A stretch of DNA of 64,000 nucleotides, taken from contig JAODTK010001255.1 in assembly GCA_026419785.1 (NCBI GenBank), positions 62,001 to 126,000 on the forward strand. Reading direction: 5' to 3'. The notes beneath the pieces are model-generated. The model was not told the origin of the DNA, did not search any database, and was given only the letters and a program-made list of their open reading frames with translations. This document shows, in pieces, positions 1-64,000 of this stretch; the first letter of the stretch is position 1, and every line of letters starts with the position of its first letter. The stretch is from Sclerodactyla briareus. Taxonomy: Eukaryota > Echinodermata > Holothuroidea > Dendrochirotida > Sclerodactylidae. The translations under genes were made by a program, and so were the position numbers.

Positions 1-1035
1 TGATGCCAAATTGACATTAAATTTGGTATTCTATAAGTCTTTTTTTAATTGGAGGGGTTGTGGTTTAGAGTTGGAATTCTCACGAAACTGACTAGTCGTC
101 TTCTTTGAAAATCTTGTGTCTCAGTGGGAATGGTTAACACTAAGCTACCTTTCAAACATTCTGACTGGTCAAAAGATTTTCCAAGTATGTCCATTTTTGA
201 CAAATTTTGGGCGTGGGGCACTCCTTACACCCCTCTCTAGGTCCCTGGTGGTCAATATGAATGTGTGTACTGTGTGTGTCTGTGAGTGTTTATCAGCTCC
301 CCATACTTTTGTCAGCACGATATCAACTGAACGCAAGCATGCAGACTTGAAACTTGCAGTATGTGAGTTGTGCATATGCCGCCGATGAACTTGATTTTTC
401 GGCGCAATAAACCTTTCAAGGTCGTGTAGCCAACTTTAATCACTTGTTAGCACGATTCGGTAACGGAGAGAGCTTGTATATACCCGGCCGATTTCAATTG
501 GGCCATGTGTGTCGCACCATATGCTGATATGGAACCCTGTTGTCGGTTGGTATCTTGTGTCATTCGATGTCATCCGAGTTCCGCCGAGAGAGCAACTTGT
601 GTACTCTGTCAGCATATTGTATGTAGGTTGCCCATTGCAGATTGTGGGATGAACTGATTGTTTCAGTATTCATCCGGGTTTATCAGTCATGGCGAACCTC
701 AACAATTTAAAAAAACGATTAATACGAACGCAGACATGTATCATGTAGGTTTACGGTTGCATATGAACAGAGTGCAACCCTTATTGTTGTTGTTGACTTA
801 GGTCGAGTTTTGCATTAGGTCAGTAAGGGTCATAAGAGGGCAATGCCCTCAAACAGTATGTAGCTTGATATCTAACGACAGCCAGCTATAATTCATGTTC
901 TCATCAAGTTTAATATGGGTGGCACATTAAAAAGAGGATGGCCACTAAGTTCCCCTGGGATGGTAAGACCCTTCAAATCGGAGTGTTCAAACCCAGCTTC
1001 TCATCACGATCTTTAGGACATTCGCGATTTTTGTT

Positions 1036-1128
1036 CTGGGGGGGGGGGGGGGTGGGTTGAGGTCAGCACCCAATGGGCGCCTCACAAAGTCCTCACCCTC
1101 CCTATTGGCCAGTAAGTACAAGTTATGG
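1036..1128 (-). repeat. Poly-G/C-ended repeat family R2, copy 1
   Basis: Read on the minus strand this has CCAATAGGGAGGGTGAGG, then a GCGCCCATTGGGTGCTGACC segment, then CTCAACC running into a poly-C tract of about 14. The same order appears at 12560-12652 and 35725-35800 on the plus strand. The poly-C run sits at the same edge in two of the three copies, so it belongs to the repeat and is not random. Confidence 0.6.
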
Positions 1129-1236
1129 CATGTTCTGTTGCAATATTTGCCAACTAACAGCTGCCAACCGCTACTGAACTGCAAACAATAAGTTCCGTGC
1201 TGGAAAAATATTTTGAAAATTCCCACCTGGTATGGG

Positions 1237-1275
1237 GGGGGGGGGGGTCGACCCCCCGTGCGTGCGCCAATGACG
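1237..1275. repeat. Poly-G hairpin with a transposon-end-like flank
   Basis: A run of about 13 G is followed by GTCGACCCCCC and then GTGCGTGCGCCAATGAC. Read on the other strand the flank is TTGGCGCACGCACGGGGGG. A close match, AGTGGCGTACGCACGGGGGG, occurs near 12403. The run can fold back on the following C tract. This looks like one end of a small dispersed element; the other end was not identified. Confidence 0.4.
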
Positions 1276-1500
1276 ATATTAACAAATATATATCCTCCCT
1301 GGCCTACTTTCCAGAAAGAGGACGCCTTTAGTGCAATAATTTCTTATGGGAAGTACACATGAACCCTGTGGTTTTCAGTGAATACTGGTAAATTGTATAT
1401 TTTTGTTTGTTGACATTTCGGTCAATTTCAGCTTATAAACACACGCTACGGCTTAGTTTGGCTGAAACTCAAACTTGGTAAATCATCTGCCCCACGGTAT

Positions 1501-2289
1501 TTACATTACCATGTCGGTGGGAGGTCTGTTTTTTTAAGCTGCTTCACACGAATAAAAACGTATGGTTTGCGCCTGAAATTCGCAAAATTTCCAGTATACA
1601 TTTCGTGAAATAGTCGCAGGAGCGCAAAAGTACGCGAACAATTTTGAACATTTTGTTTTGTCGATGTTGTCCTAAAAATATTCGCAAAGGGTAGTAAAAC
1701 ATTTCCCCACTAATGTAGCAATCAGTTCGAAGGTAGTATAATATTTTGCGACTGTTTTGGAAAAAAAAAAAACCCCCCCCCGTTTTTTTTTGTTTCATGT
1801 CTGGACGGGAAACATACTCACGTACATGTGCACATATCCACGTAGACACGCGTACACCAAACGTTTCGCCCGTATGTTTACCTTGGTATCAGGGGCATCG
1901 TGCAAAAATGATTTTTGGGGTGCCCATCAGCAGCTGAAGACTATATAAGCCGAGCGCCACCACGGGTTGGCGCACAACATACATACAATATCTGTCATAT
2001 GTCGGAAAAGACACTTCCCTTTCCGTGCGTTCTGGAAAAAGCAACACCTCTGAGTTTACAAGACTTTTTCATTCCTGGAAATATACTCAGTTGGTAGGCT
2101 TTCTGGCTACAATTCACTTCGTTTACATCTCACATTTCAGTTGAATGGGCAACTGCTACGATTCACTCCTTTTTACACCGCTTAGTTCATGCATCACGAT
2201 GGTAGTTACCAGGGTTCCCCATGATGGGTATCAATGTGCCTGAATAAGACTGAAATAATTAGTGTGGGCCACTGACTGTCGTGATCTAT
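1501..2289. other. No recognisable gene
   Basis: A homopolymer cluster of A, C and T lies near 1760-1790. A segment with CCTGAAATTCGCAAAATTT near 1572 resembles CCCGAAATTCACACAAAAT near 4503, so a minor dispersed repeat is possible. Open frames of 60-100 codons here cross the homopolymers and show no protein family signature. Confidence 0.6.
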
Positions 2290-3260
2290 CCAATCTGCGC
2301 GCGCGACAACTATTGATTGCCGCGCTCGAATTTTTAAAATGAAGTTTTTCCGTCGCCATAGGGAGCCCCAATGGTCATCTTTCATTCCAAGTGATCCAAG
2401 TTAACGTACCCTACATTTGAAAATGAAGAAAAAGAAAAAAAAATTCACCTACCAAGTAGTAATGTTGATAAAGATTATATCCACTGAAGCAGAGCGGCAT
2501 CATTCGTTTCCGCGAAGCTAGGCGAAACTTCAAATTTAAGGTCCCTTCTCATATGCACGGTGATTGAAAATGAACTTTGCAAATGAATGAATTTCATCTT
2601 AGCGACCGAGTTCAGCGGTGCCATAATATCCATCGAAGCTCAACCTAGTTGCCGCGCAGTATAGCGAATTTGAAATAGGTCTTCTAAATGCCAATGTGAT
2701 ATCCAGATGGCTATTTTCATGCGATAATTTAAAAGTAAACATGAAGCATTAGTATGAGTTCACCTTAGCCACTGTTCTTGGATTTTCGAGCTATCCGAGC
2801 GAATCGCTCATTGGTTGTCCGCGCGGCGTATCATTTTTCTATATTAATCCTTATTAAATCAATGGTGGTTTCCAGAGTGGCCTTTCAATAAGTAAATTGA
2901 AGGTTAACTTCACAAATTGAAATCAATTTCACCTAACTCTCTCATGGTCGCGGCGAAGAAACGGGATCATCGGTTTCCGTAGCGTAGCAAAGTCAATTAA
3001 AGTAAGGTCTTTACAGATGCCAAAGGGTGAGTGCCAGATAGCCATTTTTTATCTGAAAAAATATAAATAAAATAAACTTACAAATAAAGTGAATTTCACC
3101 GTAGCCGGCCTATGCAAAATTTTCCCCAAATTGGGTGTTTCTTAGAACCCCGAGGCAAGGGCCCGGTGGCCATTTTTATAAATTGAAAAAAATGCTCAAA
3201 TTAAAAAGATATCACATCAGCCAAGTCAGTGGTTTTCAGATTAAGTGACGTGGGAAGTGG
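2290..3260 (+). repeat. Diverged tandem array, about six units of roughly 165 bp
   Basis: Two landmarks recur in alternation. One is TTCACCTTAGCC-like (near 2445, 2590, 2759, 2926, 3095, 3210). The other is an AATGGT..TCCAGATGGCCATTTTT-like stretch (near 2370, 2680, 2852, 3015, 3150). Spacing varies from about 115 to 170 bases and the units differ considerably, so this is an old minisatellite. No coding signal accompanies it. Confidence 0.65.
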
Positions 3261-5044
3261 CAACCATGATTTGCAAGCACCGTAGCACAAATTTGGTTCT
3301 AGATTAGTAATAACATCAAATCATGAAACATTCCCATAGCCCTCGGAAATTAACATAGTGTCCCAATATTAATTGACTGAAGTGATTTGAATATTTATTG
3401 TAGTGACTTTCATACAGGCATCGACATTTTTCCCAGCGTTTATGAACATTCTTTAATGATCCTACCCTCTCTTGTCTGAAAAAACCTTAACATATTTTTT
3501 TTCCTCACTTGGTATTTATGGTGTGCCGGATTGCATCATCTGGTTGGCCGATTTGGCCCGCGGACCGCCATTTGGGAACTCCCGAGGCATTAGCCGCGCA
3601 TTTTTTTTTCAGCAGGTAGAAGTCTGACCTGTGATGACCTCAGGTTGGCCAGCTGGTGGGGGCTATTATATCTAGGCAAATAATCAAGCTCGAGCTTAGG
3701 ACAGACATTATTCGAAGCGAGGCATTACGATCTCGACTATATGTTCAAGTTGGGGTATGAGGGGGCAATCCGCTACGATTATCAAAGGACAATTGACTAT
3801 CTAGTCTACTTTTCGATTTCGATATACCTCTTGAATTTAAATTATGACAACATTTTATGACACCTCGGGACAAAACAAAGCGGGGGGGGGGGCCCCGGGC
3901 CCAATGGGCACGACGACACTGCTTGGTATAGTGTTTCTAAAGAAGAGTTGCTATATGTAGGCTAGGATATTTATGTGGCCGGACATAATGCTGCCAAAAA
4001 AGAAACAGAAGAGGGTGCTGCTGCTGCGCTGAGCCTGTACGGTTCGAGGAAGGGGGAAGTTCTGGTGTTCTGGTGCTAAAGATGGTGAGGATGTCAAGTC
4101 TGCCGCAAGGTCCCGCCTAAGCAGTGACGAACAGCCCGTGCCACACAACTACTGGACTCAGGCCAGGAAGAAGCCGATGGCCGTTTTTTTCCCCCGAGGA
4201 GAACGACGATCTCCTACAATGAAAGCCATCGAGTCCAGTTTTTCTTTCAAGTGGTTTCAACTAGGCAGACATGCCACATTATTATGAATTTCGAATGCCC
4301 TGAAAGTTCACCAAACCATGTACGCGAAATCGTTGCATTGGGTCTCAAAATAGTGAGAATTAGCGCGACTTAGTGCAACTGATGCGAGACTGACGTGGGA
4401 CTCAGACGTCGACTCAGTGCGTTAGACGCACTATCGGCCCACTACTCCTCGCGAACGTGTCGCGTATGCTTTGCTGATTGACCCTATTATACCAAAAATA
4501 CGCCCGAAATTCACACAAAATGTTCGCACTAATAAGCACTTAACTTCGACGCATGTTGGAAACTTTTTTTTTTGACGTGAAAAAAGTTTCTGCGATATTT
4601 GGCGTTATCAAAAATGCACAGTCGCAAAACCGACGTGGGAATCGTGTCTTCGTGTGATAGCAGCAATGACCTGATTCATGCTGTGCTCTTGCCTTACTAT
4701 GCGAGGAACGCTACGCAAAGGCATGGTCTGAGTAAGATGTTGTAGTAAAGGATAGAATTCCTAGAGCAAAATGTACTAGTACTTGCAGACTTGAAGGGTC
4801 GACTGTCTCGCATATTTGCGCGTTTGTTGTAAATATGCATATTTCTTGATCGCATTTATTGGACAGTCGTGAACGTTCAACTATACATTGTATTTCCGCA
4901 TTGAAAAAAGTCATTTGCCGTTCCCGCCAAGAAGAACAAAACGATAGCCAAACACATACACGCATAGCGAAACAAAGCAGTGTTCTTGTCAGTGCTCCAG
5001 TGGATAACGAAGCACCGATACTCGTGTATAGCATCGTATGGAAT
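3261..5044. other. No convincing gene; one weak open stretch
   Basis: A poly-G run lies near 3883. Around 4040-4290 one plus-strand frame is open and mixed in composition (it includes SAARSRLSSDEQPVPHNYW), but there is no start, splice support or family match, so it is not called as an exon. The remainder holds nothing recognisable. Confidence 0.5.
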
Positions 5045-5480
5045 CCTTAAGGGCCGGTCACACTATAACGATATCGTGTAGTGCAACGATCCGAATTATT
5101 GGTTCAGCCGATAATAGGGCTATTAATACGCCGGCGCTGGAACCACCTGCCACATGGATGGACGGACGTTGATTCGCTATGTTAAACCATTCCAATGTGG
5201 AGAAGCCTTTCACGGCGTTTTGATAATCAGATATTTCCTATTTATCGTAGAGCTCAACGATTTATCGTCGCTCGTACCTTTTCGATATGACTCCATTTAG
5301 GAATGAGGTTTTTTTCCGAACACTTTCGATCTTGAAAGGTATTTGATAAAGTACTAGTATTCATGACAATTGTTACCACACAGCCCTCTCCTTCCTGCCC
5401 TGGTTCAGCCTGAAATCGAAAAAGATCGTGTAGCAGAACGATAGAAAATTCGTTATAAGTGGTGACCTGCCCTTAAGGCT
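5045..5480. mobile_element. MITE-like element with TTAA flanks
   Basis: The left end reads TTAAGGGCCGGTCACACTAT near 5048. The right end, reverse-complemented from about 5477, reads TTAAGGGCAGGTCACCACTT. Subterminal blocks GATATCGTGTAGTGCAACGA (left) and GATCGTGTAGCAGAACGATA (right) lie inside. TTAA at both edges fits the TTAA target preference known for the piggyBac and Kolobok superfamilies, but no transposase is encoded and the terminal bases do not decide between them. Length is about 435 bp. A related end may be present at 42270-42325. Confidence 0.6.
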
Positions 5481-6888
5481 GGAAGTCGATAATGCTTGGG
5501 GAACTTCAAGGAAGATTTTAATAGAATCATTCGCTGTGATACCCATCCGCATACGCATAGGTACGTTTGCTCATTTCGCTTATTCAGCGTTGGTTTGCTT
5601 TAATGCTGAATCAATTTTTGCAAACTACATAGAACATATCACACACTCACCCTCGCTCAGTTCACTGGAAATTTGAGATTTTCCACATACGCACACGCAT
5701 CTATGGAATCCTAGCCTCAGGGGTGAGATTCCAAATGCGTATGCAGGTCAATATCCTAAATGCAACAACTCGCATGACCCATTCAGATTTATATGAAAGT
5801 GATTGAATTCTCAGGACCTGATTGGCTTCATTAACTATTCAAAGTACTTTGACATATCACTTCACTTTCGAGTTTCGACTCAAATTGACAGTGCGCTAAC
5901 TGCCATCGGCCTCTTGGTTCGCAAGTCCCTACCGGGACTACTGTATCGGTCTCCCGTACCTTACCTCCTAGCTGTACTTGAATATGAAGACATGTAGAGC
6001 CTATTCATCTCCTATCAACCAGTCGGTGCCTTCACCACACAACACTTGTCGTTTGTTTCATTTGATTGAGTCTCCGACTATCTATGTAGTTGGCTTTTGT
6101 GAGTTGCTGCGTGTTTGCGCGTGACCCGTTGGGCTCGTACAAAGTTAATTACTAATTACTCTGCCCGTGCATGTCATCAATTCTATTTGCTGTATTTGCG
6201 TCATATTAATATTGAAAAATTACCTAGGTCAAATTTTTGTGGGTTCCTTCGGCTTTTTCTTACTTTGACGGATTTGCAACAGAAACTGGTGGATGTGGAC
6301 TGAACGCGTGAAGTCATTCCAAGGTCACAGTAGCCCTTTGGATAATTCCTTTCTAATTTTGTTCTATTTAAACGAAATTCGAGAATGTGGACTCCAACTT
6401 TCACCCGCTTCGTTCTCGTGTAGGACAGTGGCTGTACGAGTAAAGCTACGGACGGCCCTTGTCTGTCGGATGGAGACGTAAATGGCGGTCCGAGAGCAGG
6501 AATGCCCACCCCTCTCGTTACTCAGGCGTGTCAGGGGGCACTCTCGAAAGACAGGCGATCTTCGGCCGGTGTCCGCCTACACCTAAAACTGGAGTCTCTA
6601 CAATTTTCCGACTAGGATGTCCTTAGTCCTGCTGAACAACCTCTGGGTGGAACTAAAACGAGGCGTATAGGTAATGTGGGACTACATCTGGCGTGAACAT
6701 GTGAGGATTATTTCAAATTCACCCGGGGTCAAATGGAAAGTATTTATTTTGCTTCTTCTAAACCTAAGGTAAGGTAATTTCTGCAGGAATTAAACTCAGG
6801 GGTTTACCCGCCTGTACATGTCTAGTTTTATGTGGATGAGGAATGCTGCCTTGATTTTATTAACGCCTCGCACCAAAGGGGTCAAGTA
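5481..6888. other. No recognisable gene
   Basis: Short open frames on both strands overlap one another and show no conserved motif. No tandem repeat or simple repeat of note was seen. Confidence 0.5.
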
Positions 6889-7090
6889 ACCTGCTTGCGC
6901 GAATATGTACCGTGAAATTTTCCAATTGAACACTGCACAAAACAACTATGGAGCCCCCTCTTACACCTCTGAACGTTGTAACACACATTTCTATTTTCAC
7001 TTATTCTTAGTACAGGTACGCCTGTTTGCGCGAATAATACCGGTGGAATTTTCCAGAAAACACTGCTACACACCTGACAAATGAGCCATG
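6889..7090 (+). repeat. Two-copy direct repeat, period about 130 bp
   Basis: CCTGCTTGCGCGAATATGTA at about 6891 and CCTGTTTGCGCGAATAATAC at about 7021 begin two similar units. Each continues with GGAATTTTCCA-like sequence, ACACTGC, and ATGAGCC or TATGGAGCC. Only two copies are visible. Confidence 0.6.
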
Positions 7091-7559
7091 GACCTAGTTT
7101 GCATCTACCAGCAGACCAGAATTTGATAACTAAGGCGTGAAACCACTCGTACACAGCTGATGTCGTAACATTCTTTTTTGCACGGTACTATCTTGATTTT
7201 GAGGGGGATACTGGCCACGTCCGGTGGACCAACGTCAGGAAATGTTGTGTCATGCGTGAAAAAAACAGAATTAAAGGGGAATTGAAGTCTGGAAAGAATC
7301 TGGCATTACTGAACAGCAGTGCGTACTGACATTCCACAAAAAATTCTTAAAAAATATTGTTACCTTCCCCAGTTACTCGTTTTAAAAACCAAGAGACGGG
7401 CGCTGCATTTTCCCTCCAGGTCAATGACAATTAGAACTTGAACAGTCAACTTAATTATGTCACACACCCCTACCAGCTGGTATTCATGTATTTCTTTGTT
7501 TTTCCCACCTGCATCATGACTGAATGTCTCCCCATTTACACTTAGTTCACTTTCCAAAT
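7091..7559. other. Possible LINE 3' untranslated region; otherwise unassigned
   Basis: This lies directly downstream, in minus-strand sense, of the LINE coding remnant that stops at 7560-7562, so part may be its 3' untranslated region. No poly-A or simple-repeat tail marks the boundary. Confidence 0.3.
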
Positions 7560-8380
7560 TCACTTTAATTCTCCTTTAATCATGATTGGGCTGCGAGATG
7601 AGTCTGACTGCCGCTTGAACTTTTCGCTATCGTTATGTTCACGATAGCTTCAGGTAACTTGTTCCAATCTCTGATCGTTCTCGAGAAGAAGGAAAACTTG
7701 TAACAGTCTTTCTTTCCGCTGCTTTGTTTTGAACCGAGCTCTATGTTGGTGTGCCGATAGGGTCGATTAACAGGGACGCTGATGGCACTAATGATATCGA
7801 GTTGACCATTGATTGCCTTATAACAATAGTGAGCCCTCGAACAAAAACGACGCCTGGTAGCAAGAGACCGCTGCCATCCCCCAACCCTTCATTATATTGG
7901 CAACGACCCCGGGGGACCTAGATTTGAAGTCGTCAAGCAGAATCTAGCAGCCCTACCCTACTGAGCAGATTCAAGGGTATTAATTAAGTTAGCAGTATTA
8001 GGGTCCCACACACTCGAGGAATATTCAGTAGGGTCGCACTAGGTCTTATTGACGCCTTGTGGGCATGATGGAGATTCCCTCATACAAAAGTCAGAGTGCG
8101 ATTCGCAGTGGCAAGCGGGGGATTTGGTTTACCTATCATTCCAGGAAACATTACTAGTTAGGGATAACACCCCAAGTATTAGTGGCTCTTTGTCTTTGCA
8201 GAAGGAAGTTCCGTAGCTTATACCCAGAATCTTGGCATTTTAGCTTGGGTAAGACGCATCAAAACACTTTTTTAGCATTGCAGCTCATCTGCCATTTATT
8301 CTGCCAGCTTATACTAGCGTTTTAAGATCCTCTTGGAGGGTTATGTGATTACTCTTTTTTTATAAGCATTTTGTTCGTTC
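7560..8380 (-). pseudogene. LINE reverse transcriptase, C-terminal remnant (CR1/jockey-like)
   Basis: Only the thumb and C-terminal part of a non-LTR reverse transcriptase remains, split over several frames by small indels. In minus-strand order: LQEDLKTL near 8330, a Cys-Lys pair in a stretch matching the usual NAKKC region near 8260, SSSVWDPNT near 8010-8030, GWQRSLATRRR near 7860, KAINGQLDI near 7810, a PYRHTN segment near 7755, then FSFFSRTIRDWNKLPE near 7645-7695. It ends IMIKGELK and a stop at 7560. These are the hallmarks of the end of LINE ORF2 in CR1, RTE and jockey-type elements. The YADD active site and the endonuclease domain are absent, as expected for a 5'-truncated copy. It cannot encode an active enzyme. 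Family assignment within the LINEs is tentative; the LINE identity itself is firm. Confidence 0.85.
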
Positions 8381-10180
8381 TCTCACTCCGCTCCTCTTGG
8401 TGGTTGCACCAAGCTCCGCCCTCGACCGCGGAACTGCTGGAACCCATCTGAGAAATCCTATCTGAGAAGATAATACTAGTCTTGTATGGACCCCCAGGTG
8501 TGTTGTTAGGGGGGATTACAGTTAGCACACTCCGGGTGGAGCCGAAATATATTAATCAGTTGATCCTGGAAGTTACCTAGCCCATATGATGGTTCACGCA
8601 TGTCGAAACGTATTGGTAGCTGCGGACGTTAAAATTCCCCTGGCTAATACACTGCATGTTCTTCCACCATTTCAATTTATTGTATGTTCACCTCACGTTA
8701 ACCTTTTTGGGAAGGACTTTGATATTTCCTACCAAATTGGCCTGATATTTGTGCCCCGCCAACCATTCCTAGCCTGTACTTGCTATATGTACCCCAGCAC
8801 CTTGTTGTGTACCCACACGCATTCCTAGGCCTGTAGCATGACAGTGGAAACACCCTTGGGATTGCCCGTGAGTCCCCCATGCCACAATTCATTCCACATG
8901 GATGTAGTTCCACACAGGTTTAAAGTCCAGTCCGCGCCTACAAATGAGAAGTGAGGAGAGATCTTCCCACAAAACTTCCTGTAGCACCCCATTGCCGCTA
9001 TTCATTCCACCTCATTGCTGACAACTCCTTTAAACAGTCTCCTTCTAGCTCTGCCTGCTATGCAGAGGGATTAATGTAAACAAACTCTCTCATAGAGCGC
9101 CCTCAATGGGAAGGCTGTGGGAAATATTTGGGGTAATTTATTGGAAATAATAAAAACCGAATTACACTATGCAAAAAAGAAATTAACGCAGCCTAGCCAG
9201 TGGCACCTGGCAAAACCACCCCACGTTTTAAAATGATCGCATGTACGGTTTATGATTGAACGTGACTGAAACGAACGGACGAACGAACGAAAGACGGAGC
9301 GACATGATGGCTTGTTATAGCTGCTCACCACATCTAAAAAAATGAAGCGCACGGACTGACTCGAGAGTGAAGATAACATGCCGGAAGAGTGGCCGACTCG
9401 CATGCTAGAAGAACCACGATCAACTCCTGTGGTGCATCTCTCTGAATTAGTGCCATTCTCCTGAACTAGCAACTGGCAGTTCCGCTTTATTTTCTTCGCG
9501 CCCGATACTCTTACTTATCGCCATGACGCCATGAGAATACCGTTGAAAAGAAAAGGGTTTGAAGCGATGGAGAACGTAAAATACCGGAACCTGAAAAATA
9601 ATCGACCCATCTAAACTGTAGGCTCCTGGTACACACAAGAAGGGTGGTTTGTGCCAAGTGGATATTGGAGCTGAACCCCTCTTCCGGGAAAATCGCATTC
9701 AAAAGACGTATTCCTTGTATGCATGTTGCCCGACGTAATTGACTTTTGAAATATCTCGCAAAGAGTCTTCTCAAATTGACAGTCTCAATAAATGGCAAGA
9801 CATGAACAAGAAAAAAAAAGCATATACAGTTCGCTCAGTGTGTTTCTCTCCGCTTCATCTCAAATATCCATCTAGCCAACATTTTTTTTTTTGCTGACGG
9901 AGCGAAAATTTATTGATGTCTAACGAGTTATTAGGAAAGCGTGACACTAACACCCCTCATGCCCTCGTTTTTATACCTCCGATCCCGCTGGGATATGTCA
10001 AGTAACCCCTTAGCTAGTATCGGTTCGTAAATATTTGTGCTCTGATTTCAGGCATGTCGCCTCACCTCGTTTATGCACCCTGTTCACAATACAACCTCTA
10101 CGGAGTAAATTCGATGTTTCATTGTTATGTGAAAACTCTGCGTACACATTATGATCACCGTCCTTTTGTTGCTGAGTCCT
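8381..10180. other. No recognisable gene
   Basis: A pair of loosely similar segments (ATGCCACAATTCATTCCAC near 8880 and TTGCCGCTATTCATTCCACC near 8992) suggests an old local duplication. Open frames up to about 100 codons near 9167-9800 overlap on the same strand in different frames and match nothing known. Just outside the element that follows, TTTCATTGTTATGTGAAA at about 10117 is shared with TTTCACATTGTTATGTGAAA at about 12265. Confidence 0.5.
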
Positions 10181-10209
10181 CACGGCCGTATGCAAGCCGT
10201 TTTACTTTT

Positions 10210-10740
10210 ATTCGCTATTTAATGATATCACACAATTATTTGAGAATCATTATTGAATTGGTGATATCATCAAATATTTGATGATATCCCATATTTATGA
10301 TATCAGTAATTGAATTGGTGATTATAACCAATTATTTGATGATATCTTCAATTCATTTAATGATATCAACCATTCATTTAATATATCACCATCAATTAAT
10401 GATTCATCAATATTTGGTAATATCATTAAATAATTTGTGATATCACAAATATTTGATGATCTCAGTAATTGAATTGGTGATATATTAATTGAATTGGTGA
10501 CATCATCAATTATTGGGGTGATATCCACAACTTGAATGGTGCTATCATTAATTATCAAATGTTTAGTGATATCATCAAATTGTTTTGATGATATCATCAA
10601 AGGAATTAGTGATATCTTCAAATGTAATTGAAGAGATCCCCATTTATTAGATGATATCACTTAATTGATTGAGGATTTGTCTGAATTAAATGATATTCAC
10701 CAATTATTTGCTGATATCACCAATCCATTTGATGATATCA
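10210..10740. repeat. Left GATATC satellite array of IR-1
   Basis: Units resemble AATTGGTGATATCATCAAAT, with ATTTGATGATATC and CAATTCATTT variants. GATATC recurs roughly every 15-35 bases. The hexamer is its own reverse complement and the flanks are near-complementary, so the array can pair with itself in many registers. Many units have single-base losses. Confidence 0.85.
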
Positions 10741-11506
10741 AGAGTCATTCAACGGTGAAATCCAGCTTTGCGCGCGCTCATCAGTTCGCGGGAAGATTGA
10801 ATCCGACGTGCGCAAGCTATGCATGCACTGGACATACGTACAGTATAACCACAGCCCGGACATGTTCAGGCTAATCGCTTGCAACTGTGCAGGATCATAG
10901 TGCTGTGTGAACGGGCTCACTGTCATGTTTACAACAGCTCACGTCGTTCGTGGCGGCCGGCATATATGATCTCATAGTCGGTATACTGGTGCGTGCACCG
11001 TAGAGCTAGATAGCCTTAATCATAGAAAGGCTGGTGGTTTGTCCTTGACTCTCTGTACTCTGGTATTGTAATTTGTAATTACTGAAACTGCCTAGTTAAT
11101 GGCTTCTGGCCGTGGGCTTGTTCTGGACTCCCAATGACTTCCGAGCACAAGCGGAAGCTCATTCAACGCAGACCTGGGCCAGATTTAAGTAAGCAGTAGG
11201 CCTACTGCTGCCAGTACTACTGCCACTTGTGGCCGGTGTTATTGGTACCGAAACTCTCAGCAACCGATTAGCAAAGGGAGGACCGCCCTTACTGAAGTTT
11301 CTCAGCTCTCACGAGGATGATTTCGTCGAGTCGGCATGTAATGCAGCTAAGGCCGTAAGGGCTGCTAGGGCTGGCTACCTACGTACGACTAGACATACAA
11401 ATTGAAGCGACAGTACAGGCTGGGCTAGGGTACAGCATTCGACGTACTGTTTTTAATGGTTCTGGCCGCCGCGTTCCGTTAATAGAGTGAAAAATCATAC
11501 CGCCCC
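10741..11506. other. Core between the two arrays of IR-1
   Basis: This is non-repetitive and visibly GC-richer than the arrays. It contains no long open frame and no DDE-type or zinc-finger motif that I could recognise. It may be cargo or the remnant of an internal region. Confidence 0.5.
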
Positions 11507-12134
11507 CGCTTTTGGAATTGGTGATATCCAACCAATTTCATTTTGAGATATCACCAATTCATTTGATGATATCAGTAATTCGTCCAATTGGTGATATCCA
11601 TGAATAAGTGATATCACAGTAAATGAATTGGTGATATCATCAAATGAATAGTGATTCATTATTGTTGTGCTGATATCAGTAAATATTTCGCATTTATGAA
11701 TCACTAATTCAATTAAGATATCACCAATTCAATTGGTGATATCATTCAAATATTTGGTGAACAACCAATTATTGATGTGATTATCTCCATATGAAGATAT
11801 AACCACTTGAATTGGTGGATATCATATTGAATTAGGATATCACCATTCAATTAATGACATCACCTATTCAATTACTGGATATCATCAAATATTGATGATA
11901 TTCACCAATTATTCAATAATATCACTAATTATTTGATTGAATCATTAAGTGAATTGGTGATGTCATTAAATGAATTGGTGATATCATAAATGAATTGTGA
12001 TCTCATTAAATGAATGGGAGATATCATCAAATAATTGGTGAATTCACATTCAATAACTGCTTCATTAATATTTGGTGATATCATCAAATATTTGATGAGA
12101 TCACCAATTCAATTATGATATCATCAATAAATTG
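11507..12134. repeat. Right GATATC satellite array of IR-1
   Basis: The same unit family as the left array (for example AATTGGTGATATCACCAATT-like variants), continuing to the right terminal repeat at 12135. Units occur in both senses because the core motif is palindromic. Confidence 0.85.
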
Positions 12135-12187
12135 GTGATATCATTAAATAGCGATTAAAAAGTAAAACGGCTTACCATACGGCCGTG

Positions 12188-13400
12188 TGTTCCGTCATTA
12201 CCCTTTACCCCTAATAAATCGTTGATGTGTGAATGCCGCGAAATCACGTATACGGGGTGAAAATTTCACATTGTTATGTGAAAGCCCACGCGTAAACCAT
12301 GACATTAATGCCGCCGATGTACCATTTGTTCGAACACCACACAGGTATAATGTAGCATCCTTCAGCTGTCCGTTTAGCATGTGGTATTTATATCTAACCC
12401 GACAGTGGCGTACGCACGGGGGGAGGGCGGAGGGGGGGACCCATGACCTAATTGATCAAAATTTTCCACACGCAACTGAGTATTGGGCAGTTGGTCGAAT
12501 CATTTGCAGCTGTTTTCAGCAAATATTCAGGCAGCATTGTCCTAGGGGGTGATCAAAGTGTACTTATTGCCACTTTTTGGGGAGAGTGAGGCTATTTATG
12601 AGGGCGCACTTTCCTTGGTTCCGACCTCAACCACCCCCCCCCCCCCCCCCCCCATCCATTACCAACCTCTGCATCAGCTACTGATGCTGAGTGTGAAGGC
12701 GGTAAACCTCCGACGTGTATATCCCACGAAATTACTTTCGTGGACTGTATTCATAGGAACCAAACGTAATCATGGTCCTTTGACAGTACCACCTGTACTC
12801 CACATTCTCCAAGTTTCTTTTGAATACACCGAAGTTAATATTTTTTTACATATTTCGAAACTTAAGACCTATGCGCTATGGGTTTCGATCCCATGTGTTC
12901 TATCATTCTTGTGCAACTGTACAGGTTTGTTTATTGGTGAATCCCACCGCCATTTGACCACTAAGGATCCCGAACACCTACACAGGACACAGCCTCGCCA
13001 TTTACAAGCACATGCAATAGTTCCCCACTGTGCAAGTCCTGTTGCACCCCCGATTGCTTTCGTATAATAGATTCTGCGCCACCAAAATCACTACTTAAGA
13101 GCCTTCCCATCATTTCTCAAAACCCAGTTTAAATAGGCAACTCTTTCCCCTAGGGAAAACGTGCACTGATCGATTTCCACTTTTGCTGTCCGTTGGTCAG
13201 TGCTGAATCCGTGCGCGTCGCTAATGCCGGTCCGCCGCCGCTAGTCGCAGTTACTATATGTGTCTTACTATCGTACACTTGAAGTGGAACTGTGTGCCTT
13301 TCGAAACGTTGTGTTGTTTGTCATATAGGAGCAATTGGAACTTTTTGTAAATCACATATTATGCTAAGATTGAAAACTGTCGTATATTTTGTGTTAGGCT
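12188..13400. other. Mixed unassigned region with a poly-C repeat edge
   Basis: AGTGGCGTACGCACGGGGGG near 12403 resembles the element end near 1250. Repeat family R2 copy 2 follows at 12560-12652. An open frame of 172 codons at 12549-13067 crosses the poly-C run, which gives a proline stretch, and shows no family match, so it is not called as a gene. Confidence 0.5.
12560..12652 (+). repeat. Poly-G/C-ended repeat family R2, copy 2
   Basis: GGGAGAGTGAGG, then GAGGGCGCAC, then GTTCCGACCTCAACC runs into about 20 C. The same order is found at 1036-1128 (opposite strand) and 35725-35800. Confidence 0.6.
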
Positions 13401-13562
13401 ATATCATTATATATTATATAGATAGATATATATAATATAAATATAGATATATATATATTAATATATATATATATCTAGAATATATATACTATAATATAAT
13501 ATATATATATATCTATATATATATATATATAATATATATATTATATTATATATATATAAAAG

Positions 13563-13594
<32 letters not shown>

Positions 13595-13610
13595 GTAGTA
13601 ATATACAAAA
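13401..13610. repeat. (AT)n microsatellite, imperfect
   Basis: About 200 bases of TA and ATAT runs with TATAGATATA interruptions. It lies immediately upstream of the Penelope-like element. Apparent self-complementarity here is a trivial consequence of the dinucleotide. Confidence 0.95.
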
Positions 13611-13639
13611 ACCGACCTCGACCCCGCAAAAAACCGGAA

Positions 13640-14640
13640 AAAAAAATGGTAAGGTCAGCAAGCACATGCTGGACCGTATCAATTCTAGCTTGCGTCAGAA
13701 GCTGAGCTATAACCATTGGCGTTCAGTCCACAAACCCGTCGTCCTAGATTGTTTCAACAGGTCCACATCAAAGGAAAATAAATGGGGGGTCGTGGATTAC
13801 CTGGACGCAACACTAGACCTCAGACCGCACCCCCGACCCTTCCGCAACCCCAATGACCAACCCTCGTACGTCCACGCCGCTGTCCACCACCCCCCAGCAG
13901 TCACTAAGCGCATCCCGGAGAGCATTGCGGGCAGGATATCCACCCTTCATCTAACCAGGAGATTTTCAACGCCGTCGCGCCAATCTACAATCAGGCACTG
14001 CGGGACAGCGGATACCAGGACCGCATACAGTACATCAAGCGAAACGCCGACCGCACGCAAGCCCCCAACAGCAAGAGAACCCTCACGAGGAACATAACAA
14101 CCTAACCAACCGAGCGCACCTGCAACTGCAGAGAGTAGTTAAACAAAACTGCCCCTCTATTGGAACTTCAATGGCGAGCAACCTGGTCTATAGGGCTGAC
14201 GTCACATCCGGTCAATGCACCTACTCATACATTGGGATATCGAGATTACTTTCAAGGGCAGAGATACTCATCACACACGTAAGTCCTTCCTCACGAGAGG
14301 TACGCAAGGACCCAGACTCTGCAAAACACATATGGGACCTCAAGCGTACGGGGGATATGTTTTTTCATTAAGTGGCAGATCCTCAAACAGTCCAAACCCG
14401 CATGCGGCATATCGAGTCAGTGCAACCTTTGTATGGAAGAAAAACTATTATCCTCTTGTCAGATAAGCCCGCTTTGCGCAATAAAAATCTGGAGTACATT
14501 TCCAAGTGTAGACACAACACAATCAAATCAAAACCACTCCAACCGTGCCGAAAAGATAAGCCCATGGTCTCTAAATTAGGTCTAGCTTGGTCGGTTGTAT
14601 CACGGTTCAGTCGTCCTGACGATCGCATGGCGTGAAACCT
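13640..14640 (+). pseudogene. Penelope-like retroelement, 3' part with GIY-YIG endonuclease remnant
   Basis: A reverse-transcriptase tail and an endonuclease domain are recognisable across three frames. In order: VVDYLDATLDLR and PFRNPNDQPSYVH near 13788-13875; HHPPAVTKRIPESI near 13885-13925; APIYNQALRDSGYQDRIQY in another frame near 13975-14035; RTCNCR near 14112-14130; SNLVYRADVTSGQCTYSYIG near 14175-14235; ITFKGR then HHT near 14240-14270; KHIWDLKRTG near 14325-14350; and CNLCMEE and NKNLEYISKC near 14425-14510. The YSYIG, basic FKGR and KHIWDLK spacing is that of a GIY-YIG nuclease, which in Penelope-like elements follows the reverse transcriptase. The polymerase active site upstream of 13640 is missing. 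The stretch family members usually carry between the NIT end (about 14095) and the CNCR motif is also missing. Frameshifts make it inactive. Confidence 0.75.
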
Positions 14641-15590
14641 TAGGTAATGTATCCGATATTTCAATATAACCTGAGGATAGCAAAAATATAGAGCCATCTG
14701 CATCTAAATTATCACCGATTAACCTATATCTCCCATCTTTTTTGCGATATCCCATATTGTATTCCAGAATACTTTTCTGCAAATCATGATTTGCTTCTGA
14801 CAATACTTTTGAGCCGCTGAAAAAGGACATAGTCTTCCAACTCGATATTCTATTTTCTACAATTCCTGATATCTGAATAAATGCAAATTTAAATCCGAAA
14901 TTGAATTTCAGATTTCTCAAATTAAATTTCGATTCCACCAAAATTTCGGATATCCAAAATACAATTTGATATATTATTTGGATGTTCAGGTTAACCAAAT
15001 TCAGATTTCAGATATCCAGAATTCACATTTATTAATTGGTTGTTCAGCGGGCTCATGCTGCGTCCTCATGGCGTTCATGTAAGGGTTTGGAGGTTATTAC
15101 ATGCTTGAGACTGCAGCGCAGTGTACGTAGTTCCACTATGATTTATTGAATGCCATTGCCAGCGCATGTGTAATGACATCAATTAATTCCGGGATATTCA
15201 ATTGAATTTTGGAATCCAAACCATTGTCCGACATCAGAAATGGATTACTCGATATCTGAAACTGCTTAACGGATATATCATGAATTGGAAATTTGATATA
15301 TAAAATTTAAAAAACGGAATGGAAAGAAATGGGAATTTTTTTTTTTTAATTAAAAACAAAACCCATGATCCGATATCATAAATATTTGAGCTATCAGCTA
15401 TATCCCTCTGGATATGTGACATCCTCACTTTGGAAAAAAATCCGGTCAATATGATTAAGTCAGATATCGGAAAATGAATTCAGGATATCCGAAATTGTCA
15501 ATACATATCGTCAAAACTCTATTTCAGATTCCAAATTACTTACTGATAACCATATATTGATTTCTGATACTGAATAGGAAAAATTGGGAC
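14641..15590. repeat. Degenerate GATATCC/TTTCGGATATCC-rich region
   Basis: Short units such as TTTCGGATATCCAAAAT and CAGATATCCAGAATTC recur at 14640-15040 and again at 15180-15580, with about 140 bases of other sequence between. It follows the Penelope-like element directly. The unit resembles, but is not the same as, that of IR-1. I could not define terminal repeats. Confidence 0.5.
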
Positions 15591-17630
15591 GGAAGACAAG
15601 TCAATCCATGTTTATTCGTGGAATCGGTGGATTTGATTCGGTTTGAGGCGGGTGGGTTTGTTGGTAAGGAATGGTGTGGGTGGGGGGGGGGGGATGGATC
15701 GCTGGCCTAAGTCCGAAAGCGTTTGAGGCGCCTCTCAAAATCCGGGTTCTCCCCCCATAACCCCATAAACAGCGGCGAGTTCGAATTGGGCCAGACACAC
15801 TATTTACCCCGGGGTGTCAAATATTCACTGTTCTGGCCTAAATGCAAATAATTGTATTTTTCAAAAATGTACTGCATAGGCTACATTGATTTCTTCTGAT
15901 GTCCCAGTCAAATAAATTTTTCAGTAAAAAAGACACAAAAATAGGGCTATACTGCCTTTTATTCGATTTCTGGCGCTATTCGTAAAATTTTTTGTCTCGT
16001 TTGCCTCATATCCATATTCCACACACAAAATGGGGGACAAGGAAGAACAAATATATTAATAATAAATAGAATGATTTTCAACTGGAATTTGAGAAAATGT
16101 ATGTGTCGTAAGATTTTTTGAGTAACTTGGAAAGCGAGTCACTTTTGCAACTTGGGAACTCACGCCAAGGTTTTAGAGTGGGTTTTGTTTTCATCGAAAT
16201 AGTGACGCTTTGTGAATGCAGAGGTAAATTTATAAATTTCCCAACAAATTATTGGAAAAGCGTGCAAAGACCATGACATTTAGCGAACGCCTCCATAGCA
16301 AGTGATTTTTACCGCTCGCAACCTACTGTGGGAAAAAATAACTGGATTGATAAGAAGTTGGTACTGCCCCGATCTCTCGCTTTACTCAAGGATGCAGGAG
16401 CTCCAAATATTATATTCAATGTCTACTGCGTTTCGCGTGTGTTGTCTCACAGTATTGTCAATTGTAGCGGGAAAAGAGATTAAATCATTATTGACGCAGT
16501 CCATCTACTAAAGAAAACAATATGTCAACACGTCAAGAAATTAACTCGTGCGATAAATGAAAACATTCACTCATACGGAATGGAATAGTCGCCCGGCAGT
16601 GCACACTCCTTATAGGATGGTGTATTTGCGCTCGTCACTGCTAGTTTTATTATTTTTCTTCGTAAAGACTCTTATTTTCATTCATAACGCGCAGCAGCCA
16701 ATGTAATTATAGATCTATTATTTTACGATTGTTCTACAATCCCATCCATAATGTATTGTTTTGACAAGGAAATTTATTGAGAGCGAACAGTTTACAAGCG
16801 ACTTGCGGATGATATTCATTTCCTTAAGTCTGTCGATTTATTTGGCATTTCAAGGTACAAAAAATAAAAAAATATGAATTAAAAATAAATGAATAACTGA
16901 ATAATAATGATAAAAAAATAATAAAACCATAAATAAAAAAAATAAAAAAAATAAAATACAAAAAGGATAATTGCGAAAGCATCAATTGTTTTCGTCTCAG
17001 TTTTTCGGCCTCGTTACTTTCTATGGAGGAATGGTTCCAGGTGTCCCATGGAACACCCATTCCCTTTTTCGTGAAAAAAAACAAAAACAGTGAAAGTCTA
17101 CGGAAATTACCTCTGAAGAATTATTGTAATTACCATAGAATCAAACCAGCCTGAACTGGCCCCCTTTGCAGGATACAGTTTCCCCAAGACGATAACTAAG
17201 AGTTCCATTCTGACAGCGATTGTCACGGTCGTGGTGTTCGGCTTCATTAATGGTCAGAGGGGCTTCTGTTCACCGTCTGCCGATCCGTTTCGACTGATTT
17301 GAAGAAGCGTTCCAAATGACAGTATGGGAACGAGGTTGAAAATGACCTTTCGAGGGGTCGCGCAGTGCTATAAACGCATCACTGCTTTGTCTGTAGTGTT
17401 TTATTACATTGTTTATTTCCGTCAAATGCTCGGAGTTCGACGCGGCGGCGTTATGCACACACCTAACACGCCCGTTGAGGGCCTTTTGGACAGAAGAGAG
17501 ACGAATTCTTATGGTCTCAAAGCACTCGCAGCCCAGTCAGTATACTCCTCAAATACTTTTAAAAAAAAAAAATTGTCGTGTAATGTGGTGTTATGTAGTG
17601 TAGGCCAGGTCTTAGTGTTTTGATTTGATC
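15591..17630. other. No recognisable gene
   Basis: A 13-base poly-G lies near 15680. An A-rich stretch with AAATAAAAAAAATAAAA runs near 16860-16960. Open frames here are short and unsupported. Confidence 0.5.
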
Positions 17631-17635
17631 TCTTA

Positions 17636-17850
17636 CGAGTTTGGTTGTGTGTATGTTTGTTGTATTGTACGTCTCGTGTGGTTTTGTGGTATTGCGTGCG
17701 TTTCGTGTTCGTGTGCGTACGTGTGTGAGTGCGGTGGGTTTGTGTGTTGTGTTGGGTTGTGTGTAATTTGTGCGTGCGTGTTTGTGTGTTGTGTGTGTGT
17801 GGCGCGCGTGTGTGTGTGTGTGTGGTTCGTTGTGTGTGTGTGTGAGGGTT
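17636..17850 (+). repeat. GT-rich low-complexity tract
   Basis: About 215 bases made almost only of G and T on the plus strand, with TGTGTG runs near 17785 and 17810-17845. The open frame across it (cysteine and valine rich) is a composition effect. Confidence 0.85.
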
Positions 17851-17919
17851 GGTGTGTAACGATAGTCCTATCTGATATGTACAGGAGTAGGCCTACGCGA
17901 AACTCTATTGTTTTTGGTG

Positions 17920-18210
17920 GGATTCTCTTCGGTTTGGGGGGTTTGTCAACCCCCCCAGATGCTGGGAATATCTATCTCGGTCGTTTTAGGCTGCAAGTCC
18001 AAGCCTCAAAATATAGGTATTTTAGTATCACAATTTTTGTAATCAGTTGAAAATTAACTCCTGTGTTGCGAACCGTAGTCGCTTTCGCTGCCGCCCCCCC
18101 GAATTGAGCGCTATTTGCCCAGAATGTTAACAATTCTGCCCCATACTACTGTTTACTGGTGCGCGCGATGCTCGCCCAATTTTTGTTCGGGGGGCACATC
18201 TGTGAAATCG
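17920..18210 (+). repeat. Dispersed repeat R3, copy 1
   Basis: CCAGATGCTGGGAATATC, TTTTAGGCTGCAAGTCCAAG, then TATCACAATTTTTGTAATCA, and CAATTTTTGTTCGGGGGGCA near 18178 line up in order with 21635-21880. No protein signal is seen. Confidence 0.6.
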
Positions 18211-19676
18211 GACTCGTCAAAACTAGACATTAAACCAGCTTCTTCTGCTTCTACTGTCTCAACTATGATATAAACGTCATGCTCGAGAGAGCAGGAACTT
18301 CCGAGTAGCGCGCAGTTCCTGAGAAAAAAGAAGAAGAAAAAAAACTCATTGGTTGAAATCCAGGCAGTCTGATAACCTAGGTTCTGTAGTTACGAATGTG
18401 CGTGTCGAGGGAAGACGAAACGGACCGTATGCTAAAGAGTTTAGTACTAAAATGAATAAGAACTTTGATTGTAGTTTTCAAATCAATGGGAGTATTGTTG
18501 TATAAATCCACCTCACGGAGGCTTACGGATATGTATAGGCGTGGGGGAAAATGAGTCAGTTCCCCTATAGAGTTGTGGAGATGAAGGTGAGGACGGGAGT
18601 GAGGAGAACAACTGTTACGATCCACTACTAGATTACACGCCGCGCGAAGCACGAATTTGGCACAGTTTAGTGCATTCGAGGCAAATTTGGCACAATACTG
18701 CCTTTCTCATGTTAATTTGTTTAGCCAGATCTATATCAAATGGTAGTAGTACGACTGACTGCTGGGTATGTATTTCTACAAAAACACGAGGCACACGGGG
18801 GTGGAAGAGGGTGGAAGGGGGGGGGGGTGGCATAGGGTGTCGGCTCGTATCCACGTGGGTGGGGGTGGGGGTTGGTACGAGGAAACGAGTGCCCCCTCCC
18901 CTCTTGGTGACGCCACTTCCTGCCAAATGTGACATATTTAGCTAGTGTCCAATGTCTGTAATGAGGAGTGGCTGGCCAGAAGAAAGTATGTAATTATACA
19001 GAAGTATTGATAGGCCTAGGACACGCATCTATAAGCAAAGGAGCCATTTATGGCCCGGAGCGGATTAAAATTGGTTGAAAATATTGTCTCAAACAACAAA
19101 ATTAACGCCCTGCAGTGTAATAATAAAACTCTGTAGAATCTGAAGGTGGTAGAAATTAAAACCTTTTGATCGTGTTCACCTAATCGGATTGAGGACTACT
19201 TCTTGGTAGGCCTGACGGTCGAGACTATATGGACTATTAGGGACTCTGAGTACCCCCTGGTATATTTTCTATATAACTGGTCATCCATCCTGATTGTAGA
19301 AAACCAAATAGTTGATTCGGATTTGGATGAGCTTCGAGCGTTGACTGGACTTTTCCAATACGGTCTGTACCAGACCTAATTTAAGGAAAAAGATGGTTTA
19401 AAAATACCCCAGATTATATATATTAGACTATTTTCTTCGTGTTTCGATTTGTAAAGGCCCAGTTGAATCGCCCGAGGAAAACAAAAATGTAGTTTTCACT
19501 TGGGAGTCTTGAATATGTAATGTAAATGTGAATATGACTTGTTAAAAATTGTAGAATCTACCATTCAGAAAATGCCAACGGATACTGGATTTTACATAGT
19601 CATAGCATGCCATAAGTCTAAATTCTTGAGGCCAGCGTCATGAGTGATGAGCGCAAATCGGCAAAAATAAGAATTC
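18211..19676. other. No recognisable gene
   Basis: A poly-G stretch lies near 18815. Nearby GAATTTGGCACAGTTTAGTGC and GCAAATTTGGCACAATACTG-type sequences (near 18652 and 18680) form a short doublet. Nothing else is assignable. Confidence 0.5.
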
Positions 19677-19830
19677 TGATGCCAAATTGACATTAAATTT
19701 GAATATCCTCATAGGTTCTGTTGGAGTTGGAGGGGTTGTTGTTCAGTTGGAATGCTCACAAAAATGAACATATATGTCTTAGTTTGAAAATCTTTGTTCA
19801 GTGGGTGATATCACCTTAAGTACCTAGGGT
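19677..19830 (+). repeat. Dispersed repeat family R1, copy B (start only)
   Basis: TGATGCCAAATTGACATTAA at 19678 and GTTGGAGGGGTTGTTGTTC reproduce the first 130 bases of the window. The match fades near 19830. It may be the left end of copy C (22280-24985), separated by the inserted LINE and R3. Confidence 0.75.
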
Positions 19831-20817
19831 GTAGAATAGCTCCGGGTCACATTGATTAGGGGGGGGGGGGTGAGTGGTGTAAAGACGTAAAAATAATCAA
19901 CTGACTAGCATTAATTGCTCCAACTTCACCCCCTATAGAAAGAGTACATTTTAGCGTTCTCGTTCTTGTCATTTGGGGGGCTCCCTGTTTTATTGGATGA
20001 GTTTGTAAAAGTGTGAACATGGATCAATCGAGACCGAAAGTTCACAGATATGGAGTTCAGTAAAGTGAGTCATTGAGAACTGGTTTTCTGGGATGGACTA
20101 GGGCACGGAAGATGACGACTTGAGACATCGAAGATCGAGTAAGAAATACAAAAGTAACACAACGCATCACAACTGTACTCTTTATACCAAGGGCATTTTT
20201 AGTGCCTTCAGAATGGCCTTAGTAGTACTCTCGGTATTTGATAGTTGGGAGGGTAGTGGCCGGCTGGTCGCCACAAGCTGACGACGGACACAGTATGACA
20301 GCAGTGCCGAATTTCAAGTGACAATCAGTTGCGTAAGAACGTAATTTGTTTAGTGGGAAGCTGAAGTTGATAATGATCTGGGGGAGGGGGGTTCCCCCTG
20401 CTCGTTGTAAAATTTGTGCATTTCCCAGGACCTTAGATGCAATTTGGGCAATATAGCACTCCAAAACACTCACTTCATTCCAGAAAATATGCGCATGTCA
20501 CATGTCCTACGATGCCAAAATCGAATCAAGAGCAGCAAAAAGATGTATAAAATTTATATTTCAATTTTCAGAGGACCGCTGATGCCCCCTCCTCCCACTC
20601 TGAAGAATTCCTTGCATTTAGGTGCCTTAGGATCAATCTTGATGCATTATGACACTCATACAAAACATTCACTTTTTCGTTCCGATAAATAACGTGTATT
20701 TTCACGTCCTTAGATGCGACTTGCATCTGGTATTGTATCTGTAGGGATTACTTCCAATTACGATCCTGTGGAGCCAAACGGACAGGAAAGGTGCACTGAT
20801 GCACCGGGAAGACAAAC
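19831..20817. other. No recognisable gene; includes LINE 3' flank
   Basis: A 13-base poly-G lies near 19858. Sequence next to 20817 should include the 3' untranslated region of the minus-strand LINE that follows, but no tail is visible. Confidence 0.4.
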
Positions 20818-21370
20818 TCAGTCGATTATCTGCTTGAGATGCCTCGATACCCGGAACTTGAAGTTGACTGTATCGGTGATGGTGGATACTTCCTGCGGCA
20901 ATTTACTTTCCAGTCAACAATAGTTTTCGGCCAGAATGAGTATTTAAACAGTCTTGTTTGCGGTTAGCTGTTGTAGGCGTTACAGTGAATGTATGCCTGA
21001 AGACAGGAGGGTGGCAAAAAGAGGTCGTCAACCGGAAGTGGCAAGAGACCAAGCCGTGCGTGCTTCTGAAGAATATTCATTCTAACTGGCAGTTTTCGGT
21101 CTTTACAAGAAGTCCAGCACCAGGTCAACAAGCAGTGCACCAACACTGCGGATCTTCGTAATCATTGGTGACAGAGCGCGCCGCCCGGCGTTGAACCATT
21201 TCTAATTTGGTAACAAGGTCATTATTTGACGGGGTCCCAAACAGAAGAAGCATACTCCAAATGTGGATGAACTAATGCCATTAAGGGGCTGATTTTTTTA
21301 ATTTCTTTAGTACAAGGAAAAATATTTTTCTTTCTGTTCAGGATCATGTGATTTGTTTCGCGAATTTACG
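20818..21370 (-). pseudogene. LINE reverse transcriptase, C-terminal remnant (same type as 7560-8380)
   Basis: In minus-strand order: EIKKISPLMALVHPHLEY near 21255-21307, SSVWDP, then LEMVQRRAARSV near 21180-21215. A frame-broken middle follows, then LPQEVSTITDTVNFKFRV near 20840-20895, and RHLKQIID with a stop at 20818-20820. The LEYASSVWDP, VQRRAAR and DW..LP blocks are the standard C-terminal landmarks of CR1/jockey-type LINE ORF2. At least three frame changes are needed to follow it. Active-site and endonuclease regions are absent, so this is a 5'-truncated dead copy. It sits between repeat R1 copies B and C. Confidence 0.85.
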
Positions 21371-21599
21371 GAGCCCATGGGGCAGTAAGAGGCTCTTGTA
21401 CGAGGTTGTGTAATCTTACCTGACAGGGACCGCAAAACATAGGTCATACGGAACCATTCCCATTTAGAGTGAATTCTATTTTAAAGTTTGGCCAGCAAGC
21501 ACAGTGGAGTCGCCAGGACTTTTCTACTGGAAAGAACAGAGTAGCCGAGACATTCTTAGTGGAGCGCAAAATTGCTACTAAGCGGAGCGCAACCATGGT

Positions 21600-21880
21600 T
21601 GGCGCGGAGCGGTCAAGATTTTGTGGTGGCGCTAGCCCCAGATGCCGGAAGCACTCCCCAGGCGTTTTGGGCTGCATATACCAAGCTTAAACCTGGACAT
21701 TTCGTGATCACAATTTTTTAATCAGTGGAAAGTTGAGCTGGAAAATTGCAGCCCATTTTGTCAGACCTCCGTCTAATCGATTGCTCCGACTCTTATGGTC
21801 AACACAGTTTGTGCTCATTCTAGTGTTACCATTTTTTCGGGGGAGAGGGGGGGGGCGGCACACACATCTGGAAAAAAAAC
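21600..21880 (+). repeat. Dispersed repeat R3, copy 2
   Basis: CCCCAGATGCCGGAAGCACT, TTTTGGGCTGCATATACCAAG, GATCACAATTTTTTAATCAG and a CATTTTTTCGGGGGAGAGGG end match 17920-18210 in order. Both copies run into G-rich sequence. Confidence 0.6.
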
Positions 21881-22279
21881 AGGATCTCGTATGTCCCCGC
21901 CTTCAGCTGACTATCAGGACGACTCAGGTTGTAGTTTAATCCTCAGAGCATGCCAGAATGAAAGATTGCAACTAGCCTAAAAATGTAAAATAATGCTTAA
22001 GGATCAATTCGCAGATTTTTACGACGCTTTTCTCCGTATTGGTTGTACGCGAATATATACCTATCTAAAACTCTTATCATAAAACAATAAAACACACTTG
22101 ATTTACATACAATACCGACAGCCAATCACGGAGGTCGCTGTAAATTTGCTTGTTAATTGAAGGGAAGAGTACCGTTATTGCGCGCGAAGCGCGCAAATTT
22201 TGCAAATTATCTGGATAGTGATAGCGGAAAAAAAATTTATTTGTTGTAATCGTATTTCAATGTTTTTACATGAATAAAG
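21881..22279. other. No recognisable gene
   Basis: GCGCGCGAAGCGCGC near 22180 is a short palindrome. Nothing else stands out. Confidence 0.5.
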
Positions 22280-24985
22280 AAACTGTTCCTTCTTGGTTGT
22301 TGAGTTGGAATATTACAAAGTTGACTGGGCCTCGGTCCTCAGTCGTAAAATATTACAAGGTCGATCTCTGTCAGATATTCCAAGTGGATATTCGAAAATT
22401 TCCAACTGCAATGTCGCTTGACCATTGGGGGGATGAGGGACAAACCCACACCCCGCTCGCGACGTCCTGAGGGCTACCTCAAAACACTCCGACTGTCACA
22501 TTTTTTCTAATTTCAATATTGGCAAATTTTTTGGGGTCGGGGCGGACCACCGAGACACACATACACCCCCTATAGATACGTCCAGGTTGGTCAATATATA
22601 TGTGTGTGTGTGTGGTGTGTTTTGTGGGTGTGTGTGTATTTATGTGTTGTCTGTGGTTTTGTTTTTAAATCAGCTCCCACCACTTATTGTAAAGCACGAT
22701 ATCTGCTGAAAGCAGAGAACGATATGAATTTGGTATGTGAGTTGCGCATATGCAGTATGCCGAGAAGAATTTATAACATGATGTTTGTTTTGGCCCCCAA
22801 GACTTCAAATAGGGCGAACTTTACAAGCGTGTTAACACGATGTCGCTAACGACAGGAAGCTCGTACCAGATTCAAATTGGGCATGTGGGTCGCATATATA
22901 TATGAGGTGAACAGTGGGTTTATGCGTCCAGATGGAGGTATAGAGGTCGTAGAGAGCAAAACTGAATTAAAGCATGTCAGCATGAGATGAAACCAAACTC
23001 TCGCGAGTATCGAGTTCGAGTACGATATGTGGGATGCTCGTATGGTTTGGTGATGAAACTGTATTGGTTCAGCATCCGAAAGGGGTATCAGTCAGGGTGC
23101 GAACCTCAAAAAGCTGTCAGGACGATGAATAACGAACGCAGGACATGTATCAAGTTGTGGAAACATAAAGAGAGTGTATAGTGAGGATGAACTGTATTGT
23201 TTCAGCATCCGATTAAGGGTATCAGTCAGTGTGCGAATCCTCAAAAATTGTCAAGGACGATTGAATAACGAACGCAGGACATGTAATCAAGTTGTGAAAC
23301 ATTAAAGAGGGTTTATAGATTGAGGATGAACTGTATTGGTTCAGCATTCGAAGGGTCATCGTCAGTGTGCGAACCTCAAAAAGGTGTAAGACGATGATAA
23401 CGAACGCCGACATGTATCAAGTTGTGACAATAAAGAGATGTATCGTGAGGATGAACTGTATGTTCAGCATCCGATAGGGTCATCAGTCAGTGTGCGAACC
23501 GCAAAAGGTTGTCAAGACGATGAAGAACGAACGCATGGACATGTATCAAGTTGTGGATTGTGTGAAACATAAAGAAGGGATAGTGAGATGAACTGTATGT
23601 TTCAGCATCCGATAAGGGGAATCAGGCAGTGTGCGAACCTCAAAAGTTGTCAAGACGATGGAATAACGAAACGCCGGACATGTCTCAAGTTGTGAAACAT
23701 AAAGAGAGTGTTATAGTGGGATGAACTGTATTGTGTCAGCATCCGATAAGGGTCATCAGTCAGTGTGGCGGAACCTCAACAAAACACAGTTTGTCATCAA
23801 GACGATGAATAAAAACGGAACGCAGCAGTATCAAGTTGTACACCATAAAGAGAGGTATAGTGAGGATGAACTGTATTGTTAAGGCATCCGATAAGGGTCA
23901 TCAGTCAGTGTGCGACCCTCAAAACGTTTTGTCAAGACGATGACATAACGAACGCAGGACAGACATGTCTCAAGTTGTGAAACATAAAGAGAGTGTGTTT
24001 ATAGTGAGATAACTGTATTGTTGTAGCATCCGTAAGGGTCATCAGTAGGGTTGCGAACCTCAAAAAGTTTGTCAGAGACGATGAATAACGAACGCAGACA
24101 TGTATCAAGTGTGAAAAATAAAGAGATGTATGTGAGGATGAATCTGTTGTTTCAGCATCCGTAAGGGTACAGCAGTTGCGAACCTCAAAAAGTTTTGTCA
24201 AAGACCGAGGAAATAACGAAAACGGCAGAATGTATCAAGTTGCGAAAACATAAAGAGAGGTAATAGGGAGGAGAACTGTATTGTGTCGGTATTGCGTACG
24301 AGGGCCAATTCAGTCCTGTGGAACCTCAAAAAGCTGTCAGGACGATATAACGAATCACGCAGACATGTCTCAAGTTGTGAAACATAAACAGAGTGCATAA
24401 TGAGGTGAAGTATGTTTTTTTCTTTTCGGTTATTTGGTGCCGAGGGTCATCAGTCAGTTGCGAACATCAAAAGCTTGTTCAGGACGAGATATAACAACAC
24501 AGAAATGTATCAATTTGTGAAAAATAAAGAGATGTATTCTCGTTGTTGTAGGCATCAGGTCGAGATCAGTAAAGGTCAGGAGAGGACAATCTCAAAAGAG
24601 CTTCTGTCGCTTGATATCTCTATGAAGCAAAAGCCTATAATTTAGGTTCATATCCAAGGATATGGGTTGCACATATAAAGAGTATGGCCAATCTTGTTTT
24701 CAGTGTGATAGGTTAAATTCATTTTAAACTCGTTAGTGACCAAACCCAGCGTCTCACAAGACATACAAGTACATCCTTGCCTGGCTGTTTTTTTTCCCGG
24801 AGTAGAAGACGCAATTAAGTGCATGAATTTCTTATGGGATTTTTGGTACATGAATCCATGTCGTTTTGGTTGGAGACTGGAGAAAATTCGTATTTTTTTC
24901 TTTGTTGACATTTCGGCCAGTTAGCTCGCAAAAACTGGATCAGGTCTGCCTGAAACTCAAACTTGGTATATATTAATATGCACGA
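22280..24985 (+). repeat. Dispersed repeat family R1, copy C (with internal minisatellite)
   Basis: Left part (22490-22985) matches 150-640 and right part (24640-24985) matches about 1320-1500, including TTGACATTTCGGCCAG near 24906 and CTGAAACTCAAACTTGGTA near 24950. The middle is an 11-unit tandem array where copy A has a single unit. GT repeats near 22602 correspond to the GTGTGTACTGTGTGTGTCTG segment near 265. Confidence 0.75.
22985..24545 (+). repeat. Minisatellite, about 11 units of 136 bp
   Basis: Each unit contains GGATGAACTGTATTG, TTCAGCATCCGATAAGGGTC, ATCAGTCAGTGTGCGAACC, GTCAAGACGATGAATAACG and a CATGTATCAAGTTGTGAAAC segment. The ACGAACGC-like motif recurs near 23130, 23272, 23402, 23530, 23668, 23812, 23948, 24085, 24215, 24350 and 24490, giving periods of 128-144. 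Units differ by many single-base indels. They are embedded in repeat R1 copy C. Confidence 0.95.
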
Positions 24986-27132
24986 AAAATCATCAGAATA
25001 TTATCAATTGGGCATGGGGCGGGGGGGGGGGCTTCGCCCCAATTCCCCATGTTGGACATTTTGGCAGTTTAGCTTACAACACTTGATAAACGATTGATGG
25101 ATTATTCAAAGACCATGAAATACGGAAAGACAGCAAGAAAAGATATGCAGCGACAGACAAACAGTGCTAAATATTGAGTCAATTAAAACTGTCTCAAGTA
25201 GCCTACAAAGGAGCACAATGGTGGAATTAACAATTTTGGGGAGTAAAACGTGAGGAGACGTTATAGTGCGAATTGGCTTCGTATTCATGATGAGAACACG
25301 ACTACGTGTTTACAAACCGCCAAAGTCTTGTGTTGTGAGTGGGGGTGGGTGGATGGGTGTTGTGGGCGTAGTGTGTGTGTGTGTGTATTTTTCGTACAAA
25401 CAGTCTAACGGGTTACAACTAGTGGGAGGAAACTCGAAGAAATTGCCTTTCATTTGTAGTTGCAGAGAAGCCTACCATACACTCCCTTCGAAATTCAAAA
25501 TAGAACTGACCAGAGGACGCTTATTGATTTGAGTTTTCAACAACAAAATTTGCCTATTTCGGTCTATTGCAGCACTCCCATGTTCTAGATAGACCTCTTT
25601 TGGTCAGTCACATTTAAAATGTTAAAAGGTGTTATTGCCAGTTCTTCACGCGCATGTCATGTGTGATCGTGGTGTGTGCCTATACTACGTGTTATGTAAT
25701 AATCGTAGACTAGGTAGATAGTTTTGTCGCTTCAGACACCCCGCGACCTGAAGATCGCCGACCTATATTGGAATAGCTGCAGCGAATTGTATGAACTTGC
25801 GTTAGTGCAAACAAAAATCCAAAAAAAAAGAGGACGAAATCCCTGCCAGGATGTAATTCTCGTAGAGAAGCGCTGCGTTGACCTGTTTTCTTGTTATATT
25901 CTTCTTGTGGGTTGTTTCGTCACCGTTTGACAATCATGACCAGTTGTGTGAAATATGTTGCCACCATCATGATATGTCGTGACCAGTAGGGTGCAAAAAT
26001 CCAAACAGGGTTGTCGTAGAATTGCCGCACACACCTCCCGCTCAGTGTCATTTCCCACGACCTTTTACGTGAAATCTCCTTACACCTCAATAAAAAATGA
26101 AAAAAATTCGAATGTCAATGTCAACTTGAGAACTGTTGTCCGAATTCTTTTTGCAACCGAGGTTTAGCATGTTAAAATTGTGTGAAAGGTCAGGCGGATA
26201 AGTAGAGAACTAGGTTAACCATTCTCGTTCGACATAGTTTTCAAAAAGTAAATTTTGCATTGAGGCAGTTACCCCGTGTTGTCAGAAGTACGGAAAGCGT
26301 ACGAAAGCTTCACAATTTTTCCAAACCAAGAATATTTAACCAATGAACAAGAAGCGCTATGTCAGGACTCGATCGGGCAGGGCAGTGTCACTCAGCTTGG
26401 CTGAAGGAAATTAAGCGCCCGTCCATCGAGACCTCATATGACGTTTGACCTTACCAAAGACCAAAGAGGGTCACGCAGCCAGACCCCCCACCCCACACTA
26501 TTCACCAACAAAACACCTACCAGTTATACGCATGATTTTGGTGAGCAGTCTTGACGGCTGTCACACACAACAATTTTATCATGGCAACTCTGGACTCGAA
26601 TAACATATGTAAGTATAGGTTTTGTATTTTGAAGACACTATATGCATGAATATGGTGTTATATTTGATAGTATTGACAATTACATGCCTTTCTACGAGTA
26701 TTCTGGTCTTTTAGTCACTTAACATGTTGTTTCCCGAATGAATGAACATTTATGTAGTGGACATATTTGTCCTTAAACAATGCCCTTTGCGGCGTTACCT
26801 CAAATTCTGAAGTCATGTCACATGTTTGACCTATGTCCATGGTGTGGAAGGGGGGGGGGGGGGACCGTACCATTGATTCTAACGACAATTAAATAGATAG
26901 GAAATGGTCAATTGTTACTAAAAACTGCAATATAGACAATTGAATAAGCATTTATGATGTATTATCATATTTTCTTGAAGAACCTACCAGAGTTAACCCC
27001 GGTTAACGGTTTACGTAGAGAAGCGAACGGATGTGGGGGAACGGGAAACTCACCGGATGAAGTTAGGACGGTTCTTTTCGGTTTCGAAAGAGGTATTCAA
27101 TTCAATGAACTCAATTACATAAACTAGATCAG
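24986..27132. other. No recognisable gene
   Basis: GGGGCGGGGGGGGGGGG near 25017 is followed by CTTCGCCCC. GT-rich sequence lies near 25340-25390 and a 15-base poly-G near 26850. No open frame is supported by motif or splice sites. Confidence 0.5.
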
Positions 27133-27366
27133 TGCAACCCACATATTCCGATTGCTCCCCTGGAACGAGCTGCTGAATCTTCTGATGAATATTTGTGTTG
27201 CAAAGGAGTGATGATAGCAAGTCTTGTGAAGAAATTCCACTCTCTGGTTACTGGACGCCACATTTTGCCACCAAAACAGGGTGCATCCTCTTGAATCATT
27301 CGGGGAATGCCTGAACAAGAAGTGTAAACGTTCCAATCCCAAAATGGTTGCTGAAGGAGTTAGAGG
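27133..27366 (+). pseudogene. Candidate internal exon, cysteine-rich; weak likeness to the P2X7 C-terminal domain
   Basis: The segment lies between an AG at 27131 and a GGTAAT donor at 27367. Read with small frame changes it gives LERAAESSDEYLCC, then CEEIPLSGYWTPHFATK, GCILLNHSGN and CLNKKCKRSNPKMV. The paired Cys after an acidic run, followed by C-I-L-x-N/H-x-G and C-L-N, loosely resembles the cysteine-rich domain found at the C terminus of P2X7 receptors and in stand-alone invertebrate proteins. Two frame changes are required and the upstream pyrimidine tract is poor, so it may be a pseudo-exon. The family call is an inference from motif spacing only. A second candidate exon follows at 27429. 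Confidence 0.3.
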
Positions 27367-27428
27367 GTAATTTACCGATTTTAACCATTGCAGCTGCACA
27401 TGTCTCTCCGTTTTGATTTTTTCATCAG

Positions 27429-27495
27429 AATGAGGAGAATGCAACTGTTACTCCGTATTCCTACGAAAGTGGGAGAATGAGAACGATGCCGATCA
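27429..27495 (+). pseudogene. Candidate small exon downstream of the cysteine-rich segment
   Basis: A good acceptor (CCGTTTTGATTTTTTCATCAG) precedes, and GTGAGT follows at 27496. The intervening 67 bases are open as NEENATVTPYSYESGRMR. Another AG-preceded, GT-followed open stretch lies at about 27716-27805 (TTTTTCAG before, CAGGTG after). No family was recognised. It may belong to the same decayed gene as 27133-27366. Confidence 0.3.
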
Positions 27496-27879
27496 GTGAG
27501 TAGCTTACCATTCCTCTCTGAGCTTGAGGGACGGTTTGTGGTTTACTTTCTTCACGGGCAGTTATGGAGAGAGCGACTCACACATGACAAACAAAGTACC
27601 TACATGCTGCGTTTCTTTCAGATTTTTGTGCAGTCCTCGAGGTGGGACTATCCTCTCCATATAGGCGATTTACCTATTACTTATTTGAACGTGTTACACG
27701 CTCGCATTTTTCAGGATGTCAACGAACATGACCATGGAGCTCTGATGCAATCGAAACTAAGGTGTGGGATTGAATCCACCAGACTGTCGTTTCTTACAGG
27801 TGTCCTGGCGCAAGGAACTTTCTGCAGTGCCACATCCCAACCAGGCGATAATCGGGGAACACTCCGGGAATCTAGGTAG

Positions 27880-29050
27880 GACCTGTGTCTATAATGATAG
27901 CCGAAGCAAACTATAATGTTGTAGTGTTCAGTCAGAAGGTGCGTTCGGTTTCAATGGACGGGGACAAAAAAAAAGGCCATACGAATATAAACACATGTCA
28001 GCTCACGAGAACTATAGCTCTCTCTTTAAAGCGTGCTGCCAAAGTAAGAAAGTCACCCAACATTTGGCAACCACAAACGAACATACCCAGCAAATATTTA
28101 GAAATTAGTCTGTTGGTGAAATTCTGGAAACATTTTTTGAAAAAGCATTGGCTTTTGATGCGACGTTATGGTTCATTTTGGAAATTGAAACATATGAATT
28201 GGTTGGTCTGTTATAGTATCTATAAATCAGACTAAGTGTGGAAGATTTCTGTTTCTCTATTTCCTTGCTTCCTTACTGGGAGTCCCGTGCTTTGTTAAGT
28301 TCACACTATAGGGCTTATTGGGTCTGACTTTCTTCACATTTATATATATGTCGTGGAGAAAACAACAAATAAATATACCAAAAACCAAAAATCAATTACC
28401 AATATCTACGAGGCGCTCCGAACCTAGCCCAGATATCTAATTTCATCAAGCAAAAGTGGCCAGAATATGTTTCATCACTTTTCTGTTGGTTCACCAAGTC
28501 AGGCTCACAGACAAATGGACACACGCAAGCACACACACACGCACACACACAACACCACAAACACAAACACATAAAACGTGACTCCCATAAATAAAGAAGA
28601 CTCGTTCTTCCGCTTCAGTCCGGCGAGTGGGCGTTATCAACCCGCTACATTATTAAAAGACTGTTGTCACAAATGGCGCACACACGCGGCCCAGTGATTT
28701 CATGCAATACGAGGAGTTTATTACACTCGGGACTGAACAAAACGAAAACCACAAATGACACGCCGACCCGTAGATAAGGAATCGGTAAACCTAATGTCAA
28801 ACATTTGACCGATCAAACAGCAGCCTGGCGTTTACGAATGAAACTTCACAGCCAATGCTCTGGCGCGAACCCACTCCACAATCAGTCAACACAGGTGTTG
28901 AGAAATAATCGGAGCTAGTGTACACCCCCTGCCTCGCACCCGAAAGACGAGGGAAAGAAGTTCGAGACGCCACCAGCACATATCAATTACAGCACTGAGG
29001 GTGCATGCCCGCGGCTGGATTTCCCGGGTACTCCCCAGAATTTAAGCCAT
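27880..29050. other. No recognisable gene; CA-rich tract inside
   Basis: ACACACACACGCACACACAC-type sequence runs near 28511-28575. A 116-codon open frame at 27885-28235 is lysine-rich with no family signal. Confidence 0.5.
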
Positions 29051-29060
29051 GTTTAAAAAC

Positions 29061-29280
29061 CGCTAATTGATATTATAACTAACCAATAACGAATCATTAA
29101 CCGATAATGATACAAGATTTGACCGATAATGAAATAAACAACTGATAAGATATAGAAAAATTGAACGATAATGAAGTAGCTTTTCTAACCGTATGAATCA
29201 TAGCTTGACCGACAAGGAAGTAAAGATATTTTAACCGATACGAAGTAACTTTTTTGTAGTGATAATGAATAAGGTTCTGG
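29061..29280 (+). repeat. Left arm tandem array of IR-2
   Basis: Repeats of a 30-45 base unit, roughly CCGATAATGAAGTAACTTTT plus TTGA, diverged and with indels. At least six unit starts are visible. Confidence 0.7.
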
Positions 29281-31204
29281 GTGTCAACCCCTCCTTTCAG
29301 AGGAGAACACAATGGTTGACCCGTCCCCTGAACGACACAGCTTCGAAACGGCGGTAGGCAGCTGAAATCTTCAAACAGATTCGTGTGCGCTTGGGCGTTA
29401 TAATGACATCGTAGTCGGGACATATGAACCTGGGCTCATGCGACTGCAAGAAATGCGGAAACCACTAAGGGAGGGAGAGGGGAGAGGTATTCCTGGACGA
29501 AACGGGCAATATGTGGCATTGGCTGGAGTGAGGCTAGGGAAACTCTAACCCGTTTTTTTTTTTTAAGAAATCGACAATATGAGCTGGCGAACAACCACTA
29601 AAAAATCCCATTGAAAAACCTAATAATGATAAAGTCAATAATAAACGTCGGATATTCCAGTTCGAATGCGAGGGCGGGGGGGGGGGGGGGGGGGGGTTGG
29701 CAGGACAAGTTGGACGTCGTTTCAGAAAAAGCTGTTAGGTATATTCAGTATTCACCACTTCAGAGTGGATGTGCACTGAACAAGGGACAATACAGGTCGA
29801 CAAGCTTCCGTGGTGGCTGGAAAGTACTGACCATCCATCTCGATTTTTCCAAGTTCTTGAAACGACAAAGTTGTCATCTCGCAACCAAGGATATCCATCG
29901 CGATGAAAACTACAGGAGGGGTTCAATATAGGAAGGAAGAAGAGGGGGAGGTATGGGAAAAATCCTCCCCAACCCCATGAAAAAAAACAAAAAAACCGTG
30001 GTCTTCCAAATGCTGCCTTGTATCGCATAGGAATGGGTGGATCGCTGAAAAAACCTTTCCCGGTTAATTTGGGGTTTAATTGAGGGTTTAACAAGTTCTA
30101 GCTACGCTCCACTGCCAGCCGACAGTGGCGCCCAGATAGATGGTTCCCACATATATTACCCCCTGCCGCCTTCCTAACCACAGATATTTTACTCGAGATC
30201 TTTGGTCTTCTCTTGCCTTTATGGAGTTGAGGGAGTTGGAAACAAAATCGTAAAGTCACAGATTCGACAACCGTATGTACAAACTTGATTCGGTGTTGTT
30301 TGGCTTTGACCCCGATAACACCTCATACGGGACAGGGCAAACGAGTTAGTTTCCTCGACAAACAAGAGGAAGAGACAAAACTGAGGTATTGCTCCCATAT
30401 ATGGGTGGCAGAGCTTTATATGAGGATATGAGGGTTGCTGTTACTGCCATTTAATAATAGTGCATTAGCAGGCGTGGCCCTAAAAGCGAATCTTAAAATG
30501 CAATATCTCGACAACAACCGTAGGTAAAATTCTTTTTCAACATTTTGTTGCCATTCGTTGACAAGAAGAAAGAGTTGCGATGGTATGTATAGCCTCATCA
30601 ATATTTATCAGCGGGGTAATCAAGTATCGTTTTATGCGTAACGTGTGGCGAAACACGATGAATAAGGAAAGGGAATGGGGTATTGTTACTACACTTGTGA
30701 ACGGTCATCACTGTATTGAGCCAAAAGAATCATCGCAGACCCATCCCGTCAACTACTCAGGTACCCGCCTCGCAACAGGGGCCATTACGCGTAACAGACG
30801 CCCAAACCTTTACGGGTCAGTGTCGACCGACACGTGGAGAGAATCGTCGTGAGGCTGCTGATCACGAATGCCCGCAAAGAATCAGCATACCAGCCATGAC
30901 CGCCTCCCAGTCTCTGACATAAGATACGGGGTATTGGCCATTGCGCAACATTTAGGCTACTGTTAGCGTTATCAAGGAGGTCTCTACGCATCCCAACAGT
31001 GAGAACCAAACAGGAGGCCTGTCTCCGCTGGACAGCCTGCTACAACTGGCAGAAAATGCCCAATACCCCAAATTGTAAAATTATGTGTGGGTTAATTGGT
31101 GGTTAGTATAGATTTAATAAAGGACCTGGACCTAAACCTACAATCAGTGCTGCGTCGCCCCTCCCACCACCCCGCGCCCCTCGCTCTCTCCACTCTCTTT
31201 CCTT
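29281..31204. other. Core of IR-2
   Basis: Contains a 20-base poly-G near 29675 and a short (under 100 codons) plus-strand open frame near 30580-30852 with no known motif. A GACAGTGGCGCCCAG near 30120 resembles the ends of dispersed elements elsewhere in this window. Confidence 0.4.
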
Positions 31205-31482
31205 CTTTTGCCGAGTTGATATTCATCATCGACGTGATTCATTATCAGTAAAAATGTAAGTCATTCCAGGTCAATTTGGTGATCATAGCGGTAGGAAAGT
31301 TACTTCATTATAGGTCAAATTGGTGATCATTTCGTTAACAATGATTTTATTTCATTATAGGTAGAAAGTACTCTGAATCGGTCAATTTTATTATCATTAT
31401 GGTTGTTGATCACAACTGTCAATGTTATATCAATATTCGGTTAATGATTCATTTCGGATTTATATCATTATCGGTTTGTAAC
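31205..31482 (-). repeat. Right arm tandem array of IR-2
   Basis: Reverse-complement units of the left arm, for example TTACTTCATTATAGGTCAAA near 31302, ATTTCATTATAGG near 31348 and ATATCATTATCGG near 31463. Confidence 0.7.
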
Positions 31483-31764
31483 AACGGGCCCCTTAACACA
31501 GAGTCGAAAGTCTTGCGGAAGTTGATACAGGCAACAAGGAAGATCCACGCAGACAAGACCACGGCGGTTTGCATGGGTGAACTGCTTGCGAGAGAAACTC
31601 GATTGTTCGGTCTTGATTCGCGATGGCGATTGTGCAAAAATCGAGGACCGCCTGGCTATCAGCCAAATAGGAAGTTCGGAAGTATGCCACATACCCCAGG
31701 ACCCAGAGAGTACTCTCTCAAGAATGTTGGGAGAATGCACATAAACACTGGTAACTAGCAACAA

Positions 31765-31906
31765 CTATCATCGGTGTTGTGTAAACAATTACGTAACATT
31801 GTGTAAAGGTTTCTGTGGGAAAATTGTGCAGATATCACAATGATTGCGTAGTTTTACCCAACACCGGGATATGTGTGCTGGTTACACAACATTTTTAGAA
31901 GTGTAG
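31765..31906. mobile_element. MITE of the AATGTTG-end family, copy 1
   Basis: The right end TACACAACATTTTTAGAAGTGTA at about 31884 pairs with ATCATCGGTGTTGTGTAAAC at about 31769. The interior ATCACAATGATTGCGTA matches ACACAATGATTGTGTAA at 62656, so the same family recurs at 62598-62730. Related ends are at 48542 and 58410. Confidence 0.55.
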
Positions 31907-31929
31907 TAGAAGCAGCTGAGCAATCTCTG

Positions 31930-32250
31930 GATGGTAGGCACAGACCCCAGGAACCCATGAGGTAGAAGAGACCGTTGGCAAAACTCAATACCTTATGGAA
32001 GATGGACCTGCCAGCAGCCAAGGAGTGTCTCTTGATGTATAGCCAGATCCAGGAGCCCAGCGAGCAGTTATAGAGATCGTGCAAAACAATCGGCTCGCAG
32101 CAATCCAAGAAAATCCAGGATGTATGCACAGGGCTCCAGGAGCACCGAGTGTAGAGCGAGAGACGGGGCGAAAACTCGACACCCGAGTCGAAAACGGCCC
32201 GACCAGCAGTCAAGAGTATCTTTGGGATATATGCCCAGACCTAAGGGGTT
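31930..32250. repeat. Degenerate tandem repeat, about 100-bp units
   Basis: Unit starts GGCACAGACCCCAGGAACCC (31937), ATAGCCAGATCCAGGAGCCC (32039), ATGCACAGGGCTCCAGGAGC (32121) and ATGCCCAGACCTAAGGGG (32230) recur, with GCAAAACTC or CGAAAACTCGACACC segments between. Each strand has a long open frame across it. This suggests but does not prove a repeat-coding origin; no protein family was recognised. Confidence 0.45.
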
Positions 32251-32259
32251 TAACTATCC

Positions 32260-33220
32260 TTCAACTGCCCCAATGCCTTTCGAGTTTCCTCGATAGGCAA
32301 AGGCACCACAATGGACAAAACACGCCCAAAGTGGAAATGTAAATACGAGGGTGGAATGATCCACAAATTTAGGCAACATTGGAATCAGCATGCGGGAGGG
32401 AACCAGCAGTATGAAACCAAAAACATAGAGACATTCCATGACTATTACCACACAATACATCAATACCGATACATGAGACGATCAAAACACCGACGCACGC
32501 AACACACACAACCACACACACAAAAAACACGCAAAATCACATTCACTCACACGCCACACCACGTGGGAGGTTCTCGAAACGGACTAGTCGATCCGTGTTT
32601 CACGAAATGATTATAAAAAGAAAATACACAAGTCATTTCTTTTTTAACTTTCTGGACTTTATTATATTACAATAATTATGTGGGCAACTACTAAATACAG
32701 GTAATATCCCATATTTATCATTTATTGGCTACTTTCTCTGAGCATTATCCCTGACTAGGAATGCAGCTGCGCAAACGCTATATCCCCACGGGGCCTCTGG
32801 TGACCTTTAAATGACCTTTGTAACTTTGTCAGGATGAAGTATAAACCACATTCACCGGGCTTCATTGAAATCCGACAAAAGTCGCATGAACTTGCATAAA
32901 CTATGCGAATTTGACCTCTGATGAACTCGATGCCCTCGACCTAAGGTTGTATCGGAACCAGATGTAGTGCCCCAAGTTTCGTCCAAATCAGTAAAAACTT
33001 TCAAATATTGCAAAAAATATGCAAAATAGAGGGCGGCGTAGTCATGTGTTGCTCTCAAAACGATCGCCATGTTCCGAGAGGCGAAAATCTGCAAAAAAAA
33101 GGCATTTCATAAAAATAAAAAAAAACAATTGACCCGGCTACGGGAAGGTCCCATTAGACAAAAGCGGAAGTTGGTCTCAAAACGATCGCCATGTTCCGAA
33201 ACGCACGAGAAAGTCAATTC
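32260..33220. repeat. CA-rich tract and a local duplicate
   Basis: CACACAACCACACACACA sequence runs near 32500. A doublet TCTCAAAACGATCGCCATGT at about 33053 and 33177 (124 bases apart) lies in DNA rich in TGACCT words near 32800-32930, which look like dispersed non-coding repeats. Confidence 0.5.
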
Positions 33221-36200
33221 GTCAAAAAAATCCGAGATAGCCTTCCTAGGGATAGAGCGGTTCAGCCACGCCGTTTCGAACCCCATGTGCAAAGTTTCAA
33301 ACAATCAGACGAAGCGTTGAAGAGCTACTGGGCCATTGCGAAAAAAAAGGTTCTTCTGGAAATCAAGATGACAGCCGCCAGAGCGCCACTTTCAAACTAG
33401 TCCGATATTTCTTCATGTTTGAAATGAATTGACAATGCGAGAAAAGTTTGAAGCAAACCGACAATGCGACAAAAATAAGTCTCTAATCTGTTCGAAACTG
33501 ATGTTACGATTCAGAGGAAAGCTTAGAACATATAATAGGGTATTAGAATGTATGGATGGAAGATCGTTTGCAAATATGACTTGCTTCAATACTACAGCAT
33601 TCAATTGCAGGCCTGCAAATGGGAAGACTACAGATGCGTTCACGAAGAGCGCCCTCTCTTTCTCTGGTTACAGGTTACTTAGTACATAACAGGTCATATC
33701 AAAGAACTGAAATGAGATGAATCGTACGCAATGTGACGAATTTAGGCACTATACACATGGTTGCATGGTGAAACGTACCATGACGCGCCATAACGGACCG
33801 ATATAGGCACCCCCGAACAAGAATTCTCGTTTATTGGATAACATTTCCTCAATCCTAATTTAATCCATAATCCTATCGAAGAACATAAGCAAATACAATA
33901 GGAGTAGAGCCACTCAGGAAAACCTAGTTGGACCCCCCACACCTTAACTGAACCACAACGTAGGAGCAGATACCGGCAGCTGAAATAGCGATTAAAAATG
34001 TGGTGAATGTAGCATGATATTTTCAGCAAATTTCGAGGATTATCAGGAACGCCTGCTGAAATGGCGACTATTGTCAATGACTTCCTTACATGAAAAGTTT
34101 TAAAGAAACACAACAAAGACAACACAAAAAACAAGTATATACCTCCTACGAACGGCAACAAGGCATGGAATTTCAGAACCGTCAGAGTTTTTCCAATTTG
34201 AGGTAGTAGGAGATGGATAATTATCGAGCTGGATCATGAGTGTGAATGTGCTGATAGAAATATGGAGATCAAGATCTATGGGGGGAATGGGCTCTGGGAA
34301 GCAAGTATTTTTTAAAAAATAATGAATAATTCTTTGCATGTAGGCACGTGAATAGTGGCCTGAGTTCGACATGTACACCCGCTGTAGCTCGTAAGGGCCA
34401 TTCGACTGCTTTTGATCGCTTTCGTTCTATTGAGGTGGTCTCTAAGCGCTTTACTGTGTGAAAATACAAAAATAAATTATAAAAACCAAAACCACTTTAA
34501 TATGAACCAGACCGGCCACCAATCAATGTCTCAGGAGATAGTCGACGTAATAAACATTACGCACCCAAAGAGTCTAACGAAAATTACTGCTTCCAGGGAA
34601 ATATCTAAAATAGTATCGTCAGAAGATTGCTGTTCGACGGCTATGGGTCCTTTAGGAGATTGATCTGTTGATGAAAGGAGAAAGACAAGACAAAAGAAGA
34701 GCAGAAACAAAATGAATTAATGATGCTCACTTGCAGCGTATCACGACAGAGGTTTTTTCGCTGAGAGGTAGAAAAGAAAGAAAGTGGAATCGATTGATCT
34801 CGAAGTCGCTCTGGACACGTCCCTTACAGGGTCATCAACTACGAAGAGATCCACACAGCTGTGAACAAACCACCCTTCCCCCTCCAACAACCTATTGTAA
34901 TACAGCAACAATGAAGTCCAGTAAGCAATCAGAGAATAGTATATCTTAAAGAATGAAGAGTATCCTGGAATAAAAGCAGTCAAGTGGTTCACTTCACTCG
35001 AGTATTCCAGTGTAGTCATACCCCTGTTATTAAATTGACACGAATTGTCAATAACTCAATCCTGATCATTAAGGCCGACGTGCTTATATAATACCAATAC
35101 ATCCAAATTACGTAATTCCGTAACTAACAGTAACAGTGATCCTGAATTTGGGAGTATCAAGAAAGAGAAGTTGCCGGTTACCTGCGCCCGTGTGGTGGCG
35201 CCAGGATTTCCCCGTCGGAAGGTCCAAGTAAGTTTCCCGCCGGGTGGCCCAGGATCTTCAAAGATTCCGAGCCTAATTTCTCCCCTATGTCAAAACCTGA
35301 TTTTTTATGTTTTCTACTTTATACTTTTTTCTCCAAGAAATGAAACAAAAAAAATGAAATCAGGGACTCCCACTCGATTAGGCCACTCTGGAAATTGGAT
35401 TATGCTGCAGGCCGTTTCACCCTCCCCACAGAATTGTAAAGTAATCTCTTTCCAGGGGCATTTCGAAGAATCCATAATATATAGTCAACTTGAATGGCCA
35501 TATTGTATAATTTTAGGGCGATAGGAGCAGTGGGGTACCCCACGGGGGGGGGGGGGGTGGGGGGGGGTCGGAACCCCCCAGGACCCAAGTGACCAATAAT
35601 GTTCTAACACAAGAACTGATATTTTTTACAGTTCAGTAGTTCAAGTTTTCAGCTGTTATTTAAGATGGTGCTATTGAGATGTGTCTAGGGGCCCCATAAA
35701 TTCTTATACTTACTTAGTATTATTTTTGCCAATAGGGAGGGTGAGGCCATTATGAGGGCGCACTTCACTTTGGGTTCCGACCTCAACCCCTTCCCCCAAG
35801 ACACAAAGCGCCGTACGCGCTTGACATAGGGGGTGGATTTTACAGTGATCTCAAACATTAAGAGATGAAACCGCAAAGAAGCAAAAAACCACAGGCGCGA
35901 GAAAGCGCGCCTGAAGAAATTTCCTGCTTTAATAAGGGAATTTATGAAGAAGTTGGAAATAGTTACACTGTCGGGGAGGAAACAGAGGCCTTGGTCGGGG
36001 TGTGTGTAAATCTTAGCTACCCACTCGGGCAACAATCCCGAAGAAGGGGGGGGGGGTAGCTCTAACGACGGGGGGGCATGTTGCTGCCCCCCCTTCCCCC
36101 CCCCCCCCCACGTCCGACAGTATGTACCGATATAAATAAGCAAATGTACCGACAGACCGCCAGACTGACAGAAGTTGGGGGGGGGGGGGGTGGCCCTCCC

Positions 36201-36550
36201 TGCCACCCCTTCCAGTTGCGGCTATGCGTGCTGGGAAGAATATTCATGGGACATTTAATACCCTTCCGTCCTAATTTCCTAATTTCTTCTTGTTTGACCA
36301 TTTAAGATATTGTGGAGCTTCCACTTTGTCGAGAATTGTTCCTGTCCTTGATTCAATTGAGTTAGGAAACCTGCGTTGTCATATGTTTGCTCAGAAAAAA
36401 ACAAAAACAGTTGTGGGTTCATCTACGGGGAACCGTGACCAGAGTGGTCGTGGATTTGGACAGTGTCGATAACTTGCGCCGTCTCTTCCAACTCCCAATC
36501 GGAGGAGAGATCACTGAATACCCCTGAAAGTGAGAGAACTGACTCTATAC
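33221..36550. other. No convincing gene; repeat R2 copy 3 and a poly-G cluster
   Basis: Open frames of 80-140 codons near 33742-34161 and 35171-35524 lack motifs. Poly-G or poly-C runs lie near 35545-35570, 36050, 36097 and 36178. A 173-codon antisense frame at 35685-36206 is created by these runs. R2 copy 3 is at 35725-35800. Confidence 0.5.
35725..35800 (+). repeat. Poly-G/C-ended repeat family R2, copy 3
   Basis: GCCAATAGGGAGGGTGAGG, ATGAGGGCGCACTT and GGTTCCGACCTCAACCCC match the other two copies in order. Here the C run is short. Confidence 0.6.
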
Positions 36551-36685
36551 CGTCTTGCTGGCAGGTCGGGCCGGTGAACCCAGGCCCACAGCCGTTGATG
36601 CATACCCAACCCAGTTCGCCGAGCAATGAGAATCAATGCAATGACACTCGGAGAGCAACCAGCGCCAAAGCGTCCCGTCGCGGCA
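36551..36685 (-). pseudogene. EGF-like exon of a MEGF/Tie-type receptor, frame-broken
   Basis: The 135-base segment is bounded by a pyrimidine-rich stretch ending in AG (36686-36687) and a GTATAG donor (36545-36550, minus strand). It encodes, across three frames, CRDGT, FGAGC, ECHCIDSHCS, then GWVCINGCGPGFTGPTCQQD. The order C-x3-GT-FG-x-GC-x2-C-HC-x5-C and C-x3-C-x-PG(F/W)-x-G-x2-C is the multiple-EGF (laminin-type EGF) module. That module is found in MEGF10, SREC and Tie-like receptors and is repeated once per exon in many invertebrate deuterostomes. One base gained or lost at each of three points would account for the breaks. It may be a true exon with assembly errors or a pseudogene. Neighbouring exons were not found within several kb. 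Confidence 0.7.
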
Positions 36686-36719
36686 CTCGCGGAAAACAGT
36701 AGAAAGAAAGGGAATGATA

Positions 36720-37545
36720 GATATATAGGAGATTAGAGAGAAGGGGGGCGGGGGGGGGGGGGGTTGGGGGGGGGGGGGGTTAGAGGGAGAAACACGGAGA
36801 GAAATTATTTAAGAAAAAGGGGAAATGATATATATGCATATTCATGATTCGCTGTTCATACACGAAACCTAATCCGAGGCGCGGAAAAAGGTAAAGCTGG
36901 GGGGTTATCCTTCTTGGCCTGATTCCATTCTGCCACTATTTGGATGACTCACTCAAAATTGCAAATTGGTGAAAATTTGGTACGATTCTGGCAGCCTTTC
37001 GAATTTCCCACGGAATCTGGTGCCCATGGGGTCGAATGGGATTCGAATACCATGTATGTGGATGGCGCACTGCAGAAATTCTATAGAGGCATGGCAGCGG
37101 GTAATCCTCGGGAATATCAAGTATCATCCATCGTCTACACACGAGACTGTAGTGATACGGTGTCCGCAACAAGCTACAATCCCCGACAAAGGTAATAGAA
37201 ACAACCCCGCTCCCCCTCCCCCCCCCCCCCCCTTTTTCAATGTTGAGTGCAACTGCCAGAGTCAGCAACTAAAGGGGGGGCGGGGGTGTCAGATCCCGAC
37301 AAAAGTCGTCCTAGTAGTTTGTGTCATTACTTTTGCCGGGGATTGTCGGAGCGCTGTACCAAGGATAATAGCGTACCATGAAGGCTGTTAATTGTGTATA
37401 TACGTTCTGTACGGTGTTTCAGCGGAAAACTGGACAAGTCGAACAAATTCTCCTGTTGCAGTCAGTTTTGACCAAAGTGAAAAAAAATTAAAACTAGGCC
37501 GCTAAGATTGTTCGAGTGGCGGAAGGGGGGGGGGGGGGGGGAACG
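36720..37545. repeat. Cluster of poly-G/poly-C tracts
   Basis: Runs of 10 to 14 or more G occur near 36745 and 36768, a C run near 37207-37232, GGGGGGGCGGGGG near 37274, and 15 or more G near 37526. CCTTTCGAATTTCCCACGGA (37000) and the rest are unique. Open frames through the runs are composition artefacts. Confidence 0.8.
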
Positions 37546-37837
37546 ACGAGAAGAAGTCACTATGACTGTAACTTGGTCGGAGAAAGTAAGTTGTCAGAGG
37601 AGATTATCAGTTAGTACGAGGCACCTAAAAAATCTAGTTGTGGCTGCCCCGGACTAAGCTCTGTCACGGAAGTTTGGCTAGATGGCGTAGGGACGAGGAC
37701 AGGCTCTGTTAGAACCTCCCAAATGTGCATCATTGTCATCCCTGTATATAACGAGATGGGGGAGAGGGGGGGGTGGGCGTATCTACCCGTGGTAAGCTCC
37801 TTGTGACAGCAGACACACCTTCAAGAAGCAGCCATGT

Positions 37838-38035
37838 TAGGTACACAAGAATTGAAGGAAGGTGGATAGGAGGGAAATTGAGAGGAAAAAGAGCAGAAGA
37901 GGAACGAATAACGAGAAGTAAGGAAATGTAGAGAACGGTAAGGAAGAAAAGAGAGGAGAGCCAAAAAAAAAGGGGGGGGGGAACATAGAGAAAGGGGTCA
38001 GGAAAAGCGAAGGAGAAAACAAAAGGATAGTTAGA
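37838..38035 (+). repeat. Polypurine tract of about 190 bases
   Basis: The plus strand is almost all A and G (GAAGGAAGGTGGATAGGAGG at 37854 through GGAGAAAACAAAAGGATAG). The minus-strand open frame of 199 codons at 37736-38335, rich in Ser, Phe, Leu and Pro, is a consequence of this and is not called as a gene. Confidence 0.85.
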
Positions 38036-38632
38036 AAAAAACTGATGCATGGTTGAAGTAATATATATAGCCCATATGTAGTACGAGCTACTGCCTACAA
38101 CTCTCTTACTCCGGTCACACCCCTCTCCATAGTAGACTGGGCCCCGCAACTGTTGCCGAAGGGAAGGGTCAAACGAGGAGGCGATACCGCTCCCGTTGTG
38201 GCTACCTCGAAGAAGTCGGGTCACGTCGTAATGGGCCGCCTGTGCCCAAACGCCCACGAGGAAACGCTGAAAGAGTGGAAAATGAGATCGGGTCATTACT
38301 TCAGCAGTGGGGGGGGAAAAAAATCCTTCCTCCACCCATTCAGGGAGAATAATAAAACTAGATTCAGGTGTGTTAATTTCAAAAATAACATTAGATGGTT
38401 TTCATCACAAGTCATTTCGTACCAACTGGGGAGGAAAATCTGTAGAGGATTGCACTTGAACCCACATCATCTGACAAAGAAGTGTTCAAGTGTTGGCAAA
38501 GAATTAATTTGTTACCCCAGCGGGAAAGGTTGTGTAGGGAATGAAGGAGGACGATCATTTTCTGAAATTATCAACATTTATGAATTTGTCGCGCATTCCA
38601 GTGGTAGGATCTAGTAAGCTAAGGTTTGGTGA

Positions 38633-39092
38633 GTAGTAGTAGTAGTAGTCGCGTAGTAGTAGTAGTAGAGGTAGTTGTTATTAGTAGTAGTAGTAGTAGT
38701 AGTCGTTTTAGTTTAGTAGTAGTTAGTAGTAGTAGTAGTAGAGTTAAAGTAGCAGTGGCAGTAGTAAGTGGAGTAGTAGTCGTAGTGTAGTAGTAATAGT
38801 AGTGGTAGCAGTAGTAGTAGTAGTAGTAGTCGTAGTAGTAGTAGTGTAGTGGTATCGTTGGTAGTAGTAAGTCGTATAGTCAAGTAGTAGTATTAGTTGT
38901 AGTAGTAGTCGTAGTAGTAGTAGTAGTAGTAATAATAGTAGTAGTAGTAGGTAGTCAGTAGAGTAGTAGTGTAGTAGTAGTCCGTAGTGGTAGTCGTTAG
39001 TCGTTGGTCGTGGTGTAGTAGTAGTAGTAGTAGTAGTAGTGTAGAGTAGTAGTAGTATTAGTAGTATAGTAGTAGTAGTATAGTAGTAGTGT
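38633..39092 (+). repeat. (AGT)n microsatellite, about 460 bp, interrupted
   Basis: TAGTAGTAG runs with scattered GTCG, GTGG, GCAG and AAT interruptions. This is one of the longest simple repeats in the window. Confidence 0.97.
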
Positions 39093-39587
39093 GTTGTTTA
39101 TTACGATGCTGACAAAGGGGCGCCGGGATAGCCAGGGGGACACAAATTACAAGTTCCTTCACTATATTTTTTCGGGTTGATATTACTCCATGTTGGCATA
39201 CTATTGGTCCCCCGTCACAGGTGCCCGCTGCGTTGTACATTCCCTTTTGGACAATCTGTCACAAAATCGCGAATAATTTAATACAATTTTCTCTACAAAA
39301 ATGTCAAAACAGCCGTTTAAAGGGGGGAATAATTTCACAGATCCATGACAAAAATTGAATTATAGTAAAACTCATGTGCACTTGGCAACGTTTCGCCTTC
39401 AGTTCACTGGGGAAACGCCGTGGAAAATTTAGCGTCACTGTGCTGTTGTTGCCCCCTCCCCGAAAAAAAAACCCCGTGATCAGTACAATGTGCATCCCCC
39501 ATCCAAGTCTGTTGGTCTCCTAGTACAAAACTTTTCATAAGGCAAGAATAACCCTTGGTATTCCACAAATTTATTTTTCTACTGAGA
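39093..39587. other. No recognisable gene
   Basis: Unique-looking sequence with a run of nine A near 39460. Minus-strand frames of about 60 codons are unsupported. Confidence 0.5.
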
Positions 39588-39885
39588 GCGTGAGTGACCA
39601 AGCGGTCAAACCTTCGAGCTCATAATCCAGAGTTGGTGGGTTCCTTCCCGTGTACCATTGAGCAAGGTATTACTCTCAAAAACTGACTTCTCTCCACCAA
39701 GGAGTATAAATGGGAACCTGTGTGGAGCCTGAGTACAACCAGCTGTGATATAGCTGCTGCCACATTAATTCTCCGGGATGTCGGAGTGCGTATATACCGT
39801 TCAAATGAGCAGAGGTTGTAAGTTTGACAAGCGCCTGAGCAGATGTTAGCTGGCTAGGTGCGCTATAGAAGGGGAATACATCACA
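39588..39885 (+). mobile_element. tRNA-derived SINE
   Basis: GAGTGACCAAGCGGTCAAA near 39590 has the A-box shape of a Leu/Ser-type tRNA. About 40 bases on, GTTGGTGGGTTCCTTCCCGTG holds a degraded B box (GGTTC..TCCC). The body continues CATTGAGCAAGGTATTACTC, TCTCTCCACCAAGGAGTATA, AATGGGAACCTG, then GTCGGAGTGCGTATATAC, and ends AGGTGCGCTATAGAAGG. tRNA-headed SINEs with an AAATGGGTACC-type body are common in invertebrate deuterostomes. The terminal GCGCTATA resembles the LINE end near 61230. Confidence 0.7.
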
Positions 39886-42015
39886 ATCAGTAGCCTATCT
39901 ATTTCATATCATTGAGGTTATGAGTATGATATAGGAAAACATAGGGGGGGGGAGGGGGTGGTACTCTGTTCACTTTGGTGTGAATCTGGATACTGGCACA
40001 TGTACTTATTCTAATATCAGGTTACTTTATGATGATGTGCGAGTATATTTTCTAGGGAAATCTGACAACATAGATTATGGTAACGAGAATTTAACCACGC
40101 TTTGTACAAGTGTCCTTAGTTTTTTTTTTCAGCTAGCGCGGGCGGCCGACGGTACCGTACCAGTCATAGTCCATACATGTATTTACATACTTGTAGTGCA
40201 TGTACTTACACGAAAATTGGACGTGCGATAAGTGCGAACGTGGTATATGGAAATATTGGAATTTGGTCGCTGTATTCTTTCTCCTGCCGATACGACCTCT
40301 AAATTGGAAATTTCGGGACATTATGAAGTTTGTTTTTTTGTGCCGACAGATGTTCCAATTTAGCAAAATATTAGGGTCATGTTGAAGATGACTCCCGTTG
40401 GGTGTTATATATTTGACTCAGAATTACAGCAGAAACGTCGGAAAGTTGATATTCGCCCACCTCAGATTTATTTGGATGCAGTTATATTTTTTCACTGTCA
40501 TTCACTGGCTCAATGCCTTTCAAAAGTGTAGGACATTTGAAATACAAAGCTCACGCGGGGGGTTGCATGGAAGACCTCATAATTATAGTAAGAATTTTAA
40601 GGTAGATAAAAGATGATGCCATACGGCAAGGAATCACGACGCACAGCTGCCGTTTCTGGTTCTGAATAAAATCCCCTCTACTTTTTCATTTTAAAGGTTT
40701 CCATTTTTTATATTCTCTGCCAAGCAGGGCTTGAAGAATGTGTACACTCAATCAGGCGCGGGTTGCTTGTGTGTGTGTCAGTGTTGTGTGGGTGTGGTGT
40801 GGGACACATCTTGTCATCGCGATATGATGAAGATTAATTACTGACTTTCCACAGCACTTCTACCAAGGCTATCTTCAGTTATGAACCTTTATAAAGGTCC
40901 CAAAACAGCCGAAAAACACTAGGATGTATTTTTCTTAGATAATAAATGTGCCCCGTTTCACATTAGCATCTTGGCAATTTTAGGGGTTGTTTAAATGAAA
41001 GTTTAGTTACTCTGCGAAATGTGGCCTTCAGCGCTAATTTTTTTTTTGTTTTTTTTTTTTTTTCCCCCCCACCCCCCTTGTTATGAACAGATTATTTCGG
41101 CGAGAAAGACCGAGCGAGTTTTATATAGGCCGACTCCATAGTCCATCGCCGTACCTCAAATTATCATCCTTTATGAAAGCTTGAGAAAGCCTAAAACATT
41201 GAAAAATAGAACAGCCTATGAGGCAAATGGGTAAATACTTGGCTACGGGACTACGACACCAGTCGGAGAAGGATTCATGGGGCGTCCAATCCACAATACC
41301 ACAAATAGAAATCAATTCGCATAGTTCTATAGAGATAGTTGTACTCTTCTAAACACTAACTAATTGCTGCCCTTGTGATCATCATTCATAAGTTAGCGTG
41401 TAGTATCGCGGGGTGGGGGTGGTGGTGAGGGCAGGGGGGGGGGGGGTTCTGCAACAAACATGTTGAAGTTGAAACGGCTAGGGAAGATTGTTATGGTGAG
41501 GAGATGAGGATGAACCCGATCTTTTAGGTATGGTCAGAGAGGGCAAACTGAAGAAAACTGTCACACGATTCAAACGCGGGCAGTATATATAGTTGAATTT
41601 TAGGTGGTGACCATATGGTGAACATGTAGCTAGTATTAATAGAACGAGGTCATCATTGTGGCCTTCATACTCAGATTGACCTCGGATGACCTTGGTTGAT
41701 TTCAATAGCACTTTAAGAGTTGTTATATTTCCAACCTACCCAATTCACCATCAACGCCATCATTCAAAGGCGGAACTCTCAGCAGGCGAGTTCTACCATT
41801 GTGGGCAATAAAATAATGGATAAATAGCTGTCAAGATTGAGGTATTTTTTAGGAATTCAATACTCCCCCTACCCACATCTGTATGACCTTGACCTCAGAT
41901 GACCTTGTTACTTTTAATTGAGTTTTTCATACACCCTTACTCCACCTCCTTTTCAAAAATTAGTGTATCGGGATGTATTCCTTTCTTCTTCTAGCACTCT
42001 GGAAATTCCTGCACC
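39886..42015. other. No recognisable gene
   Basis: Poly-T and poly-C runs lie near 41040-41078, a poly-G near 41437 and GT-rich DNA near 40770-40805. TGACCTCGGATGACCTTGG (41680) and TGACCTCAGATGACCTTG (41890) form a doublet of the TGACCT-rich dispersed type. Confidence 0.5.
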
Positions 42016-42328
42016 TCTGAAGCCTTAACTGTGTAACGATATAGAAAAAAGTATCGCGCCAAAGAAACCCAATGGCGCCGGCCACACATGAACAATGGAA
42101 TTACTGAAAATGTGGATCGATCGGGGAGCGATAAACAATCAATAAACTTGTTGAACGTTAAAACTTTTGACCAATCAGGAGAATGCTTACATTCATCGTC
42201 ACAGCTCATTCAGCTCTGAGCCGCTCTGAGCCTGCTGTATCGGGGGATTTCATAGCTTAGTGTGACCGCTACAATTGGATCGTTATAGTTAGGTTATCGT
42301 CCACAGCGTGACTGGAGCTTAAAGTGAC
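42016..42328. mobile_element. Possible MITE related to the TTAA element at 5045
   Basis: The right end read from 42323 on the minus strand, TTAAGCTCCAGTCACGCTGT followed by GGACGATAACC and TATAACGATCC, parallels the 5048 end. A left end CCTTAACTGTGTAACGATAT lies near 42023. The ends are less well matched than at 5045-5480. Confidence 0.35.
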
Positions 42329-42344
42329 AATAGCATTCAACCAT

Positions 42345-42440
42345 CATCCCTGAAATGGCGCAGGTGAAAATGAGGACATGTTCCGAAACCCACAACCGAA
42401 ATTTGGCTATTCTAGCATGTGCCCTGTTGAGTTTTGTTAA
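42345..42440 (+). repeat. Dispersed repeat pair R4, copy 1
   Basis: GGCGCAGGTGAAAATGAGGA, CCACAACCGAAATTTGGC and GCATGTGCCCTGTTG match GCACAGGTGAAGGGAGGACA, CACACCCAAATTTGGAGG and GCATGTTGCCTTGTTG at 63797-63865. Confidence 0.5.
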
Positions 42441-43593
42441 ATTTTTTATAATTCATTAATAAATTCACTCGAACTGATGACGTATCGGCGGTAGGAGTAA
42501 GGATGTGGAAGGCGCTCATTGACGTACACAGTATAGGCATGAATTAATTTTGCACACTATAGCAGAAAAATATTAGTTAATATCCATAGAAGCTTAATAA
42601 CTTATCTTTCAGATCTGGTTGAACGATTTGTAAGTTTTCAATTCAGTTACTAGGCTAGTTCATTTGTCCACTGGTTGGTGGAGATACAGGATACGGATTG
42701 AACCTAGTTCCCGGTTACTCTCGTGACGTTCATGGTTTACTACGCAATACCAGAATTGTCTCATTTTCACACTTGAATCGGCCTGAAATTCTTGCTAGGT
42801 TTGGGTTCCTAAATTTAATGAAATAGATAGTCACCAATTAGGAAGTCACAAAAATACAGAAGGCACGTTCACATGGCCATTGTATCTAATGGAGATTATT
42901 TTCATACCCCATCAACAATTAACACATTTAGAGGGATGTAATGTCACTGTTGTCCTCACTCCTCAGGACTCCCTGCCCCCATAGTTTCCACCGAAGAGAA
43001 ATGTTGACCCTGGCAGTTACCTCTCATGGAGTTTTGTTCACACCCTTTCTCTTCCCATGTAACCCTCTTTCGAAGAGTGTCTGACACGGGAAGTAGTATC
43101 ATGTCATTGTGCCTTAAGGCATTACTGTCCTTCTTGATTTTTGTCCACGTGTATATTCCGTTTCGAAACAATAAAAATGTGGCCCACACGGAACAGCTGG
43201 AGTTATTCATACCCACCCATATATCCATTGTGACGATGCAACTGCTCGGCATCAAATTGACTGAAATGACGTTTATCGTTACGAGATACCGTCGCCGACG
43301 CTTCCATGCAATCAGTTGCTACCGGACGACGGGGCTTCTTAAAGTTTTTTTAAAAAAAAGATTTTTTAAATATATATTTCAAAGTCTGATTGGCACAAAA
43401 ATACCTTGGAATATCTTTTTTAATCTAAATATCTTACCCCGAAAAGATCCGCGAACAAACTGCGCCAACAACATTTCGTCGCTTCAATCGGGAATGACAT
43501 AGTAGACCTGCTTCGCTCTCTTTGTGATGTCGAGAGAACTCTTGCCGTTATTAGCCGAAAACCTAGCTCGACCCAGCGTGGTGTAAAGTCCAC
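42441..43593. other. No recognisable gene
   Basis: A 158-codon plus-strand frame at 43026-43502 has no known motif, and the opposite strand is open over part of it. It is not called. Confidence 0.45.
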
Positions 43594-43730
43594 CTGAGTT
43601 GGTGGCTGTCCTGGTGTAGCTCAGAACCCAGGGCCACGTGAGCGTTGCGGGTTCACCGGGATTGTCGGTTGGCTGGGTGTTAGCCTGTGGTATACGGTAA
43701 CTGCGATCCACGAAGGAGGTTTGTGCGGCG
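43594..43730 (-). pseudogene. Candidate exon, product unknown
   Basis: A strong acceptor (pyrimidine-rich stretch ending TTTTTCAG, 43731-43738 on the minus strand) precedes open sequence reading AAQTSFVDRSYRIPQANTQ then PTDNPGEPATLTWPWV. A CAG/GTGGAC donor at 43593 would end it. Composition is GC-richer than the flanks. The frame stays open to 43484 if the donor is not used. No family was recognised; a short extracellular or cytoplasmic linker is possible. Confidence 0.3.
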
Positions 43731-44842
43731 CTGAAAAACGATCGCAGAAAGCCCAAAGGCTCAGTGAGCCTTGACTAGAATCAATACGGTTAAAACATCG
43801 ATCGTTCAAGGGCAACGCAAGATCGATTATCCCAGAGGATGATAGTGTGTGTGTGGGAGGGGGGGGGGGGGGGGTAGGCGCTAATATAAGGTCCAAACCC
43901 ATTTAAAAATGTTGTTCAAAGTTATGTTCCATGGTTGCGAGAAAGTCCGGGAGAGGCCCCCTATGGCCGAAATGGTGTTTGACGTAACAGCTGAACAAAT
44001 AGAGGATTACATTATGTATTCCATGGTTCATTGTGATTATTAAGTAAGAATTCACAGAAGTCCTGATATTCTCTTATGAAAGTAACCATCAATACCTCCA
44101 ACCAACTACAGACGATCTCTTCACGATAATCAATAATTAAATAAGTGAACAAGAACGTGTACATTTCGATAGAAAGCAAAAAATATTTGCAGATTTGTAA
44201 AGTAGGACACTAATTTGTAATGCATGACGGGAGGCCTTTGGATTGCCTGCCCACAACATGCAGAGAAACGGCGGAGGATCCGTAAAGGAGAATCGTATTG
44301 AATATCGGTCTTGGACGATACTTCAACTTTCACTTAGCTATTGTATTAGCCCTTCTAATTTAGTAGAAGTTGTCCTTTAAAGTACAAGAAAATGTACAAT
44401 TGTGTTCACTTATTTAAAGATGGATGGTCGTCTGCTAGCGTCCAGCGAACACGCGACGGAGGAATTTTGCATGACGACACGAAAAACTATCGTAATGGCA
44501 GTCACAAATTGGTATATCGGCAGCACCTACGTTCAATATTATTTATCAAGTTTATTTGGACGGAAAAACAAAAAGCGTCGAGAAATATACCATTTGGTTT
44601 CCAATCATCCAACTTGATGGGTGCCGTATGTTGTTACAAGAGGTATTTTAATTGACGACAATCCATCTTAACACAGGTCTCTTCATTTCGAGGAGAGAAA
44701 CCCCAACCCGTGACACATTTTGGGTCCTACGGTGGGTTTTGGAGGTACCGTGGAGTTCAAAATAAAGATTTACAATGCTAAACCGACTCCATAGAAAAAA
44801 AAAAAAACGGTGACCGCGCTGGCGGCCACGAAGCTATCTTGA
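43731..44842. other. No recognisable gene; poly-G present
   Basis: An 18-base poly-G lies near 43857. Two overlapping plus-strand frames near 44392-44655 have no motif. A run of about 12 A lies near 44795. Confidence 0.45.
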
Positions 44843-45176
44843 CTACGGGTTTCCACTTTGCTGTTGGTTAGCTGAACCACGTGGTGATGCGCCATCACTG
44901 GGGTTGTAGTTGGTTCCCGCGATATTCTGCATCGGGCTATAAGGATCCCCGTGAATCTCGTCCGGGTCAACGCATCGGTTTCCGGAACCGGAAGCGACGA
45001 ACCCCACCGGCCGGTTGGGAGTCCACACGGCAGTGAACGCTGCTTGACTGGGGGCAATGACAGGGTCACTGATTTCACTGTTCGCTCCTCCGGTGACACG
45101 AAGTGGGACACGCTCATTCTTCGACTTGCGGGGGCAACGACACGTAGTTGTTGAGGATGTGTAACTCCGGTTTAGT
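44843..45176 (-). pseudogene. Candidate exon, product unknown, one frame change
   Basis: After an AG at 45177-45178 the minus strand reads TKPELHILNNYVSLPPQVEE. It then continues in another frame as RVTGGANSEISDPVIAPSQ, FTAVWTPNRPVGFVASGSG and PYSPMQNIAGTNYNPSDG, and stops at 44843. Codon choice, GC content and the absence of low complexity look like real coding sequence. Extracellular immunoglobulin or HYR-type domains were considered but the key residues are not convincing. It lies on the same strand as the candidate exons at 43594 and 46851. Confidence 0.35.
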
Positions 45177-45739
45177 CTGGTCTAGCGGAAAGAAAGAAGG
45201 AAAGAGGAAGCGATAAGTATGCTGTCTCAAGATCCATGAGAAACGAATCCTACGATCGAACATATCTTCGGATTCTTAGGACGTCACCTCCGGAGGTGTG
45301 AGGTGCTTCCATTGACCTCTCATTTCAAAAGAGTAACGATTTGAGTAGTAGTAAAGTTAGGGTCTCTCCCACCCTCTGTCCCATGTAGGCATCGAATGTC
45401 GCATATGATCACCATGCCTACAAAATTACACCCTCTCAGACACGTAAGTTGGACATGGGCCGCGGAGTTGGGTGGGCGAGGGCGTTGGAGAAGGGGTTTA
45501 AGGAGATTAGTGAACACATGGACTGAATCTTTCAGATCGGTATTCCTAATTTGTTTTGCAAATCTATGGGTGCAGGAAAAGCCAGGGTAAGGCTCCTCAA
45601 GGAACTCTGGACTGTATAAATGTGATGAGCCACCCGCGATAACCGCTCATTTCTTGACTATGCTCCGATGATATCGATTGCAGGGTGTACCAATACCGAA
45701 ACTGCTCTCCGGAACCACCATTTTACGTCCCTTCGGACC

Positions 45740-45960
45740 CGGGCAGCGAAGTTCTGACCCCCACCGCCGAGAGCCGAGACCTTGCAAAATCCGAAACAAG
45801 CCTCAGTTTACAGCAGAAGTAACTGCATTACGTGTGGATGGAACCATGAAGTGGAGCCCAAAAAACCTCGCCCATGGCACCTGCAAATACAGCCACCTAG
45901 GGGGAAAAACGTTCCGGGAAATGCGGATTTCGAATGGATCTTTAATGACAGCCGTTTAGT
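45740..45960 (+). pseudogene. Three-copy family R5, copy 1: possible retroelement Gag with CCHC knuckle remnant
   Basis: AACTGCATTACGTGTGGATG gives C-I-T-C-G-W-N-H, the start of a CCHC zinc knuckle (C-x2-C-x4-H). A CKY segment follows in a shifted frame near 45887. AACCTCGCCCAT and GCAAATACAG..CGCC match copy 2 at 48978-49005. Zinc knuckles of this form occur in Gag of LTR retroelements; no protease or polymerase was seen nearby. The label is inference from one motif and from repetition. Confidence 0.35.
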
Positions 45961-46850
45961 GATGAGTCATCACAGGTCTCTTCAACTCATCTCTGTGTCA
46001 CTGTCCCCCCTTATACCGAGGCGCGAGTTAGTAATAGACTCATCCTAGCTATGAGGCTAACGTCAAATGGCTTTGCGGATTACTAAAGGAATAGGGAGAG
46101 AGCTAACGTGGGGTCCCCAATTTCCAATTAGCCTAACCTTACAGCTAATGGATGCTCGGATGTTACGAATGACTATAAGGTAAAACTTGTGAAGGGAATG
46201 AATCATCTCCGATGAGTCTTCTAGAATTTCGATGCCTTAATGGAACAGAGTAGGGGAGAACACCTGCAGAGGTACTTCAATCCTCCCCGTGTGAATAAAG
46301 TGTCACGACTGGCCATCAGTGAATAGAGACAAATATTGGCGAAACTATCAGACCACAATGGTCGTCTGAAACGGTGAATGCTACTCTAACCTAGATTTGT
46401 ATGGTATGTCGATCTTTCACAAGGATATTACAAGTTATGAGACTGGCAGTATCCAAGATACAGCCTTAACAGGGAGGGGATTTATTTTCGGTGGCGTGAT
46501 ACTAATAGCAAGAGTAGAACAGGCGTAACGATCATCTTTCCAATGATTCCTTCACCCGATAAGATGACATAATGGCCGCATTCAGCCACTGCTGAATGAA
46601 TAATAATAATGAAATTATCATATCTCGTTCTATTAGCGCTTTCCACGCTTTGGTCGCGTTTCGGTTTGGACAATAAAGTTGAATGCCCGGAAGGATATTC
46701 AGGCGAACACGGGAGTCAGGAACCCGCTTCCAGCGGGCCTTCTGTCTATTGCGTGGTCTCGGACCGCTGTTATGATACCACAGTAATTGACACACTGCAG
46801 TTGATGAGCGGTGTTTTCCCATGGATTTCTTTTTTTGCCAGAGGACTCAC
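45961..46850. other. No recognisable gene
   Basis: Unique-looking sequence; short frames only. The plus-strand 140-codon frame at 46609-47031 lies antisense to the candidate exon at 46851-47146. Confidence 0.45.
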
Positions 46851-47146
46851 CATTGTCCTGGATATCCCGATGTATTTGACCGTTTGTATCCTCCTTCACC
46901 GTAGCCGCGCTGCCCCGGAGCGCTGGAAGCTGAACTGCTCTCCGTTCCTCCTTGATGATCATCGGGACGATGGGACTCATGACGGTCGCGGACAGGACGC
47001 CGTTCCCGTTCGTACCGGCGACAAGTTTTAGTGGACGCGGGGAGCGCGTGTGTAGTCGCCGGCGCCGCCCCTGTCGTTCCTCCAGTGGCGTTGTCGTCCG
47101 GTGAATGTGATTCCTGCTTGGGACAGCAGGATACAGACGAGAGGAG
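46851..47146 (-). pseudogene. Candidate 296-bp exon, hydrophilic low-complexity product
   Basis: On the minus strand, ACATCGCAATTTAG is followed by 296 open bases and then GTGAGTCC, a near-consensus donor. One frame reads SCCPKQESHSPDDNATGGTT, then THALPASTKTCRRYERERR, HRPDDHQGGTESSSASSAPG and GYGEGGYKRSNTSGYPGQ without a stop. A second frame is also open, so the choice of frame is not certain. The product would be Ser/Gly/Thr-rich and Arg-containing, like a receptor cytoplasmic tail or linker; no domain was recognised. Confidence 0.4.
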
Positions 47147-47537
47147 CTAAATTGCGATGTATGTGTAAATTTTGGGTCATCACCTAGAACATCTTGGTAC
47201 ATCGACGCATAATTGGTGTCAGGAGAGAACTCAGCAATCACCCCTTCGGGTCAAATAATGTACGTCAACATAGGTCAAACTGTACCCAGACGTTTAGTTT
47301 TGGTTGTCTCCTTAACCAATTCTGGATACATTTGACCCGGATGATTCGAGAGTATGTCCAAGAATATGTTTCACGTCTCCTTTTCATAGAGTGAATTCTA
47401 CAATCTCTGGATAGTATAGGGCGGCGTTACTTGAGCACGAGACGGCAGGATGTAGTGGCTCTCTATTTATAAAAACTCCACCACAGCATCGGAGTGGCCG
47501 TCAGGGAAAGGGAAACGGGGAGGAAGGTCGTCCGAAC

Positions 47538-47718
47538 CAAGGGCGCAGCACTAGGGGGGTCCAGGGGGTCTGACCCCCAACTTTTGGAAGGCCTCCATAC
47601 ATAATGATTTTTTCACACCCAAAATTGGGTTACAATAATGCCTTCGGACCCCCCAACTGCTCTTGACCCTTCCCCCACCCCCCCCCCCAACTTTCAGACA
47701 GTGGCTGCGCCCTTGGTC
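47538..47718. mobile_element. MITE-like element, 13-bp terminal inverted repeats
   Basis: ACCAAGGGCGCAG opens at about 47537 and CTGCGCCCTTGGT closes at about 47718, a perfect inverted pair. TCCGA or CCGA stands just outside both ends, a likely target-site duplication of 4-5 bases. The interior has GGGTCTGACCCCCAACTTTT and a poly-C tract. Length is about 180 bp with no coding capacity. Confidence 0.65.
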
Positions 47719-48541
47719 CGACAGTTCCATCACCTGTAACCGACGGCCTCGCGCTTTCCCTCCTAGGATGATATGGGTGGAACAATGAAGGTTCTCTGAT
47801 GGCCTGATGAGTCACTCCGGACGCCACCTCCCTCAGTATATGGCCATGCTATGAATGTAAAAGCTTTTCAGCACAAAAATTACCTGATGGGTGACAAGAT
47901 GCGAATCTGATTACAATTTGTTAGACTGTGACGACTCGGTTGGACTCATTACAGGCCAAGTAGTAGGGTAATTTCACTGGCAGAGTCGACTTATCATGCC
48001 TCACACGAGATTATGGCCAATATGGCAAATTTTCCGATAATTTGTTATTCATTTTCACGAAACAAACAACACACGCACGCACACCGAACAAGCGAACGCA
48101 GGTAAACACTAAAACGCACACAATAACAACAACGCGCGTGCACGCGCATGAACAGGGCACAATACAGACGTACACCCACGTAAGCGCGCGGCACACACCG
48201 ACACACACACAAAAAGAATAAGGAGTCACCTATTTGATAGTCGGGCCGCTCTATCGGTGTGGGTTCCTCGGTCATCGGTAAATGTCAGCACCACAGCAAA
48301 GGGCCCCATACCTTCCAAACACCCGCATCTGGATCCCAACTTTGCATCACTAGGTCCCATGCTTGCAGTTAAACGGATGAAAAACGAAGATTACTTAAGG
48401 GTTCAGGAAGCCAAGGAAGGCTCATCACGCAACCACGGCCGCATTGATCGCGGATGGGCACCTGCGAGAACGCCTTTCTGCTTTTGAACTAATAATAATT
48501 ACAACGCTTTATAACTGCGGAATTATCACAAATCGTTATGC
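47719..48541. repeat. CA-rich tract in otherwise unassigned DNA
   Basis: ACACACGCACGCACACCG near 48068, GCGCGTGCACGCGCATG near 48132 and CACACACCGACACACACAC near 48190 form an alternating purine-pyrimidine stretch. No gene was found. Confidence 0.7.
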
Positions 48542-48698
48542 ACATCTAAAAAATGTTGGGTTACAAATACCACCGGGGGGCATTTTGTTTTACCCAACTA
48601 GGTAAATGAACATTTACTCAAAATGGGTAAAATATTACCCAGACTGGGTAAAACAAGTTGCCCATATCGGATTGTACACCCAAAAAATTTTAGAGTGT
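48542..48698. mobile_element. MITE of the AATGTTG-end family, copy 2
   Basis: ACATCTAAAAAATGTTGGGT at the left pairs with the reverse complement of ACCCAAAAAATTTTAGAGTGT at the right. Inside, TTTTGTTTTACCCA and TGGGTAAAACAA also pair, giving a palindromic body of 157 bases. Confidence 0.7.
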
Positions 48699-49070
48699 AA
48701 GAACCGCCATCCACGTCACTATGAAATGAAACTGGGAACTCCAGATCGCCAGCCGCAAGAGAGCTCTCTACGCACTGACTCCAGGGACGGCAATGTACGT
48801 TTGGCGAAATGACGAGTGGGTTGAACTCCAAATCTGACCACTTTCGAAACCCGGGAGAAGTGGAAGATTCATTCCAACGTGACTTCTACACAGCCGACCG
48901 AAGAGACTGGATTATTCCGAAAGCGAAACCGAACCAAGACACAATCCAATGCATCAGACGTGAGCACCAAACCTCGCCCATTGAAACGGCAAATACAGAC
49001 GCCTTAGGAAAAAGGTCAGGTAACCTTAGTAACTGTAATCAGAAATGTGCTTGCCAAGAGCGTCGCTAAT
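48699..49070 (+). pseudogene. Three-copy family R5, copy 2
   Basis: GACCGAAGAGACT near 48897 and GGAAGATTCATTCCAACGTGAC match copy 3 near 51987-52035. AATGCATCAGACGTGAGCAC and AACCTCGCCCATTGAAACG match copy 1. It therefore bridges the other two copies. The frame 48809-49069 is open (QCIRREHQTSPIE is the knuckle-like part, missing one Cys). Decayed Gag is the best guess. Confidence 0.35.
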
Positions 49071-51237
49071 GCCGCTTTCCCGCCAAAAATGAGTGGTATA
49101 ATACCTCCCATATGTGCGTGCAGTGGTTGTTCTTGTAAGCATGTTCAGTGACACGCCCCTCTTTTGTAGAAACACTGACTTGGTAAAATTTCATAAAATT
49201 ACTATTTTGGGGAAATCCCTTTTCTGTTTGCCCGTGAATTCTACCGCGTCAACTGAAATCACACGGCCTTCAAATCTTCAATTAACCGTACGAATAAAAA
49301 GGAGTTTCTTCTTAGGGACTAGCCCCCACCCACCTTAGAACCAAACCTGTTGATTTGGTGTACTTTTCACTGAACTGCTCTAAACAAACAAGATTCAAGA
49401 TCTTCAATTCGCGCATGCTCACCACTGAAACGTTCGGCGTATAGATAAGATTTCCCCATAGCGAGATCGTCACAGCTTATTGTCAAACTTTCCTACTCTT
49501 TGGAATACGCAATAATTCATTCAAAATTCTACTATGTTGTTTTGGGTAAGCATGGGGGGGGGGGGGGGTTGAGGCTTCAAGAACGTTTCGTGCATTGCGA
49601 GTGTAATTTTCGTCAAAGTGGATCTCAAAAATACACAAGTTCTGCGCTGTCCGTATGCAAGCTCAGTGATGCCCGAATTACCTTTTACAACATCAATAAT
49701 ATAATCTCATAATCTGTGATGGTGAATAGAGCCTATACTCGTTTTGCCTCATTCAGGGTTCTATCTCTAACTTTTGTATAGTTCGAATTTTACTGACTGT
49801 TTACTTTTTAGTTTTGCCTGTTTCAGGCAGAAAATGCGAATGCGATCATTCATGATCCCCAGGGACCAAAGTTACCCTTCAAATTTCCTCCAAGACCTGC
49901 AGTGGAACCCATTTACCCGTAACCAGTTCATCGAGCATTTAAAAAGGCGACAACCTGAGCTTTGCAAATTATCTCTTTGGTCCTATTCTATTCATTTCCA
50001 GATACCTGGCATATAGAAGGCAAGCTACAGTGTTTATGGGATCCTAGTATGTATTCATTCATCAATCTTGACCTCAAGTTCTGGTCCCCCCTCTTATGCC
50101 GGACAACCCTAATTGATTACATTCCTAATCGAGACGGGAAGGACCCTGGGGATCGATTCTCATCACCAATCCCCCAGCACTATTAAACCAAACTGAATAC
50201 CACGTCATTGATGGTGACGACCACGACCGCAGCATTCACGGTATGCGGGCCTGACACGGTCCCGTGAATCATGTAGACAAATCAGAATCCATTACGTTGT
50301 CTTCCCGTATTTGGAACAGTCAGCGTTACCCATGGTCCGTCCATCGCAAATCGTGCATTGGAAATGCCGATAGGAAGGGCATTCCAGCCCAATCTTCACT
50401 GTCCGTACCTGTTGCGACGTTCAGAATCTGGAAAAATGTCAAGAATAATCATCACGTAGGGCTTCTGATATTTCTTTTCTTCGTATGATGAGAGTGGAAT
50501 TTGAATACCATTTAAAGGAAGGTCGAAAGGCTCAGTGACCTGATGACCCTGATCCGATTGACCTAAGCACTGTCTACTTAACAAGCTTACCAGATTTACA
50601 GCCTTTGCCTTAGACTTGACCCAAAACACAAAAGGGTTCATGTTTATCTGTTTAGAAACAGATAAGACCGTAGACCAAGTAAAAATGCATTCAGGTTGGT
50701 TTTTAGGGTTTCGTACTTTTTGACATCTGCTGACCTCGAATGCTTTTTTACCGATCCCAGGAAAATATTCATGTGTTCGATCTATCCAGAAGAGGGTAAG
50801 TTATCATGTTTACAAGACAACATCGGCCAGAACTATTATTGAGACCAATATTCTGGGCTGGTTAGTGTACGTTCTTTGGGGAACCCACATACCAAGTATG
50901 AGTTTGATCCAAGTGGGTTAGTTATCGTGTTCAGAAGACCGACTGGTTACCTTTTCATTTTTTTCTTAAATTTGTCCTATTTTCATTCATGAGGAAAATC
51001 GTCAACTTTAACTTTTTGATCATCAACCATTTTACTATAATTAAAAAACTGTTTGGACTCGTTGATCTCTCCTTATTTCCGTTTTTTCAAGAAGATCCCG
51101 GTCTAGATGAAACCAGCAGGGCTCTTCCTAATTCTCACAGCAAGTTTTGAAATTGTTCCGACCAAGCGCATTTTGGACTCATCATGCCCTGAAAAAGCCA
51201 TGCGTCACATACATGAACACAACACATACAACGCAAA
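49071..51237. other. No recognisable gene
   Basis: A 14-base poly-G lies near 49555. ATCTGTTTAGAAACAGAT at about 50647 is a short hairpin. Frames of up to 95 codons are unsupported. Confidence 0.5.
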
Positions 51238-51470
51238 TCGAATAATAATATAATATAATAATAATAATAATAATTAATAATAATATAATAATCATTGAGA
51301 GTTGTGAGGAGATGTAAATAAACATTAAATTGGATTGTGTGGAATATAATAATAATAATAATATCATAATAATAATAATATAATAATATAATAAGAATAA
51401 TAATAATCATAATAATAATCAATAATAATAATAATAATAAGAATAATAATAATAATATAATAAATAACTA
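51238..51470. repeat. (AAT)n microsatellite with a unique insert
   Basis: AATAATAATAT runs at about 51238-51293 and 51343-51470, split by about 50 unique bases. Minus-strand frames rich in Ile and Tyr are artefacts. Confidence 0.95.
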
Positions 51471-51979
51471 AAAATAAGAATCAATTAAAACATTAGTAGA
51501 TGCTTACTACACGATCGATAGTGAAACCACAAAACAATTACAAATCATAGCTTGGTGAAAGTTGAGTTTGACATTGCGTATCTTCCTTTATACATTATAA
51601 TGGAGAGGTGTGTTGGTCTTACGACATAAATATCTCCCCACTGCGGCATATCCCCCGTGACACGTTATTGGTAGGTACTTCCTTCGTCCACCGTAGGAGG
51701 CGACGTCCCAAGAGTTACTTCTGTTAATTAAAAGAAACCAATAGAGAGAAATTTAGATGACAAGATAGATCGAGTTGGTGCTCTTCCTTCATGTTGGGCC
51801 ATTCCTACTGGATGTGAGTTGTCGTCTCGTGATGTGGTGTCACGTATAGTTGCGTTTCTCGATTTGAATTCTACGGGACCAGGAAGCCAAGGGGGCTACC
51901 GGGCCCGCATTCCACGCCCCCACTCATCTGAGAGGGGATCAGTGAACTCCATGGACCCGACAACTTTCTCGGAAACGGA
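51471..51979. other. No recognisable gene
   Basis: Includes the upstream flank of R5 copy 3; a 62-codon frame at 51819-52007 runs into that copy. Confidence 0.4.
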
Positions 51980-52115
51980 AGCGCGGAGGATCCATGGCCT
52001 AACGTGACTGCTCCACCGACGACCGAAGAGACTTATTGCAAATACTCAGAACAAACCCCAGAAACCGACAGGAGAAAAAAAGGTCGCTTGTTTAGGTTCG
52101 CTGGATTCGAAAACC
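51980..52115 (+). pseudogene. Three-copy family R5, copy 3
   Basis: GGAAACGGAAGCGCGGAGGA, CTAACGTGACTGCTCC and GACCGAAGAGACTTATTGCA align with 48855-48915. TGCAAATACTCAGAAC recalls TGCAAATACAGCCACC of copy 1. It is frame-broken. Confidence 0.35.
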
Positions 52116-52139
52116 GGAATGGCCCAAACCCACTTGCCT

Positions 52140-52640
52140 GAAGCCGCTCACACGTACGGAATTCGTTCTCCGCAAGGCTTGCGACAGCTTACGATCATGC
52201 CAATCGTCTCCGTGGACCGAAAGTGTGAGGGTATGACCGCAAGAGAGTTACCGCCACGAGCGGCCAACCCGCCGTAAGCCTTGATTGCGAACTTCGATTG
52301 CGATGTTTTTGAACGAGTTAAAAAAATTAGGATCCGCAAGGCCAACGTACAATAATTCAATTTAAAGTTGGGCGACTGGAAATGTACCGTTTATACTTTG
52401 AGTTTACCAAATGTCTTCAGTATCTCTGGAAGGCGTTCACACAATACCTTGAAATGAAATTTATCCCTTCGGCGACTTTTTCCAGTATGTGTCACAAACA
52501 ATACGGTCACCGCTCGCTGAAAGCTTACGCAGTCGAGCGTAAGCTTGCGAAGCGGTCAAAACCTCGCATGCGGTGACCGCGCAGTTCAAAGCATTGCGGC
52601 TTTGAACGCCCGCACAGTGTGAGGTAGGCTTCAATCACCC
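52140..52640. repeat. Hairpin-rich region
   Basis: CGGTCACCGC (52504-52513) pairs exactly with GCGGTGACCG (52570-52579), and enclosed within it GCTTACGC (52523-52530) pairs with GCGTAAGC (52537-52544). Immediately after, GTTCAAAGC (52584-52592) pairs with GCTTTGAAC (52599-52607). CGCAAGGCTTGCGACAGCTT at about 52172 looks related to the hairpin arm. A small palindromic element is likely. Confidence 0.6.
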
Positions 52641-53750
52641 ACGTCAAGGGCAGTTTGGTCGTCGTTGAAACTCGTGAAGCTGAAACGTGAAGGCGATTAT
52701 ATCACTTATACTAGAGGAATAATTGCTACTTAATTGTGGAAAGAGAGCCGTACGCGGGACGCCGAGATTGTCGTGGCGCGAGGAGGAGGAAGGGGGGTGG
52801 AGATCGGAACCCAGGGAAGTGCGCCCTCCATTGAGGCTCAACCCTCCCAATTGCAAAATAATTACACTTTATGGGCCCCAGACAACATTTGCTAAAAAAC
52901 AGCTGCCAAAATAAATTCGGACTGAACTGCAGAAGCTTCAGTTTTGTGTTTTAAGATTGAATTGATCACTCGGGGTCATGGGGGGGGGGGGGGCATACGC
53001 CACTGGCAGAGAATCAACGTACTGTCCTCGAAGGAATACAGATTTCTAACGTCATTGCCTTGTTAACATAGTACGTGCATTCGGTTTTAGAAGAATTTAA
53101 TAATATATCTAAATTCTTGGTAATAACACTTTACGTTTTAACTTTTGTTTACACATGGAGTGGGTATATGGTTATTTTTATAACGGCCTTAGTGATTCGC
53201 TGTTCCGATGGAAGCACGGAAATCACGGAGTTGCTTTCAACCAATAGATTAAGTGAAACATGCACATTAACTAGAGGTTATTACGTAACCATCAAAAGAC
53301 AATTAATGGTTCCGAGTGCGCATTGTTCCAGTGAAATAGTATAAACGACACCCCCCCCCCCCTCCCCGAGAAGACATCGTTGGGACGAAAACGAAGCCAA
53401 AAACATTCAATTTTTTATATTACTTAACGGAAATTATCTGTTTGTGTGTGGGGGGGGGGGGGGTGGGTGTGGGGAGTGGGGGTGCTGGTATTTGCGAAGG
53501 TTGTGTCTTTGTGGGCTGGGTATAAGTTCGTAAGGGAGTGACAGAAGATTCATTTTTTGCACTGCTAGGGTAATGCTGTCTGTGTGCGCACTGACTGCCT
53601 TTGCAAACATCAGCACACCGTGACAGATCATGAGGCAACATTTAAAACCAGTATCTTCGTGTCTTATGGTCTAACAGGTTCTACATAAGAGGCACCGTAC
53701 ATTCTAACACAACCCGTGAGCAGGACCATAAAGCACCCGTTTAGAACCGT
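52641..53750. other. No recognisable gene; poly-G/C tracts
   Basis: Runs of 12-16 G or C lie near 52979, 53351 and 53451. An 89-codon frame at 53075-53344 has a hydrophobic start but no family match. Confidence 0.45.
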
Positions 53751-53820
53751 GACCGGACCATTCCCACCGGGACAATTACCACCACGACAATTACCACCCG
53801 GACAATTACCTCAACGGAAT
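53751..53820 (+). repeat. Short tandem repeat, 18-bp unit
   Basis: GGACAATTACCACCACGACA, ATTACCACCCGGACAATTAC: units of roughly GGACAATTACCACC(A/C)C repeated three to four times. Confidence 0.8.
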
Positions 53821-53919
53821 GTTTTTTTATGGTCAGAATTAGGTTAGGGTCTAAAATTAGGGTCCGTTTGGGTGGAATGTCCGTGTGTGAATGGTCCTGG
53901 GTGGAGAGTTGTCCGGCAA

Positions 53920-54520
53920 CCGTTAGACGTCACATCTTCTTGTCTTATGGTCTAGCTTATTATAGGAAGTTGTCACTGTCGGAGAGATTGGCCCCTCGGC
54001 CACCGTACAAATCTATAACACACCCCGTGAGCAGGATCACGAGCAAACTTCCGACAATCATCTCTTGTCCTAATGGTCCTGGCTTATAGAGGAAGTTGTC
54101 ACTGTCGGGAGGAGATTTTACCCATCGGCAAACAAGTAATAAAAACGCATGAAACAGATTAGCAGCCTCACGAGCATCATTCCGCATTCGGACATCATCT
54201 TCTTGTCATAGGGTCTACAAGGGCTACCTAGAGAGGCAGTTGCATTGTCGGGGGAGATTGGATCTTGACACTATGTAACTAAGACATTTAACACAACCCG
54301 TGAGCAGGATCATGGACATAATTCCGACATCATTTTCTTGTCGTGGGTCTACAGGTCTACCTATAGAGGAAGTTGTCACTGTCGGAGAGATTGACCATCG
54401 GGAATATGTAAATAAAGCATGATAACATATGGCATGGCTCATGATCAACATTCAGACATCATCTTCTTGTCTAATGGTCTGGCTTATAGAGGAAGTTGTC
54501 ACTGTCGGAGAACATTACCA
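53920..54520 (+). repeat. Minisatellite, about 4.5 units of 131 bp
   Basis: GGAAGTTGTCACTGTCGG at about 53964, 54092, 54368 and 54489, with a diverged GCAGTTGCATTGTCGGGG at 54236, anchors the units. Each also has CCGTGAGCAGGATCA and ATCATCTTCTTGTC. A degenerate part unit lies at 53650-53740. Confidence 0.9.
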
Positions 54521-56260
54521 CTCCCAGTTACTACATTAGTTCGTATCTTTTAGTTCTATCGCAACCCCACACTATTGCCCACTTCCTGGGTTTGTCGACA
54601 GTTATCAATATTCATAACGACGATCCCAAGAAACAGCTGTGTCTGTCGTAATCGTGGGTCAAGGAAGAAGCCTGCTGCTTGCTGATGGAGAACAGAAATA
54701 CATAATTTTTACCTCTCAAAAACATATCTAAAATATGTTCAAAGGACAACTGCAGGAGCATACGTGCTACATTTGATAGCTATATATAAAGAAAAACCAT
54801 CTTGGAAATCCTCATGATATTCCGTTACCTGGTCACGGAATGAGAACTATACTGGATTAGCGCTGCTATGTGGAATATGGAGAAAAACAATGCGGCATGT
54901 TTTTTCTCCAACTTTGCTATGTCTACATACGAGCCATATACAACCGACTTTGGACAGTGGCCCTACTATAACACGTTTTTTTTTAGAAGAGAAAAAAAGT
55001 CCCAACACCCCATGTGGAAGGCGATTGCACTCCTTACGTTGAAATTTGCACACATACTGACACTTTTCTCATCTGTGTTACTCTATCTAGAATTTGTCTC
55101 ATCAGCTTTACTGCAACTCAAAGTTAAAGTAAGGTAAGCTGTATGTTGTTGATCATGTACCCACACCAAATGTCAGATGCTTGTCCTCTCTGCAAATAGT
55201 TGCATGCATTTTCCTGCCATTATCTCTCCAGTGAATATAAGTTTCTATCATCCATGGTGTACCCTAAAATTGCTAACAGCCATACGGTCATGCACCTTTT
55301 TCGTTCGGTGTTTGCCCGCATGTTCTTCAACCGCATTTTCTTCTGCAAATAGCATTTTGCCTGCCAATGCCTCTTCTGTTAATATAATAGTTTTATGAAT
55401 GGAGGCCTTCAAATGTTCGTGCTTGTGTTTATGTGCAAGATGAAATAAGCCACCCTACATGCTTCTATTGTATGTACAGTATTCAGTCCCCATTGTCCTT
55501 CAAAACACAAGCTGCTCCATTCTCCAACAGACTATGCTATCAACAAGCCGCCCCCCCCCACCCCGCATTTTACTACACTCCCCCTTCGATATGACTGACG
55601 ATTTAACCCAGATCCTATGTCATGGCCCCAAGGTATGTTACGTTCAGGGGTACGTTCAATAATGAAGGAAAACTTCACTGCACCCACGGACTAGTCTTTT
55701 TTCCGAAGAAAATGTCACTACCACCAACAGAGCCCACGTCGCAGACGAATACGCCATTCCCTTCTTCGCAGGAGCACAGTCTGTCTATCGACTGGCTGCT
55801 AGTCGAAGACAATACCCGACAACAGGGATTGATTACAAATATGGCGGACTAAGCAACATTACAAACCCCAAACCACCAGAAATCCAAAACTCGAGAAAAA
55901 TTGTCAACTCTCGGGAAATAAATATTGGCATACCATTAGGTACGTACAGTGAGTGGGTCTTCAAGGCATGGTTTTCATTGTGTACTCGATTTTGCTATTC
56001 CACAACCGTTGATAATGAGCGACCCCACGGCCCCGGTCCGAAACACCGTTGAGAGAACCACAATGGCAACGCCTTCACATCACCGCACGTAACAGACACG
56101 GCCGAGGATCTCCAGACCTGTTGTTTGATACTGTGTTGCAATGCCTCAGTATTTAACAATTGTCTGGCATTCAGACCGTAACACTCGTTACACAGCAGTT
56201 AAAGCGATGAAACCTTTCAAAAAAGAACAAAACCATTTTCGCGATATTTTGAAGATATGA
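54521..56260. other. No recognisable gene
   Basis: A T-rich run lies near 54976 and a C run near 55550. Frames at 54868-55137 and 55177-55662 have no motif. Confidence 0.5.
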
Positions 56261-56340
56261 CATGGGCGGGGGCGCGGATCCGGAGTGGGAAGGGGCCGGG
56301 GGGCCGGGGGGCCGGGGGGAGGGCGATAGGGGCCCTAGAG
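56261..56340 (+). repeat. GGGGCC-rich tract
   Basis: GGGGCCGGGGGGCC and a further GGGGGGCCGGGGGG follow GGGCGGGGGCGCGG. Four or more G runs with short loops meet the usual pattern for a G-quadruplex. Confidence 0.8.
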
Positions 56341-58409
56341 TACGTACGCGAGCGCAACTATACTACTCGGAGGTGAGTGTTGGCAATTTCCCAATAGCAG
56401 GACCGTTGTAATGATAGGATGTATACCGTCCCATGAAGTCCTCAATGTAACGGACGGCCCTTAGCTGATTAGTGATGTTCCTAAGCGGAATTTTTTGATA
56501 ATTTCTATACAATTGTGCCTAAACCTTTTTGAGAGAGCCCAATTTTTCTATTATCTATCAATATCTGATAGGATTGTCTTCGCCTGCAAGTTTAAATGGC
56601 ATTTTGAAAGTACCAATGATGTGAAGGTTGGTGGGGATCGAGGAATTAGATTTTCACTATTTGACATTTAATAACCGGAGACGTTGGCAAAATTGGTGTG
56701 CGGACGTCGGACAGAATCACGCTGAGTGAAGCAGTCTGGCTAACTTCGAGCTCCCGTAGCCGAAAAGTATGGTCATGGTACGTATGTAAATTAAGTGCCT
56801 GTTGTTTGTTACACCCTTTACACAAAAAATACACCTTCTTCGTGCTTTCAAATGAATGACGTTGGCTTGTGTCGGTGTGTGGGGGGTTTGTGGTGTAGGA
56901 CACACCCCTGTTAGTCAGATATTTCCGAATGTGCACACAGGTTAAGTTCCAGTAGGCCGTGGGTTGCTCATGTGTGATGATGAACCCTATTTGCTTTTCA
57001 GGTGCCGGTCATTCGGTCACGACATGGCAAAGTTGAAAAACCTTTCCAGCAGATATCGAATGATGCGAGTATCCATTAAGTCAATTAAATGACAGCTGCA
57101 GGATGATTCATAAAGGGGCTTATATAAGAGCTGGATAAGAACTGATGCGTCCCGTCCAATCTGAAGTTTCCTACGCTTTCCGTTACGGAGTTACAGTCCT
57201 CTGAGTTTCATGTATTGCGAGCATGTGTATTGCAGCAAGATCGAAATGCTCCCATCATGCAATAGTAATTGATGTCATACTTGCAACAACCCTGCAAACA
57301 TTCTTTGTTTTCTATTGAAATTGAAACATTAATTTCACTACGAAAAGCTTCAATTTAGTCTATGGGTGAGGATTGCTATAGTGGGTTGGTAGGTGTTGAT
57401 GGTTACTTTGGTTGGAGAAAGAAAACAGAACTTCGGCTAAACATGTTGACCCTTATTTCAACAAAATGCATCATGAAAGACATAACATAGTTTCCCGTGT
57501 TGTCCATGTGTGACGTCATGCGTTATTGCGCAATTGTGATTCTCCCCAATCTCTGCTTAATGGCCCAAATTTTTTGCAAGCAATCACTTCCACATAGAAC
57601 GATCGTAGTGGAATGGGGTTTGAACCTATGGAGACAGTTTCAATTCTCCCACGATATCGACTCTATTGTATCCAGCCTGCAATTGCCCTTTAAGTATGTG
57701 GGTTGCACGTATGGTGAGGATAACCCTATGTTTTTTGTGTCAGTCAAGGTCCATTGATGTCACCAGAGGGCAGTCCCTTCCATCTCACGCTATCTCCCTC
57801 ATGGCATCTGTAAAAGAGTAAACCGCCTCTGAAACATGAAATTTCAAATCCTTATATATCTTCGCAAAGAACATTTTAGATATGGTGAAATGGAACTTTG
57901 GTTCTCCTGTGCAACTCCATCTGGTGTCCTAACTTTACTTTGTCAACGATCCGACTCGTCTTGTTGCAACCACCAATAAGTCAATTACACTGACTTACTA
58001 AAAACAATCTACACATGCTATCTCCAGTTATGTCCTCCTTTTAAAAGGGTGAAACAGCTTTGAAACACTTATAAATGTCATGTTCGAACTTGTCATCTCG
58101 GCACTGAAACAATCTCGTGGAAATATCGTAATGGACGTTCTGTTCGTCTGTGTGTCTACCACTAGACCAAACTTTCATGTACCCATCACTATATGGCTGG
58201 TATTGGGGCATTGACCAACATTAATTTTCTTCTCGTCCCATATGTTTTCACTCCCTGGAGTGAACCAGGCGTTTAATAATACTTCATGATATCCAACAGT
58301 GTCTTTGAATTGCTCATTACGCACAGAGAAGCAGATAAACCCCTACCTACCATTTTGGGCCAGTAGGGGTTATAGGCACGAAGGTAAGTATCATTTGAAT
58401 TGTACACAT
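56341..58409. other. No recognisable gene
   Basis: GTGGGTTGCACGTATGGTGA near 57700 recalls TATGGGTTGCACATATAAAG near 24661 in repeat R1, and TCAAGGTC..TTGATGTCACCAGAGG follows. These are probably fragments of dispersed repeats. No coding region is supported. Confidence 0.45.
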
Positions 58410-58641
58410 GTACCTCGTAAAAATGTTGGGTACACATACCACATGGGCAATTTGCTTTATCCAGTCTGGGTTATATGATATTTTACTCTCATTTTGAGTA
58501 GATTTCCCAGGTTTGTGAAACAAATTGCCAACGTGGTATTCATACTCAACAATGTAATGCAGTGGATTATGACCAAAGGGAGGGGACGTGTTACTCGAAA
58601 TTCAACTTGACAGTACACCCGGACGTTGTTTTGGTGCACTC
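58410..58641. mobile_element. MITE of the AATGTTG-end family, copy 3
   Basis: GTACCTCGTAAAAATGTTGG at the left faces the reverse complement of ACGTTGTTTTGGTGCACTC at the right. The body shares GGGCAATTTGCTTTATCC with the copy at 48542 (GGGCATTTTGTTTTACCC). Confidence 0.55.
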
Positions 58642-59269
58642 TGTGGTGAGTTAATTATTATTCGCTGCCACTTGCTGCTCATAATAAATATCCAGATGTT
58701 TAGTTCTTGAAAGTCTCCTTCTGTTAGGGACACTGCGGCCTCGCTACAACAGAGGCTTATTTCGGAAAATGAAAACTGTATCTATAAGGTCCAAACCCCA
58801 TTTTAAATACGATGTTTCCCTATGTGAGTTTATTGTATATTGAAAAGTATATATATATAATATTAGATCAAAGTTCTGGTCTTAGCAAAAAATTGAGGAG
58901 ATCCCAATTGCGCGATAACGCATGACGTCACACCTTGACCATCCGGGAAGTTATGTCATTTATTGCATTGTTCCTTCTGCTAAAAGTCAACATTTAGCAG
59001 AACCAAAGTGACCATCAACACCTACCAACCCCCTACTACAGCAATTGTGAACTTCAATAGAAACAAAGAGATTGTTTGCAGGGTTGTGCACAAAGTAATG
59101 ACCTCTTTATTATTGCAGCTGATGGTATGCTTTTTCGATCCTGCGCAATACACAATGCACACTTCAGAGGACCGTAAACTACTCCTAACGGAAAGTCGTA
59201 TAACTTCGGGTTTGGACTGACCAGTCAGTTTTCGTCAGCTAATATCACAACCTGTTAGCCTCGTATGTT
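58642..59269. other. No recognisable gene
   Basis: A TATATATATAATAT stretch lies near 58850. Nothing else is assignable. Confidence 0.5.
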
Positions 59270-59566
59270 TCGGTGTGATGACGAGGGAGGCGCAACCGAA
59301 AAAGTGGCCAAAATGAAGGTAACGAGTATGTCGGGCAATGGGTTTTTTGCATGACCGTAAGCAGTAAAAAGACAATAAGAAGGAATACGACTGAAGCATG
59401 GCAGTATGAATTTTATGATATAGATGACCTCTCTTTGAAGAATACAACAAGTACCCTGAAAGATTGTGACGACCCCCCAGCCCCAAATGTGACAGCCATA
59501 TTCCATTGGGTAGCGAACTGGGCTCGGTACAGCCTTATTGAAGTGGGGGAAGGTAACCCCTAGCAC
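59270..59566 (-). pseudogene. Probable LINE reverse transcriptase C-terminal remnant
   Basis: Minus-strand frames give YPMEYGCHIWGWG near 59500-59530, which matches the LEYxxxxW landmark of jockey/I-type LINE ORF2. FSVAPPSSSHRNIRG and YGHAKNPLPDIL follow in one frame near 59260-59350. In such elements this region carries a PPxxHTxxTR-like stretch. Two overlapping frames share the signal, so the copy is frame-broken. Assignment rests mainly on the EYGCHIWG block and is less secure than the other LINE tails. Confidence 0.4.
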
Positions 59567-60129
59567 GAAATAAATCCACTCCCAGTCTTTCTGGGAACAT
59601 AAGTGGCGTCAGACTTGACAAGAATTCCAAGACAAAATTATCTCGGTGATTACCACCATCACCGAGATGTTGAGCTGAAGCAGCTTCGGGATAAACTGAC
59701 CCATCCGTGGACGGATCAGGTGCATCAAAGTCTGCAGTTTCTTCTTTATGTTAGTAGAGAGGTAACCAGATCAGCAGCCTGTACCCGTGTTCAAAATAGA
59801 ATTCAAATTATTGTTCACAAGCAACTAAGGTACGGTTACGAACAAAATCATACCGTTTATGGCGTCAAGCAAGCAGAGTGAAGTACATCGGGAAGGGTTG
59901 GTTCATCGGCGAATGATTATTATAATCCCCACTTCGGAGATTATTATGGTTTTGGCTTCGCCGTCTCCGCTGTCCGCGTCCGTGTCCGCGTCCGCCGCGT
60001 TTTCCTTGTTAGCGCAATAACTCTCCACCAATTTTGTCCGTTTGATCCGAAACTTGGCGCATCTGTCCGCCATGGTGAAATCTCAAATGGGGTTCGAAGG
60101 TGGATTCGCCGCCCTGTAGGGCAGCTAAT
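59567..60129. other. Unassigned; one perfect hairpin
   Basis: TCTCGGTGAT at 59641 and ATCACCGAGA at 59658 form a perfect 10-bp stem with a 7-base loop. A plus-strand 92-codon frame at 59603-59881 covers it but has no family match. GTCCGCGTCCGTGTCCGCG near 59972 is a short simple repeat. Confidence 0.5.
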
Positions 60130-60625
60130 TTGCATATTTGCGGAAATAATTTTGCAGAGTTGTTCGATTTCCACGAAACTTGTTTATGGTGGGGACTATG
60201 TTTGGTCCGAAAAAAGTGACGGTTATTCAAGATCACCAGAATCAAATTCACACGATTTTACGAAAGTTTGTCGGATTTCCACGAAACTTGAAGGTTGATG
60301 GCTATGTTTGGTCCCCGAAAAAAGTGGATCTCCTTTCAATTCAAGGTCACCAGAGGTCAAATTTACGGGAGATACAAAAGTTTGTCGAATTTCACTTAAA
60401 AAGAGGGAGACATTTGGGGGTCTCGAGTCAAACAAAGTCCACGGTAAATTTGGCCCAATTGCGCATTTACTTTTCGAACGTTTGGTCTGGTCTGGGTTCC
60501 ACTAAACTGGGTATGTGGGGCTATAATTGGGTCCCGAAAGAAGTGAAGGTATGTCAAAGTCCCAGAGGTAAAATTACGCGAATTATCAAAAGTTTGTCAG
60601 AAATTTCAACGAAACATTGGTAGGT
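60130..60625 (+). repeat. Tandem array, about five units of 111 bp
   Basis: ATTTCCACGAAACTTG or close variants occur near 60166, 60277, 60388, 60493 and 60604. Each is preceded by a AAAGTTTGTCGG-like block and followed by TATGTTTGGTCC..GAAAAAAGTG. AAGGTCACCAGAGGTCAAAT lies in the unit. Coding potential is absent. Confidence 0.85.
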
Positions 60626-60974
60626 GACAGTAAAGCGCTTGAGCTACTCGCGGGTGCCACAATTGCACTATACCAAAGCTATCATTATCATTATTATTCA
60701 AAATCGAATGCCATCCACTGGGACTATAAACATCTTCACCAACTGATCGAAGGTGGGGATATACACGTTGGCGGTTTACACGCCAGCATGTGTCTCAGTC
60801 TATATGGCGTTGGAGCTAGGAGGTCAATAAATAAACGGAGGAACTAGTGTTAGGGGCAAACCCAACTTTGGAGGACACCACAATAGTAGACTGACGTCTC
60901 TGAGATGAAGAGCAGAATGGATTGACATATATCGCTCCGGTCCAAGGGCCAGGCAAGACATGAAACAAAGACAG
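60626..60974. other. No recognisable gene
   Basis: CATTATCATTATTATT occurs near 60685. Nothing else is assignable. Confidence 0.5.
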
Positions 60975-61104
60975 GTTGCATTGATTGAGCTTAAATTGTG
61001 CTTCTGGTTGTTTCTAATAATCATGGTTTTAATAGCATGTATTAGATGATAGCAGAGAATGTTTCGTTCATATTGCCACGTATTTAACCGCCACCGTATT
61101 TTTC

Positions 61105-61239
61105 TTAATCTGGGTCCCCGTTTGGAAATGACAACCCGGATGAAGCGTCAGCAAATGTGAATAATCTTAAGCGGAGATTAGAGACCTATTTATTTGAGCT
61201 ATTGTAAAGCGCATTGATAAGTTTTGACATGCGCTATAA

Positions 61240-61240
<1 letters not shown>
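61105..61240 (+). pseudogene. LINE 3' end (CR1-like), last codons and tail
   Basis: GGTCCCCGTTTGGAA gives GPRLW with one frame change, and further on NLKRRLETYLFELL is encoded near 61160-61203. GPRLWN...LKxxLKTYLF is the usual C terminus of CR1-type LINE ORF2. The 3' sequence AAGCGC..GACATGCGCTATAATA leads directly into the ATT repeat, which may serve as the element tail. Confidence 0.55.
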
Positions 61241-61273
<33 letters not shown>

Positions 61274-61400
61274 TCTTATTATTATTATTATTATTATTCT
61301 ATTATAATTATTTATTATTATTATTATTATTATATTATTTTATTTAAAGCCATATTATTATTATTTATTACAAGAAGTCCATTATTATTATTATTCTTAT
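61236..61400 (+). repeat. (ATT)n microsatellite
   Basis: ATTATTATT runs with a few interruptions; a likely expanded tail of the LINE end just upstream. Confidence 0.95.
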
Positions 61401-61851
61401 ACAGAGAGCCAAATACAGGTTGTATGGATGAGCTAAAAATTAATGCTCCTGTTGGTTTATATCAGGTTTGAATAGCATGTATTAGATGATAGCGGAGAAG
61501 GTTTCGTTCATATTGCCCGTATTTACCGTATTTGTCAGCTTTGCTGGTATTGAATGCCCGGCCGCTGTGTGACTCGCGCCAACGTGGTCTATAGTGTTCT
61601 GGGTGATTAATTCGGAAAACCCGAAATGGGGGGGTCGGATCAATGAGGAGGCATGTCGGTTTTCTCCTCTAGGCAGTGTCATTACCTACCATAGCTTGGT
61701 AATTAATGCACGACAACACAAACCGAAACATCTAATTTATAACCCCCAAAATTGCTATTTTAACATAAATTAGAAGCGATTGATGCCAGCGGCTCCTTCT
61801 CACCACTCGAATCTCGGCTTTCCAGACGAATGGATGACTGACTGGATAGAA

Positions 61852-61868
61852 TGATAGATAGATAGATA

Positions 61869-61949
<81 letters not shown>

Positions 61950-61953
61950 AGAT
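61852..61953 (+). repeat. (GATA)n microsatellite
   Basis: About 100 bases of GATAGATA with two single-base breaks. The minus-strand LINE at 62147-62560 ends toward it, so it may be that element's (ATCT)n tail. Leu-Ser-Ile-Tyr frames on the minus strand are artefacts. Confidence 0.97.
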
Positions 61954-62146
61954 CCCGAAGCCACAACTTCCCAAAAGAGAAGAAAAACCTGTTTTCCAAA
62001 AAAAGCCTCAAAGAATTCTTCTCTAAAGAAAATTCTTGACAATGAATCACGATTTTTCCTTCCCTTGAACGCCTTCCACTCTTAGACGAACACTCAACTT
62101 TCTCTCAGGAAACTATTCCCTCATTAGTAACTCTCTGAGAGAATAA
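61954..62146 (-). other. Probable LINE 3' region
   Basis: Minus-strand sequence between the last recognisable LINE codons and the (ATCT)n repeat. It includes a frame-broken stretch (FSQRV near 62130) that fits the family C terminus. Confidence 0.4.
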
Positions 62147-62560
62147 CTATTTACGAATGCCCAATCTACACGTGCCACGGAGCTTAGGCAAGACCCCCAT
62201 TAGTGGAACATTGGAAAACCCAAAGAAGTAGTGGAAACGAAAGTCCCTACTCCAAACAATTAAAAAAAAACCTAAATTCGAAATTCCCCAATCGCGACTT
62301 CGTCTCAGCTCCGTCGGAGTTAGACCGAGACGCCTTAATCTTTCGTCGTAAGGTAAGTCTCTAAGACAGTGAATTAATCTAGTAGCCAACCGCTGAACGT
62401 TTTCAATTACTTGCTCTCTTTTTCGAGCCAGTAGGATTTCCATACTTGGAACAGAAATACTCTACTACCCAGGTGAGGTCTCAACGTTTGCTCAAACAGC
62501 CTGACAAACGCTGTCTTCACAAGGTAACTGTAAGGACGTCTACATCAAAGCCCAGAACCC
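62147..62560 (-). pseudogene. LINE reverse transcriptase, C-terminal remnant (CR1/RTE-like)
   Basis: The minus-strand frame at 62443-62147 reads REQVIENVQRLATRLIHCL, then LPYDERLRRLGLTPTELRR. This is the VQRRATRLIPxLRDLPYEERLRRLGL block known from CR1, L2 and related LINE ORF2 C termini. Upstream, to about 62560, weaker traces with stops remain. Downstream the frame shifts. There is no polymerase active site or endonuclease, so it is a 5'-truncated dead copy. It points toward the GATA repeat. Confidence 0.85.
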
Positions 62561-62597
62561 ATTACCTTTCCTCGCAGCTACTTTGGTTGTTGTAAGG

Positions 62598-62735
62598 AAT
62601 CACACAACATTTTGGATAGGTTATGTAAAAAACGTACACGAATTGTGCAGAGTATACACAATGATTGTGTAATTGGTTACACAACGCCATATAGGTAGCT
62701 AGTTGAACAACATTTTTAAGAGTGCAATGATAGCA
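62598..62735. mobile_element. MITE of the AATGTTG-end family, copy 4
   Basis: CACACAACATTTTGGATAGG near 62601 and GAACAACATTTTTAAGAGTG near 62705 frame ACACAATGATTGTGTAATTG, which matches the copy at 31765-31906. Confidence 0.5.
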
Positions 62736-64000
62736 ATGTCATCCTCGCACTAATGGACACTTTAGATCGGTAGAACCCGGAAGTAGATCAGTAAGTAACA
62801 GTGCTCTGTGCAGCAGCTCCGGTACTGCAGTTGATGATGTCAGTACAACCCCACGCCGAGCGTACAATGAATTGGGAGCGGTTCGTGAGGCAGTCTGAAA
62901 TCCATCGTACTTACTATCGTGTGTGGTTTGCACTTTTAGTTCCAAGCACTGCATTGCTAAATATGGGGGGGGGGGGGGGGGTGGGGGGGAGGATGGGGTG
63001 GCGTAGTGTCAAAAATGAAGAATTAAAATTAGAGAACATAATACGAGCAAAGACTTCTCCTGTTCTAGGGCCTTCAAGATGGGAATACAGTGAGTCTAAT
63101 GTGGCCAAGTGTACATCTTCATGTTAGCGTCCATTCCTGTGGTGCAACACTGGAGATCATTCATTACGATTGACGGTGTGTTTCCTAATATGCCCGCAAA
63201 TACAGCTCGTTCACATGAGTGCATAGCTATGGATGTTACCGCCACTGAACAGAATCCGTCCATATTGGTGATGATGACCTTCTCGGCTCCGTAAGGAGCA
63301 TGGATGTTCCCATGATCGCGGGGTGCACTGAGCCGACTTGATGGAACACATGTTGGAAATATGGGTAAAAATGTAGGAGAGTTGACGGTTGCCGAGTGTG
63401 AATACACGTGGTGAGAGTTTTGTCCGCTTCAGAGGCATTAGGAACGTGTGAAGCCTGAAAGGAACGTCCTTGGCACTTCACCTCCGTGATAGTGAAAATG
63501 GTGCGAACTCATCGAAATATCCTGTGAAAATCTGATTGACCTCTCGAATGGATTAAATGCAGTTGGAACAGTTTCAAAATGTGTTCAATTCATTTGTATA
63601 CGTCTGTGACGTTTCTGGCAAGAAGCCGTGATTTGGATTATTGTTGATATAACCGTTCATTGGACGCATACCAGACCACGCCTCCCTGATGTTGTTTGTG
63701 GTGAAACTTTTTCTATTCTCCGTTCTTGAGCATTTTTCTTTTGTCTAATCACAGTATTAAAAGGCTAATGGTCATATAACAGATTTGCCTTAAACTAGCA
63801 CAGGTGAAGGGAGGACATATCAAACCACACACCCAAATTTGGAGGTTCCTGCATGTTGCCTTGTTGCGATATTTCAATTTACTTTAGAAAAATTTAAGGA
63901 ATCTATGACATCACAGGGGGATCGATGCGAAGGCTGCCCATAGACCCTACACAGTAAATACTGCGTGTTTGCGTGCGATGATAACAGAAAGACGAAAAAG
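62736..64000. other. No convincing gene; repeat R4 copy 2 and poly-G
   Basis: A run of 16 G interrupted by T lies near 62965. R4 copy 2 is at 63795-63880. Overlapping frames of 60-108 codons at 62801-63481, on both strands, have no family signature. Confidence 0.45.
63795..63880 (+). repeat. Dispersed repeat pair R4, copy 2
   Basis: Matches 42345-42440: GCACAGGTGAAGGGAGGACA, then AAATTTGGAGG and GCATGTTGCC. Confidence 0.5.

Follow-up and report, generated by a model that had tools for sequence, protein, structure and literature searches.

A foldback-type non-autonomous transposon family with IS3EU-type ends and mirrored arrays of a short self-complementary unit in Sclerodactyla briareus

The window, a 64,000-nucleotide stretch of contig JAODTK010001255.1 from the sea cucumber Sclerodactyla briareus, contains at 10181..12187 one copy of a family of transposable DNA elements with mirrored arms. 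Comparison with other genomic copies fixed the element proper at 10189-12179 (1,991 bp), and a perfect 6-bp target-site duplication, CGGCCG, brackets it (10183-10188, the same as 12180-12185, neither stranded). From left to right, the element consists of a left terminal domain on the plus strand (10189..10228), which begins TATGCAAGCCG; a left array of GATATC units, also on the plus strand and lying within the inverted repeat (10223..10745); an unstranded core (10746..11505); a right GATATC-unit array on the minus strand, the inverted partner of the left one (11515..12144); and a right terminal domain (12139..12179), which on the minus strand begins TATGGTAAGCCG. Both terminal domains were placed by alignment with 25 other ends, and the right one also carries the terminus pattern with two mismatches. 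The left end of this copy reads TATGC and the right end TATGG.

The original prediction had set the boundaries at 10181 and 12187 and described the ends as a 53-bp inverted match. The near-identity holds: two substitutions and two one-base gaps separate 10181-10228 from the reverse complement of 12139-12187, and their score of 74 compares with at most 27 for just under 3,000 pairs drawn at random from the window. The boundaries were rejected because copies aligned side by side diverge outside 10189 and 12179; the match had been drawn 8 bp too far out, and the repeat runs on past 53 bp. The outer 8 bp, CACGGCCG, differ among the other copies in the side-by-side alignment of ends and do not belong to the element, being the CGGCCG duplication together with CA/TG. 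CGGCCG reads the same on both strands and had on that account been mistaken for part of the inverted repeat, which illustrates how a target duplication, when palindromic, may be taken for the outer part of one. Outside the duplication, a direct repeat of some 54 bp (10094-10147 and 12246-12297) flanks the element; it is weak, its score of 21 being equalled by the best of 500 shuffles. The insertion target of the window copy may lie within a repeat.

BLAST extended the inverted match into the arrays, aligning 10181-10618 with 12187-11715 at 76.4% over 484 columns, and in the outer ~300 bp, 70-base windows of the left array pair in order with the right array. Terminal repeat and satellite, which had been taken for separate layers, are therefore one inverted repeat. 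The description of the arms as arrays of a short self-complementary unit was borne out: exact GATATC occurs 14 times in the left arm and 17 times in the right, and both arms have a 20-21 bp period by TRF. The long, multi-register stem was likewise recovered in ViennaRNA predictions, where the minimum free energy of the element was -768.6 compared with a mean of -454 for eight mononucleotide shuffles. In the predicted fold, the left arm has 274 bases paired with the right arm, in two registers for the most part, and 176 paired internally. When the right arm was flipped, the predicted fold still reached -684, indicating that the hairpin is due to the unit's own symmetry as well as to the mirrored arms. 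No RNA families were found in the window or in copies L010, L012, L016 and L018.

Further copies were sought in the assembly from which the window comes (GCA_026419785.1; 319 Mb, 3,171 contigs). The 27-bp terminus was detected at 54 places with at most three mismatches, 11 of them exact (TATGGCAAGCCG...), and its reversed control at none; as the pattern was ungapped, 54 is an undercount. Searching the genome with the left end returned 234 matches, again an undercount because 40 of 91 candidates were scored. Twenty stretches were fetched, and 31 ends were found among them and the window, 26 of which were taken into the end alignment. The ends start at or near TATGGCAAGCCGTTTTACTTTTTATTC, and the flanks of the 31 are unrelated from copy to copy; ends of L012, L014, L020 and L021 deviate, starting with GATG or AATG. 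Other copies sharing both termini, which the original prediction had proposed looking for, were found, and the 15 two-ended copies examined have facing termini and span 143 bp (L023) to 5,848 bp (L014). The gapped terminus had no matches in viral contigs.

Across these 15 copies, the left and right flanks match at length 6 with a mean of 0.53, compared with 0.39 for shuffled pairings, and 3 of 2000 shuffles reached the observed value. Length 7 also stood above the shuffles, less so (39 of 2000), and no clear excess appeared at lengths 3-5 or 8-10 (1596, 539 and 293 of 2000 for 8, 9 and 10). The 15 pairs superseded an earlier scan of duplication length with six pairs chosen from nine, which is the only one that covered 11 bp. 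The window copy and L010 match at 6 of 6 flank bases, L022, L025 and L044 at 5, L031 at 4, L014, L020 and L026 at 3, L011 and L047 at 2, and L012, L023, L045 and L046 at 1, so that only 5 of the 15 match at 5 or 6 positions. By eye, L011 and L046 have ACGGGC and GGTCG, respectively, common to their flanks if the register slips by one base. Among the 23 ends counted, the target flanks are GC-rich: position -5 is G in 18, position -2 is C in 20 and position -1 is G in 15. Eight of the 31 ends, with altered first bases or an uncertain start, were omitted.

Satellite maps showed that some copies are nearly all array and that others carry cores. A core of several kb, in pieces, is common to L012, L014, L015, L018, L021, L022, L024 and L028, with about 67-88% identity to L018. 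The window core differs from this type and is single in the genome: a query with 10750-11510 matched itself and a 154-bp piece at 75% identity on C3071.

The window copy was not found to encode any enzyme, and no autonomous copy with these ends turned up among the copies examined. Stop-free open reading frames of at least 55 amino acids, with low-complexity ones dropped, were scanned in two sets. Neither the 98 frames from L015, L018 and L021 nor the 47 from L044 and L045 contained a credible Pfam domain; single weak matches to Cytochrom_B561 (E 0.0033) and Terminase_7 (0.0072) in the larger set and to MinE (0.0026) in the smaller were not credible as transposases. A first ten frames from L012, L014, L015, L018 and L021 had no Pfam match below E 0.14, and a P-type transposase with a THAP domain was absent from the scanned frames of seven long copies. 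The genome was also searched with rva_4 (PF24764), a domain that we take to mark IS3EU-like integrases. Five matches, of which three contain internal stops, were obtained at four places, and none of 14 control genomes gave a match. The rva_4 loci L037-L043 (C2228, C3014, C2120) were considered as autonomous copies and rejected, since stretches of roughly 8 kb surrounding three of the four places contained no family ends.

In the regular arrays, TGATATCA recurs every 20 or 21 bp. L013 (632-2120) has 71 sites with 67 of 70 spacings at 20, and L016 (584-1860) has 58 sites with 55 of 57 spacings at 21. In 20 less regular arms, a count that left out L013, L016, copies mapped with one array and most short copies, 98 of 365 spacings were 20 and 134 were 21, together 232. 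The window array is irregular, with 7 of 17 spacings at 20 or 21 bp on the left and 8 of 21 on the right (15 of 38). The step can hold across unlike units: in the left arm of L018, all 31 spacings keep it despite at least five linker types. Among 560 half-sites, the five bases on the outer side of the octamer are most often CCAAT (141) and TCAAA (107), indicating that the dyad extends beyond the octamer. In L016 each arm is homogeneous for a unit of its own, with 55 of one kind and 14 of the other, which indicates that arrays also amplify locally. The array-expanded L013 and L016, the latter with 55 identical 21-bp linkers, are possible cases of satellite birth inside a transposon.

The order of units was compared between arms. 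In the window copy, the inverted register scored 217, compared with 169.1 (sd 10.7) when the right units were shuffled, and none of 200 shuffles reached it. Inverted order was supported in L022, L014 and L028 (0 of 200 each) and in L012 (1 of 200), more weakly in L016 (2 of 200) and L018 (5 of 200), and was unsupported in L010 (21 of 200) and L026 (37 of 200); in L010, L016 and L018 the direct orientation outscored the inverted one. Because some rotation of the right arm in the window copy gave scores equal to the inverted ones (188.5 global, 220 local), the comparison supports unit order and not any single exact register. Between copies, 45 arm pairs from five copies were tested with 60 shuffles each. 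The z score was 4.1 for the window left and right arms, 6.4 for window left with L022 right, 8.6 for window right with L014 left and 9.2 for L022 left with L014 left; some pairs had no order in common, such as L022 right with L028 right (0.6) and L012 right with L028 right (0.4). Since unlinked copies share unit order, the array was carried along within the transposon. The window right arm is closer to the left arms of L022 and L014 than to their right arms, and this resemblance suggests that the window copy stands in the opposite orientation to those two.

L044, L045 and L046 form a sister subfamily with the same terminus, which L044 carries with no mismatches at either end. Its commonest octamer is AGATATCT, found at 10 of 22 and 10 of 26 GATATC sites in the arms of L044 and at 13 of 42 in L046; in L045 it occupies 7 of 22 sites, tied with AGATATCA, and 5 of 15. 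The octamers are a mixture, and there is no clean replacement of TGATATCA. Spacings of 20 or 21 bp make up 13 of 21 and 19 of 25 in L044, 18 of 41 in L046, and 9 of 21 and at least 2 of 14 in L045, and outward CAAAT or CAATT (CAAWT) is again common. A subfamily that changes the octamer and keeps step and outer bases suggests that the putative dyad site is under recognition.

Several known systems resemble the family in part. IS3EU families have TA..TA ends and duplications that are usually 6 bp (PMC10045372, section 10), and the passages cited on fungal members give terminal inverted repeats longer than 30 bp with TAYGG..CCRTA ends (PMC12730594). Our family shares TA..TA ends and the 6-bp duplication with IS3EU/GingerRoot; it differs in that the scanned copies have no transposase and in its array-type foldback repeats, which do not appear in the portions of the IS3EU descriptions consulted. 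Satellite DNAs similar to IS3EU are described, in the parts cited, for Crassostrea gigas (CgiSat35 and CgiSat47; PMC8268682) and for Tribolium, where half of TCAST10 resembles IS3EU (PMC5844308). Within the literature searched and the parts of it consulted, these oyster and flour beetle reports were the only ones joining IS3EU, tandem repeats and terminal inverted repeats, and a 14-base piece of our terminus was absent. Tetris, a foldback element of Drosophila virilis, is as described in the cited part likewise non-autonomous, with a terminal domain and tandem repeats in long terminal inverted repeats, and its variable arrays are also amplified as satellite (PMC4079207); its repeat there is about 220 bp, in contrast to the 20-21 bp dyads here, and its terminal sequence differs. 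Galileo, of the P superfamily, also has long inverted repeats with tandem repeats, for which secondary transposase-binding sites are shown in the cited passages (PMC3688188); it belongs to another transposase class, and a palindromic 20-21 bp unit is not in its description as far as cited. Rehavkus and Mutator-like elements resemble the family in long inverted repeats that include minisatellites in some groups, but the passages cited give them duplications of 8-11 bp (PMC6446971) rather than 6 bp.

The long inverted repeats made of tandem repeats and the variable interior are those of foldback-type elements, and the 6-bp duplication (reached by 3 of 2000 shuffles) and TATGG..CCATA ends correspond to published ones of IS3EU/GingerRoot. 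We therefore class the family among non-autonomous foldback transposons, with ends of IS3EU type but not with proven membership of IS3EU; the kind of element is broadly known, and the family itself looks new. The original prediction had found the class not obvious from the ends; duplication length and end sequence narrow the class without settling it. Helitrons and Helentrons are not known to produce target-site duplications, and the 6-bp duplication and long inverted repeats do not agree with them.

We consider that the family is probably a cut-and-paste foldback element mobilised in trans by an IS3EU/GingerRoot-type transposase, its arrays likely serving as binding or synapsis sites. A DDE transposase made elsewhere would recognise the TATGG..CCATA ends, and insertion would take place in a GC-rich, near-palindromic 6-bp target (~cGSSCg) that is duplicated in the process. 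By analogy with Galileo, the mirrored dyad arrays would most likely offer multiple transposase-binding or synapsis sites; a step of 20-21 bp is two helical turns, which would put the dyad sites on one face of the helix. In addition, local duplication enlarges arrays, and the exchange or loss of interiors gives copies from 143 bp to several kb. Against this reading stand the lack of a transposase in the scanned frames, the good flank match in only 5 of 15 two-ended copies, the excess also seen at length 7, the altered first bases of several ends, the window's own left end among them, and the copies in which inverted unit order is weak or unsupported.

That there is no element at all, the locus having arisen instead by inverted duplication of a satellite in place or by misassembly, is extremely improbable: the unit is self-complementary and the arms fold even with the right one flipped (-684 compared with -768.6), but termini at 54 places with none in the control, unrelated flanks and a 6-bp duplication contradict such an origin. 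It is unlikely, though far less remote, that the same mobile element depends on a transposase of another class (Mutator-like as in Rehavkus or Phantom, P-like as in Galileo, or one without a name), its TATGG being coincidental. Long inverted repeats with minisatellites or tandem repeats are reported for those classes in the passages cited (PMC6446971; PMC3688188), and the scanned copies yielded no transposase; against this, the 8-11 bp duplications given for Mutator-like elements in the part of PMC6446971 cited do not agree with an excess at 6 and no clear one at 8, 9 or 10, and TATGG ends fit IS3EU. A Mutator-like class had been our first guess and was dropped once the length of 6 stood out. 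A more serious, still minority, possibility is that the arrays are passive, a minisatellite born in an inverted repeat and spread by slippage and unequal exchange, irrelevant to transposition itself and self-complementary only as a trace of its origin. Local amplification in L013 and L016, the unlike units of the L016 arms (55 and 14), the very short arrays kept in copies such as L023 (143 bp) and the birth of satellite in a foldback inverted repeat described for Tetris in the part cited (PMC4079207) are all in keeping with passive arrays, whereas heterogeneous units that hold the 20-21 bp step (31 of 31 in the L018 left arm), unit order common to unlinked copies, and the sister subfamily, in which the octamer differs but the step and outer CAAWT are kept, argue against them.

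A more specific reading can be proposed, tentatively and as rather doubtful: the inverted repeats would be phased arrays of one dyad site (~AWTTGNNGATATCNNCAAWT, every two helical turns) bound by the family's own transposase, and the shift from TGATATCA to AGATATCT, which alters the bases on either side of GATATC, would record a change of specificity that split the two subfamilies at constant terminus and phase. The satellite would then track its transposase while being carried by an IS3EU-type transposon. Two subfamilies with one terminus and different, similarly spaced dyads make the choice between binding array and passive satellite testable. Foldback architecture, tied to Mutator-like and P-like transposons in the portions of the literature cited, occurs here with IS3EU-type ends, so that inverted repeats with arrays may have emerged alongside more than one transposase class.

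Other repeats lie nearby in the window. A second GATATC-rich stretch at 14640-15560 has a different palindromic context (for example TTTCAGATATCC), and no end of the foldback family was found there. At 13408-14097, a TA microsatellite precedes 200 codons of open reading frame that may encode a retroelement-like protein, and a tandem array of about 10 copies of a 134-bp unit occupies 23052-24409.
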